A stretch of 64,000 bases of DNA. It comes from Microlunatus panaciterrae (GTDB lineage Bacteria > Actinomycetota > Actinomycetes > Propionibacteriales > Propionibacteriaceae). A model generated the notes under the pieces. The model searched no databases. It was not told the origin of the DNA and saw only the letters and a list, made by a program, of their open reading frames with translations. The position numbers and the translations under genes are program-made. Shown here piece after piece: positions 1-64,000 of the stretch. The number at the start of each line of letters is the position of its first letter. Within the stretch, counting starts at the first letter, position 1. The DNA is taken from contig NZ_JAFBCF010000001.1 of the NCBI RefSeq assembly GCF_016907535.1, forward strand, positions 1,612,001 to 1,676,000. The letters are read 5' to 3'.

Positions 1-484
1 GTTCCTGTCCGACGACGACGCCGTGACGGTGGTCGCGCACGACGGGTCGGGCGCAGTGCAGGGTGCCGTGGTGGGGACCACCCAACCGGCCGGGTTCTTC
101 GGCCGACTGGTGCGCAACCGTTGGCCGGGTTTCGCCGCCGCCAGCGTCCGGGCCGCCCTGACTAACCCGCGCGCGGTGCCTCGGCTGCTGCGCGCGGTCA
201 CCTATCGCGGGGACACGCCCGAGGGCGCCGACGGCGCGCTGCTCAGTTCGATCTGTGTCGATCCTGGCGTCCGCGGTACCGGCTTGGGCAGGCGACTGCT
301 GGCCGCCTGGGTCGCCGAAGTCGCCTCTCGAGGCACGGATAAGGCATTCTTGACCACGGACGCCGTGGGCAACGACGCGGTCAATCGCTTCTACCAGGCG
401 GCCGGCTGGGTGTTGTCGGACCGCTTCGAGACGCGTGAAGGGCGTCCGATGAACCGCTACACGATCTCGGTGAACGGAAACTGA
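1..484 (+). CDS. GNAT-family N-acetyltransferase (5' end missing)
   Basis: The frame is open from the first bases of the window, so the true start lies upstream. A GTG at 23 is available but looks internal. The C-terminal half has the acetyl-CoA pyrophosphate-binding signature of GNAT enzymes (VDPGVRGTGLGRRLL, with R/Q-x-x-G-x-G) followed by the usual 'N..a..fY...GW' segment (NRFYQAAGW). The acyl acceptor cannot be told from sequence. Its stop overlaps the start of the 2-epimerase gene (TGATG), so the two are co-translated, and an amino-sugar or nucleotide-sugar substrate for polysaccharide synthesis is a fair inference. Confidence 0.8.
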   Translation, partial: FLSDDDAVTVVAHDGSGAVQGAVVGTTQPAGFFGRLVRNRWPGFAAASVRAALTNPRAVPRLLRAVTYRGDTPEGADGALLSSICVDPGVRGTGLGRRLLAAWVAEVASRGTDKAFLTTDAVGNDAVNRFYQAAGWVLSDRFETREGRPMNRYTISVNGN

Positions 485-1614
485 TGCTCAAGGTCATGAC
501 GATTGTGGGGACGCGCCCCGAGCTCATCCGGCTGTCTCGGGTGATCACGCGTCTCGACGAGACCGTGGACCACGTGCTCGTCCACACCGGCCAGAACTAC
601 GACTACGCCTTGAACGAGGTCTTCTTCCAGGATCTCGGCATCCGCAAGCCCGATCACCTGCTGGGCGTCGACACCTCTTCGCTCGGCCGGGTGCTGGGCG
701 AGACCCTGATCCGGGCCGAGGAGGTGCTGACCCAGGAGCGGCCGGATGCGGTCCTGGTCCTCGGCGACACCAACAGCTGCATCGCCGCTGTGATGGCGAA
801 GCGGATGCGGATCCCGGTGTATCACATGGAGGCTGGCAACCGGTGCTTCGACGAGAACGTCCCGGAGGAGACCAACCGACGGCTGGTGGACCATGTCGCC
901 GACTTCAACCTGGTCTACACCGAGCACGCCCGCCGCAACCTGCTGGCCGAAGGCCTGCACCCACGGCGGATCCTGCTCACCGGTTCACCGATGCGGGAGG
1001 TGCTGAACGCCTACCAGCAGCAGATCGAGGCCTCCGACGTGCTGGACCGGTTGGGCCTGGTCGAAAACGGTTACTTCCTGGTCAGCGCGCACCGGGAGGA
1101 GAACGTCGACTCCCCCGAACGGCTGCGGATGCTGCTGGAATGTCTGGTGGCTGTCCGGGAGAAGTGGGATCTGCCGGTCTATGTCTCGACGCACCCCCGC
1201 ACCCGTAAGCGCCTCGAGGCGCTGCCCGACTGGAGCGAGCCGGAGGGCATCACCTTTCACGAGCCGTTCGGATTCCACGACTTCAACCGTCTCCAACTCG
1301 GTGCTGCCTGTGTGCTGTCCGACTCGGGCACCATCGCTGAAGAGTCGACGATCCTGGGCTTTCCTGCCATCACCTTGCGCGACTCGATCGAGCGGCCAGA
1401 AGCCCTCGACACGGCGGGCATCATGATGACCGGGCTCGATGCGCACGACGTGACCGAGGCCGTCTCGTTGATCATGGGTTCGGACCGCCCGGTGCGTGGA
1501 GTGAGCAGGCTCACCCCCGTCGACTACCTGATCGACAACACCTCCGACCGGGCCGTGCGGTTCATCCTGTCCACCGCACGCCGGCATCGTGCCTGGTCGG
1601 GCATCAGGGAATGA
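484..1614 (+). CDS. Non-hydrolysing UDP-N-acetylhexosamine 2-epimerase (WecB/CapG/WbpI family)
   Basis: A 376-aa protein of normal family length. It has the N-terminal GTRPE motif (residues 9-13), HTGQNYD (34-40), GDTNS (94-98) and HMEAGNR (114-120) with the conserved acidic/His cluster, and a C-terminal SDSGTIAEE motif for UDP binding. The family inverts C2 of UDP-GlcNAc-type sugars through an anti-elimination intermediate. The NYDYALNEVFFQDLGIRK and NRCFDENVPEETNRR segments remind me more of the CapG/FnlC (UDP-FucNAc) or WbpI branch than of E. coli WecB. A WbpA-B-E-D set about 8 kb downstream makes a WbpI-type role, giving a ManNAc3NAcA donor, possible. Its start and stop overlap both neighbours (TGATG; ATGA). 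Confidence 0.9.
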   Translation: MLKVMTIVGTRPELIRLSRVITRLDETVDHVLVHTGQNYDYALNEVFFQDLGIRKPDHLLGVDTSSLGRVLGETLIRAEEVLTQERPDAVLVLGDTNSCIAAVMAKRMRIPVYHMEAGNRCFDENVPEETNRRLVDHVADFNLVYTEHARRNLLAEGLHPRRILLTGSPMREVLNAYQQQIEASDVLDRLGLVENGYFLVSAHREENVDSPERLRMLLECLVAVREKWDLPVYVSTHPRTRKRLEALPDWSEPEGITFHEPFGFHDFNRLQLGAACVLSDSGTIAEESTILGFPAITLRDSIERPEALDTAGIMMTGLDAHDVTEAVSLIMGSDRPVRGVSRLTPVDYLIDNTSDRAVRFILSTARRHRAWSGIRE

Positions 1615-2195
1615 GAATGGCTCTAGCCCGCAGCAGCAACCTCTACAAGTCACTGCGGCTCGCACGCAACCGGCTGGTGATCGCGCGACGGCGCCTGTCG
1701 CGTGTCGACCCGACGGCCTATGTGCACCCGTCTTCTCACGTCGCCACAGACCTCCAAGCGGATGAGTACGTCTTCGTCGGTCGCCACTGCAACATTGCGC
1801 CGTTGGTCGAGATCGGTCGTTACACAATGCTGGCCTCGAATGTGGCGATCGTCGGGGATGATCACAACTGGTCAGATCCGGGCGTCCCGATGCAGTTCTC
1901 CGGCCGTCCTGCGCAGCACGCGACCGTGATCGGTCGAGACGTCTGGCTGGGTCATGGGGTCATTGTGATGCGCGGCGTGACCATCGGCGATGGCGCTATA
2001 GTCGCGGCCGGCGCGGTGGTGACTAAAGACATTCCGGCGTGTGAGATCTGGGCCGGCACCCCTGCAGCCAAGCTTCGTGCCCGGTTCACCGATCCGGGCA
2101 GCAAGGAGTTGCACCTCGCCATGCTTGAGGGCCCTCTCGTTAGCCCTCGCTTCGCAGAAAGCCGAGAGAAGTACGAGACGCATGACGCAAACTAG
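1611..2195 (+). CDS. Left-handed beta-helix (hexapeptide) O-acetyltransferase
   Basis: A 194-aa acyltransferase of the maltose/galactoside/chloramphenicol acetyltransferase type. The imperfect hexapeptide repeats run from about residue 35 to 145 (for example IGRDVW, IGDGAI, VAAGAV). The candidate catalytic His is H85 in VGDDHNW. The final AGTPAAKLRARF is the usual cap of this family. The start ATG overlaps the epimerase stop as ATGA; a second ATG lies two codons later. It most likely O-acetylates the repeat unit of the surface polysaccharide in the cytoplasm, but the acceptor is unknown. Confidence 0.85.
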   Translation: MRMALARSSNLYKSLRLARNRLVIARRRLSRVDPTAYVHPSSHVATDLQADEYVFVGRHCNIAPLVEIGRYTMLASNVAIVGDDHNWSDPGVPMQFSGRPAQHATVIGRDVWLGHGVIVMRGVTIGDGAIVAAGAVVTKDIPACEIWAGTPAAKLRARFTDPGSKELHLAMLEGPLVSPRFAESREKYETHDAN

Positions 2196-3378
2196 AGCGC
2201 GTGTGTTGATCATCGCAGGCTACTTCGACTGGTTCAGCGGCTATCAGGAGACGGCGCTGGCCACAGCCTTCGCGAAGATTGCTGACACCGAAGTGGTGGC
2301 CTCGAACCGCGTCAGCCCAGCATTCAACGATACTCACCTCTCGAAGCTGGGTATGGACCGTGATTACCAGATCGGCAGCCGCGAAGAGCACGGCGTCACC
2401 GTGACAAGGTTCGCCGCACGCGAGAAACGATCTATGGTTTGGTCCACCGAAGCCGCCCGCTACCTGTCCGATCGACCGTACGATCTCGTGGTGCAGGTGA
2501 TGCCTGGACAGATCTTCTCGGTGGCTCCAAGCCTGACACGTAATCCGGCTCGGCGGGTTGTACTCTACGGCGACAACCGAGCGATGTGGGGACATCTGAG
2601 CCGCTTGCAGCGGATGCTCAAAGGGACAGCCTTCGCGATGTCCAAGGGGGTCGTTTACGCGTTCGTCAATGCTCGCGCTGATAAGACGTACGGCTATACC
2701 CCGAACACGCTGAACAGGCTCCGCGCCTTCAGAGCGGGCTCACCCATGGAAGTCATGCCCTTGGCCTACTCACCGGAGCGGTTCTTCTTCAGTGACGACC
2801 TCAGACAGGCGACGCGAGCCCGACTTGGCTTCACCGAAGATGAACGCGTCATCTTGGCCGCAGGCAAGTTCGAGCAGCGCAAGAGGCTCGACTGGCTGAT
2901 TTCTGCATTCGAGCACTTAGCGGTACAAAACCAGAACCTGCGACTGATCCTCGTCGGCGCCGACTCGTCCACTCATTCGAAACAGCTTGAGGAGCAGATC
3001 GCCGGGTCGCCTCACTCACACCGAGTCACGGTCATGGGGTTTGTGGACTCCCAGGAGCTCAATGCGATTTTCAATGCAGCTGACCTTGCCGTCTGGCCAC
3101 GGAACCCCGCGATCACCATCCAGCAGGCGATGGGGACCGGCCTTCCGGTCGTCCTTCCGGAGAATGATCTCGTGGGGCATCTCATTCGACCTGGGACCGG
3201 CTTGTACTACCCGCTCACCATGGGACATGAAGTCCGTGCGCTTCAGAGAGCGCTCCAGGAGGTCCTCATGACTTTCGATTACTCGGGTGAAGGCCGACTC
3301 TCTCGGCTAGAAGTGAACTCCTGGCTATCCGCCGACAGCATCGCAGCGAGTCTGGTCAAGGAAACGCCAGACTCCTGA
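2182..3378 (+). CDS. Glycosyltransferase family 4 (GT-B fold)
   Basis: I start the gene at the ATG at 2182 (MTQTRARVLIIAGYF), which overlaps the acetyltransferase end by 14 nt; the frame is open further upstream but reads as a shadow of that gene. The 398-aa protein has an N-terminal Rossmann domain and a typical GT4 C-terminal domain: AAGKFEQRKRLDWLI (about 230-245), LRLILVGAD, then FNAADLAVWPRNPAITIQQAMGTGLPVV. In the EX7E motif the second Glu is replaced by Gln (QQAMG rather than EAMA), so a retaining mechanism is plausible but not certain. It probably adds one sugar to the lipid-linked repeat unit. It converges on the flippase gene with a 36-bp gap. Confidence 0.85.
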   Translation: MTQTRARVLIIAGYFDWFSGYQETALATAFAKIADTEVVASNRVSPAFNDTHLSKLGMDRDYQIGSREEHGVTVTRFAAREKRSMVWSTEAARYLSDRPYDLVVQVMPGQIFSVAPSLTRNPARRVVLYGDNRAMWGHLSRLQRMLKGTAFAMSKGVVYAFVNARADKTYGYTPNTLNRLRAFRAGSPMEVMPLAYSPERFFFSDDLRQATRARLGFTEDERVILAAGKFEQRKRLDWLISAFEHLAVQNQNLRLILVGADSSTHSKQLEEQIAGSPHSHRVTVMGFVDSQELNAIFNAADLAVWPRNPAITIQQAMGTGLPVVLPENDLVGHLIRPGTGLYYPLTMGHEVRALQRALQEVLMTFDYSGEGRLSRLEVNSWLSADSIAASLVKETPDS

Positions 3379-3414
3379 CAATCTGTGGCGATGGTGCGTT
3401 CGTCCCTGCACAGG

Positions 3415-4731
3415 TCATAACGCGAAGGTCTTGAGCCGCGTCTTGATTGCCCATCGCGAGAGGAGCCAAGAGCCCGCGTAAGCGGCGGCGGAGACCATTC
3501 CAAAGCTCCAGACTGCGACTAAGGCCGACCAGCCGCTCGCCCAACAGAGCGCGACGGCGCCGGTAGACAGGACAAGTCGGGCGAAATCCCACCCGAGCTG
3601 AACGGCCTGATTCTCGAAGACGATCAACGTCTGCGAGACGGGCACTGCCACAAGCTGCAACGCCAGGCTGAGCGCAAGTGCCTGAGCATAGAGGCCGCTG
3701 GTGTGCCATGGGGCCCCGAACACCAGCGCAAAGAGCCATGGGCCCAAGACGGCGACGCCGACCGCTGCCAGGCCACCGACTATGGCAAGACGCTGACTCG
3801 TCTGCTTGAACAGTCTCCAAACATCCTCAACGTCGTCGCGGATCGCGGTCGAGATCTTGCCGAGGTAGACCTGGGCTATAGCGGTTCCCACCAGCATCAC
3901 GGGGAGGGCAAGAACTCGTTGGGTCATACCGAGCCAGCCGGCGACATCGGTCCCATACCAGATTGCGATCAGAACGACGGGAACTTGCAGGCCGGCGACG
4001 TTCAGCAAGCCGGAGGGCATCATCAGGAGCGGAAATTTGCGATACCGCGTCGCATTTTGTTTGAGCCGCGACAGAGTTCGGCCTTCTCGAGCCGGAGGGC
4101 TGCGCAATGACGACCCAAGCGACATCGCAGCGGCGCTGGTCAGTTGGCCAATGCCCAAACCGACGACCAGACCGCCGGGGGCGAACCCAGCAAGGCCGCC
4201 ACCGAGCTGGGCCAGAACGGTAGCCACGGACTGAGCAAGATTACGCCGGGCAATCGCATTGTAACGTCGCCGCCGAATAGCCAACTGGTTCAGTGTGAGG
4301 TAAACCCCCATCACTGCAGCTATAACAGGCACTAGCCACAGCCAAGGCATCAACTGCGGGACGCCGAAGGAAGACGAGAGGAAGTCTCCGCCTATCGCAA
4401 CAATGGCGGTTCCGACGAGGAAGGTCACAGTGGAGGAAAGAAGCCCTAGGAAAACCAACGAATACGCGTCATTCTCACGACGGGGCAGTGGAACCGCCAA
4501 TTCGAATCGCAGCGCCGCCACGGTTCCCAACACGGCAACAAGAGCGGAGATAATCGCGAGAACACCGAAATCCGCAGGATCATACATTCGAGAGAGAAGT
4601 GGTGCCGCCAGCAGGGCCACGCCTTGGCCACCTGCCGTCCCAGCAAGGATCGAGATGATGCCCCTCCGACCCGCGGTCAGCTTGGCGCGGGCTGGCTTCA
4701 CGGCCGCCCCTACACCCTTATTCCTCATCAC
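3415..4731 (-). CDS. Polysaccharide flippase (Wzx/MOP superfamily)
   Basis: A 438-aa integral membrane protein with roughly 12 hydrophobic segments and a basic N-terminus ahead of the first one. The opening GIISILAGTAGGQGVALLAAPLLSRMYDPADFG pattern (Gly-rich first helix, then 'P.l.r.y.p.dfG') is diagnostic of Wzx/RfbX polysaccharide exporters. It would flip undecaprenyl-diphosphate-linked repeat units across the cytoplasmic membrane. Two tandem ATGs start the frame (4731 and 4728). It is transcribed against its neighbours and is visibly richer in A/T than the flanking wbp genes, as is common for the variable core of capsule loci. Confidence 0.85.
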   Translation of the reverse strand: MMRNKGVGAAVKPARAKLTAGRRGIISILAGTAGGQGVALLAAPLLSRMYDPADFGVLAIISALVAVLGTVAALRFELAVPLPRRENDAYSLVFLGLLSSTVTFLVGTAIVAIGGDFLSSSFGVPQLMPWLWLVPVIAAVMGVYLTLNQLAIRRRRYNAIARRNLAQSVATVLAQLGGGLAGFAPGGLVVGLGIGQLTSAAAMSLGSSLRSPPAREGRTLSRLKQNATRYRKFPLLMMPSGLLNVAGLQVPVVLIAIWYGTDVAGWLGMTQRVLALPVMLVGTAIAQVYLGKISTAIRDDVEDVWRLFKQTSQRLAIVGGLAAVGVAVLGPWLFALVFGAPWHTSGLYAQALALSLALQLVAVPVSQTLIVFENQAVQLGWDFARLVLSTGAVALCWASGWSALVAVWSFGMVSAAAYAGSWLLSRWAIKTRLKTFAL

Positions 4732-5276
4732 TCGGGCGGCTCCGTTTCATGGCAGTTCAGTATGGGCGTAATCGAGTGGTTCGCTCCCAGGTGAGTCGCT
4801 CGAACCGCGAGGGCACCAGCCAAGTCTGCGACGACAGCTTGCAGTGAGGAGACTCTCAGGGTCATTCTACGGATTGGACGTCGGGGCCCTGCTGAGCGGT
4901 TGGCACCACAGTCGAGGGACCACTCGCGAGGACGGAACCCTCGCATCCTAGGCCTTTGGAGGCGCCCCTCGGGCTCGACGAGCCGCACCCTTTCTGAGCG
5001 ACGGCCGCAGCAGTGCCTGCGCTTTGGAGCAGGCGACCGCGTGGGTTAGAGTCTTACCTCGGGCCTGGCGGTGCAACTGAACCTTCTGCGCCTTGCGCAA
5101 TCTTCATGAGGGAGGGCTGTGCCCAGGTCCCTCCCAGCCCAGGAAGGCGAAGATGCACGGCGAGTCACTCGGGCAGTTCCCCCGCTTGCACTCTTCTACG
5201 CCGCACAAGTGCAAAGTGGGTGTTTGCAGCCTGTTACGTCGACCGCGGGGCGAGAGGTACGTAGGAGGAGGGCTCA
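4732..5276. other. 545-bp intergenic region between divergent wzx-like and wzy-like genes
   Basis: No convincing gene is seen in either strand; the short open frames have no coding character. The region must hold the promoters of both flanking genes. The only structure I can point to is a small inverted repeat, TTGCAC at 5186-5191 against GTGCAA at 5209-5214 (17-nt spacer), about 60 bp before the ribosome-binding site of the downstream gene. A clear Shine-Dalgarno stretch (TAGGAGGAG) precedes the ATG at 5277. Confidence 0.5.
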
Positions 5277-6620
5277 ATGACTCGATCTGGCACCGCCCAG
5301 ATGAGGCTTCACCGGCGGCCCAGCGGAGGAGCGCCGGCGCGAAAGATCTCAGCCGCCAGAGGCGCACAGTCCAAGCTCACGAACCCCCCAGCACCAACTC
5401 ACTCAGGGGTGGGTGACGTCGCGGTCGGTGTGATCTTCGGCATCCTTTCGGCGTCGAACCTGGTACAGGGCGCCTGGACCACTCAGCTGCCTTGGCTCGA
5501 CCTCACTACCGCGAGTTTCATCCTCGCCGTGCCGGCGACGCTGTTCGCCCTGACACGTCGAGTACGCCTGAGCGGCTTTCTGTGCCTCTTTCTCTTAATC
5601 GCAAGTGTCAGTTTTGGCTTCATTGAGCCCGCGCTGGGGGCGGAGGCAGTCAGTAAGAGGATCAATATTGGGGCTGCTGTCCTGTTTGTCCTGGCTGCCA
5701 GCTTCTTGTCATTGTCGAATCGCCGGCGAATCAAAGCACTGTGCGTCACCATCGTCGTACTCGCATTCGTCGTCGTTATTGGCCAGGTGGTGGCGCCGGA
5801 TCCGATAGCACTTGACACCGGGAGGCGAACACCAGTGGGCCTGAACGCGATCGGTTCGGGACGCGCCGTAGGTGCAGGCCTGGTCGTTGTTCTTGCATTC
5901 GCGGCCTCAGTCCGCAAGATGCGGCATCTATTGTCATTGAGTGTCTTGGCACTTCCACTTGCCCTCGGACTTTACTGGGCCAGCAGTCGCGGGCCGGTTC
6001 TCGGTGTCCTTGTCGCTGTTGTTCTCATCGTCTGGAAGCAGCCGATGTTGCGACGCTCGATCAAAGTCGGCCTTCTCACTGCGGGCGCGGTCGTGGGGCT
6101 GATTGCCTATCGGAAGCTCGTTGTGAGTGGCTCCCGCCTAGTCGAATCATCCGGATCTGGTCGCGAGACGCTTTACCGCGAGGCACTCCACATCGCCTCT
6201 ACGCACCCGGCTGGCGTGGGGTGGGGTAACTTCTACCGGTTCGTCCCACCTGCTCTTCTCGATTCGGACCAAGGTGAGAAGTTGTACGCGCACAACATCA
6301 TCCTTGAATTCTGGATCGAAGCTGGCTTCGCTGGTGCCATTCTCTTCCTCGTGTTCTTCGTCATTGTAATGCGGAGGGGGCTCCAACAGGCCTCTTCGAC
6401 GATGGGAATAGCACTGGCTGCCCTTGCAATCAGTTCTTTCGTCGGTGCTTTGTTGAGCAGCGATATAGTAGGTAACCGCATGATGTGGGTCGTTTTCGGG
6501 GCAATTCTTGCGGCGCCACTCGCCAATACGGCCAATGGAGTACACCAGCCGCCTCCTCGAAAGGAATCCCCCAGGATCCGTGAACTCCGTCGACTAGCTG
6601 AGATGCCGAGCGCGTCCTGA
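5277..6620 (+). CDS. O-antigen ligase/polymerase-like membrane protein (Wzy_C family)
   Basis: A 447-aa polytopic membrane protein with a charged N-terminal tail of about 45 residues and some 10-11 predicted membrane segments. Two hallmarks are present: an SRGPVLGVLVAV segment in the middle, and the large periplasm-facing loop ending in YAHNIILEFWIEAGFAG, the HN..Le...e.G..G signature of Wzy/WaaL proteins. With a Wzx-type flippase next door, the likely job is polymerising repeat units outside the membrane. The start is supported by a strong RBS 5-6 nt upstream. It contains rare codons for this genome, including a TTA leucine near 5594. Confidence 0.82.
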   Translation: MTRSGTAQMRLHRRPSGGAPARKISAARGAQSKLTNPPAPTHSGVGDVAVGVIFGILSASNLVQGAWTTQLPWLDLTTASFILAVPATLFALTRRVRLSGFLCLFLLIASVSFGFIEPALGAEAVSKRINIGAAVLFVLAASFLSLSNRRRIKALCVTIVVLAFVVVIGQVVAPDPIALDTGRRTPVGLNAIGSGRAVGAGLVVVLAFAASVRKMRHLLSLSVLALPLALGLYWASSRGPVLGVLVAVVLIVWKQPMLRRSIKVGLLTAGAVVGLIAYRKLVVSGSRLVESSGSGRETLYREALHIASTHPAGVGWGNFYRFVPPALLDSDQGEKLYAHNIILEFWIEAGFAGAILFLVFFVIVMRRGLQQASSTMGIALAALAISSFVGALLSSDIVGNRMMWVVFGAILAAPLANTANGVHQPPPRKESPRIRELRRLAEMPSAS

Positions 6621-6703
6621 GGTCTGAAGCAGCCGGTCGGTGGCGCGGTTCGTCGGCAGGTAGTGACCAACGTCGAGATGCCGTAACCAAGCGGTCAAGT
6701 GGA

Positions 6704-8170
6704 ATGGTCTGGGTTTCCCTTGCAGTGCTCATACTGATCGCGCTGCTCTGTGCAGTACTCGGCGTACAGAATCCCCGCCCCGCACCGTCCTCGCAAGGCG
6801 AGACCCAGCCCAACGATCACAATCCGAACTTCCTAGCTGGCCGGTTCATGCTCGGGGACTATGGCAGTCCCATCCTTGAACCCGAAGACGCCTCCGGAGT
6901 CTCACGAATCAATGTGGACGCTACGGTGAAGAAGTTGAGTGAGGCGAATATCAATACGTATGCCTACTTGATCTGCCCTGATAAGAATGCCAATCCGCGC
7001 GTGTCAAGCTCCCAACTGGACGACCTGCCAGCATTTTCAGCAGCCGCTGGAGCCGCTGGGATCGATGTCTTCGTCTACCTGGTCCCGCCAACAGAGGCTC
7101 CTCAACAGGCCTATGCGCCATTCCACTGGGACTACAAGTCCTGGGCTACTCATATAGCTGAAATTGCTGCGCATGTGCCGTCGATCAAGGGCATCATGAT
7201 CGATGATTTCGGAGGTAACACGCAGCCGCGGGCCGACCTCTCGTTTCACTTCACCCCCGCTTACGTGCGGGACATGATGGCCAGTGCAAGGAGGGTTGCA
7301 CCCTGGCTCACTTTCAGTCCAGTCTTGTATTACCACGATATGCTCGGGCCCAGGGCTGTCCTCTCTGACTACCGTGATGCCATTCAAGGCGTGGTCTTCC
7401 CCTATTTCGGATACTCCGACGGTCAACTGGTCCCTGGAAACACGAAGGACGCCTCACGGGCATACCGCCAGGGTGTAGAGGTCGCTCGACTTTTGAAGTG
7501 TCCGAGTGGGCCCTCCTGCGATCAAGTTGTCTTCCCTCGACGAGTGCACGGGGACAAGACCTCCGACACTGCAACGCTCACTGCGACTTTCAAGCCTCTT
7601 CCAACTCAGCGTCGTTTCGTAACGATCATGACCAACGATGACAGGGGGACCCTCGGTAGAGGCGGGTACCAGGTGGAGATCCTTGTAGACGGCAAGGTCG
7701 TGGCTGCGCGTGCTCCGCGCAGCGGCTGGCAGACCCAAGCCTTCGACATCACAAGCGCCACATCGGGAAAGAACCAGGCGAATGTGCAGATCAGGCTGTC
7801 GAGACTACCTATCATGCGTGATCACCCGTTGACCGTGCAGATCGACGAGGCCACTCTGAGTGGGGGGACCATAGTCACGAAGTTCAACCCAGCCAGGATG
7901 GACGTCCAGGGCAGCAGCCAGACCATCATCAGCAACGTGCCAGTGATCTACATGACCTACGCGACACCCCTCACTGCGGAGCATGGCCAAGGAGCTTCTC
8001 CGGCTTACGTCCGTAGCGTGCTCTTCAGTGTTGACGCCTTAAGGAAACAGAAGCTGGTCGACGGTTCTCTTCTGTTCAACTTGTACCTTCCGGGCTCGAC
8101 GACTGAGTCCGACCCGGAGAACTACACGATCGTGCAGGAAACCTACGGGCGTTGGGCGGCCGGCGGTTAG
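6704..8170 (+). CDS. Exported TIM-barrel-like protein of unknown function, putative glycosidase
   Basis: A 488-aa protein with an N-terminal hydrophobic segment (residues 4-21) that fits a signal anchor or signal peptide. Residues about 45-260 look like the first part of a TIM barrel: alternating strands and helices, with VFVYLVPPT (123-130) and KGIMIDDFGG (162-171), where D167/D168 are candidate catalytic acids at a strand end. Residues about 275-395 look like an inserted beta-sandwich (QVEILVDGKVV, WQTQAFDIT) as in carbohydrate-binding modules. The barrel-like pattern resumes after about 400. I cannot assign a family. Its place in the polymerase/flippase segment suggests trimming or remodelling of the exported polysaccharide. 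Confidence 0.7.
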   Translation: MVWVSLAVLILIALLCAVLGVQNPRPAPSSQGETQPNDHNPNFLAGRFMLGDYGSPILEPEDASGVSRINVDATVKKLSEANINTYAYLICPDKNANPRVSSSQLDDLPAFSAAAGAAGIDVFVYLVPPTEAPQQAYAPFHWDYKSWATHIAEIAAHVPSIKGIMIDDFGGNTQPRADLSFHFTPAYVRDMMASARRVAPWLTFSPVLYYHDMLGPRAVLSDYRDAIQGVVFPYFGYSDGQLVPGNTKDASRAYRQGVEVARLLKCPSGPSCDQVVFPRRVHGDKTSDTATLTATFKPLPTQRRFVTIMTNDDRGTLGRGGYQVEILVDGKVVAARAPRSGWQTQAFDITSATSGKNQANVQIRLSRLPIMRDHPLTVQIDEATLSGGTIVTKFNPARMDVQGSSQTIISNVPVIYMTYATPLTAEHGQGASPAYVRSVLFSVDALRKQKLVDGSLLFNLYLPGSTTESDPENYTIVQETYGRWAAGG

Positions 8171-8198
8171 CTCTCGCCTTGCTGATGAACGCTCGAGC

Positions 8199-9488
8199 CT
8201 ACGCCTTGCCCACCACGAGCACGGTCGCCTCCGGGAAGGCCTCGCCGTCGAGGTGACGACGTCCATCCACGATGACCTTCACACCCGGCAGATCCTGCTC
8301 CGTCAGGTTCGTGTAGTCGGCGTGGTCGGCCTGCACCACCGCAACGTCCACCGGCGTCCCCAACGAAGCGGGCTCGAAGCCGAGCTCGCGCAACTCGTCG
8401 TCGGAATACATCGGGTCGTGCACGGTGACCTGGGCACCCTCGGCCCGCAGCGCGTCCACCGTCGGGAACACACCGGAGAAGGCGGTCTCCTTCACCCCGC
8501 CGCGATAGGCGGCACCGAGCACCACCACCCGGGCGCCGGTCAGGTCACCGTAGGCGCCCTTGGCCAGCCCGACCGCGTAAGCCGGCATGGCGGCGTTCGC
8601 CTCGCGTGCGGCACGGACGACGGTCGCCGTCGGGTCGTTCCACAGATAGAGCCGCGGATAGACCGGGATGCAGTGACCACCCACGGCGATGCCGGGGCGG
8701 TGGATGTGGCTGTACGGCTGGGAGTTGCTGGCCTCGATCACCTGGTAGACGTCGATGCTGTGGGAGGCCGCGAACCGGCCGAACTGGTTGGCCAGTCCGA
8801 TGTTGACGTCACGGTAGGTGGTCTCGGCCAGCTTCGCCATCTCGGCTGCCTCAGCGCTGCCCAGGTCCCAGACGCCGTTGCCGCGTTCCAGGTCCGGTCG
8901 CTCGTCGAACTCCAGCACCTGCTCGTAGAAGGCGACCGCCTCCTTGGCGCCGGCGTCGGACAGCCCACCGACCAGCTTCGGATATTTGCGCAGGTCGGCG
9001 AACACCCGACCGGTCAGCACCCGCTCGGGCGAGAAGACGAGGTGGAAGTCCTCACCCTCGACCAGCCCGGACTCCGACTCCAGCAGCGGCTTCCACCGGC
9101 CCCGGGTCGTGCCGACCGGAAGGGTGGTCTCGTAGGACACCAGCGTCCCCGCCTTGAGCCCCCGGCCGATGTCCTGGGTGGCCGAGTCCATCCAGCCGAA
9201 GTCGGGCTCGCTGTCGGCGTTGACGAACAGCGGCACCACGACCACCACCGCCTGCGCCTGTGCCACCGCGGCCGCCGTGTCGGTCGTCGCGGTCAGCCGC
9301 CCGTCGGCCACCACCGCGGCCAGCTTCTCCGCCAGGTGCGCCTCACCCGGGAACGGCTCCTCGCCACGGTTCACCTGGTCGACCACCGCCCGGTTGACGT
9401 CGGCGCCGATGACCTGGTGCCCGCGGCTGGCGAACTGGACGGCCAGCGGCAGGCCGATCTTGCCGAGCGCGACAACGGTGATGTTCAT
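8199..9488 (-). CDS. wbpA: UDP-N-acetyl-hexosamine 6-dehydrogenase (WbpA/WecC family)
   Basis: A 429-aa member of the UDP-glucose/GDP-mannose dehydrogenase family. The N-terminal NAD-binding domain starts MNITVVALGKIGLPLA (GxGxxG-like), the central dimerisation helix runs about 205-300, and the catalytic Cys is C273 in GGHCIPVYP. A C-terminal UDP-binding domain completes it (GAAYRGGVKE). It oxidises C6 to a carboxylate using two NAD+. The order of the next three genes points to UDP-GlcNAc as substrate, giving UDP-GlcNAcA, rather than UDP-ManNAc. It is last in a four-gene unit transcribed leftwards; its start overlaps the stop of the oxidoreductase gene by 4 nt. Confidence 0.88.
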   Translation of the reverse strand: MNITVVALGKIGLPLAVQFASRGHQVIGADVNRAVVDQVNRGEEPFPGEAHLAEKLAAVVADGRLTATTDTAAAVAQAQAVVVVVPLFVNADSEPDFGWMDSATQDIGRGLKAGTLVSYETTLPVGTTRGRWKPLLESESGLVEGEDFHLVFSPERVLTGRVFADLRKYPKLVGGLSDAGAKEAVAFYEQVLEFDERPDLERGNGVWDLGSAEAAEMAKLAETTYRDVNIGLANQFGRFAASHSIDVYQVIEASNSQPYSHIHRPGIAVGGHCIPVYPRLYLWNDPTATVVRAAREANAAMPAYAVGLAKGAYGDLTGARVVVLGAAYRGGVKETAFSGVFPTVDALRAEGAQVTVHDPMYSDDELRELGFEPASLGTPVDVAVVQADHADYTNLTEQDLPGVKVIVDGRRHLDGEAFPEATVLVVGKA

Positions 9489-10483
9489 GAGTGGTCCTTG
9501 ATGTCGATGGTCGTGCCGGTGTTGGCGGACTCGATCATTGCCTCGGCGACGACGACGGTGGTGAGTCCCTGCTCCATGGTGACGATGTCGGCGGGCCTGC
9601 CCAGAACCGCGTCACGGAAGTTCTCGTGCTCCACTCGCAAGGGCTCCGGCTTGGCGATCGCATACCTGACCACGTCGCCTTCCGAGACCCCTCGGAACTG
9701 CTGCACGTCGTCCCAGGTGGTGCGCACCGAGCCGTTGGCATAGAAGGTGAGGTCGGCGGTCAGCGTGTCGGCGACGAAGGTGCCCTTCTCCCCGGTCACG
9801 ATCGTGACCCGCTCCTTGAGCGGCGACAGCCAGTTCACCAGGTGGTTGGTCACCGTACCGTCGGTGAGCGAACCCACCACGGCGATCAGATCTTCGTGCT
9901 CCCGCCCGCTCTTGTGCGCCGTCCGGGCCGCCACCGAGGCGAAGGCCTGCTGGGTCACCCAGGCCGTGAGGTCGATGTCGTGGGTAGCGAGGTCCTTGAC
10001 CACCCCCACGTCGGCGATGCGTCCCGGGAACGGGCCCTGCCGGCGGGTGATGATCTGGTAGACGGTGCCGAGCTCGCCCTGCTCCAACCGCTGCCGGGCC
10101 GACTGCAAAGCCGGGTTGTAGCGCTCGATGTGGCCAACGGCACCGACCAGTCCCTGATCGGCGAACGCCTGGGCGATCCTGCGGGCGGAGGCGATGTCCT
10201 GGGCCAGCGGCTTCTCGATGATGGCGTGCACCCCGGCCGCGGCCAGCGCCAGCCCGACCTCCTCGTGGTACACGGTCGGTACGGCGACCGCGCAGTAGTC
10301 GAGACCGGCGGCGATCAGCTGCTCGACGCTGTCGTGGACGGGGCGACCGGCGGCCACACCGTGCTGGTCACCACCGGGGTCGGCGACGGCGACCAGGTCG
10401 ACCCCCTCCAGGCTTGCCAGGACGCGGGCATGGTGCCGCCCCATCATGCCGAGCCCGATCAGGCCAGCGCGCAGGTTCGCCAT
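9485..10483 (-). CDS. wbpB: Gfo/Idh/MocA oxidoreductase, probable UDP-GlcNAcA 3-dehydrogenase
   Basis: The start is the ATG whose complement is 10481-10483 (MANLRAGLIGLG); longer open sequence upstream belongs to the aminotransferase. The 332-aa protein has the Rossmann motif GLIGLGMMG (7-15), the EKP signature (E90-K91-P92) that holds the nicotinamide and active-site Lys, and a C-terminal alpha/beta dimerisation domain. In the P. aeruginosa B-band pathway WbpB oxidises C3 of UDP-GlcNAcA to the 3-keto sugar used by the next aminotransferase. Placement 2 nt after the aminotransferase stop and in a 4-nt overlap with the dehydrogenase supports that role. Confidence 0.82.
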   Translation of the reverse strand: MANLRAGLIGLGMMGRHHARVLASLEGVDLVAVADPGGDQHGVAAGRPVHDSVEQLIAAGLDYCAVAVPTVYHEEVGLALAAAGVHAIIEKPLAQDIASARRIAQAFADQGLVGAVGHIERYNPALQSARQRLEQGELGTVYQIITRRQGPFPGRIADVGVVKDLATHDIDLTAWVTQQAFASVAARTAHKSGREHEDLIAVVGSLTDGTVTNHLVNWLSPLKERVTIVTGEKGTFVADTLTADLTFYANGSVRTTWDDVQQFRGVSEGDVVRYAIAKPEPLRVEHENFRDAVLGRPADIVTMEQGLTTVVVAEAMIESANTGTTIDIKDHS

Positions 10484-10485
10484 GA

Positions 10486-11574
10486 TCAGGCACCTGCCCT
10501 GGCTAGTGCGTTGACGGCGGTGACAATCCGTTCGAGGTCGGCGTCGGAGAGCGACGGGTGCACCGGCAGCGACAGGCACTCCTGGGCGGCCTGTTCGGTG
10601 GCCGGCAGGTCAACCGGCGACTGGAACGGCGCCAGCCGGTGGTTGGGGATGGGGTAGAACATGCCGGAGCCGATGTTGTGCTCCTCGCGGAGCGCCTTGG
10701 CCAGGCCGTCGCGGTCGTCGGCGACCCGGATCGTGTACTGGTGGTAGACGTGGATCGCACCGTCCGCCACTGGCGGGGTGGTGACGCCCTCAAGATGGGC
10801 GGTCAGGTATGCAGCGTTCGACTGCCGCTGTTTGGTCCAACCGTCGACCTTGGTCAGCTGCACCCGGCCGATGGCGGCGTGGATGTCGGTCATCCGGTTG
10901 TTGAAACCCACCACCTCGTTCTCGTACTGCCGCTGCATGCCCTGGTTGCGATAGAGGCGCAGCAGCCGCTCGATCTCCGGGGTGGCCGCGGTGACCATCC
11001 CACCCTCACCCGAGGTCATGTTTTTCGTCGGGTAGAGCGAGAACATGGCGAACGAGCCGAACGCCCCTACCGGGGTTCCGCCGAGGGAGGCGCCGTGGGC
11101 CTGAGCCGCGTCCTCGAAGATCTGCAGCGAGTGCTTGTCGGCGACCGCCTGCAGGCCGGCCATGTCGGCCGGATGGCCGTAGAGATGCACCGGCATGATG
11201 CCGACGGTCCGCTCGGTGATCGCGTTCTCGACCGAGACGGGGTCGAGACAGAAGCTGTCCGCCTGGATGTCGGCGAAGACCGGTGTCGCGCCGGTGAGCG
11301 CCACCGAGTTGGCGGTTGCGGCGAAGGTGAACGAGGGCACGATCACCTCATCTCCCGCCTTGACCCCGGCCGAGAGCAGGCCCAGGTGCAAGCCGGACGT
11401 CCCGGAGTTGACCGCGACGCAGGCGCGTCCGAGTCCGAAGTGCTCGGCGTACTCCTGCTCGAAGGCGGCCACCTCAGGACCCTGCGCGAGCATGCCACTG
11501 CGCATCACGCGGTCGACGGCGGCACGCTCCTCCTCTCCGATCAGCGGTTTGGCAGGCGGGATGAAATCGGTCAT
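10486..11574 (-). CDS. wbpE: DegT/DnrJ/EryC1 aminotransferase, probable UDP-3-keto-GlcNAcA 3-aminotransferase
   Basis: A 362-aa PLP-dependent sugar aminotransferase starting at MTDFIPPAKP. Family motifs: G-T-S-G-L-H (58-63) for the phosphate, FEDAAQAHGA with D155 pairing with the PLP nitrogen, and the PLP lysine K184 in SLYPTKNMTSGEGG. The closing region has the usual YHQYTIRV and LPVHPSLSDADLERI segments. WbpE uses glutamate to aminate the 3-keto group made by WbpB. Its start overlaps the acyltransferase stop (ATGA). Confidence 0.87.
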   Translation of the reverse strand: MTDFIPPAKPLIGEEERAAVDRVMRSGMLAQGPEVAAFEQEYAEHFGLGRACVAVNSGTSGLHLGLLSAGVKAGDEVIVPSFTFAATANSVALTGATPVFADIQADSFCLDPVSVENAITERTVGIMPVHLYGHPADMAGLQAVADKHSLQIFEDAAQAHGASLGGTPVGAFGSFAMFSLYPTKNMTSGEGGMVTAATPEIERLLRLYRNQGMQRQYENEVVGFNNRMTDIHAAIGRVQLTKVDGWTKQRQSNAAYLTAHLEGVTTPPVADGAIHVYHQYTIRVADDRDGLAKALREEHNIGSGMFYPIPNHRLAPFQSPVDLPATEQAAQECLSLPVHPSLSDADLERIVTAVNALARAGA

Positions 11575-12215
11575 GAGGTGGTGGTCTCCATGGACGTGTC
11601 GGGGGTTTCTGAACTGGCTGGCGTCGAGGTAAGAAGGGTGAGCGACTCGTTGTCCTGGGCGTAGAGCTCGCCGGTCTGCGGGCAGCGCCACCGGTCGTCG
11701 GCGGTCTGCTCCAGTGGGACACCGGCCCGGCCGACCCACCCGATCCGCTTGGCCGGGACGCCGGCGACCAGCGCGAAGTCCGCCACATCCTTGACCACCA
11801 CTGAACCGGCCGCGACCAGCGCCCAGGCGCCGATGGTCACGGGGGCCACGCAGACGGCCCGGGCGCCGATCGAGGCGCCGGTGCGGACGGTGACACCGAC
11901 GGCTTCCCAGTCGTCGCCACGCTTGAGCTGCCCATCGGGGGTGATCGAGCGGGGGTAGTGGTCGTTGGTGAAGACCACGCTCGGGCCGACGAAGACGCCG
12001 TCCTCGAGGATCGCCGGCTCATAGACCAGGGCGTAGTTCTGCAGTTTGCAGTTGTCGCCCATCCGTACGCCCGAGCCGACGTACGCGCCACGTCCGATCA
12101 CACAGTTCTGGCCGAGGATGGCACCCTCGCGCACCTGCGCCAGATGCCAGATCGAGGTTCCCTCTCCAAGTTGGGCATCCTCTGCAACATCTGCCGTTGC
12201 CTGAACGCGGGCCAT
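11571..12215 (-). CDS. wbpD: Hexapeptide-repeat acyltransferase, probable UDP-GlcNAc(3NH2)A 3-N-acetyltransferase
   Basis: The ATG at 12215 (MARVQATADVAED) has an AGGGAGA ribosome-binding site 6 nt before it, so the longer open frame is rejected. The 214-aa protein has left-handed beta-helix repeats from residue 5 to about 150, including the GTSIWHLAQVREGA and CVIGRGAYVG segments typical of WbpD/QdtC sugar N-acetyltransferases, a FTNDHYPR segment with the catalytic-site His, and the AGVPAKRIGWVGRAG cap. A short C-terminal tail (CPQTGELY) has the look of a small beta hairpin. It would acetylate the 3-amino group, finishing UDP-GlcNAc3NAcA. It is first in the four-gene unit. Confidence 0.83.
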   Translation of the reverse strand: MARVQATADVAEDAQLGEGTSIWHLAQVREGAILGQNCVIGRGAYVGSGVRMGDNCKLQNYALVYEPAILEDGVFVGPSVVFTNDHYPRSITPDGQLKRGDDWEAVGVTVRTGASIGARAVCVAPVTIGAWALVAAGSVVVKDVADFALVAGVPAKRIGWVGRAGVPLEQTADDRWRCPQTGELYAQDNESLTLLTSTPASSETPDTSMETTTS

Positions 12216-12383
12216 CTTCACTCTCCCTACCTGTGCTCTCGGCTCGAGCCGCTGTGCTACCTGTACGGGTCCCCGGAGCCCACCCGAGCCTAACGCAGGT
12301 GGCCCAGCAGCCCATATTCGCGCCTTGAGCCCGACCCACGCGCCCCGAGCTCGACCCACGCGCCTCGAGCCCCACCCCACGCG

Positions 12384-12576
12384 CCCTGAGCTTGTCGAAG
12401 GGCGAGAGGTTGAGGCACATGGGTGAGGCCTTCGACAAGCTCAGGGCTCGTAATGAGGCCCTTCGACAAGCTCAGGGCACGTAGTGAGGCCCTTCGACAA
12501 GCTCAGGGCACGTAGTGAGGCCCTTCGACAAGCTCAGGGCACGTAGTGAGGCCCTTCGACAGGCTCAGGGCTTGTG
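12384..12576. repeat. REP-like element: one inverted copy plus five 31-bp tandem units
   Basis: The core CCCTTCGACAAGCTCAGGG occurs five times with exact 31-bp spacing (TTCGAC at 12431, 12462, 12493, 12524, 12555), each followed by CACGTAGTGAGG or a close variant. One copy in the opposite orientation lies at about 12384-12404, so head-to-head copies could fold into a long hairpin in RNA. The array sits between the start of the wbpD-like gene and the stop of the capD-like gene, both on the minus strand. The rest of the 362-bp gap (12216-12577) contains GC-rich CTCGAGC/CACGCGCC-type degenerate copies and no gene. Confidence 0.9.
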
Positions 12577-12577
12577 C

Positions 12578-14392
12578 TTAGCGGGCGAGCCGCAGCCGGC
12601 TGTTGCCGGTGGACGACACGTACTCGTGCCTGGCACCGATCTCGGCCGGGTCGATCGGGGGGACGGGGACGTGGGCGATCAACGGGTGATGCTTGAACAC
12701 CCCGCGCTCCTCGTCGCTGAACAGCACCTCGTGCATCTTCTCACCCGGACGGAGGCCGGTGAAGACGATGTCGATCCGGGCACGGGACTGGGCCACCAGC
12801 CGCTTGGCGACGTCGAGGATCTTGATCGGCTCGCCCATGTCGAGGACGAGCACCTCCCCCGGCTCACCGATGGCGGCGGCCTGGATGGTCAGCTGGCAGG
12901 CCTCCGGGATGGTCATGAAGAACCGGGTCACCTCGGGGTGGGTCACGGTGACCGGCCCACCCGCCTTGATCTGACCGGCGAAGGTGTGCAGCATCGACCC
13001 ACGGCTGCCGAGCACGTTGCCGAACCGGACCGAGAGATAGGTGCCCTCTGAGCGGTGCGCGAACCAGGAGGTGAGCTGTTCGGCCAACCGCTTGGTGCTG
13101 CCCAGCACGCTCGACGGGCTGGCCGCCTTGTCGGTGGAGATGTTGACGAAACGGCTGCAGCCATATCTCTGCGACATCTTGAGCACGTTGAGGGTGCCCA
13201 ACACGTTGGTCTTCCACCCCTCCTCCGGATACTGCTCCAGCATCGGCAGGTGCTTGAGGGCGGCCGCGTGCAAGACGACGTCCGGTCGGTGTGCGGCGAA
13301 GACCGCATCCAGGGCCGCCTCGTCGCGGATGTCGGCCAGCACGATGTCGTTGGTGTCCAGCAGTGCCCGTCCATAGATGGAGAGCTGTACGGCGTGCAGG
13401 GCGGACTCGTCGCGGTCGAGCAACACCAGCTCCTTGGGACCGAACCGGTAGACCTGACGGGCGAGCTCGGAGCCGATCGAGCCGCCGGCGCCGGTGACCA
13501 GCACCGTGCGGCCGGTGAGGTAGTCGGCGATCTCGTCGAGGTTGGTGTCGATCTGGTGCCGTCCCAGGACGTCGGCGATGTGGATCTCGCGGACATCCTG
13601 GACCGAGACGCGGTTGTCGATCAGGTCAGCCAGCGGCGGCAGGATCAGGAAGCGTAGACCGGCGTTCTCGACAATGGTGGAGACCTCGCGGACGAGTTCT
13701 GCACTGGCCTGGGTGATCGCCAGAATGACGGTGCTGGCGCCCTTGTTCTCGGCGGCCTCGAGAATCTGATGCCGATTACCGAGGACGGGAATACCCAGCA
13801 GGCGCAGATTGCGCTTTGCCCTCGAGTCGTCGATCAGGCCGACCACCTCGTACGGGGCACTCTCGTCGGTGGCAATCGAGCGGACCAGCTGGTGGCCGGC
13901 GTCGCCGGCACCGTAGATCAGCACCCTCTCCGCCCCTTGCCGGGAGAGGACACCACGGCTGGTCCAGGCACGGTAGCCCCAGCGACCCGCGCCCATCAGC
14001 ATCAGGGCGATCGGCGGTGTGAGCACGGCAGTGGCCCGCGGGAAGGTCTGGGTTCCGATGAATCCGAGGAACACGACACCGAGCACCACGGCCCCGGCGA
14101 GAGCGGTGGCGGCGAGCCCGAAGCTCTCCTCGAAGCTGGCGGTGCGGTAGCGACCGCGATAGAGCATCAGCAGGGTGCCGAACACGACCTGCAGGATGCA
14201 GGCCAGCGCGAGGTAGCCGAAGATGACCGACCACTGCATGGCGCTGAGGTTAAAGTCATAGCGGGTCGCCGCCACCAGCAGAGTGGCAACCACCCAGCTG
14301 GCGAGGTCCCACCCGACTCGGGCTAGGCGTCGGTGAAGTGAGGGGTCCTGCACAGTGGTCTCCTGTTCCTGGCCTCGCCCCCCGACGCGCAT
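12578..14392 (-). CDS. Membrane-bound nucleotide-sugar dehydratase (CapD/WbpM/FlaA1 family)
   Basis: I choose the ATG at 14392 because AAGGA lies 6 nt upstream; a TTG 20 codons earlier is also open. Four membrane helices occupy residues about 25-135. Two Rossmann-type domains follow: a CoA-binding-like one (GAGDAG, 161-166) and the SDR catalytic domain (GAGGSIGSE, 301-309; HAAALKHLP, 375-383; STDKA, 419-423; TKR, 433-435). The WbpM branch lacks the usual SDR Tyr and uses Asp/Lys of the S-x-D-K motif, as here. It converts UDP-GlcNAc to a UDP-4-keto-6-deoxy sugar, a precursor of QuiNAc/FucNAc-type residues. It is separated from the wbp genes by a repeat array. Confidence 0.87.
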   Translation of the reverse strand: MRVGGRGQEQETTVQDPSLHRRLARVGWDLASWVVATLLVAATRYDFNLSAMQWSVIFGYLALACILQVVFGTLLMLYRGRYRTASFEESFGLAATALAGAVVLGVVFLGFIGTQTFPRATAVLTPPIALMLMGAGRWGYRAWTSRGVLSRQGAERVLIYGAGDAGHQLVRSIATDESAPYEVVGLIDDSRAKRNLRLLGIPVLGNRHQILEAAENKGASTVILAITQASAELVREVSTIVENAGLRFLILPPLADLIDNRVSVQDVREIHIADVLGRHQIDTNLDEIADYLTGRTVLVTGAGGSIGSELARQVYRFGPKELVLLDRDESALHAVQLSIYGRALLDTNDIVLADIRDEAALDAVFAAHRPDVVLHAAALKHLPMLEQYPEEGWKTNVLGTLNVLKMSQRYGCSRFVNISTDKAASPSSVLGSTKRLAEQLTSWFAHRSEGTYLSVRFGNVLGSRGSMLHTFAGQIKAGGPVTVTHPEVTRFFMTIPEACQLTIQAAAIGEPGEVLVLDMGEPIKILDVAKRLVAQSRARIDIVFTGLRPGEKMHEVLFSDEERGVFKHHPLIAHVPVPPIDPAEIGARHEYVSSTGNSRLRLAR

Positions 14393-14407
14393 GACAAATC
14401 CTTGCGA

Positions 14408-14413
14408 AGCATA
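14408..14413 (-). promoter_or_regulatory. Candidate -10 element of the capD/wbpM-like gene
   Basis: TATGCT read on the minus strand lies 15 nt before the chosen ATG, leaving a short leader that just accommodates the AAGGA ribosome-binding site. The same hexamer with a good -35 is seen before the GT2 gene at 25962. No strong -35 is evident at the right spacing here, so confidence is low. Confidence 0.35.
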
Positions 14414-14638
14414 GGACACAAGTGCCGGGGAAGGATAGTCGAGCAGTGTCAACTCTCAACGTAACGACTCGCCGCAGATATTCTCCCTAATGTCGAATTT
14501 GCCTTCGTCTGAGCCGTACCGTCCGGGAATCTGGCCGAATATCCACATTTCACTTCCACTTGAACCGTCGTGAAATGCCGCCCGGGTTCGATCGATGTTC
14601 ACCTGGAGTTCAGCACTGCTTCGCCTGCACTATCGGCG

Positions 14639-14644
14639 TAGGGT
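14639..14644 (+). promoter_or_regulatory. -10 element TAGGGT of a leaderless stressosome-operon promoter
   Basis: TAGGGT is followed by 7 nt and then ATG (14652). The identical hexamer and spacing occurs before dapC at 28224, which argues that transcription begins at or next to the start codon. This decides the start in favour of 14652 over an upstream ATG at 14595. The upstream interval from 14453 holds no gene. Confidence 0.55.
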
Positions 14645-14651
14645 GCCCGGT

Positions 14652-15731
14652 ATGAGCACAGCCGGGGAGGTGACCGACGCCACGGCCCAGCCTGACCAGC
14701 CCGATGTCGCAGCGCTCATTCCCATCGTCCGCCGGATCGTCTTCGCCCGCGTGGCCGACCGGGCCGCCGCGGACGATCTGGTCCAGGAGACGCTGGTGCG
14801 GGTGCTCGCCGCATCGGAGCGGGTCGAACCGGGCATGCTCGAGCCGTACGCCATCGTCACCGCCCGCAACGTGGTCGCCTCGATGTGGAAGCAGGAGGAC
14901 CGGCATCGGCGCAACCAGCACCGGGTCGTCGACCTGGCGCCGGCGCAGGAGCCGGACGAGAACCTCCTGGAGCGGGAGGAGCACGATGCCGTGACGGAGG
15001 CTCTGGCGCGGCTGTCGGAGCGCGAACGCCGCACGCTGCTGGCGCATGAGGTGTCGGGTGAGGACACCCGCTCGCTGGCCAACGAGCTGGGGGTGTCGGC
15101 TGGGGCGGTGGCCGCACAGCTCAACCGGAGCAGGGCCCGGCTCCGGGTCGAATATCTGCTGGCCCTCGAACAGGCCGAACCCCCTACCGACCGGTGCCGA
15201 CCGGTCCTGTTCGCACTGTCGATCGGTGACCGACGGCGCCAGCGGGAGGTCGACGCGGCTCGGCACCTGCTGGAGTGCAACCTGTGCGCCCGATTGAGCG
15301 AGCCGTTGATGGAGCGCGGCCAACCGAATGACAACGAGACCCGCATTCGCATCCGCTCGGACGCGGACATCGTGCTGGCCCGCCAGGGGGCCAGAGAGCT
15401 GGCCGCCAGGCTGGAATTCTCGCGCACCGAGCTGACGGTGATCGCCACGGCTGTGTCCGAGATCGCGAGAAACATCGTCCGTTTCGCCGGGCAGGGGGAG
15501 ATCCTGGTCGAGCTGCTCGAGAATCCCCGACCTGGCGTACGCGTGGTGGCCCGCGACACTGGTCCGGGCATCGAGGACGTCGATCAGGCCATGGCCCAGG
15601 GCTACAGCACCTACCACGGGCTCGGGCTGGGTCTGCCGGGGGCGCGACGGTTGATGGATGAGTTTGCGGTCGTGTCGGAACGCGGCCGTGGAACGACGGT
15701 GACCATGACAAAGTGGCGACAGGGAGGATGA
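14652..15731 (+). CDS. ECF-type sigma factor fused to a ZAS-like motif and an RsbT-type serine kinase domain
   Basis: A 359-aa three-part protein. Residues about 20-90 are sigma region 2 (FARVADRAAADDLVQETLVRVL; DxxQE core). Residues about 112-172 are region 4 with a helix-turn-helix (LSERERRTLLAHEVSGEDTRSLANELGVS). H205-C209-C212 form an HX3CX2C motif (HLLECNLC) like the zinc anti-sigma (ZAS) motif. Residues about 232-355 are a GHKL ATPase with N-box E270xxxN274, DTGPGI (302-307) and GLGLGLPG (323-330), closest to RsbT. RsbT phosphorylates RsbS/RsbR in stressosomes; here the downstream gene pair supplies both. The stop overlaps the RsbR gene. The domain order suggests the sigma factor is held by its own kinase domain in the stressosome. 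An assembly or frameshift artefact is unlikely, as the frame is continuous. Confidence 0.88.
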   Translation: MSTAGEVTDATAQPDQPDVAALIPIVRRIVFARVADRAAADDLVQETLVRVLAASERVEPGMLEPYAIVTARNVVASMWKQEDRHRRNQHRVVDLAPAQEPDENLLEREEHDAVTEALARLSERERRTLLAHEVSGEDTRSLANELGVSAGAVAAQLNRSRARLRVEYLLALEQAEPPTDRCRPVLFALSIGDRRRQREVDAARHLLECNLCARLSEPLMERGQPNDNETRIRIRSDADIVLARQGARELAARLEFSRTELTVIATAVSEIARNIVRFAGQGEILVELLENPRPGVRVVARDTGPGIEDVDQAMAQGYSTYHGLGLGLPGARRLMDEFAVVSERGRGTTVTMTKWRQGG

Positions 15732-15733
15732 GC

Positions 15734-16642
15734 ATGAACGAAGAGTCAGCGACCGCTCGTCAGCTGAGTGCGGATTTCCCCACCCTCGACCGTGAGGACG
15801 AGGATCAGCTGTTGCCGCAGTTGGTGGCGCACCTGCGCGAGCACCGAACCAGGCTCCGGCAGGAGTGGGCCAGTCGCATCCAGGGTGCGCACCTGCTGCA
15901 GGCGATGACCCCGCAGGAGATGGCGGCCGAGACCACCTCCGTGTATGACAACTATGTGGAGGTGCTCGAGACCGGAAGCGTCGAGGCCCTGCAGCACTAC
16001 GCCCGTGACCTGTCCGAGCGGATCATTCCCCGCGGCGTTGAGACGCACGAGGTGGTCGGGATCGTGCTGCTGCTGCGGGACGTACTCGCCCGGTCGCTGT
16101 TCGGCAAGTATCAACGCGACTTCGGTCTGCTCAACCGGGTGCTGGACGCCTACGAGCCGGCCGCGAACCGCATCGCCAACACCGTCGCCGTCAGCTTTGT
16201 CGAGGAGCGGGAGCGGGTCATCCGCCAGCAACAGGACTCCATCCGCGAACTGTCCACCCCGGTGCTGCCGGTGCGGGAGAGGTTGCTGATCCTGCCGATC
16301 ATCGGCGTTCTGGACACCGAACGCGCCCGCCAGCTGACCGAACAGCTGCTGAGCGGCATCCGCACCCATCGAGCCAAGGTCGTGGTCATCGACATCACCG
16401 GCGCGCCAGACGTCGACGAGGCGGTCGCCAACCACCTCGTCCAGACGGTCGACGCCTCGCGGCTGATGGGTGCCAGCGTGATCATCACAGGCCTGTCCCC
16501 CGAGATCGCCCAGACTCTCGTCACCATCGGAGTCGATCTGAGCAAGATGAACACCATCGGGGACCTGCAGGGCGGTCTCGAGGAGGCCGAGAGACTGCTC
16601 GGCTTCACGGTGAGTCGACGGGATGGAACGGCGGGGCCGTGA
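15734..16642 (+). CDS. rsbR: RsbR-like stressosome scaffold/sensor
   Basis: AGGGAGG ends 6 nt before the ATG at 15734, so this start is preferred to the GTG at 15713 or ATG at 15728. The 302-aa protein has an all-helical N-terminal sensor half (about 20-160, non-haem-globin-like in RsbR relatives), a linker helix ending RELSTPVLPV, and a STAS domain (about 180-292). The Thr equivalent to B. subtilis RsbRA T171 is kept (D194-T195-E196). The T205-equivalent position appears to be Glu (DITGAPDVDEA, E229), from memory of the RsbRA sequence. It would form the stressosome core with the RsbS protein encoded by the overlapping downstream gene. Confidence 0.9.
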   Translation: MNEESATARQLSADFPTLDREDEDQLLPQLVAHLREHRTRLRQEWASRIQGAHLLQAMTPQEMAAETTSVYDNYVEVLETGSVEALQHYARDLSERIIPRGVETHEVVGIVLLLRDVLARSLFGKYQRDFGLLNRVLDAYEPAANRIANTVAVSFVEERERVIRQQQDSIRELSTPVLPVRERLLILPIIGVLDTERARQLTEQLLSGIRTHRAKVVVIDITGAPDVDEAVANHLVQTVDASRLMGASVIITGLSPEIAQTLVTIGVDLSKMNTIGDLQGGLEEAERLLGFTVSRRDGTAGP

Positions 16643-17043
16643 ACGGAGGTCCGGCGCTGGTCTCCATCTTGCGGCAGGGTTCGTATCTGATCGCGTCGAT
16701 CCACACTGCTCTCGACGATTCCCAGTTGGTCAGGTTTCAGCAGGATCTGATCAACCAGATCGGACGTTACCGGTCCCGAGGTGTGGTGATCGACGTCGCG
16801 GCGCTCGACGTCCTCGACTCGTTCGGCTCCAAGACGCTGAGGAACGTGGCCGAGATGGCCAGGCTGCGCGGGGCCATCACCGTCATCGTGGGGATCCAGC
16901 CCGATGTCGCGTTTGCGATGGTTGAGCTGGGCATGGGCACTGGATCGGTGCATACCGCCCTGGACCTGGAGGAGGGGCTGGCCTACCTGAACAGCCACCT
17001 GGCGTCCCCCGCCGCCCCCGGCGTGGTCGGCTTCCAAGACTGA
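16639..17043 (+). CDS. rsbS: RsbS-like single STAS-domain antagonist
   Basis: A 134-aa protein that is nearly all STAS domain; the GTG start overlaps the rsbR stop as GTGA. The phosphorylation motif is conserved: VIDVAALDVLDSFGSKTLRN, with S61 in D60-S61-F62 matching the RsbS serine phosphorylated by RsbT. The signature IVGIQPDVAFAMVELGM follows. In known stressosomes RsbS with RsbR binds and holds RsbT; phosphorylation of this Ser releases it. Here the held partner would be the kinase domain of the sigma-factor fusion two genes upstream. Confidence 0.92.
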   Translation: MNGGPALVSILRQGSYLIASIHTALDDSQLVRFQQDLINQIGRYRSRGVVIDVAALDVLDSFGSKTLRNVAEMARLRGAITVIVGIQPDVAFAMVELGMGTGSVHTALDLEEGLAYLNSHLASPAAPGVVGFQD

Positions 17044-17044
17044 G

Positions 17045-17335
17045 ATGGCCTCCGTCGACGACCTTCAACGCGACTACCGCGCGGCGTTCCTGCGTTACCT
17101 CCCACGCGGGGAGGAGGCCCCGCTGCACATGGGCTACGAGATCGGCCGCTCGGCCGTCGTCGATGGGTTGAGCATCCTCGACGTGGTCCAGGTCCACCAC
17201 GACGTACTGCTGGAGGTACTCCGAGACACGCCGAGGGATGACCTGCCTCGTGTCACCAGTTCCGCATCGGAGTTCCTGGGCGAGGTGCTGGCGACCTTCG
17301 ACATGACGCAGCGCGGTTTTCTCGCCGAAGGCTGA
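17045..17335 (+). CDS. Stand-alone RsbU N-terminal (RsbT-binding) domain protein
   Basis: A 96-aa helical protein beginning one base after the rsbS stop. The whole sequence matches the N-terminal domain of RsbU phosphatases as I know it: DLQRDYRAAFLRYL, HMGYEIGRSAVVDGLSILDVVQVHH (29-52) and ASEFLGEVLATFDMTQRGFL. No PP2C catalytic domain follows, either in this gene or within 250 bp. In B. subtilis this domain is where freed RsbT docks to activate RsbU. A domain on its own could bind the kinase part of the sigma fusion as a holder, a release factor or a competitor of the stressosome. Confidence 0.82.
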   Translation: MASVDDLQRDYRAAFLRYLPRGEEAPLHMGYEIGRSAVVDGLSILDVVQVHHDVLLEVLRDTPRDDLPRVTSSASEFLGEVLATFDMTQRGFLAEG

Positions 17336-17623
17336 CCTTTCCCGACACGGACTCCTCCACCCCACGTGCATGACGCGGATCAGCAACTTTCGTTGGTCCC
17401 ACCGACGCAGCGAGCTGATCTTCGTTGGCGCTATTCCGCGAGATCTCGTGGTCCAACCCGACCTTGGCGAAGTCAGTGACGGCTTTCGGCCGCGTCATGG
17501 CCGACGTACGGGGGCGTCTTCACTCATGTAAGCCCCACGAAGGGACCGCTTCTGACCCTGGCAAGGGCAGATCAGAAAGGCACCGCCTCCATGACGCACC
17601 ACGCACAGGAAGAGAGATCCACC
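17336..17623 (+). other. Leader region before a secreted-protein gene, with a small stem-loop
   Basis: No gene is seen in this 288-bp gap. Between about 17550 and 17578 TTCTGA and TCAGAA can pair around an inner CCCT/AGGG stem, giving a possible stem-loop in the 5' leader. A short peptide could start at the ATG at 17591 in frame with the downstream gene, but the better start is 17624. I do not recognise a named riboswitch. Confidence 0.35.
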
Positions 17624-18172
17624 ATGAAGAAGCACAGCATCAAAGGGCTAGCGATGCTCGTCGCACTCGCCGCCATGATTGCGCTGGGCATCGGTGGGGC
17701 CACCACCGCAAGCGCGGCACCCACAGCCACGGCGGACCCGACCGTCGTTCCGGTTACCGGCACGCTCGCCGACGGCACCGGCGCGGTGGCCGGCACCTTG
17801 GACGTGACGAAGTTCGTCAACAACAGCGGGCAGCTGACGGCTGTTGGCACCTTTACCGGCACGGTGACCGATGCCGCCGGCCAGGTCACCAGCGGCACCC
17901 AGCAGGTGAGCGTCCCCGTCGACCTGGCTCAGAGCTCTGGTAGCTGCCAGATCCTCGACCTGGTCCTCGGCCCGCTGGATCTCGACCTGCTCGGTCTGCA
18001 GGTCCACCTCGACACGGTTCACTTGAACATCACCGCACAGTCGGGCCCGGGCAACCTGGTGGGCAACCTGCTGTGTGCAGTGGCAGGACTGCTGAACGGC
18101 CCGACCGGCCTGAACGCAATCGTGACTCAGATCGCCAACCTGCTGAACCAGATCCTGGGCCTCCTCGGCTGA
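17624..18172 (+). CDS. Secreted protein of unknown function
   Basis: The start MKKHSIKG at 17624 has AGGAAGAG 6-7 nt upstream. The 182-aa product opens with a classical Sec signal peptide (KKHSIK, then a hydrophobic core to residue about 27, cleavage likely after TASA). The mature part has a beta-rich N-terminal half (VPVTGTLADGTGAVAGTLDVTKFV) and a leucine-rich C-terminal half with two cysteines (C in SSGSCQILDL and NLLCAVAG) that could form a disulfide. I recall similar hypothetical secreted proteins in other actinobacteria but no function. A strong terminator lies about 100 bp downstream. It directly follows the stressosome operon and could be one of its targets. Confidence 0.8.
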   Translation: MKKHSIKGLAMLVALAAMIALGIGGATTASAAPTATADPTVVPVTGTLADGTGAVAGTLDVTKFVNNSGQLTAVGTFTGTVTDAAGQVTSGTQQVSVPVDLAQSSGSCQILDLVLGPLDLDLLGLQVHLDTVHLNITAQSGPGNLVGNLLCAVAGLLNGPTGLNAIVTQIANLLNQILGLLG

Positions 18173-18270
18173 CGCTGAGCCTGCAGAGCTGATCAGCTTC
18201 CGGACCGGCGCGCAGCCGTGGCGCCTGGTCCGGGAAAGGGGGTCCCAACACCCCCCCGGGACCACCCTCG

Positions 18271-18300
18271 AAGACCCCGCCCCCTGGGGGGCGGGGTCTT
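18271..18300. terminator. Strong bidirectional hairpin terminator
   Basis: A perfect 14-bp inverted repeat: the left arm AAGACCCCGCCCCC (18271-18284) pairs with the right arm at 18287-18300, ending GGGGTCTT. It lies between two convergent genes and its arms end in A/T-rich tips, so it can serve both strands. Confidence 0.85.
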
Positions 18301-18338
18301 TGGCGTGCAGCTGCCTCAGTCAGGGAGGTGGCCACTGA

Positions 18339-18833
18339 TCACGAGGGACGGCAGTCGGTCACCCAGAACACCTTGTGCTTCGTGTCCGCTCCCTGCGACC
18401 CATCGGCCTCTATGGTCAGTTTGACGTGATAGCCCTGCACTGGGTGCGGGGCACCGAGTCGAGGCAGCTGGCTTCCCAGGGTGTAGGTCCTCTGGGCGTC
18501 GACGTCCGTCCCGCCTCCGGCCGCATCTCCGCCGATGAAGACCCTGTCGGTACGAAGGACGACGCCGTCACCTGTCGGCGCCTGGCCGGTGAAGGTCACC
18601 TTCGCATACAGCGGGCCCTCGTCGAAGCCATAGAAGTCGATCTGGAACGGACAGCCCACATGCGGCTCGTTGTCGGGTGCCGAGTCGAACGGTGTGGCAT
18701 CGACCTTCACCGTCCCGTTGTTCCCAGCCGGATCCGCGGCGAACGCGGGTGCGGACAGGCCGGCGACCGCGAGACATCCTGCGGCGGTCAGGGCGACGCT
18801 GGCAGCGCGCACCATGCGGGTCATCTTCTTCAT
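18339..18833 (-). CDS. Secreted protein of unknown function (conserved in actinobacteria)
   Basis: The ATG at 18833 (MKKMTRMVRAASVAL) is preceded by AAAGGGGGAG at 8 nt, so the longer frame is rejected. The 164-aa protein has a signal peptide cleaved near PAFA-ADP. The mature domain is a compact beta-rich unit with GTVKVDATPFDSAPDNEPHVGCPFQIDFYGFD, a pattern I recall from many actinobacterial secreted proteins of unknown role. Two cysteines (in HVGCPF and near the C-terminus, VTDCRPS) may form a disulfide. It faces the other secreted protein across a shared terminator. Confidence 0.8.
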   Translation of the reverse strand: MKKMTRMVRAASVALTAAGCLAVAGLSAPAFAADPAGNNGTVKVDATPFDSAPDNEPHVGCPFQIDFYGFDEGPLYAKVTFTGQAPTGDGVVLRTDRVFIGGDAAGGGTDVDAQRTYTLGSQLPRLGAPHPVQGYHVKLTIEADGSQGADTKHKVFWVTDCRPS

Positions 18834-19008
18834 GTCTTGCTCCCCCTTTGGCGACACCACGCCAGCCGACGGCCAGCCCCCCATGGTGTCGTCGCCTGCA
18901 GATTAACGTGATCAACAAGACTGCACAGCCTGACGAAGGAAATCCCGCCCATGATCAAACTCAGCGAGTTGCCATGGGCCCTGGATGGGGCCCCAGTGCC
19001 GTGAGGAC

Positions 19009-19014
19009 TAGCCT
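19009..19014 (+). promoter_or_regulatory. -10 element TAGCCT of a leaderless promoter
   Basis: TAGCCT is followed by 6 nt and the ATG at 19021, with no Shine-Dalgarno sequence between. It follows the same layout as the promoters at 14639 and 28224. Confidence 0.5.
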
Positions 19015-19020
19015 GTCGGC

Positions 19021-19860
19021 ATGACATCCTCACCGGTGACCGGTGTTGAACCGGTTCTCTCCGAAGACCAGATCGCCCAGTTCCACGAGCAGGGCTACGT
19101 GATCGTCAAGGGCGCACTCAGCCGCGAGGAGGCCGATCACTACCGCCGGTCGATCGTGTCCCTGTTTCCGCCCAATCTCGACCTCCCGGCCACCTGGGGC
19201 TCCTACGAGGGTCGGATCAAGCCGATGGCCTCGGCGGACAACCACACCTTCGACACCCCCGAACTGCTCCCGTTGATGACCAACGAGAAGCTCTACCGGG
19301 CCGCGAGCCAACTGCTGGAGTCCACCGCCCTGCGGGTGCTGGACGGGTCGGTCGGGATCACGTTCCGCAACGACGCCCATCCCGACCAGCCGCTGAGCCA
19401 GACGCTGCACATCGACGCATCGGTGCCCAACTCGGTCGACGACTTCACCTTCGAGACGCGTGAGCTCCAGGTCGGCGGGTGCTACTACCTGACCGATGTC
19501 GAGCCCAACGGCGGGGGGATCCACGTCGTACCGGGTGGCCACAAGATCGTCGAGGCCGAGGCGCGGGCTGCCGGTGGTGGCGGTCGGCATCTGCATCAGG
19601 AGTGGAAGCAGATCAAGCACCTGCAGAGCATCGAGGTGACCGGCGAGGCTGGCGACTTCGCGCTGCTGCACCACCTGATGCCGCACGGCGCCTCGCACAA
19701 CCGCAAGGCCACCACCCGGATCGCCTACTTCGTCCGATGGGTGCGTGAGGACCAGACCTGGGGTGTCGGACAGAAGCCGGAGCCAGGCAGGTACGACCAG
19801 GCGCAGCTGGACGCCATGGGTGACTTCGGTCGCAAGCTCTTCGGTGTCGAGGACTGGTAA
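19021..19860 (+). CDS. Phytanoyl-CoA dioxygenase (PhyH) family Fe(II)/2-oxoglutarate oxygenase
   Basis: A 279-aa PhyH-family protein. The iron ligands are visible: HxD in TLHIDAS (about H130 and D132) and the distal His in MPHGASHNRK (about H221), with an R in TTRIAYFVRW for 2-oxoglutarate. The N-terminal VLSEDQIAQFHEQGYVIVKGALS is typical of the family. The substrate is unknown; relatives hydroxylate lipids, small molecules or natural-product intermediates. It is followed by an overlapping small gene and an HTTM membrane protein, and the three probably form one unit. Confidence 0.88.
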   Translation: MTSSPVTGVEPVLSEDQIAQFHEQGYVIVKGALSREEADHYRRSIVSLFPPNLDLPATWGSYEGRIKPMASADNHTFDTPELLPLMTNEKLYRAASQLLESTALRVLDGSVGITFRNDAHPDQPLSQTLHIDASVPNSVDDFTFETRELQVGGCYYLTDVEPNGGGIHVVPGGHKIVEAEARAAGGGGRHLHQEWKQIKHLQSIEVTGEAGDFALLHHLMPHGASHNRKATTRIAYFVRWVREDQTWGVGQKPEPGRYDQAQLDAMGDFGRKLFGVEDW

Positions 19861-20173
19861 TCGGGTCGGAGCCGCGGCCGTCCTAGCGGTCATCCTGCTG
19901 CAGGTCGCGGTCCCCCTGATCGCCAACTGCCTGCAGCCGCCGACCCGGTTCGGGTTCCAGATGTATTCAGGCCTCGGGTCCACCGAGGTCAAGATCATCG
20001 GGCGCGACGGCGAGTCGATCCCGTTCGACCAGCAGGCCGCACTGCCCGGACTGCTCCGGCCAGAGTTCGACTGGACCCGGGACCTGCCGGAGTATCTCTG
20101 CGCACACGTGTCCGGGGCTCACCAGGTGACTGTCGTCCAGTCGACGCATCGCAGGACGCTGACGTGCCCTTGA
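19844..20173 (+). CDS. Small membrane-anchored protein, unknown
   Basis: A GTG at 19844 gives a 109-aa product that overlaps the dioxygenase end by 17 nt and ends in TGATG with the next gene. After a short basic start there is one hydrophobic segment (AAAVLAVILLQVAVPLIA), then an exported soluble domain with FGFQMYSG and KIIGRDGESIPFD. I do not recognise a named family, but the sequence has coding character and HTTM proteins are often preceded by such a partner. The start is uncertain because no clear RBS is seen. Confidence 0.6.
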   Translation: MSRTGNRVGAAAVLAVILLQVAVPLIANCLQPPTRFGFQMYSGLGSTEVKIIGRDGESIPFDQQAALPGLLRPEFDWTRDLPEYLCAHVSGAHQVTVVQSTHRRTLTCP

Positions 20174-20979
20174 TGGACCTCGAGGTCGACGCGCGCCCAG
20201 TCGCTGCCGTGCGCATCGGCGTCGGTTTGGCGACGGTGATCAACGTCCTCGAGATGTCTGTGCTGCTGTCGGCGATCGCCAACGGCAAGGTCGCACTGCC
20301 CGTGATGTCCTGGATCGCGCGACCAACCGAGCCGGTCATCATGATCTATCTGGTCGTCGGCGTTGCCGCCGGGCTGGCCCTGTCGGTCGGCTACCGAGCC
20401 TCAGCCGCCGCGCTGATCTCGGTGCTGGCCAACGTCGGCGTCTTCCTGTGGGACCAGCAGACGTACAGCAGCCACCGGTTCCTTGCGACCCTCCTGCTGG
20501 CCTATCTCGTCTTCGCCCGATCGGACCGGGTCTGGTCGCTCGGACGCAGACACCGCGACGGCGCGGCGACAGTCCCGTGGTGGCCCCAGCTGCTGATAAT
20601 GACGCAGCTGTCCGTGCTCTACTTCTTCGCCGCCTTGAGCAAGATCAACCCGGTGTTCCTCAGCGGCAGAGCCCTCAAGTCCTGGGTCCGTTGGCCGCTC
20701 CCCGACCAGGTATTTCCCCTACTTGCCGTCGGTACGATCCTCACCGAGTTCTTCCTGGCCGGGGCGCTCTGGTTCCGACCGACGCGGCGGGCGGCCGCCC
20801 TGCTGGGCCTGGGACTGCACGCCTCGATCGTGGTCATGATGGCCGACCAGACCCTCCCCTTGATCGCCTTCTCCCTCCTCTGCGTCCCGCTGTACGCGCT
20901 GTTCCTGACCCGTCCTGCCGGAGGTGCGCGCTCTGGCCCTTCGACAGGCTCAGGGCACGTACACCTATCACGCGCTTGA
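20173..20979 (+). CDS. HTTM-domain integral membrane protein
   Basis: The 268-aa protein starts at the ATG overlapping the previous stop (a GTG at 20164 is an alternative). It has about six membrane segments and the family pattern YSSHRFLATLLLAYLVF, then LSVLYFFAALSKINPVFLSG, shared by the 'horizontally transferred transmembrane' domain related to vitamin-K-dependent carboxylases. The soluble carboxylase part is missing. The last 15 residues (SGPSTGSGHVHLSRA) are encoded by a REP-like repeat copy, so the native C-terminus has probably been extended or replaced. Confidence 0.75.
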   Translation: MDLEVDARPVAAVRIGVGLATVINVLEMSVLLSAIANGKVALPVMSWIARPTEPVIMIYLVVGVAAGLALSVGYRASAAALISVLANVGVFLWDQQTYSSHRFLATLLLAYLVFARSDRVWSLGRRHRDGAATVPWWPQLLIMTQLSVLYFFAALSKINPVFLSGRALKSWVRWPLPDQVFPLLAVGTILTEFFLAGALWFRPTRRAAALLGLGLHASIVVMMADQTLPLIAFSLLCVPLYALFLTRPAGGARSGPSTGSGHVHLSRA

Positions 20980-20990
20980 GCCTGTCGGAG
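20936..20990. repeat. REP-like repeat pair covering the 3' end of the HTTM gene
   Basis: One copy (GCCCTTCGACAGGCTCAGGG then CACGT) at 20936-20960 and one opposite, degenerate copy (GCTTGAGCCTGTCGGAG) at about 20974-20990. The first copy is inside the coding sequence and is translated. Confidence 0.85.
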
Positions 20991-21003
20991 ATCCACCCAC
21001 GCG

Positions 21004-21291
21004 CTAACCCGCGGTGAGATAGCTGTGCACGTCGTAGACGGTGATCGCAGGCGGTCCCGGGATACCGACCTCCATCGTGACGGGCCCGATCTGATCTCGT
21101 GAGAAGGCTTCGAACTGCTCGCGGGTCTGCCACACATCGGTCACGCGCACACCATCCGGCGTTGCGGTGGACCAGTGGAAGAGGCCACCCGCCGCTCCCG
21201 GCCCGCCCGGCGTGAAGTGCATCTTCTCGATCACCTGGTCGTATTGCTCCAACGTTCCACCGGTGAAGTCCATCACCACTGCAATGGCCAT
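21004..21291 (-). CDS. Small dimeric alpha/beta-barrel protein (antibiotic biosynthesis monooxygenase-like)
   Basis: The start MAIAVVMDFTGG has AAAGGAG 7 nt upstream, giving 95 aa. The pattern (hydrophobic first strand, GGTLEQYDQVIEKM helix, central strand DGVRVTDVWQTREQFEAF, final helix/strand) fits the ferredoxin-like ABM/Dabb fold seen in monooxygenases and stress proteins. No cofactor residues are evident, and a role cannot be given. It lies alone between two REP-like repeat patches. Confidence 0.7.
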   Translation of the reverse strand: MAIAVVMDFTGGTLEQYDQVIEKMHFTPGGPGAAGGLFHWSTATPDGVRVTDVWQTREQFEAFSRDQIGPVTMEVGIPGPPAITVYDVHSYLTAG

Positions 21292-21410
21292 TCCGAGCTC
21301 CTTTGGTCGGTCCACGGCCGACCTGCGCCAGCCCCCGAATGAACCGTTGGTTCCGTTGTACGCCGAGGGATAGAGCCCGTCAACGGTGCCCACGACGCCC
21401 TCCACGGTCT

Positions 21411-21462
21411 CAGAGCACGTAGACGGAGCTGAAGCTCTTCGACGAACTCAGAGCACGTAAAG
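21411..21462. repeat. Degenerate REP-like repeat copies
   Basis: Two diverged copies: CTCAGAGCACGTAGAC near 21411, and GCTCTTCGACGAACTCAGAG followed by CACGTA at about 21434-21460. They lie between two minus-strand genes. Confidence 0.65.
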
Positions 21463-21467
21463 CGGGC

Positions 21468-23102
21468 CTACCTCGAGACCTCCACCCGGAAGATGCGGTA
21501 GGCGCCTTGCCCGGAGGCGAAGGGGACCATGGCGATCTGGCGGTAGTGGCCGGACTCCAGCATGCGATCCGTGAGCTCGTTGGCCAGGGCGGCCTTGCTG
21601 CCGTAGCGGAGCACCACTACGCCGAAGTAGCCGTCGTCGATCGCTCTCCGGTACGCCTCCGGCCCTTCCAGATAGGACCCGTCAGGCAGCTGGTAGCGCA
21701 GGTAGTCGAGACCTGTGAACTCCCAGCCCGAGGTGGCCTGGTCCGAGAGGTAGTAGCGCGGGACCTCAAACTCCTCGGCCAGGATGTGCGTGTTGTTGGA
21801 GCGGACCACCTGTCTGAGGGTCTGCACCATCGAGGTGCTGTTCGGCCAGACCGAGTAGAGCGTGCCCGCCTGCTGCAGCCCGAGACCGAAGAGCATCGTG
21901 ATCGCCGCGACGCCGACGATGCGCGACTTCCAGGACACCCGGCCGACCACGGTGAGCACCGTGTTGCAGGCGTAGCCGATCAACGGCGCGGCGAAGAACA
22001 GCCCGTAGGCGAGGTGCTTGTCCATCGACACGACCTCGCCCTTGATCACGTGATAGGTCGGTGCAATCAGCAGGGTGGCCATCATGGCCACTGCGAGGAG
22101 CCGCCCTGCCGCGCGGGTCCGGCGCCTCCAGAAGAGGCTGAAGCCCAGCGCTGCAAGGACGATCCCGGCTCCCGCCGAGATCACGATCCGTCTCACCAGC
22201 TCGGACCTCGGCAGGATCGCCTGGACCTGCCGATTGGTGGTGGTGTGGTCGAGCCCAGTGAACAGATCGGGCGTCAGTCGCCACAACACCAGGGCGGCGC
22301 CGCCGGCGAGTCCGAGCGCGAGCAGACCTCCGGCCAAGGCCTCCACCAGCCGCCGCTTGCTCCAGTGCACCCGGCCCAGCAGCAGCACGATGATCATCGG
22401 CACAAACGCGGCACCGGCATACTTCGTGAGAGCTGCTACCAGACAGATGGCGGCCACGACCGGGATGCGCCACCAGAGCTGGACTCCCGTTCGCACCGCC
22501 AGCAGCGCGGCGAGCGCCAGCAGGGCCAGGCACATCGCGTCGAAGGTGGCCAACCGACCGATGAAGAGCAGCGAACCCTGCACCGCCAGCACCGCGGCGC
22601 CGGCCAGCCCTGCCCGCCGCCCGAACATGGTGCGTCCGATCAGGTAGGCCGCACAGGTGATCCACAACGCGCACACCATGCTCGCCGTCCGGGCCAGCTC
22701 GGCACCGCCAAGGCGGTCCAGCCAGCCGGCGAACACCGGATAGAGCTGCGGCAGGCCGGAGAAATAGCTCGCATAGTTCTCCAGTGCGGGCTCACCTGAC
22801 GTCCACGAACGCCACAGATCACGCCCGGCGAAGAGGTACAGCGCCTCGTCCTGGAAGGCGCTGTTGCGGAGCGTCAGCATGGCCATCAGCTGCAGCAGGA
22901 GTACGGCCGCCAGCGGGAACAGCGTCGCGGGGCGACGTCGCCGTACGGGCCGGTCCTCTCCGGGCACGCTTCCGCGCGAAGCCTGCCCGATCTCCGAACG
23001 CAGCGGCCCGGTCGGCTGAGCGGTCAACTCTTGATCACCCAGCAGGCCATTGCCGGCGACTCGCGCCAGGCCAGCTGCCCGATCACTCACCATCGTGGTC
23101 AT
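21468..23102 (-). CDS. Polytopic membrane glycosyltransferase, GT39/ArnT-like (GT-C)
   Basis: Start MTTMVSDRAAG overlaps the upstream GT2 stop as ATGA. The 544-aa protein has a roughly 80-residue cytoplasmic tail and about 10-12 membrane helices. The first outside loop carries FQDEALYLFAGRDLW, where the DE pair matches the catalytic acidic pair of GT39/ArnT-type GT-C enzymes that use polyprenyl-phosphate sugars. A soluble C-terminal domain (about 420-544) closes it. With the coupled GT2, it probably adds a lipid-phosphate-linked sugar to an exported glycan or protein. Confidence 0.8.
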   Translation of the reverse strand: MTTMVSDRAAGLARVAGNGLLGDQELTAQPTGPLRSEIGQASRGSVPGEDRPVRRRRPATLFPLAAVLLLQLMAMLTLRNSAFQDEALYLFAGRDLWRSWTSGEPALENYASYFSGLPQLYPVFAGWLDRLGGAELARTASMVCALWITCAAYLIGRTMFGRRAGLAGAAVLAVQGSLLFIGRLATFDAMCLALLALAALLAVRTGVQLWWRIPVVAAICLVAALTKYAGAAFVPMIIVLLLGRVHWSKRRLVEALAGGLLALGLAGGAALVLWRLTPDLFTGLDHTTTNRQVQAILPRSELVRRIVISAGAGIVLAALGFSLFWRRRTRAAGRLLAVAMMATLLIAPTYHVIKGEVVSMDKHLAYGLFFAAPLIGYACNTVLTVVGRVSWKSRIVGVAAITMLFGLGLQQAGTLYSVWPNSTSMVQTLRQVVRSNNTHILAEEFEVPRYYLSDQATSGWEFTGLDYLRYQLPDGSYLEGPEAYRRAIDDGYFGVVVLRYGSKAALANELTDRMLESGHYRQIAMVPFASGQGAYRIFRVEVSR

Positions 23103-25870
23103 CGCTGAACCTCCGTTCCCGCAGTGCCCGACACCGAGGCAGCCTCGAAAGACCGCGCCGACGAGGAGCCCGGAAGCAACGGCCATCGTGGATCCTTGGA
23201 CCCGTCCGGCGGGGCCTGGTGATAGATCAGTGCGCGCACCTGCCCGTTCTTCTGCGCGGCGTGTACGGCCTTGCTGATCCAGGTGGCCTTGGCGGAGTCG
23301 CTGCCGGCGGCACTGATCTCCAGCAGCACCGCCTTGCCCGGGTGACGTGCCTGCACCGCCGTGATCGCGCGGTCGGGATCTGCCCAGCTGGTGCCGGGGT
23401 AGCTGATCAGGCTGAGGAGGACTGCGTCAACCTGGTTCGCGGCCGGTGCGAAAAGCTGATCACTGTCAGGATCGGCCGGGGCCCACACGAAGGCGACATT
23501 GTTGGCGCCCTCGGACCGGAAGAGCTCTCTCACATGGGACCAGGCCGGGCCGACGTCGGCGGGGATCCCACCATGGGCCACCGCAGTGGTCGCGGCCCAG
23601 CTCCGATCGACCTGGGGAAGCACCGTGAGGTAGATCGGCCCTCCGAAGGCGCGAGCCTGGTCGGCCCACCGACGCAGCTCGCCGTCGTGGGTCCCGTTGA
23701 CGATAGCCGGCAGCCCGCTGTCCAGATCATCGCCGCCGGTGCCGAACACCAGCGTGATCCAGGGGGTGGTCCCTTCCTGGCGACGGCTGCTCATCCAGGC
23801 CAGGTCAAACGGCTCATCGACCTGTTGCGTCCGGCCGATGAGGTCCCACTTCCGACCCAGGGCGATTGAGCCGCTCGGTGGGGCGTCCCCTGCCAGCGCC
23901 AGCCCAACCTTCAGCTCGGACGGCTTGGCGCTGGGCTCGAAGGCGGCGGCGGCTGAGGGGTCCAGGTTGGGCAGGGCCACCGTGGCCACCGCCAGCAGGG
24001 CAAGGGTGGCCGTACCGGCCGCCAGAGCGTAACGCCGACGGCGCCGCGGCAGGACCCGCGCCAGTACGCGCAGCCGCTGGCCGACCGACGGGCGCTGCTG
24101 TCCTGAGGAGGGCAGACGCAGGCCGCGTACGTCGGCGAGGGCCAGCCCCAGCGCAACCGAAAAGCTGAGCAGGCTGTAGCCGACCCAGACCAGGCTGACG
24201 AGCTGGGCCGCACCCACCCGACCAGTAGCGAAGGAGAACGCGAGCACTGCCAGGCAGATGCCCAGACCGACGAGGTGCGGCAGGACGTGCCCGACCTGGC
24301 GGCCCGCCGCCCGCGACTTGGCGGTGACCGCGAAGCCGATCCTGCGACCGGCGAGAACGGTGACCAGGCTGCCGACCAGCACAGGGAAGCTGGCGAACCC
24401 CATCACCAGGCCACGCCAGGACGTCTTGCCGTTGGCCGCCACCAGGAGGACACCCTGGGAGAAGATCAGGTACGGCAGGAAGTGGTTGATGAAGTCACCC
24501 AGCGTGGCACCGCTCACGGCGGGGATGGCGGTGACCAGGAAGACCAACGGGGCAAGGACGAAGATCAGATCCTTGAGTCCTCCGAGGTAGTGCGTGGCGG
24601 CCAGTCCGTACTGGACCCGCTGCTCGAGGCTGAGGCCCGTCCGCGACGGCCAGAAGATCTGTCTGCCGTTGGTGCGCAGCGCTCCGAGAGTCCCGATCGC
24701 CCAGCGGCGCTGCTGTCCGAAGTAGGACCGCAGATCCATCGGGCCGAGGCCCCGTGCCAGCACTCCCGGGACGAAGACGCTGCGCCAGCGGGCGTGCAGC
24801 CTCAGCGAGGCGGCGAAGTCCTCGGTGACGGAGTCCTGCGGGAAGCCGCCGATCTCGTCGAGGGCGGCCGCACGAATGACCACGTTGGTGCCACAGATGA
24901 AGGCCGAGTTCTGCCTGGCCTTGCCCGGGCACAAGATCTTGTAGAAGATCGCCTGCTGGTGCTCGGCCCACCGGGCGACCGGGTTGTCCAGGTTGCGGTA
25001 GGTCTGGCTCGTCTGCACCCAGGCCACCTGCTCGTCGTCGAGCACGGGCACGGTGGCCAGCAGGAACTCCGGCTCGGCGATCTGGTCGGCGTCGAAGACC
25101 ACCAGCAGAGCGTTGCCGTGGATGTTCAGCAGCCGACGGGCGTGTTCGATGTTGCCGGCCTTGGCACCCCCACCGACCTGCCGGGCCACGTGAACCACGC
25201 CACGGCTCTTGGCGAGCCGCTCGACGTCTCGCCAGCCGTTCCAGTTGGCGACCCGGCCGTCGTTGCAGACGACGATCGTCACCGAGGCGTGCGGATAGCG
25301 ATCCTGGAACGCCGAGCGGGCCAGCAGAGCCGCGTCAATGGTCGGGCCGACGACGTCGACTCCCTCGTTGACGGTCGGGATCAGGACAAAGATCGGCAGC
25401 TCGGTCGCATCTGCCGTCGGCTGCCAGGGCTTCTCAGGCCGCGGCCACACGGTCCAGGCGATCCCGACGGCATGCAGGGCCCCGAAGGCCTCGGCGATCA
25501 AGAGTGGCAGCGAGATCCACCACGCTGACCAGTTGATCACTGTCGTCCGCCAGCTCAGGTAGTCGACGACCGCGACGAAGGAGCCCAACGACAGGGCGCT
25601 CACCAGGATCTGACGCCGGCTCCAGCCCAGCCCGTACGCGACGACCGGCACCGCCAGAGCCGCGACCACGGAGACGACGGGGCCCGGCTGCTTGAGCGCG
25701 ACCCAGGCCAAGGCGAGGCCACAGACTGCCATAACCACGAAACCCGCCAGAAAACGGTGAGCGCGGATCTCCCGCCGATCGTTCGGCAAGTCTTCCTGCG
25801 CTCGGCGCTCGTGACCCGCCACCAATTGGGCGCGCGAAGGCGCGCTCGAATATCCCTGCATGTGCTGCAT
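23099..25870 (-). CDS. Cellulose-synthase-like GT2 fused to an extracellular GH26-like domain
   Basis: A promoter overlaps the most upstream ATG (25966), so I use MQHMQGYSS at 25870 (923 aa; ATG at 25861 is also possible). Membrane helices (about 40-145) lead into a processive GT2 domain with FDAD (259-262), TED (349-351) and the QQRRW acceptor/processivity motif (386-390). Further helices follow to about residue 580, with a last one at 615-633. The tail (650-890) resembles GH26: WSHVRELFRSEGANNVAFVWAP and GKAVLLEISAAG with E851 in the nucleophile position. The acid/base Glu expected in the HE.NG.W region is not there (LPQVDRSW, 751-758), so the tail may bind rather than cut glycan. There is no PilZ domain. 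Confidence 0.82.
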   Translation of the reverse strand: MQHMQGYSSAPSRAQLVAGHERRAQEDLPNDRREIRAHRFLAGFVVMAVCGLALAWVALKQPGPVVSVVAALAVPVVAYGLGWSRRQILVSALSLGSFVAVVDYLSWRTTVINWSAWWISLPLLIAEAFGALHAVGIAWTVWPRPEKPWQPTADATELPIFVLIPTVNEGVDVVGPTIDAALLARSAFQDRYPHASVTIVVCNDGRVANWNGWRDVERLAKSRGVVHVARQVGGGAKAGNIEHARRLLNIHGNALLVVFDADQIAEPEFLLATVPVLDDEQVAWVQTSQTYRNLDNPVARWAEHQQAIFYKILCPGKARQNSAFICGTNVVIRAAALDEIGGFPQDSVTEDFAASLRLHARWRSVFVPGVLARGLGPMDLRSYFGQQRRWAIGTLGALRTNGRQIFWPSRTGLSLEQRVQYGLAATHYLGGLKDLIFVLAPLVFLVTAIPAVSGATLGDFINHFLPYLIFSQGVLLVAANGKTSWRGLVMGFASFPVLVGSLVTVLAGRRIGFAVTAKSRAAGRQVGHVLPHLVGLGICLAVLAFSFATGRVGAAQLVSLVWVGYSLLSFSVALGLALADVRGLRLPSSGQQRPSVGQRLRVLARVLPRRRRRYALAAGTATLALLAVATVALPNLDPSAAAAFEPSAKPSELKVGLALAGDAPPSGSIALGRKWDLIGRTQQVDEPFDLAWMSSRRQEGTTPWITLVFGTGGDDLDSGLPAIVNGTHDGELRRWADQARAFGGPIYLTVLPQVDRSWAATTAVAHGGIPADVGPAWSHVRELFRSEGANNVAFVWAPADPDSDQLFAPAANQVDAVLLSLISYPGTSWADPDRAITAVQARHPGKAVLLEISAAGSDSAKATWISKAVHAAQKNGQVRALIYHQAPPDGSKDPRWPLLPGSSSARSFEAASVSGTAGTEVQR

Positions 25871-25961
25871 CCCCCCGGATAGAGCCAAAGCGGCCCGATC
25901 GGGTGTGGCATGCACGCCTGGTACCCCACGAGCCAATGACTCGTTCCCCCGAGTCGGGCAA

Positions 25962-25990
25962 AGCATAGCACCGCCATGGGTGAATGTCGA
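25962..25990 (-). promoter_or_regulatory. Housekeeping-type promoter of the GT2-GT39 operon
   Basis: On the minus strand, TCGACA (complement of 25985-25990) and TATGCT (complement of 25962-25967) are separated by exactly 17 nt, matching TTGACA/TATAAT in five and four of six positions. It shows that the GT2-GT39 unit has its own promoter just after the upstream minus-strand gene, and it rules out the ATG at 25966 as a start. Confidence 0.6.
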
Positions 25991-26004
25991 ACTGCCTCAG
26001 GTCG

Positions 26005-28026
26005 TCAGACGTCACCCGACTCGAGCTGCCGCAGCCACAGGGTCAGCGGCCAGTCCTGATCGTTTGCGAGCGGGTCGGCGCGGTAGCCCGGGCGGCCGTC
26101 GACGGCGCTGGGCACGGTGAAGGCGCAGGTCGCCGAGCCGTCCGCGAAGATGTTGATCAAGTTGGCGTGGAAGATCTCCCGGGCCGCCGAGTCGGACTCC
26201 GCGGTACGCATCGTCGTGGGCAGCTGCCGCAGTGCCACCGCAGTGAGCACGCTCCAGTGGTGCGGGAAGATGTCGCCCCACTGCCGGTCTCGGCCGAACC
26301 AGTAGCCGTCCCAGTGCCGGATGCCGATCTCGTTCAGCCTGATGTGTGGCTGTGGTCCACCGAAGGCCCGCAGCCAGCGCACCGCCTGATCCAGCGGCCC
26401 GAGGAAGCGGTCCTGACCCTCGAGCTGCTCAGCCACGGCATAGAGGGTGACCAACGGCGCCACCATGGACTGTTCGTAGTTGACCTCGTGGCTCGGCAGG
26501 TTCACCGTGATCTTGGCGAAATGGGCCGCCTGCTGGACCAGCAGGTCCCGCAGGCCGGTCGCCCGGTCGGCCTGACCGGCCTCCAGCAGCCTCTCGGTCA
26601 CCAGGACCAGCGCCTCGGGGTGGCCGATCGACAGATGCTCGCCTGCACCCAGCTCGAAGCTGCGCTCGAGGATTCGCGCGGCCAGGTCGAGATCATCGTC
26701 CGCGCCACCGTGATCATGCTGGGTGGCGAAGAAGTGAGCCAGCCACGGCGAGTTGTAGATGCGTACGGGCGCCTTGACCGTGCTGCCCCATCGGGGCGCC
26801 GCCGACTCATCCAGCAGCAGGTTCCGCGCGAAGTCGGCAAAGCCGACGAGCGCCTCATCCACCTCACCCGGTGAGTCGACCCAACCGCGTCGGCGAGCCT
26901 CCTGCAGCAGAGCTGGCATCGCCACCCGTTCGGCCCCGTCCGACCAGTCGGCCCAACCGTTGGTGGTCTGCGTCAGGCCGGTCGCGGTGTCGTAGGGAAC
27001 GAAGGCGTAACGATAGGGCAACGGTCGTTCGGTCGGCCGATGCTGATCAAGGATGAACCGGACCCGGCGTCGGACCAGGTCGGGCAGCGGGCTGTGGAAC
27101 AGCACCGCCGTCTGGGCCGAGTCGGTGCTCAGATGCACCGCACCGTGTTGGGTGCCGGTCACGGCGACCCGCTCACCCTCCCGCTCGACGCTGGCCTCCC
27201 CATCGACCCGCAGCCCGGCCGTGTTGCCCAGCACCGTGATCTGTTGACCCACCTCGGCATACAGCCGGTCGACGGTGAGCTGTGGCGTCGACGCTGCCAG
27301 AAATGCCTCCCGGCTCGCGAAGAAGCCGACTTCCCACTCAAGCAGCCAGGACTCGCCCGACGCGATCTCGATCGGCGGCTGGCCGCCGAAAGCCGTAGAA
27401 TTCCTGGCCAGGTCGGTGGCCTGAAGCAGGAGGTGTCCGCGGACGTTGGAGGACGAGTTCTGGTTGCGCGACTCGACCGAATAGCTCCACAGGGCCCCGC
27501 TGCGGACGATCAGCCCCAGGGATCGGCCGGTGCCCGACATCGGTTGAGCCCAGACCCAGGCGTCCGCACCACCGGTCCACACGTGAGCGTGGACGGCCTG
27601 CGCCAACGAGGTCGCCGCGCTCTCGTACAGGTCCCGGAAGGGAGTGTTGATGCCGAGGCTGGTGACGACCAACGGCGCGGCACCAGTGTTGGTCAGCTCG
27701 TAGCGCTCCAGCAGGCGCTCACCGCCGGTCCGGGTGACCGTCAAGGTCAACGTGTCGAGCAGCGGATAGGTCAGCTGGACGCCGGGGCCGTCGAGCCGGC
27801 GCTCTGCGGGCTGCGACCATCGGGTGGAGCCCACGTTGGTGATCACGAACCCCGACCCCCAACGATGTTCGCTGGAATGGAAGGCGTCCGTCGTCTCGTC
27901 CAGCAGGAACCGGCGATCGGCGGCGTCCGGGTCCACGAACTGCAGAGGAGCACCGTCGTTGGGGTCGAGCAGCACGGTGCCGGGTCCGACAGGCAGAGTG
28001 ATGGCGTGATCGGTCACACCCTTCAT
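26005..28026 (-). CDS. Large cytoplasmic protein, putative carbohydrate-active (alpha/alpha)-barrel
   Basis: The frame is open to 28122, but that part is made of REP-like repeat, so I start at MKGVTDHAIT (28026), giving 673 aa with no signal peptide. The N-terminal 300 residues are beta-rich (super-sandwich look: RLLERYELTNTGAAPLVV), with a linker, and the C-terminal 350 residues are helical with regularly spaced aromatic and acidic residues (WADWSDGAERVAMPALLQEA, YNSPWLAHFF, YWFGRDRQWGDIFPHHW). That layout is common in glycoside hydrolases with an (alpha/alpha)6 barrel; it may belong to the DUF5695 group, but I am not sure. No catalytic residues can be assigned. Confidence 0.6.
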   Translation of the reverse strand: MKGVTDHAITLPVGPGTVLLDPNDGAPLQFVDPDAADRRFLLDETTDAFHSSEHRWGSGFVITNVGSTRWSQPAERRLDGPGVQLTYPLLDTLTLTVTRTGGERLLERYELTNTGAAPLVVTSLGINTPFRDLYESAATSLAQAVHAHVWTGGADAWVWAQPMSGTGRSLGLIVRSGALWSYSVESRNQNSSSNVRGHLLLQATDLARNSTAFGGQPPIEIASGESWLLEWEVGFFASREAFLAASTPQLTVDRLYAEVGQQITVLGNTAGLRVDGEASVEREGERVAVTGTQHGAVHLSTDSAQTAVLFHSPLPDLVRRRVRFILDQHRPTERPLPYRYAFVPYDTATGLTQTTNGWADWSDGAERVAMPALLQEARRRGWVDSPGEVDEALVGFADFARNLLLDESAAPRWGSTVKAPVRIYNSPWLAHFFATQHDHGGADDDLDLAARILERSFELGAGEHLSIGHPEALVLVTERLLEAGQADRATGLRDLLVQQAAHFAKITVNLPSHEVNYEQSMVAPLVTLYAVAEQLEGQDRFLGPLDQAVRWLRAFGGPQPHIRLNEIGIRHWDGYWFGRDRQWGDIFPHHWSVLTAVALRQLPTTMRTAESDSAAREIFHANLINIFADGSATCAFTVPSAVDGRPGYRADPLANDQDWPLTLWLRQLESGDV

Positions 28027-28033
28027 CCTGCCC

Positions 28034-28192
28034 GACGCGCCCTGAGCCTCTCGAAGAGCCCCAACGCGCCCTGAGCCTGTCGAAGAGCAGCGACGCGCTC
28101 TGAGCCTGTCAAAGAGCCCCAACGCGCTCTGAGCCTGTCGAAGAGCAGCCCTTCGACAAGCTCAGGGCGCGGAGAGACAAGCTCAGGGCACG
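28034..28192. repeat. REP-like array in both orientations
   Basis: Four copies of the GCGCYCTGAGCCTGTCGAAGAG type follow each other (about 28037, 28064, 28095, 28125), then one inverted copy (CCCTTCGACAAGCTCAGGG, 28149-28167) and a partial one (GACAAGCTCAGGGCACGGAG) ending near 28192. The array lies between divergent genes, upstream of dapC. Confidence 0.85.
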
Positions 28193-28223
28193 GAGGGGAG
28201 ACAAGGTCGGGGGCGTATCGCGC

Positions 28224-28229
28224 TAGGGT
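28224..28229 (+). promoter_or_regulatory. -10 element TAGGGT of a leaderless dapC promoter
   Basis: TAGGGT, then 7 nt, then the ATG at 28237. Same sequence and distance as at the stressosome operon (14639). Confidence 0.55.
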
Positions 28230-28236
28230 CGCGGGT

Positions 28237-29397
28237 ATGGCCTCACCTTGGAAGGCGGATCGGGTCCGATCGGCCACCACCACCATCTTCGCCGAGATGT
28301 CCGCGCTCGCACTCTCGACCGGGTCCATCAATCTGGGTCAGGGGTTCCCCGACACCGACGGTCCCGATTTCATGCTGGAGACCGCCCGGCAGGCCATCGC
28401 CGACGGGATCAACCAGTATCCGCCGGGCCGGGGGATCCAGTCGCTCAGGCAGGCCGTCGTCGACCACACCTCGAGGCACTACGGCCTCCACTACGACGCC
28501 GACCTCGAAGTGCTGGTCACCACCGGGGCCACCGAAGCATTGGCCGCGGCCATCCTGGCCTTCGTCAACCCCGGCGACGAGGTGGTCGCCTTGGAGCCGT
28601 TCTACGACTCCTATGCGGCCTCTATCGACCTTGCCGGCGGCACCCGGGTCGGCGTCGGTCTGTTCGGCCCCGACTTCGTCCTTGACCTTGCCGAGTTCGA
28701 GCGGGCCTTCACCGCGCACACCAAGATGGTGTTGATCAACTCGCCGCACAATCCGACCGGTGCCGTGCTGCCGCCGGAGCAGCTGGCAGAGATCGCCAGG
28801 ATCTGTGTTGATCATGATGTGTTGGTGGTCTGCGACGAGGTGTACGAGCATCTGGTGTACGACGATGCCACGCATGTGCCGCTCGCCTCGTACCCCGGTA
28901 TGCGGGAACGGACGGTCCGGATCTCCTCGTCGGGCAAGACCTTCTCCGCCACGGGTTGGAAGATCGGCTGGGCGCTGGCACCGGCCGAGCTGATCACCGA
29001 GATCACCGCTGTCAAGCAGTTCCTGACCTACGTGTCCGGGGCACCGTTCCAACCCGCCATCGCCCGGGCCCTCAACGAGGGGGACGACTGGGTGGCTGAG
29101 CTGAGGGTCGACCTGCAACGCAAACGGGACCTGCTCGCCGAGGGACTCAGGAGCATGGGTCTGTCCCCCGCCCTCCCCCGCGGGACCTACTTCATGACCA
29201 CTGACGTCCGGCCGTTGGGCTACCACGACGGGCTGGAGTTCTGCCGCGAGCTGCCAGGTCGCTGCGGAGTGGTGGCGATCCCTCACCAGGTCTTCTACGA
29301 CAACACGGCCGCCGGCGCGCCCTACGTCCGCTGGGCCTTCTGCAAGCGGGACGAGGTCCTCGAGCAGGCGGTGGAACGACTGGCCAAGCTCGGCTGA
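28237..29397 (+). CDS. dapC: Class I/II PLP aminotransferase, probable N-succinyldiaminopimelate aminotransferase
   Basis: A 386-aa fold-type I aminotransferase. The opening TTIFAEMSALALSTGSINLGQGFPD, INQYPPG, INSPHNPTGAVL, CDEVYEHLVYD and the PLP-lysine motif SSSGKTFSATGWKIGW line up well, from memory, with mycobacterial DapC. The terminal ARG (APYVRWAFCKRDEVL) binds the substrate carboxylate. DapC makes N-succinyl-LL-diaminopimelate for lysine and cell-wall synthesis, with glutamate as donor. Related YbdL/KAT-type enzymes (methionine or kynurenine aminotransferases) are the main alternative. It converges on kdpE with one base between the stop codons. Confidence 0.82.
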   Translation: MASPWKADRVRSATTTIFAEMSALALSTGSINLGQGFPDTDGPDFMLETARQAIADGINQYPPGRGIQSLRQAVVDHTSRHYGLHYDADLEVLVTTGATEALAAAILAFVNPGDEVVALEPFYDSYAASIDLAGGTRVGVGLFGPDFVLDLAEFERAFTAHTKMVLINSPHNPTGAVLPPEQLAEIARICVDHDVLVVCDEVYEHLVYDDATHVPLASYPGMRERTVRISSSGKTFSATGWKIGWALAPAELITEITAVKQFLTYVSGAPFQPAIARALNEGDDWVAELRVDLQRKRDLLAEGLRSMGLSPALPRGTYFMTTDVRPLGYHDGLEFCRELPGRCGVVAIPHQVFYDNTAAGAPYVRWAFCKRDEVLEQAVERLAKLG

Positions 29398-29398
29398 G

Positions 29399-30088
29399 TC
29401 AGTCGGTCTCGAAGCGGTATCCCATCCCGGCTTCGGTGATGAGGTGTCTGGGGTGCGCAGGGTCCGCCTCGAGCTTGCGCCGAAGCTGGGCAGAATAGAC
29501 CCGGAGATAGTTGCTCTGGGTGCGATAGCTGGGTCCCCACACCTGCTGCAGCAGTTGTTCGTGCGTCACCAGTCGGCCGCGGTGACGTACCAGGATCTCC
29601 AGGAAGTGCCACTCGGTCGGCGTCAGCCGAAGCTCGGCACCATTGCGGGAGATCTTCTTGGCCGCGAGGTCGATCCGCAACTCCCCCGCCTGCACCACCG
29701 GCGCATCACTCTCGCTGGGCTGTGCCCGCCGAAGAGCGGCCCGGATACGTGCGAGGAACTCGTCCATCCCGAACGGCTTGGTGACATAGTCGTCGGCGCC
29801 GGCATCCAGGGCACTCACCTTCTCGTCGGAGTCGTGCCGCGCCGAGAGGATGATGATCGGCACCGCCGACCAACCCCGGATTCCGCGGATGACGTCGACC
29901 CCGTCCATGTCCGGCAACCCGAGGTCCAACACCACCAGATCCGGGCGCCGCTTGGCCGCCGCCTCCAGCGCGCCCGCGCCGGTGCCGGCGGTGACGACGT
30001 TCCAGCCGCGCGCCCGGAGGTTGATGGCCAGTGCCTGGACCAGCCCAGGCTCGTCGTCGGCGACCAGAATGGTCTGTTGCTGTGTCAT
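29399..30088 (-). CDS. kdpE: KdpE response regulator
   Basis: A 229-aa OmpR-family regulator. Receiver domain residues D11-D12, phospho-acceptor D55 in VVLDLGLPD, and the K in YVTKPFG are all present; a winged-helix DNA-binding domain follows (LRLTPTEWHFLEILVRHRGRLVTHEQLLQQVWG ... YLRVYSAQLRRKLE). The match to KdpE is strong through both motifs and context: it overlaps kdpD by 4 nt and is last in the kdp operon. It should activate kdp transcription under K+ limitation. Confidence 0.95.
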   Translation of the reverse strand: MTQQQTILVADDEPGLVQALAINLRARGWNVVTAGTGAGALEAAAKRRPDLVVLDLGLPDMDGVDVIRGIRGWSAVPIIILSARHDSDEKVSALDAGADDYVTKPFGMDEFLARIRAALRRAQPSESDAPVVQAGELRIDLAAKKISRNGAELRLTPTEWHFLEILVRHRGRLVTHEQLLQQVWGPSYRTQSNYLRVYSAQLRRKLEADPAHPRHLITEAGMGYRFETD

Positions 30089-32625
30089 GACTGTCGCCGC
30101 TGGCCTTGCCCCGGCCTGACGACGCCGCTGCTCAGGGGCAACACCACGCTCACAGTCAAGCCGCCACCGGGGGTGTCCTCCGCCATCACGCTGCCGTCCA
30201 CCGCGTCGATGAACCCCTTGGCCACTGCGAGCCCGAGACCCAGTCCCGCGCCCGCCGACCCGTCCCCCAGGCGCTGAAAGGGCTCGAACATCTGCTCTCT
30301 CAGCGAAGCGGCAATCCCTGGCCCACGGTCGACGACTCTGATCTCGATGGTCTCGCCGACGACGGCGGCCGAGATCATTACCGGCGCCTGGGACGGCGCA
30401 CCATGTTTCACGGCGTTCTCGATGATGTTGGCCAGTGCACGCTCGACCAGCCCGGCATCGGTCGCGATCATCGGCAGTGCCTCGTCGAAGTCGAGCCGCA
30501 CCGTGTCGGCGGGAACGTTCTCCAGCGCGGGCAGGATGATCTCATCCAGGCTGATGGCGCGGATCACCGGATGCGTGTTGCCAGTCTGCAGCCGGGAGAG
30601 GTCCAGCAGGTTGTCGACCAGCCGTTCCAACCGGTCCGTCGCCTCTCCGATCGTCCCGAGCAGCGCCTTCTCATCCGCCGGACTCCATTGCACGTCCTCC
30701 TGACGCAGGCTGGTGATGCTGGCCTTGATGTTGGCGAGCGGCGTCCGCAGATCGTGGGACACCGCCGCCAGCAGCGCCGTCTTGATGTCGTCGCCCTCTT
30801 TCAACGTCCGGGCCTCCTCTGCCCGGACCCGGAGCCGCTCTCGCTCCAGCACCGCCGACGCCTGGGCGGCGAAAGCCTCGAGCACCCGCCGTGAGCCACC
30901 CTCCAGCGCATGCCCGCGGAGGCCGAGCACCAGGAACGGGGAGATGGTGACCTCATTGTCCGCGTCCTCCGGGCGGCCGCATGGTGGCTCTCCCGCACAG
31001 TGCACGATCCGCCAGGCGGCGTCCTCCGCGTCCCGTTCGAGCAGCGTCGCCGAGTCCATCCGGAAGGTGGCCCGCAGCTGTTCGAGGATTGCCGCGACCG
31101 AGTCTTCGCCGCGGACGACGCTTCCGGCCAGCACGCTGAGGATCTCGGCGTCGTTGCTGGCCCGTCGAGCCTGGTCTGCACGCCGAGCAGCCCGGTCCAC
31201 CACGGACGCGACCGCCACTCCGGTCAAGACCGAAGTCAGCAGGGCAAGGGCATGTTCCGGATCAGCGATAGTCAGCGTGTGCAGTGGCGGAGTGAGGAAG
31301 AAGTTGGCGAGCACAGAGCCCAGCACCGCAGCGGTCAGAGCCGGGCCAAGTCCGCCGAGCAGCGCCACGGCAACAGTGAGCGCCAGAAACAACATCAGGT
31401 CGGTGGGTAGACCCAACCCGTGGCCGAACGTGATGAGAAAGGCGGTCAGCAGTGTCGGGCCGAGCACCGACGTCAGCCATCCGACCAGTCGGCGACGGCG
31501 GCTGAGCAGCTCGATGCGGCGGGGCAGTAGTCCGCGGCCAGCCTGCTCATGGGCAACGACATGCACGTCGAGGCTCTCGACGGCCCCGGCGCCGCGTACC
31601 ACCCCGTCGCCAACGCTCTCGGAGAAGAGTGCCTGCCACCGTGGCTTGCGACTGACCCCGACCACGATCAGGGAGGCGTTCGAGCCGACGGCGAAGTCGA
31701 TGATGGATGCCGCGATGTCGTCACCGACGATCCGATGAAACGAGCCGCCGAGCCGCTCGGTGAGCAGACGCTGCGCCTCGAGAGTGCCAGGGTTGCCGTC
31801 CACCAGACCGTCCTCGCGGCCGACGTGCACCGCCAGCAGCTCACCGCCCGCGCCACGACCGGCGATCCTCGCGCCGCGCCGCAGCAGGGTCTCTCCCTCG
31901 GGCCCACCGGTCAGGGCTACAACGACGCGCTCACGGGCGGCCCAGGGTTGGGCGATGCCATGCTCGTTGCGATAGCTCTGCAGAGCGTCGTCGACGCGGT
32001 CGGCCAGCCACAACAGGGCCAGCTCCCGAAGGGCGGTCAGGTTGCCGACCCGGAAGTAGTTGCCCAGGGCTGGGTCGATCTTCTCCGCTGCATAGACATT
32101 GCCGTGGGCGAGACGGCGCCGGAGCGCCTGGGGCGACATGTCCACCAGCTCGATCTGATCAGCCCTGCGGACCACCTCGTCGGGGATGGTCTCTCGTTGC
32201 TTCACTCCGGTGATCTCGTTGACGACGTCGTTGAGTGATTCCAGGTGCTGGATGTTGACCGTCGAGATCACGTCGATGCCAGCTGCCAGCAGCTTCTCGA
32301 CGTCCTGCCAGCGCTTCTCGTGCTGGACGCCCGGGACATTGGTGTGGGCGAGCTCATCCACCAGGGCGACGTCGGGGGCTCGGCGGATCACCGCGTCCAG
32401 ATCCATCTCCTCGAAGGTCGATCCGCGGTAGGCCAGTCGGCGGCGTGGCACCACCTCGAGACCCGCGATCAGGGCCTCAGTGAGCTTGCGGCCGTGTGCC
32501 TCCACATAGCCGATCACGACATCGGTCCCCCGTGACGCCCGGCGGTGCCCCTCCGACAGCATGTCGAAGGTCTTGCCGACGCCCGGAGCGGCGCCGAGAT
32601 AGATTCGCAGGGATCCACGCTGCAT
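30085..32625 (-). CDS. kdpD: KdpD potassium/turgor sensor histidine kinase
   Basis: An 846-aa full-length KdpD. The N-terminal KdpD domain has the Walker-like GAAPGVGKTFDML (residues 11-23), then a universal-stress-protein-like domain (about 220-360), four short membrane helices (about 385-490, DUF4118), a GAF-like region, HisKA with VSHDLRTPLANIK, and an HATPase domain (NIIENAVKHG, DRGPGI, GLGLGLAVAKG). It controls the adjacent KdpE. A -10 element directly upstream suggests kdpDE can be transcribed separately from kdpFABC. Confidence 0.96.
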   Translation of the reverse strand: MQRGSLRIYLGAAPGVGKTFDMLSEGHRRASRGTDVVIGYVEAHGRKLTEALIAGLEVVPRRRLAYRGSTFEEMDLDAVIRRAPDVALVDELAHTNVPGVQHEKRWQDVEKLLAAGIDVISTVNIQHLESLNDVVNEITGVKQRETIPDEVVRRADQIELVDMSPQALRRRLAHGNVYAAEKIDPALGNYFRVGNLTALRELALLWLADRVDDALQSYRNEHGIAQPWAARERVVVALTGGPEGETLLRRGARIAGRGAGGELLAVHVGREDGLVDGNPGTLEAQRLLTERLGGSFHRIVGDDIAASIIDFAVGSNASLIVVGVSRKPRWQALFSESVGDGVVRGAGAVESLDVHVVAHEQAGRGLLPRRIELLSRRRRLVGWLTSVLGPTLLTAFLITFGHGLGLPTDLMLFLALTVAVALLGGLGPALTAAVLGSVLANFFLTPPLHTLTIADPEHALALLTSVLTGVAVASVVDRAARRADQARRASNDAEILSVLAGSVVRGEDSVAAILEQLRATFRMDSATLLERDAEDAAWRIVHCAGEPPCGRPEDADNEVTISPFLVLGLRGHALEGGSRRVLEAFAAQASAVLERERLRVRAEEARTLKEGDDIKTALLAAVSHDLRTPLANIKASITSLRQEDVQWSPADEKALLGTIGEATDRLERLVDNLLDLSRLQTGNTHPVIRAISLDEIILPALENVPADTVRLDFDEALPMIATDAGLVERALANIIENAVKHGAPSQAPVMISAAVVGETIEIRVVDRGPGIAASLREQMFEPFQRLGDGSAGAGLGLGLAVAKGFIDAVDGSVMAEDTPGGGLTVSVVLPLSSGVVRPGQGQRRQS

Positions 32626-32631
32626 GAGACG

Positions 32632-32637
32632 AACCTA
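32632..32637 (-). promoter_or_regulatory. -10 element TAGGTT of a leaderless kdpD promoter
   Basis: On the minus strand TAGGTT is followed by 6 nt and the kdpD ATG (32625). It lies in the 35-bp gap between kdpC and kdpD, and would provide a basal level of KdpD/KdpE. Confidence 0.45.
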
Positions 32638-32660
32638 GTCCGCCGGCCAGTGCCCGGCGG

Positions 32661-33236
32661 TCACGAGAGCCGCTCGAGGGCCAGGTTCAACTCCAGTACG
32701 TTCACGGCTGGTTCGCCCAGGATGCCAAGCATGCGTCTCTGGGTGTGCGCCGCGACCAACCGCTCCACCTCAGCAGGCGGCAACCTCCGCGCACGCGCCA
32801 CCCGGGCCGCCTGGAGTTGCGCGTACGCGGGAGAGATCGCCGGGTCGAGGCCACTGCCGGAGGCCGTGACCGCGTCAGCTGGGACCTTGTCGGGACTGAC
32901 ACCCTCCCGTCGCGCGATCTCGACCCGACGGGCCCTCACTAGAGTGGTGAGCCGCAGGCTGTTGGGGCCGAGATTCGACCCCGAGCTGGCGGTCGGGTCG
33001 TAGCCGCTGCCTGCGGCGGACGGCCGTGGCAGGAACCATCGGTCACCGGTGAACCGCTGACCGATGAAGCTGGAGCCCACTACTGCGCCCCGGTACGACA
33101 CGAGGCTGCCGTTGGCCTGGCTGGGAAAGCCGAGCTGGGCGACTCCGGTGATCAACAGGGGGTAGGCCAGACCAAGGAGCAGGGTGAAGGCGGCCAGCAC
33201 TCGCAGTCCGGCGAGTGACTGACGGAGCAGATTCAT
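32661..33236 (-). CDS. kdpC: KdpC subunit of the K+-transporting P-type ATPase
   Basis: A 191-aa protein with one N-terminal membrane helix (VLAAFTLLLGLAYPLLITGVAQ) and the conserved external domain: GSSFIGQRFTGDRWFLPRPSA, SGSNLGPNS, VTASGSGLDPAISPAYAQLQAARVA and RRLPPAEVERLV. Two in-frame ATGs are present; GAGAGGGA sits 6 nt before the second (33236), which I choose. KdpC stabilises the KdpA-KdpB complex. Confidence 0.95.
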   Translation of the reverse strand: MNLLRQSLAGLRVLAAFTLLLGLAYPLLITGVAQLGFPSQANGSLVSYRGAVVGSSFIGQRFTGDRWFLPRPSAAGSGYDPTASSGSNLGPNSLRLTTLVRARRVEIARREGVSPDKVPADAVTASGSGLDPAISPAYAQLQAARVARARRLPPAEVERLVAAHTQRRMLGILGEPAVNVLELNLALERLS

Positions 33237-33266
33237 GAGCATTCCCTCTCTCTTCGGGGACGACGG

Positions 33267-35381
33267 TCAGCCGACGCCGGGAATCAGCGAGAGCAGGAGA
33301 TCCAGCAGCTTGATCGAGACGAAGGGCGCGACCAGCCCACCGATCCCGTAGACCAGCACATTGCGTCTCAGCATCCTGGAGGCCGACATCGGCCGATAGT
33401 GCACTCCGCGCAGGGCCAACGGGATGAGGCCGATGATGATCAAGGCGTTGAAGATCACCGCCGAGAGGATCGCCGAGCGCGGAGTTGCCAGCTGCATGAT
33501 GTTCAGCGCCTCGAGCCCGGGGAACATGGTGACGAACATGGCCGGAATGATGGCAAAGTACTTCGCCACGTCGTTGGCGATCGAGAAGGTGGTCAGCGCA
33601 CCTCGCGTGATCAGGAGTTGCTTGCCGATCTCGACGATCTCGATCAGCTTGGTCGGGTCGGAGTCCAGATCGATCATGTTGCCGGCCTCCTTGGCGGCCG
33701 AGGTGCCGGTGTTCATGGCCACTCCGACATCAGCCTGAGCCAGAGCCGGCGCGTCGTTGGTGCCGTCCCCGGTCATCGCCACCAACCGCCCACCCGACTG
33801 TTCCCTACGGATCAGTTCCATCTTGTCCTCTGGCTTGGCCTCCGCCAGAAAGTCGTCGACGCCGGCCTCGGCGGCGATCGCCTTGGCGGTGACGGGATTG
33901 TCACCGGTCACCATGACAGTCCGGATGCCCATGGCCCGCAGTTCGCCGAAGCGGGCCCTGATGCCGTCCTTGACGACGTCGGCCAGGTGGATGACACCCA
34001 ACACCCGTGCCCTGCCGCAACTGACCTCGCCGACGACGAGGGGCGTCCCTCCCGCCGCAGCGACCCGGTGGACGATCGAATCGATGCTCGGCTCGAGTTC
34101 TGAGGCGTCGGCAGCGGTGTCGGCCGGGTCAACATGCCCGGCCTCTGCCTCCGATCCGGATGTTCCGCCTTCCGCCGCCACCCACGCCAGCACGGCCGCA
34201 GCGGCCCCCTTGCGGACCTTCCGGCCATCTGCGAGGTCGATACCGCTCATCCTGGTTTGGGCGGTGAAGTTGATGAACTCGGCCCCCGGCAGCTCTCCCT
34301 CGTGCCGTTCCCGCAGTCCATAACGGGTCTTGCTCAACACCACCACCGACCGTCCCTCCGGCGTCGCATCGGCGAGGCTGGCGAGTTGGGCCGCGTCGGC
34401 CAGCTGGTCCTCGCGTCCACCGACCGGGATGAGTTCCACCGCCTGCCGGTTCCCCAGGGTGATCGTGCCCGTCTTGTCGAGCAGCAGGACGTTGACGTCT
34501 CCCGCCGCCTCGACGGCGCGACCCGACATCGCCAGCACGTTGCGCTGAACGAGCCGGTCCATGCCGGCGATCCCGATGGCGGAGAGCAACGCCCCTATCG
34601 TGGTCGGGATCAGACACACGAGCAGCGCCACCAGCACCACCACCGGCTGCGGCTCCCCGGAGTAGATCGACAGCGGCTGCAATGTGCTGACCGCGAGCAG
34701 GAAGATCATGGTCAGACTGACCAGCAGGATGTTCAGCGCGATCTCGTTCGGCGTCTTCTGCCGTGATGCACCCTCCACCATGGCGATCATCCGGTCCACG
34801 AAGCTCTCGCCGGGTTTCGCGGTGATGCGGACGATGATCCGGTCGGACAGCACCGTGGTCCCCCCGGTGACCGCGCATCGGTCGCCACCCGACTCACGGA
34901 TCACTGGAGCGGACTCACCGGTGATGGCCGACTCGTCTACTGTGGCAATGCCTTCGACGACGTCCCCGTCGCCGGGAATCACCTGTCCGGCCTCGACAAC
35001 CACCAGGTCGCCGATGGCGAGCGACACCGAGCTGACCAGCGACTCCCGACGGTCCTCCGAGAGCAGCCGCGCTGGGGTATCCCGCTTGGTGGCCCGCAAC
35101 GATGCCGCCTGTGCGCGCCCGCGACCCTCGGCCACCGCCTCGGCGAGGTTGGCGAAGATGACGGTGAACCAGAGCCAACCAACGATCAGCCAGGCGAACA
35201 GACTCGAGTGCACCGTCGCCAGACCGGTGCTGACTATGGCGCCGACCTCCACGACGAACATCACTGGGTTCTTGATCATCACGCGAGGGTCGAGTTTCAG
35301 CAGCGCCTGCGGCAGGTTGCGCACGAGCTGGCTCGGGTTGAACGAGACGCCCGCAGACCGAGCCCTGTCCGGTCCCGTCAT
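33267..35381 (-). CDS. kdpB: KdpB, catalytic P-type ATPase subunit
   Basis: A 704-aa P1A-type ATPase. Phosphorylation motif DKTGT (in [12 protein letters not shown]), the TGES actuator loop (ITGESAPV), KGAAAAV in the nucleotide domain, and [22 protein letters not shown] hinge motif are all present, with about seven membrane helices. KdpB hydrolyses ATP to drive K+ uptake through KdpA. Its start overlaps the kdpA stop by 4 nt. Confidence 0.97.
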
Positions 35382-37036
35382 GACAGCCCCTCGGCTATCG
35401 GCCCCAACGCCAGGGCTGGGAAGAAAGTGAGTGCGGTCACGATCAGGGCCGTGCCGACGTGCAGGCCGACGAACAACGGCGTCTGGGTCGGCAGCGTCCC
35501 GGCATTCTCGGCTCGCCGTTGCTGCTGCGCAAGCGAGCCGGCCAGGGCCAGCACCAGAGCGATCAGCCCGAACCGGCCGATCAGCATGACGATCCCGAGG
35601 CCGACGTTGTAGAACGGTGTGTCGGCACCCAGACCGGCGAACGCGGACCCGTTGTTGTTCGCCGCAGAGGTGAAGGCGTAGAGCATCTCGGACAGACCAT
35701 GGGGCCCCGGATTGAGCCTGGAATCCCGCCCCATGGGTGTCACCGCCGCCACAGCGACCCCGACCAGCAGCACAGCGGGCATGGCGAGGCAGTACAAGGC
35801 GACGTAGGTGATCTCCGCCCGGCGGACCCGTTTGCCCAGGAACTCAGGCGTTCGCCCCACCATCAGACCTGCGAGGAACACGGTCAGGATGGCGAGCACG
35901 ACCAGCCCGAAAAGGCCCGAGCCGACCCCGCCGGGCGACACCTCCCCGAGCATCATGTTCAGCATCAGCACCGCACCACCGAGCCCGGTGAAGCTGGAGT
36001 GCATGCTGTCGACGGCGCCGCTCGACGTGGCTGTGGTGCTGGTCGCGAAAAGTACTGACGACGGGATGCCGAACCGGGTTTCCTTGCCCTCCATGGCCGC
36101 ACCGGCCAGCTGCAGCGCTGTCCCCCGGTGGCTCGCCTCCATGGCCCAGAGCGCGATCAGCGAACCCAACCAGAGCACCGAAACGAAGCCCAACGCTGCA
36201 TACCCCTGACGCATCCGTCCGACCATGCGTCCAAAGGTCCGGGTCAGGCACACCGGGATCAGCAGCTCCAGGAAGATCGCCAGCAGATTGGTGACCGCGT
36301 TCGGGTTCTCGAACGGGTGACTGGAGTTGGCGTTGAAGAATCCTCCCCCGTTGGTGCCGAGCTGCTTGATGACCTCCTGGGAGGCGACGGGCCCGGCGGG
36401 AAGCTGCTGTGTTCCGCCGGTCAGGGTGGTGATCTCGCGGACACCTGCGAGGTTCTGGATGACGCCGCCAGCCGCCAGCGCCAGGCCGAAGATCACCGCG
36501 AGCGGCAGCAGGATCCGTACGATGCCGCGGGTCAGGTCGGTCCAGAAGTTGCCAACGCCGCCACCCTCACTCGCCAGCCCGCGAATGAGCGCCATCGCGG
36601 CACACAGTCCGACCGCTGCAGACGCGAAGTTCTGCACCGTCAGCCCTGCCATCTGAGCCAGGTATCCCAACGAGGCCTCACCCGAGTAGGACTGCCAATT
36701 GGTGTTGGTCACGAATGACACCGCGGTGTTCCACGCCAGGGTCGGTTCCAGTCCCCGGTGGCCGAGCGAGAGCGGGAGAAACCGCTGCAGTCTTAACAGG
36801 CCATACAGGCACACCACCGACGCTGCGGAGAACCCCAGCAGGGACAGCAGGTAGTTGTACCAGCGCTGGTCCGCATCCGGGTCGACGCGCACCACTCGAT
36901 AGAGGACACGCTCTGCGGCGAGGTGCCGTTCGGAGGTGAACACTCGAGCCATGTAGTCACCGAGCGGTACGTAGGCCACTCCGAGCAGCAGCACCAGGAG
37001 CGCGATCTGCAGAACCCCGGCCACAGTCGCAGTCAT
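35378..37036 (-). CDS. kdpA: KdpA, K+-channel-like subunit
   Basis: A 552-aa membrane protein with about ten helices. The four selectivity-filter-like loops of the SKT superfamily can be seen ([61 protein letters not shown]). It binds and passes K+ in the Kdp complex. The ATG overlaps the kdpF stop region. Confidence 0.97.
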
Positions 37037-37125
37037 CAGAATCTGTCCGGTTTGATCAGGGCGACGGTCAGGTAGACCAGCAGGGCGCCAGCGATGATCA
37101 AGCCGACCAGGTTCTCGATGCTCAC
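37036..37125 (-). CDS. kdpF: KdpF, 29-residue Kdp stabilising subunit
   Basis: GTG start at 37125; the product is a single membrane helix (VSIENLVGLIIAGALLVYLT then VALIKPDRF), with the typical KdpF ending 'YL..AL..PErF'. The stop touches the kdpA start, and the GTG overlaps the stop of the upstream small gene as GTGA. Too short for routine gene callers. Confidence 0.93.
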   Translation of the reverse strand: MSIENLVGLIIAGALLVYLTVALIKPDRF

Positions 37126-37274
37126 CGTCGGCCCCGCCGCAGGACGGACTGCCTGACCACGTGTGTCGGCTGGCTCTCCTGGTCCCCGGCCTGCAGACGA
37201 CCCAGGGTGCGCGCCAGCCAGGCCACCCCCACGAAGAACAGTGCAGTCAGAGCGATGAACATGGCGTCCAGCAT
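37122..37274 (-). CDS. 50-residue membrane protein at the head of the kdp operon
   Basis: Start MLDAMFIALTALFF at 37274 has GGGAGA 6 nt upstream. One membrane helix (residues 3-21, IALTALFFVGVAWLA) is followed by a polar basic tail ending RRGRR. The last codon overlaps the kdpF GTG by 4 nt (GTGA), so the two are translationally coupled. I recall small proteins of this type in front of kdpF in other actinobacteria, with no assigned role. It may assist KdpFABC assembly or regulate it. Confidence 0.8.
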   Translation of the reverse strand: MLDAMFIALTALFFVGVAWLARTLGRLQAGDQESQPTHVVRQSVLRRGRR

Positions 37275-37347
37275 CAGATCTCCCAGCAGTTGCGGCACCG
37301 GTGTACAGGTTCCAGCCAACAGCCGCCGAGATCACTGGGCCGGTCGT

Positions 37348-37396
37348 CTTGACAGGTTCTTGACGCGACCAGACCTGACCTTGGCGAGATCCTGAC
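37348..37396. promoter_or_regulatory. Four CYTGAC direct repeats in the divergent kdp promoter region
   Basis: CTTGAC at 37348 and 37359, and CCTGAC at 37374 and 37391, all in one orientation, lie between the small kdp gene (leftward) and the DUF4118 gene (rightward). Direct repeats of this kind suit an OmpR-type regulator such as KdpE. No previously defined actinobacterial KdpE box is claimed. Some copies resemble -35 elements (TTGACA). Confidence 0.4.
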
Positions 37397-37488
37397 GTGC
37401 GACGAGCCGGCAACGACTCGCTGAGCCGCATCGCCCGTCTGACCATCAGGTTTTCGTCAGGACCATTGCTTCCGTCGACCCAGACGCT

Positions 37489-37508
37489 GTTCCATAAAGT
37501 CATGGAAC
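37489..37508. promoter_or_regulatory. Inverted repeat across the start codon of the DUF4118 gene
   Basis: GTTCCAT (37489-37495) and ATGGAAC (37502-37508) are perfect inverted arms with a 6-nt spacer; the right arm contains the presumed ATG. It may be an operator, or an mRNA hairpin that hides the start codon. It could also mean that the true start is further upstream (GTG at 37397). Confidence 0.45.
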
Positions 37509-38260
37509 AGGTCATCGCCCGGCACCGGTCGGCTGTCATGGTGCTCGCCGTCGCAGTGCCCGCCCTCGCCTGCGCGCTCCTGTCCCTGCTGCGGGAGTGG
37601 GTGGAGAACACCAATGCCGCCCTCGGGTTGGTGCTGCTGGTGGTCGCCGCCGCATCCACCGGGCTGCGCTCCGCCGGGATTGTGGCGGCGCTGTCTGGCG
37701 CAGTGTCGTTCGACTATTTCCTGACGGCGCCCTACCACCGGCTGACCATCACCAACCGGGACGACATCGAAACCACACTGCTGCTGCTCGCAGTGGGCCT
37801 CGCCGTGACCGAGCTGGCCCTGTGGGGTCGACGACAGCAACATTCGGCCAGTCGGGAGCAGGGCTACCTGTCGGGGATGCTCGACACCTCCGCGACGGTT
37901 GCTGCCGGGACAACGCCGCCGAAGGACGTCATCAACCACATCTCGGCCGAACTGGTCGAGCTGCTCGACCTCGATCGCTGCCGAATCTCGACCGAGTCCG
38001 ACTCGTCGCTGCCGTCGCTGCGACCTGACGGCACCCTCGTCGGGGCGTCAGGAGAAATCGCTGTCGAGCGCGACGGGCTGCCGACCGACACCGAGATCGC
38101 CCTACCGGTACGCAGCGGTGGGGTGGTGGTCGGCAGCTTCCTGCTCACCGCCGCCAGCCACGTGGCCCGCCCCGGGCAGGAGCAGCGCCGCGTGGCGGCC
38201 GCACTGGCCGATCTGGCGGGACCGTCACTCGAGACGGGGTCGCCGTCAGCGGCGGAGTGA
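37502..38260 (+). CDS. DUF4118 (KdpD-like transmembrane sensor) protein without kinase domain
   Basis: From the ATG at 37502 the product has 252 aa (a GTG at 37397 would add 35). Three or four closely packed helices (residues about 8-100) contain the DUF4118 motif AAALSGAVSFDYFLTAPYHRLTI, almost the same as the KdpD membrane region. A GAF-like domain follows (ISAELVELLDLDRCRI ... PVRSGGVVVGSFLL). There is no HisKA or HATPase. Divergent from kdp, it could modulate KdpD or sense K+/turgor alone. Confidence 0.75.
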   Translation: MEQVIARHRSAVMVLAVAVPALACALLSLLREWVENTNAALGLVLLVVAAASTGLRSAGIVAALSGAVSFDYFLTAPYHRLTITNRDDIETTLLLLAVGLAVTELALWGRRQQHSASREQGYLSGMLDTSATVAAGTTPPKDVINHISAELVELLDLDRCRISTESDSSLPSLRPDGTLVGASGEIAVERDGLPTDTEIALPVRSGGVVVGSFLLTAASHVARPGQEQRRVAAALADLAGPSLETGSPSAAE

Positions 38261-39127
38261 TCAGATTGGGAGCGGTGCCAGCGCAGGACTCTGCACTGTT
38301 GCCGCCCCCTGTCGCGCCCCGGAACGCAGCGCGTCGCCCACCAGTCCCGAGCGGAGATAGCTGACCAGGAAGCCCGCCAGGAAGGCGTCCCCGGCGCCGT
38401 TGCTGTCCACCAGAGCGGAGATCGGTTCGGCCTCAACCTGGTGCCAACCGCCGTCTCCATCCAGCGCAGTCGCCCCGTCGGCTCCATGAGTGCAGACCAC
38501 CAGTCGCGCGCCGGCGTTAATCCGCTGCTGCATGAACACCTCCGGCTCCGGCATCCGGTCTGCGCTCAGGAACAGGTAGTCGGCGGCGTCCGCGAACTCG
38601 GCATGGAACGGGTTCACACCGTCATAGTCGTGCAGGTCGCACCAGATCGGCAGGCCCAGCTCCCTCGCCGTTCGCAGCAGCGGGCGGGATGCGTCGGCAA
38701 GGTCGATGATCACCGCGTCTGCCGCCTGCATCGCCGCCACACTGGCACTGTCATGGCGCGGGCCGTCAGGGCCCAGTTGTGACCCGTGCAGATAGATCGA
38801 CAGCCGCTGCCCGGCACTGTCCATCAGGTTGAGGTGCTGCTCGGCCCGCCCGTCGGCATCCTCCTCGATGATCAAGGACACACCTGCCGACTCCAGGGCT
38901 GACCGGATCAGCCCAGAGGGTGCGTCCGCGCCCAGCACCGTACGCAGAGTCACCTCGGCCCCCAGGTGCCGCAGGTTCAAGGCCTTGCCGGCGGAGGTGC
39001 CGCCGAGGGTCGGATAGCTGTGCCTGGCGGCCATCATCTGCGGCACCGGTTCCGGCAGATGATCAAGGAACACCAACAGGTTCCATGCCGCCGGCCCGGC
39101 GACGAAGATCCTGAGGGACTCAGCCAT
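38261..39127 (-). CDS. PfkB/ribokinase-family carbohydrate kinase
   Basis: A 288-aa protein with the N-terminal Gly-rich PfkB signature variant (TLGGTSAGKALNLRHLGAEV) and the C-terminal signature DSNGAGDAFLAGF holding the catalytic Asp and anion hole. Substrate cannot be told: relatives act on fructose, ribose, adenosine, KDG and others. Its start overlaps the previous gene by 8 nt, and its stop directly abuts that of the DUF4118 gene. A GH125 mannosidase and a ROK regulator lie upstream, so sugar phosphorylation in glycan use is likely. Confidence 0.85.
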   Translation of the reverse strand: MAESLRIFVAGPAAWNLLVFLDHLPEPVPQMMAARHSYPTLGGTSAGKALNLRHLGAEVTLRTVLGADAPSGLIRSALESAGVSLIIEEDADGRAEQHLNLMDSAGQRLSIYLHGSQLGPDGPRHDSASVAAMQAADAVIIDLADASRPLLRTARELGLPIWCDLHDYDGVNPFHAEFADAADYLFLSADRMPEPEVFMQQRINAGARLVVCTHGADGATALDGDGGWHQVEAEPISALVDSNGAGDAFLAGFLVSYLRSGLVGDALRSGARQGAATVQSPALAPLPI

Positions 39128-39743
39128 GCTGCGGTCTCCAGTCGTACCAACGGGTGGCAGCGGGAGTCCAGACGAGCAGCAGGCACAGACCGACGTAGCC
39201 GGCCAGCGGTACCCACCACCGCAGGTCCTGGTGCAGCCACCAGGCGGACCAAACGAGCGCCGCCAGCCCGGCCACCGAGAAGGCGATGCGGTGGGCCGCC
39301 CGGCGTGCCAGCACCATCAAGCCGACCACCGTCGCCGCCAGCGGGAAGCCGTACAGCGGCCAGGCCAGCCCCTCGATCATCCGCAGATGGAAACGGTTCA
39401 TGATGTGGAAGAACGCCCCCTGGACCTGGTCGGAGGTGTCCAGCTGATCGGCACCGACGGCGGCGACCAGCCAGGCGAAGCTGAGCACCACCAGCCATTG
39501 CATCGACGCTGTCACAGCCATGGTTGCGGCGACCGTGACGCCTCCTGGGCGGGGCGGTGGCTGGGGGGTCGGTCGGGCGGCGGCGGGCGCGAACGGCGGT
39601 GGCAGTGGTGCGCCGTGATAGGGCAGCACCTGCGTCGGAGGATCGGAGGGCCGTCCATAACCCATGGGCTGCCCGGAATAGCCACCGTAAGGGACGGGCG
39701 GCCGAAACTCTGGCGGGTAGCCCTGGTTGGGCGGTTGCGACAT
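39120..39743 (-). CDS. Proline-rich small multi-pass membrane protein
   Basis: Start MSQPPNQGYPPEF at 39743, 7 nt after a TACCCT -10 element; the upstream open frame is repeat DNA and is rejected. Of 207 residues, the first 70 are a Pro/Gly/Tyr-rich cytoplasmic tail (PPPFAPAAARPTPQPPP) and the rest forms four membrane helices, ending WYDWRPQHG. This architecture is frequent among actinobacterial proteins of unknown function. It overlaps the PfkB gene by 8 nt. Confidence 0.75.
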   Translation of the reverse strand: MSQPPNQGYPPEFRPPVPYGGYSGQPMGYGRPSDPPTQVLPYHGAPLPPPFAPAAARPTPQPPPRPGGVTVAATMAVTASMQWLVVLSFAWLVAAVGADQLDTSDQVQGAFFHIMNRFHLRMIEGLAWPLYGFPLAATVVGLMVLARRAAHRIAFSVAGLAALVWSAWWLHQDLRWWVPLAGYVGLCLLLVWTPAATRWYDWRPQHG

Positions 39744-39750
39744 GCCGTCC

Positions 39751-39756
39751 AGGGTA
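39751..39756 (-). promoter_or_regulatory. -10 element TACCCT of a leaderless promoter
   Basis: On the minus strand TACCCT is followed by 7 nt and the ATG at 39743, with no Shine-Dalgarno sequence. Confidence 0.5.
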
Positions 39757-39780
39757 TCGGCCTTGCGGCAGGCGCCCGGT

Positions 39781-39913
39781 GAAGAGCCGCACCGCGCTCT
39801 GCGCCCGTCGAAGAGCCCGCACCGCGCTCTGAGCCTGTCGAAGAGCCGCCCTTCGACAAGCTCAGGGCACGTGGGAGACAAGCTCAGGGCACGTGGCAGA
39901 CAAGCTCAGGGGC
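39781..39913. repeat. REP-like array between two minus-strand genes
   Basis: Two copies of the GCGCTCTGMGCCYGTCGAAGAG type, one inverted CCCTTCGACAAGCTCAGGG copy (39850-39868) and two 24-bp GACAAGCTCAGGGCACGTGG units (about 39873 and 39896). The last unit contains the stop codon of the GH125 gene (TGA of CCCCTGAGC on the minus strand). Confidence 0.85.
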
Positions 39914-41204
39914 GCATCGCGGAAGCCAGGGTGAGTCCGCCGACGTCGAGGACCAGCTCGCACATCATGGCGTTCGCCCAGGAGAACCAGGGCCGGGTGA
40001 ACTCGGTCGGATCGTCGACGTTGAAGGACTCGTGCATCTGGCCGGTGCCGGCCGTGGTGTCGCTCAGCACCTGCAGGATGCGGCGCTTCTCCCGTGGGTC
40101 CGGGGACGTCAGCCCCTCCACGGCGAGGCCGATTGGCCAGACGTTGGGACCGGGAGTGTGCGGGCTGCCGATCCCGCTCGCCGCCGTACCGCTGAAGTAG
40201 GTCGGGTTCTCCGTGCTCAGCAGCAGTGACCGGGTGGCCAGGTAGACGGGGTCCTCGACATCGACGAAGCCGGTCAGCGGCGCCGACAGCAGGCTCGGCA
40301 TGTTGGCGTCATCCATCAGCACGAAGTTGCCCAGTCCGTCTGTCTCGTAGACGAAGACGCGGCCGCGGGTCGGGTGCTCAGTGACGCCGAACCGGGCGAT
40401 GCCTGCCTCGATCGTGTCGCGCAGGGCGACCGCTCGGGCGGCCAGCCCCTCATCACCCAGCACCTGCTCGGCGATCTGGGCCAGGTAGCCGAGGGCAACC
40501 GAGGCGAACATGTTGCCCGGAATGTTGTAGTTGTAGCGACAGGCGTCGTCGCTTGGTCGGAAGGCGCTCCAGGACAGCCCGGTCCAGCCGATCGGCTCCG
40601 CGCGCCCCGCCCTCGTCAGCGTGTCACTGGCCGGACCGTGCAGCCGCTGGAAGGTGTACGAGGAGCGGTGATCATGATCGAGCTCTCGCGTCCAGAGCTC
40701 CAGGATCGCCTCGGCCGCGGGTCGGAAACGATCATCGATCACCTCCTGGCGGCCGGTGATGCGCCAGAGCCGGTGGGCCAGCTCAAGGGGATAGCACAGC
40801 GAGTCGATCTCGTACTTGCGTTCCCACACCTCGGGAAGCAGCTCGGTCACGTCGTCGTCATGGTTCCCCGGCCCCGTTGTGCGCTTGAAGGCATTGGCGT
40901 AAGGGTCCAGCACCAGGAACTCGAGCTGTCGGTGCAGAATGCCGATCAGCACATCCTGCAGCTGCGGATCATCGCCACACAAGATCAGGTACGGCCGGAT
41001 CTGCGCCGCCGGATCCCGCAGCCACATCGCTGGAATGTCGCCGGTCAGGATGAACGTCGTCCCGTCAGGCAGGCGTTCGGCGACCCGGCCGAGGTTCTCG
41101 GCCATGGACCGCTCGAACAGGTCGACCACCGGGTCGTCGTCCAGCAGCCGCCGCAGCCGCGCAACAACGCGTTGAAGATTGCCAGGATCGATACCTACCA
41201 CCAT
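39906..41204 (-). CDS. Glycoside hydrolase family 125, exo-alpha-1,6-mannosidase
   Basis: A 432-aa protein with the GH125 hallmark TGDIPAMWLRDPAAQIRPYL near residue 55-74 (catalytic Asp in this block), EIDSLCYPLELAHRLW, FRPSDDACRYNYNIPGNMF, and HESFNVDDPTEFTRPWFSWANAM near the end. GH125 enzymes are metal-independent inverting alpha-1,6-mannosidases with an (alpha/alpha)6 fold. No signal peptide is seen, so it acts on imported or internal mannosides. GGAAGG precedes the ATG. The ROK gene 53 bp upstream, in the same direction, is the likely regulator. Confidence 0.9.
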   Translation of the reverse strand: MVVGIDPGNLQRVVARLRRLLDDDPVVDLFERSMAENLGRVAERLPDGTTFILTGDIPAMWLRDPAAQIRPYLILCGDDPQLQDVLIGILHRQLEFLVLDPYANAFKRTTGPGNHDDDVTELLPEVWERKYEIDSLCYPLELAHRLWRITGRQEVIDDRFRPAAEAILELWTRELDHDHRSSYTFQRLHGPASDTLTRAGRAEPIGWTGLSWSAFRPSDDACRYNYNIPGNMFASVALGYLAQIAEQVLGDEGLAARAVALRDTIEAGIARFGVTEHPTRGRVFVYETDGLGNFVLMDDANMPSLLSAPLTGFVDVEDPVYLATRSLLLSTENPTYFSGTAASGIGSPHTPGPNVWPIGLAVEGLTSPDPREKRRILQVLSDTTAGTGQMHESFNVDDPTEFTRPWFSWANAMMCELVLDVGGLTLASAMRP

Positions 41205-41257
41205 GGAAAGCCTTCCAGATCAGGAGAAAACGAGGAACGCACAGTTGACCGCCAAGG

Positions 41258-42523
41258 TCAGCCTGCCCGCGCTCCGAGCAACAGTGCCGAGGGATTGACC
41301 GAGAAGGTGTGGTCCAGCACCAGACTCGCCGCTCCAACCGCCCCCACATCCTCTCCCAGGTCGGTGCCCGACACGCTCAGGGAATGGATGCCTCGGGCTA
41401 TGAAGCGGTCGTCCAGGTCCTGGCGTCTCTGCGGATCGAAGAAGGGCTCGAGCGGCGCCCAGTGGGGCCCTCCGAAGACGACGCGGTCGAGGTCCAACAG
41501 GTTGGCGATGTCCTCCACTACCTTGGCGATCCGATCGACCAGAGCCAGCATGATCTTTCTTGCCTCGCCATCGTCCGCCAGCGCCATCCGCGCCAGTTCG
41601 GTGAAGGCGTGCTCCACCCGCTGTCGATCGTCAAGATCGATCGTCGGGTCCAGCAGCCCAGCCGCCACCCCGAGCTGCACCAGGTAGCGCGGCTGGCTGG
41701 TCTCTCCGACGCAGCCGCGCCGACCGCAGAAACACCTCGGACCTTCAGGGTCGACGATCACGTGCCCGATCTCACCGACGTTGTGGGATGAACCTCGCAC
41801 CAGGTCGTTGTTGATCACCAGACCTGCCCCGATGCCGGTACCGAGGTAGAAGAAGACGAAGTTGCCACTGCGGCTCTCACCACCCGACCACTTCTCTGCT
41901 GCCGCTGCGGCCGTCACGTCCTTGTCCAGCAGCACCGGCAACCCAGTGGTCTCGCGCAGCGCCTCCCGCAGCGGCACCCGGTGCCAGCCCTCCAGGTTGG
42001 GTGGATCGATGACGATGCCCTGGATGATGTCGACCGGCCCCGGTGCGGCGATGCCGACACCGACGATGCGGTTGCGTTCGATCCCGGCCTTGGTCACCAG
42101 CCGTTCAATCTCGGTGGCCATTCGGCGGATGATGACTGAGGGGTTGATCCTGGCCGGTGTGACGCGGCGACTGCGCGCCACCGTCCTGCCGGTCAGATCC
42201 AAGATCACATAGGTGATCACCGCAGGATCGAGGTGGACGCCGACTGCGTACTGCCCGGTCGGCTCGAGCTCGAGCAGGGTTCGGGGTTTGCCACGGGCGA
42301 CGGGTGCCCGGCTGCCTTCGCGCACCAGGCCAGCTCTGAGCAGCTGGCGGGCGATGTTGCTGATCGACTGGGCGGACAGCCCCGTCATCTCGGCCAGCTC
42401 GACCCGGCTGATTCCGCTGCGACTGCGGCGGATGGCGTCCAGGATGACGGTCTGGTTGAAGTCACCGACACTCACCTGGTTGGCGCCCCGTGGCGAGATT
42501 CCCCCGTCGGTCAGATCTCTCAT
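41258..42523 (-). CDS. ROK-family transcriptional repressor
   Basis: I start at MRDLTDGGISPRG (42523), giving 421 aa. The N-terminal winged HTH (SRVELAEMTGLSAQSISNIARQLLRAGLV) is followed by the ROK sugar-binding ATPase-like fold: GVGIAAPGPVD, DKDVTAAAAAEKW, FFYLGTGIGAG, and the zinc motif GHVIVDPEGPRCFCGRRGCVGE. ROK repressors lose DNA binding when a sugar (or its phosphate) binds. An inverted repeat about 170 bp upstream is a good operator. Likely target: itself and the GH125 gene. Confidence 0.9.
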   Translation of the reverse strand: MRDLTDGGISPRGANQVSVGDFNQTVILDAIRRSRSGISRVELAEMTGLSAQSISNIARQLLRAGLVREGSRAPVARGKPRTLLELEPTGQYAVGVHLDPAVITYVILDLTGRTVARSRRVTPARINPSVIIRRMATEIERLVTKAGIERNRIVGVGIAAPGPVDIIQGIVIDPPNLEGWHRVPLREALRETTGLPVLLDKDVTAAAAAEKWSGGESRSGNFVFFYLGTGIGAGLVINNDLVRGSSHNVGEIGHVIVDPEGPRCFCGRRGCVGETSQPRYLVQLGVAAGLLDPTIDLDDRQRVEHAFTELARMALADDGEARKIMLALVDRIAKVVEDIANLLDLDRVVFGGPHWAPLEPFFDPQRRQDLDDRFIARGIHSLSVSGTDLGEDVGAVGAASLVLDHTFSVNPSALLLGARAG

Positions 42524-42694
42524 CCTGTCGCCGCCCTCGGTTGCGACGATCTCGGTTGACGCAGGACGAGCGTCCTCGCAGGTCCCGCGAACGGCGCGAA
42601 ATGATTCACAGTTGGTGTTCCGTCCTGGGACGAGGTCGGGTCCGACTCGATCGGCGGACTCCTCCAGCGTCCATCCTGCGTACACGTATCGGTG

Positions 42695-42717
42695 TTAACT
42701 CCAACAAATTTAGTTAA
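42695..42717. promoter_or_regulatory. Probable ROK operator (TTAACT-11-AGTTAA)
   Basis: TTAACT (42695-42700) and AGTTAA (42712-42717) are perfect inverted arms separated by an A/T-rich 11-nt spacer (CCAACAAATTT). XylR/NagC-type ROK repressors bind A/T-rich palindromes of this size. It stands out in GC-rich DNA, upstream of the ROK gene. The rest of the 325-bp gap (42524-42848) holds the desaturase terminator and nothing else I recognise. Confidence 0.6.
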
Positions 42718-42782
42718 GACGGTCCCCGCCGGTCAATGCCGCAGCCGCTCCGGCTGGACGCCTGCCTGGCCGGAAAGCAGAA

Positions 42783-42812
42783 TCCGACCCTGGCGGCAAC
42801 GCCAGGGTCGGA
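42783..42812 (-). terminator. Terminator of the desaturase gene
   Basis: Perfect 13-bp stem TCCGACCCTGGCG / CGCCAGGGTCGGA with a 4-nt loop. On the minus strand it is followed by ATTCTGCTTTCC, a partial U-tract, about 37 bp after the desaturase stop. Confidence 0.85.
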
Positions 42813-42848
42813 CTCTTCGGCCCGGGGGGAGGCCTCGGAGAGGCTCGG

Positions 42849-43886
42849 CTAGTGGCCGGCCTTGTGCAGATGTCTCAGGCACTCGCCGTACGACTCGATC
42901 ACACCGCAAGCGCGGTACGGCAGGTCGATGGTGGCGCAGTAGTCCCGGATGATCGGCTGCGCCAGCTTGAGGTGCGGACGCGGCATGCTCGGGAAGAGGT
43001 GGTGCTCGATCTGATAGTTCAGGCCACCGAGCATGAAGTCGACCACCGGCCCACCCAGCACGTCGCGGGAGGTCAACACCTGCTTGTGCAGGTGGTCGAG
43101 CCGCGAGCCCGCCGGCGGCATCGGCATCCCCTTGTGGTTGGGGGCGAAGGCCGAGCCGAGGTTGAGGCCGTAGAGGCCGCGGTGGATCAGGATGAAGAGG
43201 ATGGCGACCGGCGGCGGGAGAAGGATGAAGAGGAAGCCGAAGTAGACCGCGAAGTGCAGGACCAGCAGGCCCACCTCGAGTGTGCGCGCCTTGGCGGGCC
43301 GCGCCTTCAACGCCCGGAATCCGGCGACGGAGAGGTTCCAGCCCTCGAAGGTGAGCAGCGGGAAGAAGAAGGCTGCCTGGTGCCTGGCGAACCAGCGCGC
43401 AAACCCGGTCTTCTTGGCGGCCTGCTCTTCGCTCCAGGCGATGATGCTCTCGCCGACGTCGGGGTCCAGGCCTTCCTGGTTGGGGTTGGCGTGGTGGCGG
43501 AGGTGCTTGTCCTGCCACCAGCCGTAGGAGATGCCCGCCAGCACGTTGGCGGCGATGACACCGATGACGCGGTTGGTCTTGCGCGACTCGGAGATCTGCT
43601 GGTGACCGGCATCATGCCCGAGGAAGCTGACCTGGGCCGACACGATGGCGGCGACCGGGGCGAGCAGCAGCACCCACCAGGAGCCGGAGAGCAGCACAAT
43701 TCCCGCGGCAACGGCGGCCAGGCCGAGCAATATCAGGGTGCCACGCCACAGATAGTGGTCGATGCGGCGTTCGAGCAGGCCGTCGGCCACGATGCGATCG
43801 CGGAGCGGCCCGAACTCACTCTTGGCGCGGGTACTGGCGGAACCGCGCGTGGGCGCCGGCTGGGCGACGTGGACTGTGGTGGTCAT
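42849..43886 (-). CDS. Membrane fatty-acid (acyl-CoA/acyl-lipid) desaturase
   Basis: A 345-aa di-iron desaturase. The three His boxes are present: HDAGH (in SFLGHDAGHQQ), HLRHH (DKHLRHHANPNQ) and QIEHH (NYQIEHHLFPSMPR). Gln in the third box is typical of front-end/linoleoyl-CoA-type desaturases, though no cytochrome b5 domain is fused. Four membrane helices in two pairs can be seen. Actinobacterial relatives (DesA3/Rv3229c-like) desaturate stearoyl- or linoleoyl-CoA at the membrane. It is a single gene with its own terminator. Confidence 0.88.
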   Translation of the reverse strand: MTTTVHVAQPAPTRGSASTRAKSEFGPLRDRIVADGLLERRIDHYLWRGTLILLGLAAVAAGIVLLSGSWWVLLLAPVAAIVSAQVSFLGHDAGHQQISESRKTNRVIGVIAANVLAGISYGWWQDKHLRHHANPNQEGLDPDVGESIIAWSEEQAAKKTGFARWFARHQAAFFFPLLTFEGWNLSVAGFRALKARPAKARTLEVGLLVLHFAVYFGFLFILLPPPVAILFILIHRGLYGLNLGSAFAPNHKGMPMPPAGSRLDHLHKQVLTSRDVLGGPVVDFMLGGLNYQIEHHLFPSMPRPHLKLAQPIIRDYCATIDLPYRACGVIESYGECLRHLHKAGH

Positions 43887-44059
43887 AGATCAACCATCCC
43901 CTACGGCGGGCCTGCGCACATTGGGAGCAGCACCCGAATTCATCGGGGGGATAACCCCCCTCCGGGGTTTCGGAGCACGCAAAGACTCGCTCCAGGGGAC
44001 CTCCGCCGGGGGCGATCCCAGCGGCGTTCTTCCGCGCTCCCTAACTCCGTGCGGCGAGA

Positions 44060-44889
44060 TCAGCCGAAGAAGCCGAGACCACTCGGCGGCTCCGGTGAGG
44101 GCGAGGAGTCGGTCTCGGTGAATGGGGCGGCCGAGCCGACCAGCTGATCCAGGTGTTCGCCTCGGACGATCCGATAGGGGAAGGCTGAGCTGGCCGCCTT
44201 GCGCACCAGCAGGTCGCTGGCCAGTCGGCCCTTGCTTCCCAGGATCAGCACGTTGCCGAACCGCCGGCCCTTGAGGGTCGCGGGCTCGGCGCTGATGAGG
44301 GTGTCCGTGAAGTGCTCGCGCACCCCGGCCACGCAGCGTCTGAGGTAGCCGAAGGGCGCGCGGTCGGTGACGTTGACCATGACGGTGCCATCGGCGGCTA
44401 GCACCCGGTGGACGTCGGCGAAGAAGGTGGTGGTGGAGAGTTCCGACGGGACCTGCGCTCCGGTGAACGCGTCCACGACGACGACGTCGGCGAAGTCGTC
44501 ACGCATCTCGGCGATCCCGGCCCGCCCGTCAACCGGCCGCACCTTGATCCCGCTCCGTCGCGGGAGCGGCAGATGCTCCCGGACGAACTCGGTGAGCTCC
44601 GCGTCCGGCTCAAGCACGATCTGCGCCGACTGCGGCCGGCTGGCCGCCAGGTAGCGGGGCAGCGTGAGCCCGGCACCGCCGACGTGCACCACCCGCAGCC
44701 GCTGCCCAGCCGGGGCATGCGCATCGAGGGCATCGGCGATCCGCTGGACGTAGTCGAACTCCAGGCGGGTGGGATCGTCCAGGTCCACATAGGACTGGTC
44801 CGTCCCAGCCATCTGCAGCGTGTAGGCCGCCGGATAGCTGCGGTCCGCGATCAACCGCACCCCGGGACGCAGCTCGAGGTCGCCGTCGG

Positions 44890-44893
<4 letters not shown>
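44060..44893 (-). CDS. Spermidine/spermine synthase-like methyltransferase-fold protein
   Basis: A 277-aa protein with a Rossmann methyltransferase-type core: VVHVGGAGLTLPRYLAA (glycine loop), IVLEPDAELTEFVREHL, VRPVDGRAGIAEM, ADVVVVDAFTGAQVPSEL (with the DAF segment in place of the aminopropyltransferase DxxD/DSSD). It resembles the soluble part of 'fused' spermidine synthases rather than a proven SpeE, so polyamine synthesis is doubtful. The C-terminal 20 residues are disordered (SSPSPEPPSG). Its start overlaps the clpB stop by 4 nt, an unusual partner. Confidence 0.75.
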
Positions 44894-47490
<2,597 letters not shown>

Positions 47491-47552
47491 GAGTCGGAGC
47501 TCCCTAGTTGTGTTTCATCACTTGATCTTGAGTTGTGGTGTGAGGTTCTGAG

Positions 47553-47621
47553 TGCCCTTCGACAGGCTCAGGGCACGTGATGCCTGGCTCGGGGCACGTG
47601 ATGCCTGGCTCGGGGCGCGCC
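47553..47621. repeat. REP-like repeat with a 21-bp tandem tail
   Basis: One core copy (TGCCCTTCGACAGGCTCAGG, then GCACGTGA), followed by two 21-bp units (TGCCTGGCTCGGGGCACGTGA and a variant). The patch lies between hspR and clpB and ends 2-3 nt before the hspR stop codon. Confidence 0.8.
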
Positions 47622-47623
47622 GT

Positions 47624-48064
47624 TCATCCGCCGCGGCCCGGCAGCGCCTTGGTCGCGGACCAGGGGCCTCGGGGGCGTGGACCGGCGATGTGCACACCGC
47701 CGAGCGGGTCGGCGGTGAACACCCGGGGCCCGGGCGGGGCGCTCCGGGCGGCGGACAGCAGCTGGGTCAGCTCGTGCACCTGCTGACGCAGGTCGTCGAG
47801 CTCGCTCTCCAGATGCAGGATGCGTCGAATGCCTTCCAGGTTGACCCCCTCTTCCTGGGACAGGTGCTGGACGAGTCGGAGCTTGGCGATGTCGCGGGGC
47901 GAGTAACGACGCCCGCGACCGACAGTGCGCTGCGGCGACACCAGGCCCATCCGGTCGTACGTGCGCAGCGTCTGCGGGTGCATCCCGGCCAGCTGGGCAG
48001 CGACGGAGATGACGAAGAGGGGCGCGTCGCCGTCGATAATCTGCGGCAGATACGAAGCGCTCAT
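47624..48064 (-). CDS. hspR: HspR heat-shock repressor (MerR family)
   Basis: A 146-aa MerR-family protein. Winged HTH: FVISVAAQLAGMHPQTLRTYDRMGLVSPQRTVGRGRRYSPRDI, typical of HspR (QTLR.Y...GL..P.R..G..R.YS), then a coiled coil (LESELDDLRQQVHELTQLL). HspR binds HAIR inverted repeats with DnaK as co-repressor. The gene is 59 bp after dnaJ in the same direction, giving the classical dnaK-grpE-dnaJ-hspR order and feedback control. Confidence 0.95.
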   Translation of the reverse strand: MSASYLPQIIDGDAPLFVISVAAQLAGMHPQTLRTYDRMGLVSPQRTVGRGRRYSPRDIAKLRLVQHLSQEEGVNLEGIRRILHLESELDDLRQQVHELTQLLSAARSAPPGPRVFTADPLGGVHIAGPRPRGPWSATKALPGRGG

Positions 48065-48123
48065 CCCCGTTTCCCTTCCTTCCTGCTACCTCGTTTGTGG
48101 TGACATATCGTGACCGAAGCGTC

Positions 48124-49290
48124 TCAGTGCTGTGCTGAGAACAGCTTCGACCGGGGGTTCACCGGGCCGACGGCCTCGGCGAACCGTTGCAGTGCCTGCA
48201 TGGCGGCATCGTTGAGCTTGTGCGGTACGACCACCTCGACGGTGACCAGCAGGTCACCGCGGGTGCCGTCCCTCTTGGCCGCTCCCTTGCCTCGGACCCG
48301 GAAGGTGCGCCCATTGGGCGTACCGGCCGGAACCTTGAGCCGCACGTTCGGCCCGCTGAGCGTCGGGACCTCGATCTCGGCTCCCAGCGCGGCCTCGTTG
48401 AAGGTGACCGGTGCCACCAGCGTGAGGTTGTCATCCTTGCGACCGAAGACCGGGTGCGGCCGGACGTGCACCAGGACATAGAGGTCACCGGGAGCACCGC
48501 CGTTCTCACCTGCTCCGCCCCTGCCTTTCAACCGGATCCGCTGCTTGTCGGTCACCCCGGCCGGGATCCGGACCTGCATCGTCTTGGTCGATTTGCCTCG
48601 ACCTGACCCGTGGCAGACAGGGCACGGGTCGTCCACGACCATCCCCCTGCCGCGGCAGTCGCGACAGGGTTCGGTGACGGCGAACACGCCGCCCGACGTC
48701 GAGGTCTGCATTCCGCTCCCCTCACAGGTCGGACAGACGTGCGGGACCGTGCCGGCCCGGGCGCCGGTGCCGTGGCAGGCAGCGCAGGGGGCGTCGGAGA
48801 TCATCTGCATCCCGACGGTGACCCCGTTGATCGCGTCCTCGAAGTCGACGGTCACCTCACCCTCGACATCGCTGCCACGGCGCGGGCCCCGGGTCGAGGT
48901 GCGGGTCCGCACCCCGCCGGCCCCGCCGAACAGCCCACCGAACAGGTCGGAGAAGTTGTTGTCGCCCTGCGACGCCTGCCGGAACAGGTCATCGACCGAG
49001 GAGGAACCACCGCTGCCGGCACCGCCGCCGCGCGGGAAGCGGAAGCCGCCCCCACCGAACAGCCGCCGGGCCTCGTCGTACTCCTTGCGCTTGCTTTCGC
49101 TGGCGAGCACGTCGTTGGCCTCCGACACCTCCTTGAAGCGTCGCTCCGCCTCAGGGTTGCCGGGATTCTGGTCCGGGTGGTTCTCCCGCGCCAGCTTGCG
49201 GTAGGCCTTCTTGATCTCCTCGGGCTTGGCGTCCTTGGAGACGCCGAGAACCTTGTAGTAGTCCTTCTCTATCCAGTCCTTCGTGCTCAC
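48124..49290 (-). CDS. dnaJ: DnaJ co-chaperone
   Basis: GTG at 49290 with AGAGGAGG 7 nt upstream; the longer frame is rejected. The 388-aa protein has the J domain with HPD ([10 protein letters not shown]), a long Gly/Phe-rich linker (about 85-150), four CxxCxGxG zinc motifs ([32 protein letters not shown]) and the C-terminal substrate-binding domain. It stimulates DnaK ATPase and delivers clients. It is probably the DnaJ1 type that belongs to the heat-shock operon. Confidence 0.96.
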
Positions 49291-49324
49291 CGACGCCTCC
49301 TCTCGACCATGATCGACACTGGGT

Positions 49325-49998
49325 TTACTGCTCGCTGTCCGTTGCCGTCTCTTGATCGACAACCGGCGCCTCGACGGGACTCTCGGACGGCTCGGCCACC
49401 GCAACCCTGGCCGGGCGCAGCACCTTCTCCCCGATCCGGTAGCCGGGCTGCAGGATCTCCACACAGGTCGGGCCGTCGATGCCGTCGGCGTGCGCGTGCA
49501 TCAGGGCTTCGTGGATGTGCGGGTTGAACGGCTCGCCCTTGGTGCCGAACTGCTCAAGGCCATACTTGGTGGCGACCCGCTGGACCTCCTCGGCAACCGC
49601 CTTGAACCCACCGGTGAGCTCGCCGTGCTCCTGCGCCGACCGGACATCGTCCAGGACGTGCAGAAGCTCCTTGAGCACGCCTTCGACAGCATGGGTCTTG
49701 ACGACCTCACGATCTCGGTCCACCCGACGCTTGTAGTTGACATACTCCGCCTGCAGCCGCTGCAGGTCGCTGGTGCGCTCTGCCAGGGCCACCTTCAGCT
49801 CGGCGGTCTCGTCGTTCTGCTGCTGTTGATCAGCAGCCGGCTGCTCTGCGCTGTCCACGCTCTCCGTCCCGGCGGCGGGAGCCGCAGTCGCCTGCGGCTC
49901 CCTTACCTGGTAGGTCTCGGGATCGATCCGCCGCTTGTCGCGGATCGTCGGTCCCTGATGCTGTTCGTGATCTGCGTCGTTCGTCATCGGTTGATCAC

Positions 49999-50002
<4 letters not shown>
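49325..50002 (-). CDS. grpE: GrpE nucleotide exchange factor
   Basis: A 225-aa GrpE. The first 75 residues are acidic and disordered; a long coiled-coil helix follows ([32 protein letters not shown]) with the family signature; the C-terminal beta-domain ([12 protein letters not shown] ... [16 protein letters not shown]) is complete. It releases ADP from DnaK. The GTG at 50002 overlaps the dnaK stop as GTGA; an ATG five codons later is also possible. Confidence 0.96.
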
Positions 50003-51891
<1,889 letters not shown>

Positions 51892-51932
51892 GTCTGATTC
51901 CTCCGTAAAACTATGAGATCTAGAGTTCTGAT

Positions 51933-51953
51933 GTTGAGCCTAGGTGGCTCAAG
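51933..51953. promoter_or_regulatory. HAIR element 1 (HspR operator) upstream of dnaK
   Basis: GTTGAGC, 7-nt spacer, GCTCAAG: perfect on six inner positions per arm and fits the HAIR consensus CTTGAGT-N7-ACTCAAG. It lies 42 bp before the dnaK start. The 331-bp gap 51892-52222 contains the three HAIR copies, a GGGGTAACCCC element (52078-52088) and no gene. Confidence 0.85.
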
Positions 51954-51995
51954 TTTGTCTTTCAAGGACTTAAGCGTGGCACACTCAACTTTCAC

Positions 51996-52016
51996 CTTGA
52001 GCGGCCATGACTCAAC
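51996..52016. promoter_or_regulatory. HAIR element 2 (HspR operator) upstream of dnaK
   Basis: CTTGAGC, 7-nt spacer, ACTCAAC, close to the HAIR consensus. An extra half-site ACTCAAC at 51983-51989 lies next to it. Confidence 0.8.
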
Positions 52017-52048
52017 TATGCACCCGCAGCCCGAGTCGCGCAACTCGG

Positions 52049-52069
52049 GTTGAGCCTGGTCCGCTCACC
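52049..52069. promoter_or_regulatory. HAIR element 3, right arm degenerate
   Basis: GTTGAGC, 7-nt spacer, GCTCACC; the right arm has lost the AAG end of the consensus. Spacing to element 2 is about five helical turns (53 bp), as would suit cooperative binding. Confidence 0.6.
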
Positions 52070-52222
52070 TTCTTCTCGGGGTAACCCCTGAGTGGGGCGT
52101 TCGTCCGGGCGACCCGTTCACGGCGTTTCGCGAGCCAGGTCAACGGGCCGCGGCGTGTTCCTGATTAGCCTGGGGTCGGTCCGCCGCTCAGGGGGATCGA
52201 CATCGACGGGAGAGTTTCAGGC

Positions 52223-52678
52223 ATGGCCAAGTTCTTGCAGGTGCTGCGAGATATCGTCCTTCTCATCGTCCGGATCGGCCTGGGCGCCATCATGGTCACC
52301 CACGGCTGGCGGCGCTGGCAGGTGGAAGGGATGGCCAAGCAGATCGAGTATCTGCAGCAGTTCCACACCCCATACCCCGAAGTGGCCGCCTGGGGCGGCA
52401 CCCTGCTGGAGCTGGTCGGAGGCATCTTCCTCATCGTCGGTGCACTCACGCCGCTGGTGGCGCTGGCCTTCCTGGTTGAGGCGATCCTGATCGTGTCCTA
52501 CACCAGTTGGTATCGGGGGGTCTACGTCGACAAGGGCGGCTATGAGTACACGATCGCGCTCGGCCTGCTGGCGCTCGTCCTGATGGTGTTCGGGGCCGGC
52601 AGGGCCTCGATCGACCAGCTGTTCCGCCGAGGCAAGTCCGAGGACGAAGACCTGGTCGACGAGCGGACGCCGGCCTGA
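52223..52678 (+). CDS. DoxX-family membrane protein
   Basis: A 151-aa protein with four membrane helices and the DoxX pattern (LLIVRIGLGAIMVTHGWRRW; AAWGGTLLELVGGIFLIVGALTPLVAL). The C-terminal tail is charged (RGKSEDEDLVDERTPA). A GGGAGAG RBS is present, and TAGCCT at 52166-52171 may be its -10. In mycobacteria DoxX takes part in a membrane thiol/oxidant-resistance complex; the role here is inferred only from family. Confidence 0.85.
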   Translation: MAKFLQVLRDIVLLIVRIGLGAIMVTHGWRRWQVEGMAKQIEYLQQFHTPYPEVAAWGGTLLELVGGIFLIVGALTPLVALAFLVEAILIVSYTSWYRGVYVDKGGYEYTIALGLLALVLMVFGAGRASIDQLFRRGKSEDEDLVDERTPA

Positions 52679-52693
52679 GCACGGCGCGCCCCT

Positions 52694-52711
52694 TCACAGG
52701 AAAGTCACAGC
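52694..52711 (+). promoter_or_regulatory. PhoP-type direct repeat (TCACAGG-4-TCACAGC)
   Basis: Two 7-mers, TCACAGG (52694-52700) and TCACAGC (52705-52711), separated by 4 nt. This matches the M. tuberculosis PhoP box (two TCACAGC units 4 nt apart) in all but one base. It is centred about 50 bp before the start of the PhoP-like gene, suitable for autoregulation. Confidence 0.7.
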
Positions 52712-52742
52712 CGCCTCATAGCGGCAACCACGGCTGCGGTGC

Positions 52743-52748
52743 CAGTCT
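52743..52748 (+). promoter_or_regulatory. -10-like CAGTCT, leaderless start of the phoP-like gene
   Basis: CAGTCT then 6 nt then ATG (52755). The same CAGTCT with a 7-nt gap occurs before the LuxR-type regulator at 56871. The match to TANNNT is partial (A2, T6). Confidence 0.4.
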
Positions 52749-52754
52749 TGATCC

Positions 52755-53486
52755 ATGTCGAGCGCTGATAGCCGTACGCCCCTGACCCGACCGGACGGGA
52801 CGCCGGTCCGGATCCTTGCCGTCGACGACGAGTCGAGCCTGACCGAGCTGCTCTCCATGGCCATGCGGTACGAGGGCTGGCAGGTGAGCACAGCCGGCTC
52901 CGGGGCGGAGGCGGTCAAGGCGGCCCGGGAGGTCCGGCCGGACGCGATCGTGCTCGACATGATGCTGCCCGACTTCGACGGCCTGGAGGTGATGCGTCGG
53001 GTCCGTGCCGAATCACCCGAGGTGCCGGTCATCTTCCTCACCGCGAAGGATGCGGTGGAGGACCGGATCGGCGGCCTGACTGCCGGCGGCGACGACTATG
53101 TCACCAAGCCGTTCAGCCTCGAAGAGCTGATCGCCCGGCTCCGCGCACTGCTTAGGCGGACCGGCGCAGCCCTGACCAAGAGCGACTCCACTCTCGTTGT
53201 CGGCGACCTGACCCTGGACGAGGACAGCCATGAGGTGACCCGGGCCGGGGTGGAGATCCAGCTGACCGCCACCGAGTTCGAGCTGCTGCGCTATCTGATG
53301 CGCAATCCTCGCCGCGTACTGAGCAAGGCCCAGATCCTCGACCGGGTGTGGAACTACGACTTCGGTGGCCAAGCCAACGTGGTCGAGCTCTACATCTCGT
53401 ACCTGCGGAAGAAGATCGACAACGGCCACCCGCCGATGATCCACACCATGCGCGGTGCCGGGTACGTCCTGCGCCCGGCGGTGTGA
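52755..53486 (+). CDS. phoP: PhoP-like response regulator (OmpR family)
   Basis: A 243-aa regulator. Receiver: D24-D25, phospho-acceptor D68 in IVLDMMLPDFDG, YVTKPFSLEE. DNA-binding domain: LTATEFELLRYLMRNPRRVLSKAQILDRVWNYDFGGQANVVELYISYLRKKID, ending HTMRGAGYVLRPAV, which closely recalls mycobacterial PhoP (WRYDFGGDVNVVESYVSYLRRKID). The upstream PhoP box supports the name. Its stop overlaps the kinase start (TGATG). Confidence 0.88.
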   Translation: MSSADSRTPLTRPDGTPVRILAVDDESSLTELLSMAMRYEGWQVSTAGSGAEAVKAAREVRPDAIVLDMMLPDFDGLEVMRRVRAESPEVPVIFLTAKDAVEDRIGGLTAGGDDYVTKPFSLEELIARLRALLRRTGAALTKSDSTLVVGDLTLDEDSHEVTRAGVEIQLTATEFELLRYLMRNPRRVLSKAQILDRVWNYDFGGQANVVELYISYLRKKIDNGHPPMIHTMRGAGYVLRPAV

Positions 53487-55000
53487 TGACCGATACCCAG
53501 CCGGTGGTGACGACGCCGAGCCCGTTCGGGCGCGGGACTCTCGGTCGCAAGCTCATCCTCCGGGTCGTGCTGCTGGTGGCCGCGGTGGCGATCCTGCTCA
53601 GCAGCGCCACCACACTGGCCACCCGCCAGCTTCTCATGGGTCAGCTCGATCGCCAGCTCGACACCGTCACCGACCGCTACCGCAACGGCGCAGGGGACGG
53701 TGACGGCCCGCGCGGCGGCCTGCTGCAGCCCGGGCAGCCGATCGGAACCATCGTCGCGGCCTTCGCGAACAACGGCACCTCCGACAGCGCCATCCTCGAG
53801 GAGCGCGGCCAGCGCCCGAAACTGTCCCCGGAGGCGGTGACTCAGCTCAAACGGCTCGATCCTGACGGCACCAAGAGCTCGATCACCCTGGAGGATCTGG
53901 GCCGTTACAGGGTGGTGGCCTACGGGGCCACCATCATCAGCGACGGCGTCCCGGCCCCCGGGTTCGTCGTGGTGGGCGTCGCGCTGTTCCCGGTCGACCA
54001 CACCCTGACTCAGTTGGTGGGAGTCGAGATCGCGCTGTCGCTGCTCGCCGTCGGCGGCATCGCCCTGGTCGGACGCAGCCTGGTGAAGAACAGCCTGCGA
54101 CCGTTGAACCGGATGGCAGCCACCGCCCAGCAGGTGTCCCGGCTGCAGCTCGACCGGGGCGAGGTGGCGCTGGCGGTGCGGGTGCCGGCCGAGGACGCCA
54201 ACCCGGCCAGCGAGGTCGGCCGGGTCGGTCAGGCGTTCAACCACATGCTCAACAACGTCGACGGGGCTCTGGCTGCGCGGCAGGCCAGCGAGATGAAGGT
54301 ACGCCAGTTCGTCGCCGACGCCTCGCACGAGCTTCGCAACCCGCTGGCCGCCATCCGTGGCTATGCAGAGCTGACCCGTCGGCAACGCGACCAAGTCCCG
54401 GAGGAGACCGCCTACGCGATGACCAGGATCGAGTCGGAGGCGGAGCGGATGTCGGCGCTGGTCGAGGATCTGCTGCTGCTGGCGCGGCTCGACTCGGGGC
54501 CTGCGCTGGACCTGCGTCCGGTCGACCTGACCGAGCTGGTGATCAACGCCGCCAGCGACGCCCGTGCTGCCGGACCGGAGCACGTCTGGTCGCTGCGGCT
54601 GCCGGAGGAACCGGTGACCGCCTTCGGCGACGAGCATCGGCTGCATCAGGTAGTCGCCAACCTGCTGGCGAATGCCCGCACCCACACGCCTCCGGGCACC
54701 AAGGTGGAGACCGGGATCAGTCTCGACGGCGACGACGCGGTGATCACCGTGACCGACGACGGCCCCGGTATCCCGCCGGAGATCCTCGACCAGGTCTTCG
54801 AACGCTTCACCCGGGCCGACACCAGCAGGGTACGGTCGGCCGGCTCCGTCAGCGGGCGCAGTACCGGCCTCGGCCTGGCCATCGTCGCTGCCGTCGTCGA
54901 GGCCCACCACGGCACTGTTGCTGTGGACAGCGAGCCCGGACGGACGGAGTTCCAGATCAGACTGCCGCTCGCCCACACGCCTCCGCGGCCTGCCGACTGA
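53486..55000 (+). CDS. phoR: PhoR-like sensor histidine kinase
   Basis: A 504-aa kinase starting at the ATG overlapping the phoP stop. Two membrane helices (about 24-42 and 175-198) frame an external sensor domain of some 130 residues. HAMP follows, then HisKA with DASHELRNPLAAIRG (H281), and an HATPase domain (NLLANARTHTPPGT, DDGPGIP, GRSTGLGLAIVAAVVEAH). It should phosphorylate the PhoP-like protein. The signal is unknown. Confidence 0.9.
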   Translation: MTDTQPVVTTPSPFGRGTLGRKLILRVVLLVAAVAILLSSATTLATRQLLMGQLDRQLDTVTDRYRNGAGDGDGPRGGLLQPGQPIGTIVAAFANNGTSDSAILEERGQRPKLSPEAVTQLKRLDPDGTKSSITLEDLGRYRVVAYGATIISDGVPAPGFVVVGVALFPVDHTLTQLVGVEIALSLLAVGGIALVGRSLVKNSLRPLNRMAATAQQVSRLQLDRGEVALAVRVPAEDANPASEVGRVGQAFNHMLNNVDGALAARQASEMKVRQFVADASHELRNPLAAIRGYAELTRRQRDQVPEETAYAMTRIESEAERMSALVEDLLLLARLDSGPALDLRPVDLTELVINAASDARAAGPEHVWSLRLPEEPVTAFGDEHRLHQVVANLLANARTHTPPGTKVETGISLDGDDAVITVTDDGPGIPPEILDQVFERFTRADTSRVRSAGSVSGRSTGLGLAIVAAVVEAHHGTVAVDSEPGRTEFQIRLPLAHTPPRPAD

Positions 55001-55582
55001 CCACCGCCAACCACCACCCTGTGGGGGGATAACCCCAGCGCGAAGTCACCTGGCAGCCGGATGGCTGATCGGGCGGGCAGACTGGATGCTGGAAGGGTGA
55101 GGATGGCAACACGAGACCAGAGCGACGACGGCGGCCCCCGGCTTGAGCCTGTCGGCCAGCGGCCTGAGCCTGTCGGCCAGCGGCCTGAGCTTGTCGAAGG
55201 CCAAACCCCCACGCGGCCTGAGCCTGTCGAAGGCCAACCCAACAACCCAAGCCCTTCGACAAGCTCAGGGCACGTACCCCCGCCAGAGCACGACCGACCC
55301 CACACGCGGCCTGAGCCTGTCGAAGGCCAACCCAGCAACCCAGGCCCTTCGACAAGCTCAGGGCACGTACCCCCGCCAGAGCACGACCGACCCCCCACGC
55401 GGCCTGAGCCTGTCGAAGGCCAACCCAACAACCCAAGCTCTTCGACAAGCTCAGGGCACGTGCCCGGATCAGGCCCTTCGACAAGCTCAGGGCACGTGAC
55501 CGGATCAGGCCCTTCGACAAGCTCAGGGCACGTCACGGGCTTGGGGCGCGGAACTGTCGGTGCGATCCGCAATGATGACGTC
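55001..55582. repeat. Compound REP-like tandem array (21-, 93- and 36-bp periods) upstream of a histidine kinase
   Basis: After GGGGATAACCCC (55025-55036) the stretch 55141-55533 is almost all repeat: three 21-bp units (CGGCCTGAGCCTGTCGGCCAG), then a 93-bp unit repeated about 2.6 times (starts 55213, 55306, 55399), each with one forward and one inverted core, then two 36-bp units (cores at 55473, 55509). All reading frames stay open, so an apparent N-terminal extension of the kinase (GLSLSKAN / STSSGHV-type peptide) arises here. I regard it as non-coding. Confidence 0.8.
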
Positions 55583-56857
55583 ATGGGCGAGCTGCGGGTC
55601 ACCTCAGAGGGGATGCTGCCGGCAGGCTCACTGGCCCGCTCAGGACGCAACTTCGGTTACCTTGTCGGCTCCTTCATCCTGTCCCTGTTCGGCTTCCTCA
55701 TCACCGCCCCCGTCTTCCTTCTCGGCGTGGCGACCTTCTGGACGGTGATCGGGCTGTTCGTGCTGCTGGGCGCGCTGATCGTGGCCGGCGGATTCGCCCG
55801 GTTCCAGCGCAGCCTGTTGGCGAGCGCCGGCGTGCACCTGATCAGCCCGATCTACCCGCACGGTGGGACGGGCCTGCGCAGCCGACTGCGGCGCCTCGGG
55901 CACGCGCAATCCTGGCGTGATCTGCTGCACATCCTGATCACCTTCCTGATCAGTCTGGTCACCTTCCCAATGGCCATGATCTGGGTGGCCGGCGGCGTCG
56001 GCGGCGTGACGTACTGGTTCTGGAGCCGATGGCTGCCCGAGCATCGGCAGGGCCTCGCGTGGCTGATGGGCTACCACGGCGAACTGGCAGACATCATCGT
56101 CAACGCCATCCTCGGCATGCTTTTGCTGGTCACCGCGCCCTTCGTGCTCCGTGGGCTGATGCTGCTGCATGCCGGTATCGCCCGAGGGCTCCTGGTGGAC
56201 GAGAACTCGGCGCTGCGGCAACAGCTCAGTGAGCTCGCGATCAGCCGGGCGGCTGCCGGCGACGCCGAACTGCACACCCTCCGCCGTCTCGAACGTGACC
56301 TGCACGACGGCCCACAGCAGCGGCTGGTGCGGCTCGGGATGGACATCACGGCAGCGCAGCGCCGGGTCGACACCAACCCGGCCGAAGCCAAGTCGATGCT
56401 GGCCCAGGCCCTCAAGCATTCCCAGGATGCGCTGGCCGAGATCCGCAGCCTGTCCCGGGGAATCGCGCCGCCGATCCTCTCCGAGCAGGGCCTGCGGGCA
56501 GCGATCACGGCCCTGGTCGCCCGCGGTCACGCCAGCACCACGGTGGACATCCCTGACATCGACCTCTCCGACGCGGCACAGAACGCGGCCTACTTCGTGA
56601 TCGCGGAGTCGCTGGCCAACATGGAGAAGCACAGCGGCGCCGAACACTGCGACGTCGAGGTCCACAAGCTCGGCTCACGAGCAGTGATCAGCATCACCGA
56701 CGACGGGATCGGCGGTGCCAGCATCGCCAAGGGCCATGGCCTGGCCGGCCTCTCGGACCGGTTGGCGGGCGTCGACGGCACTCTGACCATCTCCTCACCC
56801 GCCGGCGGCCCGACCCAGATCATCGCCACCATCCCGGTGCTACCACCGGGCTCGTGA
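55583..56857 (+). CDS. Sensor histidine kinase, NarL/LiaS type (HisKA_3)
   Basis: I take the ATG at 55583 (MGELRVTSEGMLP), after the repeat array; an open frame reaches back to 55061. The 424-aa protein has a pair of helices at about 28-75, another pair at 115-148 and one at 175-195. HisKA_3 then follows with LERDLHDGPQQRLVRLGMD (H241) and a short HATPase domain (NMEKHSGAEHCDV, DDGIGGA, GHGLAGLSDRL). The partner is the LuxR-type regulator 14 nt downstream. The start codon lies in the palindrome ATGACGTCAT (55577-55586). Confidence 0.85.
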   Translation: MGELRVTSEGMLPAGSLARSGRNFGYLVGSFILSLFGFLITAPVFLLGVATFWTVIGLFVLLGALIVAGGFARFQRSLLASAGVHLISPIYPHGGTGLRSRLRRLGHAQSWRDLLHILITFLISLVTFPMAMIWVAGGVGGVTYWFWSRWLPEHRQGLAWLMGYHGELADIIVNAILGMLLLVTAPFVLRGLMLLHAGIARGLLVDENSALRQQLSELAISRAAAGDAELHTLRRLERDLHDGPQQRLVRLGMDITAAQRRVDTNPAEAKSMLAQALKHSQDALAEIRSLSRGIAPPILSEQGLRAAITALVARGHASTTVDIPDIDLSDAAQNAAYFVIAESLANMEKHSGAEHCDVEVHKLGSRAVISITDDGIGGASIAKGHGLAGLSDRLAGVDGTLTISSPAGGPTQIIATIPVLPPGS

Positions 56858-56863
56858 CAGTCT
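56858..56863 (+). promoter_or_regulatory. -10-like CAGTCT before the LuxR-type regulator
   Basis: CAGTCT begins right after the kinase stop and is followed by 7 nt and the ATG at 56871. No Shine-Dalgarno sequence is seen, so a separate leaderless start is possible. Confidence 0.35.
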
Positions 56864-56870
56864 TGGTTGC

Positions 56871-57515
56871 ATGCGGGTAGTTGTCGCCGACGATTCGGTG
56901 CTCCTTCGTGAGGGCCTGGTCCGGCTGCTCAAGGAGATCGACTGTGACGTCGTGGCGTCCGTGGAGGATGCGCCCTCCTTCCTGGCCGCGGTCGACGAAT
57001 ACCACCCAGACGTAGCCGTCGTCGACGTACGCATGCCCCCGACGATGACCGACGACGGGATCAAGGCGGCGGTGGAGGCGCGCAAACGGGACCCGAATCT
57101 CGGTGTGCTGATGCTCTCGGCCTACATCGAGCTGTCCTACGCCGACGTACTGCTGTCCGACGGCCGTGGCGGGGTCGGCTATCTGCTCAAGGACCGCGTC
57201 ACCTCGCTGGAGACGCTGGCCGACGCGTTGCGGACAATCTCCGAGGGCGGCACCGTGCTCGACCACGAGGTGGTGGCGCAGCTGCTGGTGGCCCGGCGTT
57301 CCGACCCGCTGGCGCAGCTGACTCCCCGCGAACGCGAGGTGCTCGGGCTGATGGCCGAGGGCCGGAGCAACTCCGCGATCGCGGCCCAGCTGGTGGTATC
57401 CGCCGGGGCGGTCGAGAAGCACGTGTCCAACATCTTCAGCAAGATCAACCTGCCGGACGTCGGCTCTGACAACCGGCGCGTGCTCGCGGTGCTGGCCTGG
57501 CTCAAGGCTCGCTGA
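56871..57515 (+). CDS. LuxR/NarL-family response regulator
   Basis: A 214-aa regulator. Receiver with D7-D8 and phospho-acceptor D52 (VAVVDVRMPPT), then a LuxR-type HTH (LTPREREVLGLMAEGRSNSAIAAQLVVSAGAVEKHVSNIFSKI). The RMPPTMTDDG sequence and K of YLLKDRV are typical of the LiaR/DesR-type subfamily in actinobacteria. It pairs with the kinase just upstream; the targets are unknown. Confidence 0.9.
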   Translation: MRVVVADDSVLLREGLVRLLKEIDCDVVASVEDAPSFLAAVDEYHPDVAVVDVRMPPTMTDDGIKAAVEARKRDPNLGVLMLSAYIELSYADVLLSDGRGGVGYLLKDRVTSLETLADALRTISEGGTVLDHEVVAQLLVARRSDPLAQLTPREREVLGLMAEGRSNSAIAAQLVVSAGAVEKHVSNIFSKINLPDVGSDNRRVLAVLAWLKAR

Positions 57516-57579
57516 ACTTGCCAGCCCCCCGATGACGATCATGTTCCGGAGGATGTAGTTTTCCAGCCGGGAGGCCCAG

Positions 57580-58617
57580 ATGAAGATCGTGGATGTGCGC
57601 ACCGAGCCGATGGACGAACCGGCCGTCACCCTGCCGTGGCGGGACGGGCTGCCGAGGCGGCCGACGTCCGAGCCCCAGGGGTTCCTGGTGATCGAGACCG
57701 ACGACGGCGTGGTCGGGCGCGCCCACACAACCAAGCTGGTCAGCGTCCAGGCCTTGGTGGAGGCCCAGTTCTCCGACGAGCTGGTGGGTCGGGACCCATT
57801 GGCTCGGGAGTTGTTGTGGCAGCGGATCTGGGAGATCAACCGGCTGGAGTACATGCCGACCACCGTCGTCGGGCTGGTGGACATCGCCCTGTGGGACATC
57901 GCCGGCCAGTCTGCAGGGTTGCCGGTGCATCGGCTGATGGGCGGCTATCGCGATCGGATCCCGGCCTACGCCAGCACGGTCACCTTCGGGTCCGTTGAGG
58001 AATACCTGGACGTGGCCGATCAGTGCCTGGCACTCGGCTACACAGCGATCAAGCTGCACGCGTGGGGCGACGCCAGACGCGACGCAGAGCTGTCCCAGGC
58101 GCTGCGAGACCACGTCGGGCCCACCGTCGACCTGATGTTCGACGGTTCCGCCGGCTGGGACCTGGCCGACGCGGTCTATGTCGGTCGCGCTCTGGCCGAG
58201 GCGCGCTACCTCTGGTACGAGGAGCCGATGAAGGAGTACAGCATCGGCTCCTACCGGCGGTTGGGCGCTGCGGTCGACGTACCACTGCTGGTGGCCGAGG
58301 TGGCCGAGGGCGCGCACTGGACCGTCGCCGACTTCATCTCCCAGACCAACGCCACCTATGTGCGGACCAGCGCCGGGTTCAAGGGCGGCCTCACCGGCGC
58401 CCTCCGGGTCGCCCACCTGGCCGACTCCTTCCAGCTGCGCGCCGAGGTGCACGGCGGCGGACTGCCGAACGAGCATCTGTGCATGGCCATCCCCAACACG
58501 ACCTACTACGAGTCGCTGGTCGTCTCCAACCCCGTCCGGGCAGATCCTCGACTGGACTCGAACGCCGATCTGGTGGCACCGGACTCGCCCGGGCTGGGCT
58601 GGCGGCTGCCCGGCTGA
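57580..58617 (+). CDS. Enolase-superfamily enzyme (mandelate racemase/D-sugar-acid dehydratase type)
   Basis: A 345-aa protein with the capping domain and TIM barrel of the MR subgroup. Metal ligands D188 (MFDGSAGW), E214/E215 (WYEEPM) and E240 (VAEVAEG) are in place. Bases: K158-x-H160 (IKLH) on one side and H291 (AEVHGGG) on the other. K-x-H with a distal His suits sugar-acid dehydratases such as those for galactarate, rhamnonate or arabinonate, but the substrate cannot be fixed. GGGAGG precedes the ATG. It appears to stand alone. Confidence 0.83.
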   Translation: MKIVDVRTEPMDEPAVTLPWRDGLPRRPTSEPQGFLVIETDDGVVGRAHTTKLVSVQALVEAQFSDELVGRDPLARELLWQRIWEINRLEYMPTTVVGLVDIALWDIAGQSAGLPVHRLMGGYRDRIPAYASTVTFGSVEEYLDVADQCLALGYTAIKLHAWGDARRDAELSQALRDHVGPTVDLMFDGSAGWDLADAVYVGRALAEARYLWYEEPMKEYSIGSYRRLGAAVDVPLLVAEVAEGAHWTVADFISQTNATYVRTSAGFKGGLTGALRVAHLADSFQLRAEVHGGGLPNEHLCMAIPNTTYYESLVVSNPVRADPRLDSNADLVAPDSPGLGWRLPG

Positions 58618-58662
58618 GCGGTGTGACCCGCCGGCGCCCTGCCTTCTGCTCCACCACCCGGG

Positions 58663-60324
58663 TCACTTCGCCTCGCCGTAGTTGTCGACAGTCACCGTCT
58701 TGACCGCGAACTCGACCGGAAAGCTGCCGAAGAGCAACCGACCGGCCTCGTCGGCGGCCTGGTGGATCGCCGCCTCCACAGCCGGTGCGAGCGAGCCCGG
58801 GGTGTGCACGATGACCTCGTCATGCAGGAAGAAGACCAGGTGGGGGTCCATCTCCCCTGCTCGCGCCAGCGTCCTGAGCCGGTGGCGCAGGTTGGCCATC
58901 CAGCACAGCGCCCATTCGGCCGCCGTCCCCTGCACCACGAAGTTGCGGGTGAACCGACCCCAGTCGCGTGCCCTGCGACGGGCCAGCCGTTCGTCGAGCT
59001 GACCGGCATCGACCTCGCTGGCGCGGCGTTGGACCTGCTGCCAGGACTGCGGGGGTCGCGGCGAGCTGCGGCCCAGCCAGGTGCTGACCACCTCGCCACG
59101 CTCACCGCTGCGGGCCGCGTCCTCCACCCACTGGGTGGCCTTGGGGTAGGCGCGCATCAGCCGCGGCATCAGCTGACCCGCCTCGCCGGAAGTCGCGCCG
59201 TAGAGTGCACCGAGCATCGCCACCTTGGCGTGCGCCCGGTTGTCCACGATGCCGGCGTCGACCAGCCCCTGATACAGATCGAGCCCACGACTGGCCTCGG
59301 CCATCCGCTCGTCGCGGGACATGGCCGCCAGCACCCGCGGCTCCAGCTGGGCCGCGTCGGCCACCACCAGCTTGCAGCCCGGGTCAGCCATCACCGCCCG
59401 GCGGATCTGCTTCGGCAGCTGCAGGGCACCCCCACCGCTGGTGGCCCACCGGCCGGTCACCACGCCGCCCGGTACGTAGTCGGGATGGAACCGACCGTCC
59501 CGCACCCAGCTGTCCATCCACACCCAACCGTTCGCTGCCAGCAGCCGGGACAGCTTCTTGTACCGCAGCAGGGGGTCGATCACTGGATGGGAGAACTTCT
59601 CCAGCTCCCACTTCCGGGTCGTGGTCGCCTCGATCCCGTTCGCCCGCAGCGCCCGCAGCAGCTCCACCGGAGAGTCGGGGTTCAGCCCGGGCGCCTCGAG
59701 CAGCTCGCGGATCCGGACGGCGAGATCCTCCAGGGTCGGCGGTCGGCCGCCCTGGCGCGGTCGCGGCCCGAGCAGCTCGGTCAACTGCTGATCATGGACA
59801 TCGGTCCGCCAGGGCAGCCCCCGGAACTTCATCTCGGCGGCCACCAGCGCGCCGGCGGACTCGGCGGCGAGCAGCATTCGCAGCCGGCCCGGGTCGGTGG
59901 CCTGACGCACCGCCTCGTCAACCAACCGGTACTCGGCCAGCACGAGATCGGCGCTGAAGGCACCGATGGGTTCGGAGTCGTCGAGCAGGGTCGGGCCCTG
60001 GTCGTCCAGGGGCACCACAGGCACGTCCCACGGCCCGGTGGCCGACCGGGCGAGCTCCGAGGTGGCGGTGGCAGTCGCGTTGCGCACGATCACATGGCAC
60101 AGCCGCAGGTCGAAGCACCGACCGACGGTGGTCCCGGCCCGGAGCAGTCGCGGATACAGCGCAGCGGTCTCGGCCCAGATCCAACGGGGAGACTGCCGTT
60201 CGTACTCCTCGACCGCCGGTCCCAGGTCGGGCCACCCGACGGTGCTGCTGGTGGTCGGGCGCAGATCGGGACCGAGGGTGATCAGTGTCGCCCCGCTCTC
60301 GACTGGCGCCAGCACAATGTCCAC
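58663..60324 (-). CDS. Family-A DNA polymerase with degenerate 3'-5' exonuclease domain
   Basis: GTG at 60324 lies 6 nt after TACCCT, so I choose it over the ATG at 60402; 553 aa. The C-terminal half is a PolA-type polymerase: motif A DAAQLEPR (for DYSQIELR), motif B R-x3-K with LGALYG (Leu replaces Phe762 of E. coli), motif C HDEVIVH. The N-terminal 170 residues correspond to the exonuclease-like region but the DxE metal motif is not evident. There is no 5'-nuclease domain. Actinobacteria often have this second, divergent PolI-like protein, presumably in repair. Confidence 0.85.
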   Translation of the reverse strand: MDIVLAPVESGATLITLGPDLRPTTSSTVGWPDLGPAVEEYERQSPRWIWAETAALYPRLLRAGTTVGRCFDLRLCHVIVRNATATATSELARSATGPWDVPVVPLDDQGPTLLDDSEPIGAFSADLVLAEYRLVDEAVRQATDPGRLRMLLAAESAGALVAAEMKFRGLPWRTDVHDQQLTELLGPRPRQGGRPPTLEDLAVRIRELLEAPGLNPDSPVELLRALRANGIEATTTRKWELEKFSHPVIDPLLRYKKLSRLLAANGWVWMDSWVRDGRFHPDYVPGGVVTGRWATSGGGALQLPKQIRRAVMADPGCKLVVADAAQLEPRVLAAMSRDERMAEASRGLDLYQGLVDAGIVDNRAHAKVAMLGALYGATSGEAGQLMPRLMRAYPKATQWVEDAARSGERGEVVSTWLGRSSPRPPQSWQQVQRRASEVDAGQLDERLARRRARDWGRFTRNFVVQGTAAEWALCWMANLRHRLRTLARAGEMDPHLVFFLHDEVIVHTPGSLAPAVEAAIHQAADEAGRLLFGSFPVEFAVKTVTVDNYGEAK

Positions 60325-60330
60325 CCGCTG

Positions 60331-60336
60331 AGGGTA
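60331..60336 (-). promoter_or_regulatory. -10 element TACCCT of a leaderless polymerase promoter
   Basis: On the minus strand TACCCT is followed by 6 nt and GTG (60324). The same hexamer as at 39751. Confidence 0.5.
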
Positions 60337-60440
60337 GTGCGTCTCTCCGACAGGGGGATGCGCGACGGGAACCGGGCGCGACTGCGCGGGTACCCCTCTC
60401 ATCGCACTCGCGACGGTTCACCATTCCGGCACAGAGCCAG

Positions 60441-60508
60441 GGAAACTGTCACTGGGCACGGGAAATTTCCCGTGCCCAGTGACCGTTTCCCAAGTCGACT
60501 TGGGAAAC
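60441..60508. repeat. Two overlapping perfect palindromes
   Basis: Palindrome 1: arms of 18 nt (60448-60465 and 60466-60483) with no spacer, extended after one mismatch by GGAAAC/GTTTCC (60441-60446, 60485-60490). Palindrome 2: 12-nt arms (60485-60496, 60497-60508), GTTTCCCAAGTC with its complement. The block GTTTCC is shared, so only one of the two hairpins can form at a time. It lies between the stop of the Opu substrate-binding gene and the polymerase gene; no T-run follows on either strand, so it is not a simple intrinsic terminator. Confidence 0.9.
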
Positions 60509-60545
60509 CGACCCCCACAGATGGCTCCCCGGAAGGGCGCAGCCC

Positions 60546-61466
60546 CTAGACGAGGCCCTTGGACTTGAGCCACTCGGCGGCGACGTCCTTGGCGTTCTGG
60601 CGGTCGGTGTCGACCTTCTTGTTCAGCGCGGTCAGGTCCTCGGTGGTCAGCGCGGCCTGGACCGCCTCGAGGGCGGCGACGGCCTTGTCGTTCCCGGCCA
60701 CGTCGGAACGCACCAGCGGAACGACGTTCTGCGGCAGGATCATGCTGAACGGGTCCTCGAGCTCGACATAGCCGTTGTCGGCGATCACGCTCTCGGTGGT
60801 GAAGAACGTCGCCACCTGGATCTTGTTGTCGTTGAGGTCCTTGACCTTGACGGCAACGGCGTCGTACGGCTTGAACTCCTTGAACGTCACGCCATACAGC
60901 TCCTTCAGTCCGGGCGGGCCGTAGGCGCGGTCCTGGAGCTCGGTCGGGCCGCCGAGCACCAGGCCGGAGGCGATCGGCTTCAGGTCCTTGAGCGACTTCA
61001 CGTTCTTCTGTTCGGAGAACTGCTTCGTCACCACATAGACGTCCTGGTCGGCGGCTGCCGACGACTTGAGCACCTTGAGGTCCGATCCCACCGCATCGGG
61101 CAGGGCCGCCTCGATCTCCTTCTTGGTGGAGGCGGTGCTCGTCTTGTCGAAATAGAGCAGCAGGTTGCCGATGTACTCCGGCACGATCGAGATCGACTTG
61201 TCCTGCAGGGCCTTGATGTAGACCTCCCGCGAGCCGATGTTCGGCTTGGTGGAGGCCTTGATGCCCTTGGCCACCAGGGCCTGGGAGTAGAGCTCGGCCA
61301 GCACCTCGGACTCGGTGAAGTTCGCCGAGCCGACGACGATCGGGCCGCCGGAGTCCGGGGCGGCGGACCCGCCGGACAGCGGGTTCGAGTTGGAACCGCA
61401 GGCGGCCAGGACGAGGGTGACGGCTGCCGCGGCTGCGACCAGCGCTGTGCGCTTGATGATCTTCAT
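60546..61466 (-). CDS. Glycine betaine/choline/carnitine ABC transporter substrate-binding lipoprotein (OpuC/ProX type)
   Basis: Start MKIIKRTALVAA at 61466 with GGCGGAG upstream; 306 aa. A lipoprotein signal ends in the lipobox LVLAAC (Cys at residue 23). The mature part is the OpuAC/ProX fold: IVVGSANFTESEVLAELYSQAL, IVPEYIGNLLLYF, and the VALEAVQAALTTEDLTALN ending. It binds an osmoprotectant outside the membrane and hands it to the permeases encoded upstream. A 46-bp gap separates it from the second permease. Confidence 0.92.
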   Translation of the reverse strand: MKIIKRTALVAAAAAVTLVLAACGSNSNPLSGGSAAPDSGGPIVVGSANFTESEVLAELYSQALVAKGIKASTKPNIGSREVYIKALQDKSISIVPEYIGNLLLYFDKTSTASTKKEIEAALPDAVGSDLKVLKSSAAADQDVYVVTKQFSEQKNVKSLKDLKPIASGLVLGGPTELQDRAYGPPGLKELYGVTFKEFKPYDAVAVKVKDLNDNKIQVATFFTTESVIADNGYVELEDPFSMILPQNVVPLVRSDVAGNDKAVAALEAVQAALTTEDLTALNKKVDTDRQNAKDVAAEWLKSKGLV

Positions 61467-61512
61467 AACTGCTCCGCCTTCGAGGTGGGAGTTCCCTACT
61501 GTCGAACTCAGG

Positions 61513-62199
61513 TTATGCCGGGACCGCTGCCGGCGATTCGGCGGTCTTGCCCCTCGGGCGGGCTCTGCGGCCGACGGCCCAGCCGATCGCCCCCAGAACG
61601 ACATCCAAGACAATAGCCAACGCCGCAACGAGCACGGCGCCGGCGAACATCTGCGGGTAGTCCTGCAGCCGCTGACCGTTGATCAGCAGTCGGCCCAGGC
61701 CGCCGGAGGAGACGAACGCGGCGACGGTCGCAGTGGCCACCACCTGAAGGGTGGCGCTCCGCAGGCCGGAGATCACCAACGGCAGCGCCAACGGCCACTC
61801 GACCTTGCTGACGACCTGTCCCGGGGTCATGCCGAGAGCGCGGGCGGCGTGCACCGCCTCGCGGTCGGCGTTCTGGATGCCGGCCGCGGTCGCGGTCAGG
61901 ATGGCCGGGATCGCCAGTACGACCAGGCAGGCGACGACAGGCCAGGTGCCGGTGCTGAGCAGGGTGACGACCAGCACCAGCAGACCCAGGGTCGGGATCG
62001 CCCGGGCCGCATTGCTGACGCCGATCACCAGGAAGTTGCCGCGGCCGGTGTGGCCGATCAGGATGCCGAGGGGGATGGCGATCAGCGCAGCCACCACGAC
62101 GGACAGGCCGGTGAAGATCAGGTGCTCGACCACCCGGGCCCAGATGCCGTTGGGACCGGGCCAGTTCTCGGGGTTCTCGAGGAACGCGAACAGGTTCAT
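61513..62199 (-). CDS. Osmoprotectant ABC transporter permease 2 (OpuCD/ProW-like)
   Basis: MNLFAFLENPENW at 62199, with GGAAGAGGG before it and an ATGA overlap with the first permease. The 228-aa protein has five or six helices and the inner-membrane EAA-type loop (AARALGMTPGQVVSKVEWPLALPLVISGLRSATLQVVATATV). It forms the heterodimeric channel with the other permease. The basic tail (RRARPRGKTAES) is cytoplasmic. Confidence 0.9.
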   Translation of the reverse strand: MNLFAFLENPENWPGPNGIWARVVEHLIFTGLSVVVAALIAIPLGILIGHTGRGNFLVIGVSNAARAIPTLGLLVLVVTLLSTGTWPVVACLVVLAIPAILTATAAGIQNADREAVHAARALGMTPGQVVSKVEWPLALPLVISGLRSATLQVVATATVAAFVSSGGLGRLLINGQRLQDYPQMFAGAVLVAALAIVLDVVLGAIGWAVGRRARPRGKTAESPAAVPA

Positions 62200-62855
62200 G
62201 CGACCCTCTTCCCTCGGGCCCACGGCAGGGCGCCCCGCTGGATCAGCAGGATCAGCGCGTCGGCCAGCAGGGCCAGGATCAGCGTCAGCACGAGTCCGAC
62301 GATGATCGGGGTGTAGAAGCTGTTCCGGAAGCCGCGGTCGAACAGTTGCCCGAGTGCGCCGCCGCCGACTACCGCAGCCACGCTGACCAGGGCGATGTTG
62401 GACACGGTGACGACCCGCAGCCCGGCGAAAATCACCGGCATCGCCAGCGGCAGCTCGACCCGCAGCAGCCGGCGCGCGGCACCGAAGCCGACCGAGGTGG
62501 CCGACTGCTTCACGTCGGCCGGGACGGAGCGGAGGCCGTCGACGACGCTGCGGACCAGCAGCGCAGCCGAATAGATGGCCAGCGCGACGGCGATATTGAG
62601 CGGGTCGAGGATCTGGGTGCCGAGGATGACGGGCAGCGCCACGAACAACGCCAGCGACGGGATGGAGTAGATCACCCCGAACACCGACAGGAAGCCGTTC
62701 GCCACCGGCCCGGTCCGATAGACCAGGTAGCCGATCGGCAGCGCCACCACCAGTGCGGCCAGCACCGGGAGGATGGCGAGCACGGCATGCTGGAGCAGCA
62801 GGTCACCGATGTAGCTCAGGTTGCTCTGGATCCAGGTCCAGTCGAGGCTCTTCAC
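62196..62855 (-). CDS. Osmoprotectant ABC transporter permease 1 (OpuCB/ProW-like)
   Basis: I use the GTG at 62855, which overlaps the ATPase stop as GTGA; a GTG at 62864 is also open. The 219-aa protein has about six helices and the EAA loop SATSVGFGAARRLLRVELPLAMPVIFAGLRVVTVSNIALVSVAAVV. Its close similarity to the other permease gene shows an old duplication typical of Opu systems. Confidence 0.9.
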   Translation of the reverse strand: MKSLDWTWIQSNLSYIGDLLLQHAVLAILPVLAALVVALPIGYLVYRTGPVANGFLSVFGVIYSIPSLALFVALPVILGTQILDPLNIAVALAIYSAALLVRSVVDGLRSVPADVKQSATSVGFGAARRLLRVELPLAMPVIFAGLRVVTVSNIALVSVAAVVGGGALGQLFDRGFRNSFYTPIIVGLVLTLILALLADALILLIQRGALPWARGKRVA

Positions 62856-64000
62856 CGTTCCCACTTCTCGTCCGGGTGCTGGCCGACCTCACCATGCTCG
62901 GCGTCGAGGTCGGCATGGCGGGGCGCGGGCCCGACGCCGTCCTGCTCGGCGTCGGCCTCCCCCGAGGCGACGTGCTCGGCGTGCTCGGTCTCGGCGTGCT
63001 CGCTCTCGGCGTGCTCGGTATCCGACGAATCGGTGTCGGGCGATTCGGCGTCGGGAGCGGTCACGTCCGCCGCCTCCGGGACCCCGGTGGCCGCGGGCCC
63101 GTCGGTGGAACGGTCGATCTCCACCGGCTCGTCCCCGACCAGCAGCACCTCGCGCTCGGTGCCCGGCCCCTCCCGGTTCGACTGCTCCTCCGCCTGGTCT
63201 GCCGCGACGGCCTCGCCTCCGGCCTGGTCTGCGTCGGCAGCATTCTCGTCCGCGATGGCGGAGTCGCCACCTCCGGCGGCAAGCCTCGCCTCGGCCTGGC
63301 GTACCGAGACCGAGTGCGCGATCGACGCGCGCGAGTCGGTCACCTGGGACAGGATCTCCGCCGGCGACACGATGCCGGCATACCGGCCACTCTGTCCTGA
63401 GACCGCAACGGCAAGACCTACCGGCGAGGTCAGCGCGGAGTCGAGTGCGGCCCGCAGCGTGTCCCGCTCGGGGTCGAAGATGGCACCCAGATGCAGCACC
63501 TCACCCGGACGACTGGCATCCGCCCAGCCCAACGGCCGGGCATCGGCGTCGATCACCAGCGTGGGCTCCGGCCCGGTGGCCGAGGCGGGATCCCGTACGG
63601 CCTTGACCCGGCTGAGCGACAGCCCGCTGGCCGGCAGGAATGAGAGCGCCCGGTAGCCACGGTCGCGACCGACGAACCCCTCGACGAAGTCGTCCGCGGG
63701 CTCGTCCAGCAGTTGCTGCGGCGTACCCACCTGCGCGAGCTTGCCGCCGATCCGCAGGATGGCCACCTGGTCACCGAGCTTGATCGCCTCGTCGATGTCG
63801 TGGGTGATCAGGACGATGGTCTTGCTGAGTTCGCGCTGCAGGCCGAGGAACAGCTCGTGCAGCTCCGCCCGCACCACGGGGTCGACGGCGGAGAACGGCT
63901 CGTCCATCAACATCACCATCGGGTCGGCAGCCAGCGCCCGCGCCACTCCGACCCGCTGCTGCTGCCCACCGGACAGCTGTGCCGGGTAGCGGTTCGCCAG
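62852..64000 (-). CDS. Osmoprotectant ABC transporter ATPase (ProV/OpuCA), N-terminus beyond the window
   Basis: 383 codons are visible; the start and Walker A lie past the right edge. Seen here: signature LSGGQQQRVGVARAL, Walker B MVMLMDEPFSAVDP, and the switch His (LITHDIDEA). After the ATPase core come one or two degraded CBS-like regions (about 63250-63600), which in OpuA/OpuC sense ionic strength or c-di-AMP. The last 110 or so residues form an acidic, low-complexity tail rich in E/D/A/H (EHAESEHAETEHAEHV), absent from ordinary ProV/OpuCA proteins. Confidence 0.93.
   Translation of the reverse strand: MANRYPAQLSGGQQQRVGVARALAADPMVMLMDEPFSAVDPVVRAELHELFLGLQRELSKTIVLITHDIDEAIKLGDQVAILRIGGKLAQVGTPQQLLDEPADDFVEGFVGRDRGYRALSFLPASGLSLSRVKAVRDPASATGPEPTLVIDADARPLGWADASRPGEVLHLGAIFDPERDTLRAALDSALTSPVGLAVAVSGQSGRYAGIVSPAEILSQVTDSRASIAHSVSVRQAEARLAAGGGDSAIADENAADADQAGGEAVAADQAEEQSNREGPGTEREVLLVGDEPVEIDRSTDGPAATGVPEAADVTAPDAESPDTDSSDTEHAESEHAETEHAEHVASGEADAEQDGVGPAPRHADLDAEHGEVGQHPDEKWER

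Follow-up and report, generated by a model that had tools for sequence, protein, structure and literature searches.

A sigma factor-RsbT kinase fusion in actinobacterial stressosome operons and a predicted promoter beside it

In the RsbRST stressosomes of Bacillus and Listeria, a sensor protein with a STAS domain (RsbR), a STAS protein with a phosphorylated serine (RsbS) and a GHKL kinase (RsbT) are coupled through RsbU, RsbV and RsbW to the sigma factor SigB; the long relays of the stressosomes studied so far hide their immediate output. Actinobacterial stressosome genes are known from mycobacteria, where rsbR-rsbS-rsbT-rsbX-rsbUW act on SigF and where, in the available text of PMC8115616, kinase and sigma factor are separate and the long relay is kept. 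RsbT and the N-terminal domain of RsbU (RsbU_N) govern other outputs too (available sections of PMC12143880), the two serving as plug and socket to an output that sits on RsbU_N and that in published cases is a diguanylate cyclase or a histidine kinase. A separately studied family is formed by ECF sigma factors that are fused to a Cys/His segment: ECF48, ECF52 and ECF53 carry a zinc finger, likely of the zinc anti-sigma (ZAS) type, and membrane helices (PMC8999054, in the part available), SCO4117 being an example (PMC5826349, likewise in part).

Here we describe an operon that connects the two families in one protein. The window, by which we mean the whole 64-kb stretch of DNA analysed, holds the following features:

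14652..15731, + strand: sigma-RsbT fusion gene, ATG at 14652 to stop at 15731, 359 aa; ECF sigma2 at residues 19-89, sigma4 at 103-172, Cys/His helical segment at 182-221, RsbT-type GHKL kinase at 229-355
15195..15287, + strand: codons C182 to C212 of the Cys/His site, C-x22-H-x3-C-x2-C, ZAS-like
15734..16642, + strand: rsbR (start ATG 15728 or 15734), N-terminal sensor-type domain and STAS
16639..17043, + strand: rsbS, single STAS protein with Ser61 (DSF)
17045..17335, + strand: rsbU_N, lone RsbU N-terminal domain, 96 aa, Pfam E 6.3e-14
17350..17375, - strand: inverted promoter-like copy, 1 mismatch to the core, directed away from SEC1
17491..17522, + strand: promoter predicted for the sigma factor of the fusion, CGCGTCATG-N14-GCGTCTTCA, 68 nt upstream of the first SEC1 ATG
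17591..18172 (start 17591 or 17624), + strand: SEC1, secreted-protein gene, predicted direct target

We propose, with a probability of about 0.7, that these genes form a short stress-to-transcription circuit in which a sigma factor docked through its RsbT domain is freed by phosphorylation of RsbS Ser61 and drives the SEC1 promoter. The fusion proteins are already on record, named sigma factor or RsbT in the databases (among the matches listed). We found no account of the system, nor of any sigma factor joined to RsbT, in the open-access papers searched, the subscription literature being mostly outside the scope of the search. New here is the ECF-type promoter predicted before SEC1, beside the operon.

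Translation and Pfam confirmed the proposal of a sequence-only reading that sigma region 2, region 4, an HX3CX2C motif and an RsbT-like kinase share one 359-aa frame: Sigma70_r2 matched residues 21-84 (E 1e-10), Sigma70_r4_2 residues 112-164 (E 4e-9) and HATPase_c_2 residues 239-354 (E 7.5e-12). With sigma2 and sigma4 and no other sigma regions, the protein has the domain layout of an ECF (group 4) sigma factor. Its RsbT part, present as a domain and not as a free protein, is a GHKL kinase with N, G1 and G2 boxes that occupies residues 227-357, up to the C-terminus. RsbT motifs and the DLVQET motif of sigma region 2.2 were retained across the fusions, in aligned homologues as well as at the collected loci. 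An AF2 model of the fusion had a pTM of 0.48, and the arrangement between domains in it is unreliable.

The same reading had placed rsbR, rsbS and a stand-alone RsbU N-terminal domain after the fusion, a gene order borne out by Pfam and PDB matches. Residues 33-293 of RsbR matched the solved RsbR 9o4h (E 2.8e-36), its STAS domain lying above the Pfam cut-off and RsbRD_N under it (20.5 vs 24.3 bits); RsbS aligned with solved RsbS (E 6e-25) and carries Ser61 as its DSF-site serine. RsbU_N has a His at the position of B. subtilis RsbU Tyr28, a difference that counts against the proposed circuit. The genes are tightly packed: rsbR and rsbS overlap by GTGA (16639-16642), rsbU_N starts 1 nt past the rsbS stop and, provided the first ATG of rsbR is used, fusion and rsbR overlap by ATGA (15728-15731). 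In its genes, the operon resembles Bacillus and Listeria RsbRST by its RsbR with sensor and STAS parts, its RsbS phosphoserine site, its RsbT GHKL kinase and its RsbU_N fold. It differs in that RsbT is joined to the C-terminal side of ECF sigma regions, the phosphatase is missing from RsbU_N, and rsbV, rsbW and sigB are not among the four genes. In one PDB chain that otherwise matches RsbS, the DSF-site Ser is Ala.

A homologue search scored 7997 candidates, 3000 of them at E<=1e-3, and the best 120 of these, query included, comprised 119 other proteins 72-82% identical over 92-100% of the fusion. Names among the matches listed include Nocardioidaceae, Geodermatophilus and Blastococcus, and the fusion also occurs in Janibacter terrae (genome G955) and Nakamurella aerolata. 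Full-length fusions were present in 4/296 genomes of a phylum sample, 4/394 of a class sample, 4/196 of an order sample, 5/20 of a genus sample (one frame-broken), 14/119 of the family of G085 and 2/21 of the family of G205, samples that overlap one another; the distribution across actinobacteria is therefore patchy. The source genome, a single 4.07-Mb contig, has one fusion copy, and its 5 other matches cover the sigma part only.

We collected 24 distinct loci (L095 was omitted as a duplicate of L008), in which the order fusion-rsbR-rsbS-rsbU_N is identical wherever the genes are present. Contig ends cut L088 inside rsbR and L085 inside rsbU_N; the latter, from a draft genome, was also omitted from the sigma alignment for a frame break. 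Whether the fusion always sits with rsbR and rsbS had been posed as a check, and it does so wherever no contig end cuts the locus. Separate sigma and RsbT halves do exist in other actinobacteria, the situation in which an assembly error had been feared. That two genes were fused by misassembly or chance read-through is nevertheless vanishingly improbable, since the 24 loci with the fusion include those of four single-contig genomes (G000, G296, G407 and G479), and the 119 other listed proteins are at least 72% identical over at least 92% of the query; we rejected this explanation.

Residues of the phosphorylation system are conserved to different degrees. A match to rsbR was found in 24/24 loci (one partial), and Ser61 of RsbS was retained in 23/23 (L088 is cut off). 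The first RsbR phosphosite, presumably equivalent to B. subtilis T171, is Thr or Ser in 17/23 loci. The second, which we take to correspond to T205, is Glu in 14/23 and Thr in 0/23; the residue that follows is Thr in 11, so the second site may have shifted by one residue. Among PDB chains the second site varies as well, being Thr, Ala or Glu.

The zinc-type motif of the sequence-only reading required amendment. HX3CX2C corresponds to H205-C209-C212 and stands, but C182 had been overlooked and the site has four residues. All four are invariant in 26/26 aligned homologues (chosen from the best 120 listed) and in 23/23 intact fusions at the loci (L085 dropped for its frame break). Residues 1-225 of the fusion also occur without RsbT in 9 proteins (L024-L030, L065 and L066; 42-58% identity), in which the Cys/His part is followed, by eye, by a hydrophobic segment and then an outer domain, a layout like the published one of ECF48, ECF52 and ECF53; all four residues are retained in 9/9 cases. 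In the match list used for domains no row covered residues 176-226 by themselves, and the segment did not reach the Pfam zf-HC2 threshold; hhalign against four ZAS-type segments of the same genome gave a weak 16-column local match (P 0.0006). Kinship with ZAS is thus weakly suggested, by motif and helix pattern only. Compared by layout alone, the fusion is like ECF48, ECF52 and ECF53 (e.g. SCO4117) in having sigma2-sigma4 followed by a Cys/His helical segment; it differs in that a cytoplasmic RsbT kinase takes the place of the membrane helix and outer domain, both of which are absent from its domain layout.

One alternative is that the Cys/His segment is the main switch, making the protein a redox- or metal-controlled ECF sigma factor like the ZAS class, with the stressosome tuning its level or place. 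Retention of the four residues in fusions (23/23) and membrane-tailed relatives (9/9) speaks for it, as does the fused zinc finger of ECF48, ECF52 and ECF53 (PMC8999054 and PMC5826349, as far as their available text goes). We nevertheless regard it as quite unlikely, given that rsbR, rsbS and rsbU_N are linked to the fusion in every locus uncut by a contig end and that the RsbT catalytic residues are retained.

We then compared the fused operons with those in which RsbT is separate. Among 23 separate RsbT-like proteins, identity to the RsbT part is 44-63%, except for two Brevibacillus rows at 34%, and rsbR and rsbS adjoin the separate gene in 19/21 loci tested, the exceptions being L009 and L039. 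In a tree of 48 RsbT domains, the fused forms of L086 and L087 cluster with separate forms (97/93) and at least 2 changes are forced. A single fusion origin is for this reason not supported, and either repeated fusion or a later separation of RsbT is possible. For the split operons, 13 loci were used (L031-L043; L053 and L054 were left out). RsbU_N was present in 10/13, always within a longer frame, and was not found in 3/13, wider stretches included; nor was it found at the remaining separate RsbT loci whose flanks were tested. A catalytic output domain is borne by 9/10 of these RsbU_N proteins: SpoIIE phosphatase (L035 and L040-L043, with HATPase_c_2 also in L040-L043), HD_5 (L031 and L039), HisKA, HATPase and receiver (L032, where RsbU_N is under the Pfam cut-off) or HisKA_3 and HATPase (L033). 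The tenth, at L038, has GAF alone and no output domain.

In contrast, RsbU_N of the fused loci stops no more than 125 aa after the start of its BLAST hit in 22/22 complete cases, and none of these 22 operons has an RsbU phosphatase joined to it. SpoIIE-type phosphatases (E<=1e-5) number 1-4 elsewhere in 6/7 fusion genomes, and none was found in the seventh, the single-contig G407. Output thus sits on either RsbU_N (a SpoIIE phosphatase, HD or histidine kinase domain in our split loci) or RsbT, and the output domain seems to have moved from the receiver to the messenger; since the rows are related, no p-value is given for this pattern. The fusion architecture, the operon and the suggestion made from the sequence that the long relay is collapsed here all stand, and the sequence-only interpretation as a whole is partly supported.

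Building on the computed fusion, gene order, conserved catalytic and phosphosite residues and promoter-SEC1 linkage, we infer the following course. In the unstressed cell, the RsbT domain would keep the fusion on the RsbR/RsbS stressosome, and the Cys/His segment between sigma and kinase would keep sigma closed. Upon stress, the RsbT domain would act as a kinase on Ser61 of RsbS and, in most species, also on a Thr or Ser of RsbR. Phosphorylation of RsbS would release the entire sigma factor, whose freed RsbT face would bind the stand-alone RsbU_N; transcription by RNA polymerase with this sigma would next begin at CGCGTCATG-N14-GCGTCTTCA promoters, that of SEC1 first. RsbU_N is a plausible alternative docking partner, and computation does not settle whether it activates or inhibits; most likely it would stabilise the free, open sigma rather than re-inhibit it.

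ECF genes commonly have anti-sigma genes as neighbours. RsbU_N might by that precedent be an inhibitor, an anti-sigma sink that catches released RsbT, so that sigma is active while RsbU_N is limiting or blocked; in the fused loci its gene directly follows rsbS and encodes no output domain. We find this possible but doubtful, as the RsbU_N proteins of split systems are effector-like, in agreement with the cases in the available sections of PMC12143880. In the preferred course of docking and release, we consider it rather likely that the released messenger is the sigma factor itself, that RsbU_N is a free trans partner and that a single phosphorylation of RsbS sets transcription at a promoter dedicated to it, with no part for RsbU phosphatase, RsbV or RsbW. 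A sigma factor carrying the stressosome docking kinase may couple stress sensing to gene expression in one step. Since a single polypeptide serves as both output and messenger, and a probable promoter can be named, transcription from that site could give a direct readout of stressosome release, and the promoter could serve as a reporter for stress sensed by an actinobacterial stressosome.

SEC1 adjoins the fusion operon in 14/24 loci, on its downstream side in 10 (9 in the same orientation, 1 reversed) and on its upstream side in 4 (2 in the same orientation, 2 divergent), and no SEC1 match lies nearby in the other 10/24. It is single-copy where found, in 14/23 fusion genomes (13 of 14 within the locus) and 2/9 non-fusion genomes; the L088 form lacks a signal peptide. 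No Pfam match above cut-off and no PDB match at E<=0.001 indicated a function (model pLDDT 70). Among 13 SEC1 upstream regions, a dyad count found an inverted-copy pair in 10 and GTCAT-N18-TCTT in 8, compared with a best pair of 3-4 in each of 10 shuffle rounds, some of the genomes being close kin. This dyad is CGCGTCATG-N14-GCGTCTTCA, with the starts of GTCAT and CGTC 21 nt apart. A motif read in the sense direction, GACGC-N14-CATGACG, was dropped when genome scans put the CGTCTTCA end of the mirror copy close before SEC1, and promoter-like matches within rsbR (VDASRLMGASVIITG) were discounted as coding conservation.

Because the first matrix was partly trained on the tested sites, an independent matrix was built from 8 sites not preceding SEC1, all from fusion genomes. 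It found a site before 12/13 linked SEC1 copies (scores 13.9-30.9, with p<=0.010 in every case from 200 shuffles; other regions shuffled once scored up to 19.6) and before 0/3 unlinked or no-fusion copies (p 0.12-0.34). For the 13th linked copy, in G495, the region was misplaced by a long N-terminal frame, and the first matrix scores its site at 24.9. The window site, 17491-17522, scores 30.9 and is the sole match >12 in the 64 kb; shuffled windows gave 2, 3 and 3 such matches. The linked SEC1 of L007, outside the 13-copy set, had no clear site (best 7.7 at -153), and L083, L085, L086 and L087 had none within 1 mismatch of the core. Autoregulation is not supported, since no copy of the promoter precedes the fusion gene within the window; in L084, L088, L092 and L097 sites lie upstream of the fusion gene and are directed away from it.

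Across 32 genomes, the short core gave 64 exact matches compared with 25 for the reversed pattern; the source genome, with 1 exact match (17493-17518) vs 2 reversed, was not above control. A longer pattern, derived from some of the loci later scanned, gave 50 matches with <=1 mismatch (41 from the 23 fusion genomes, 9 from the 9 without a fusion) vs 7 reversed. Exact sites accompany the fusion, as 14/15 exact longer-pattern matches fall in 7 fusion genomes and 1/15 in the fusion-less G454, and loose matches are partly background.

It is conceivable, though unlikely, that the SEC1 promoter serves another sigma factor or a DNA-binding regulator and that its link to the fusion is historical: the inverted copies resemble an operator pair, some fusion loci have no site, no clear one precedes the linked L007 SEC1, and G454 has an exact match without a fusion. 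Against this, the GTCAT/CGTC spacing and CGTC core are what we take to be ECF-like, the site tracks fusion-linked SEC1 (12/13 vs 0/3), and in fusion genomes additional sites lie ahead of other genes. The fusion remains our preferred candidate for the sigma factor that would use this promoter. The genes after sites in fusion genomes encode PRC-barrel/DUF2382 proteins, a mechanosensitive-channel-type membrane protein and a SEC1-like protein without signal peptide, and appear to have stress and envelope functions. A 711-aa frame after an L084 site had no Pfam match and was disregarded. A GAF/ANTAR protein is a possible further target, 161 nt from its site with another frame nearer. Sites occur in L081 and L082 as well.

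We found an inverted copy of the predicted ECF-type promoter of SEC1, the secreted-protein gene predicted to be a direct target of the fusion sigma factor, and this copy occupies the same place in many loci. It lies about 100-145 bp from the SEC1 promoter, on the upstream side, frequently ends GGCGTCCGG across loci, and often spans the stop codon that closes the gene before it: that of rsbU_N in several loci, that of a 1203-aa frame in L100. The inverted copy and SEC1 appear to travel together, the exceptions being L081 and L082, which carry the promoter pair without SEC1. An antisense promoter and a small RNA are possible roles for the inverted copy.

Inverted promoter copy and neighbouring genes
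10486-11739, minus strand, aminotransferase-like frame (by eye)
12578-14452, minus strand, polysaccharide nucleotide-sugar dehydratase type protein (Pfam Polysacc_synt_2)
17350-17375, minus strand, inverted copy of the predicted SEC1 promoter
17591-18172, plus strand, SEC1
18339-18884, minus strand, another predicted secreted protein, its gene convergent with SEC1
19021-19860, PhyH dioxygenase, downstream
20164-20979, HTTM membrane protein, downstream

Upstream of the operon, the dehydratase-type protein and the aminotransferase-like frame suggest that the stressosome genes adjoin a cluster for surface glycans. None of the other collected fusion loci showed a match to the second predicted secreted protein, which lies downstream.

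The SEC1 family comprised 5568 matches at E<=1e-3, the best 120 of which were named "hypothetical protein" or carried no name, and SEC1 itself matched no Pfam entry above cut-off and no PDB fold at E<=0.001. The conserved core of the family reads LGPLxLxLLGLxVxLDxVxLNITAxxGPGNLLGNLLCAVAGLL. Near the fusion gene in L088, L090, L162 and L169, SEC1-like proteins without a signal peptide begin MTVLxF or MTVIAF, with the same predicted promoter in front.

RsbT-like proteins were also observed outside the fusion. A lone one in L009 (Terrabacter sp.) shares 62% identity with the fused RsbT domain, and neither rsbR nor rsbS was found in the 8-kb flanks of its gene. In L010 (Amycolatopsis), rsbR-rsbS-rsbT is followed by more frames that resemble regulators and by an ECF-like sigma factor, at whose C-terminal end a C/H/C/C-type segment was seen by eye; this gene set may embody the scheme of the sigma-RsbT fusion in split form.
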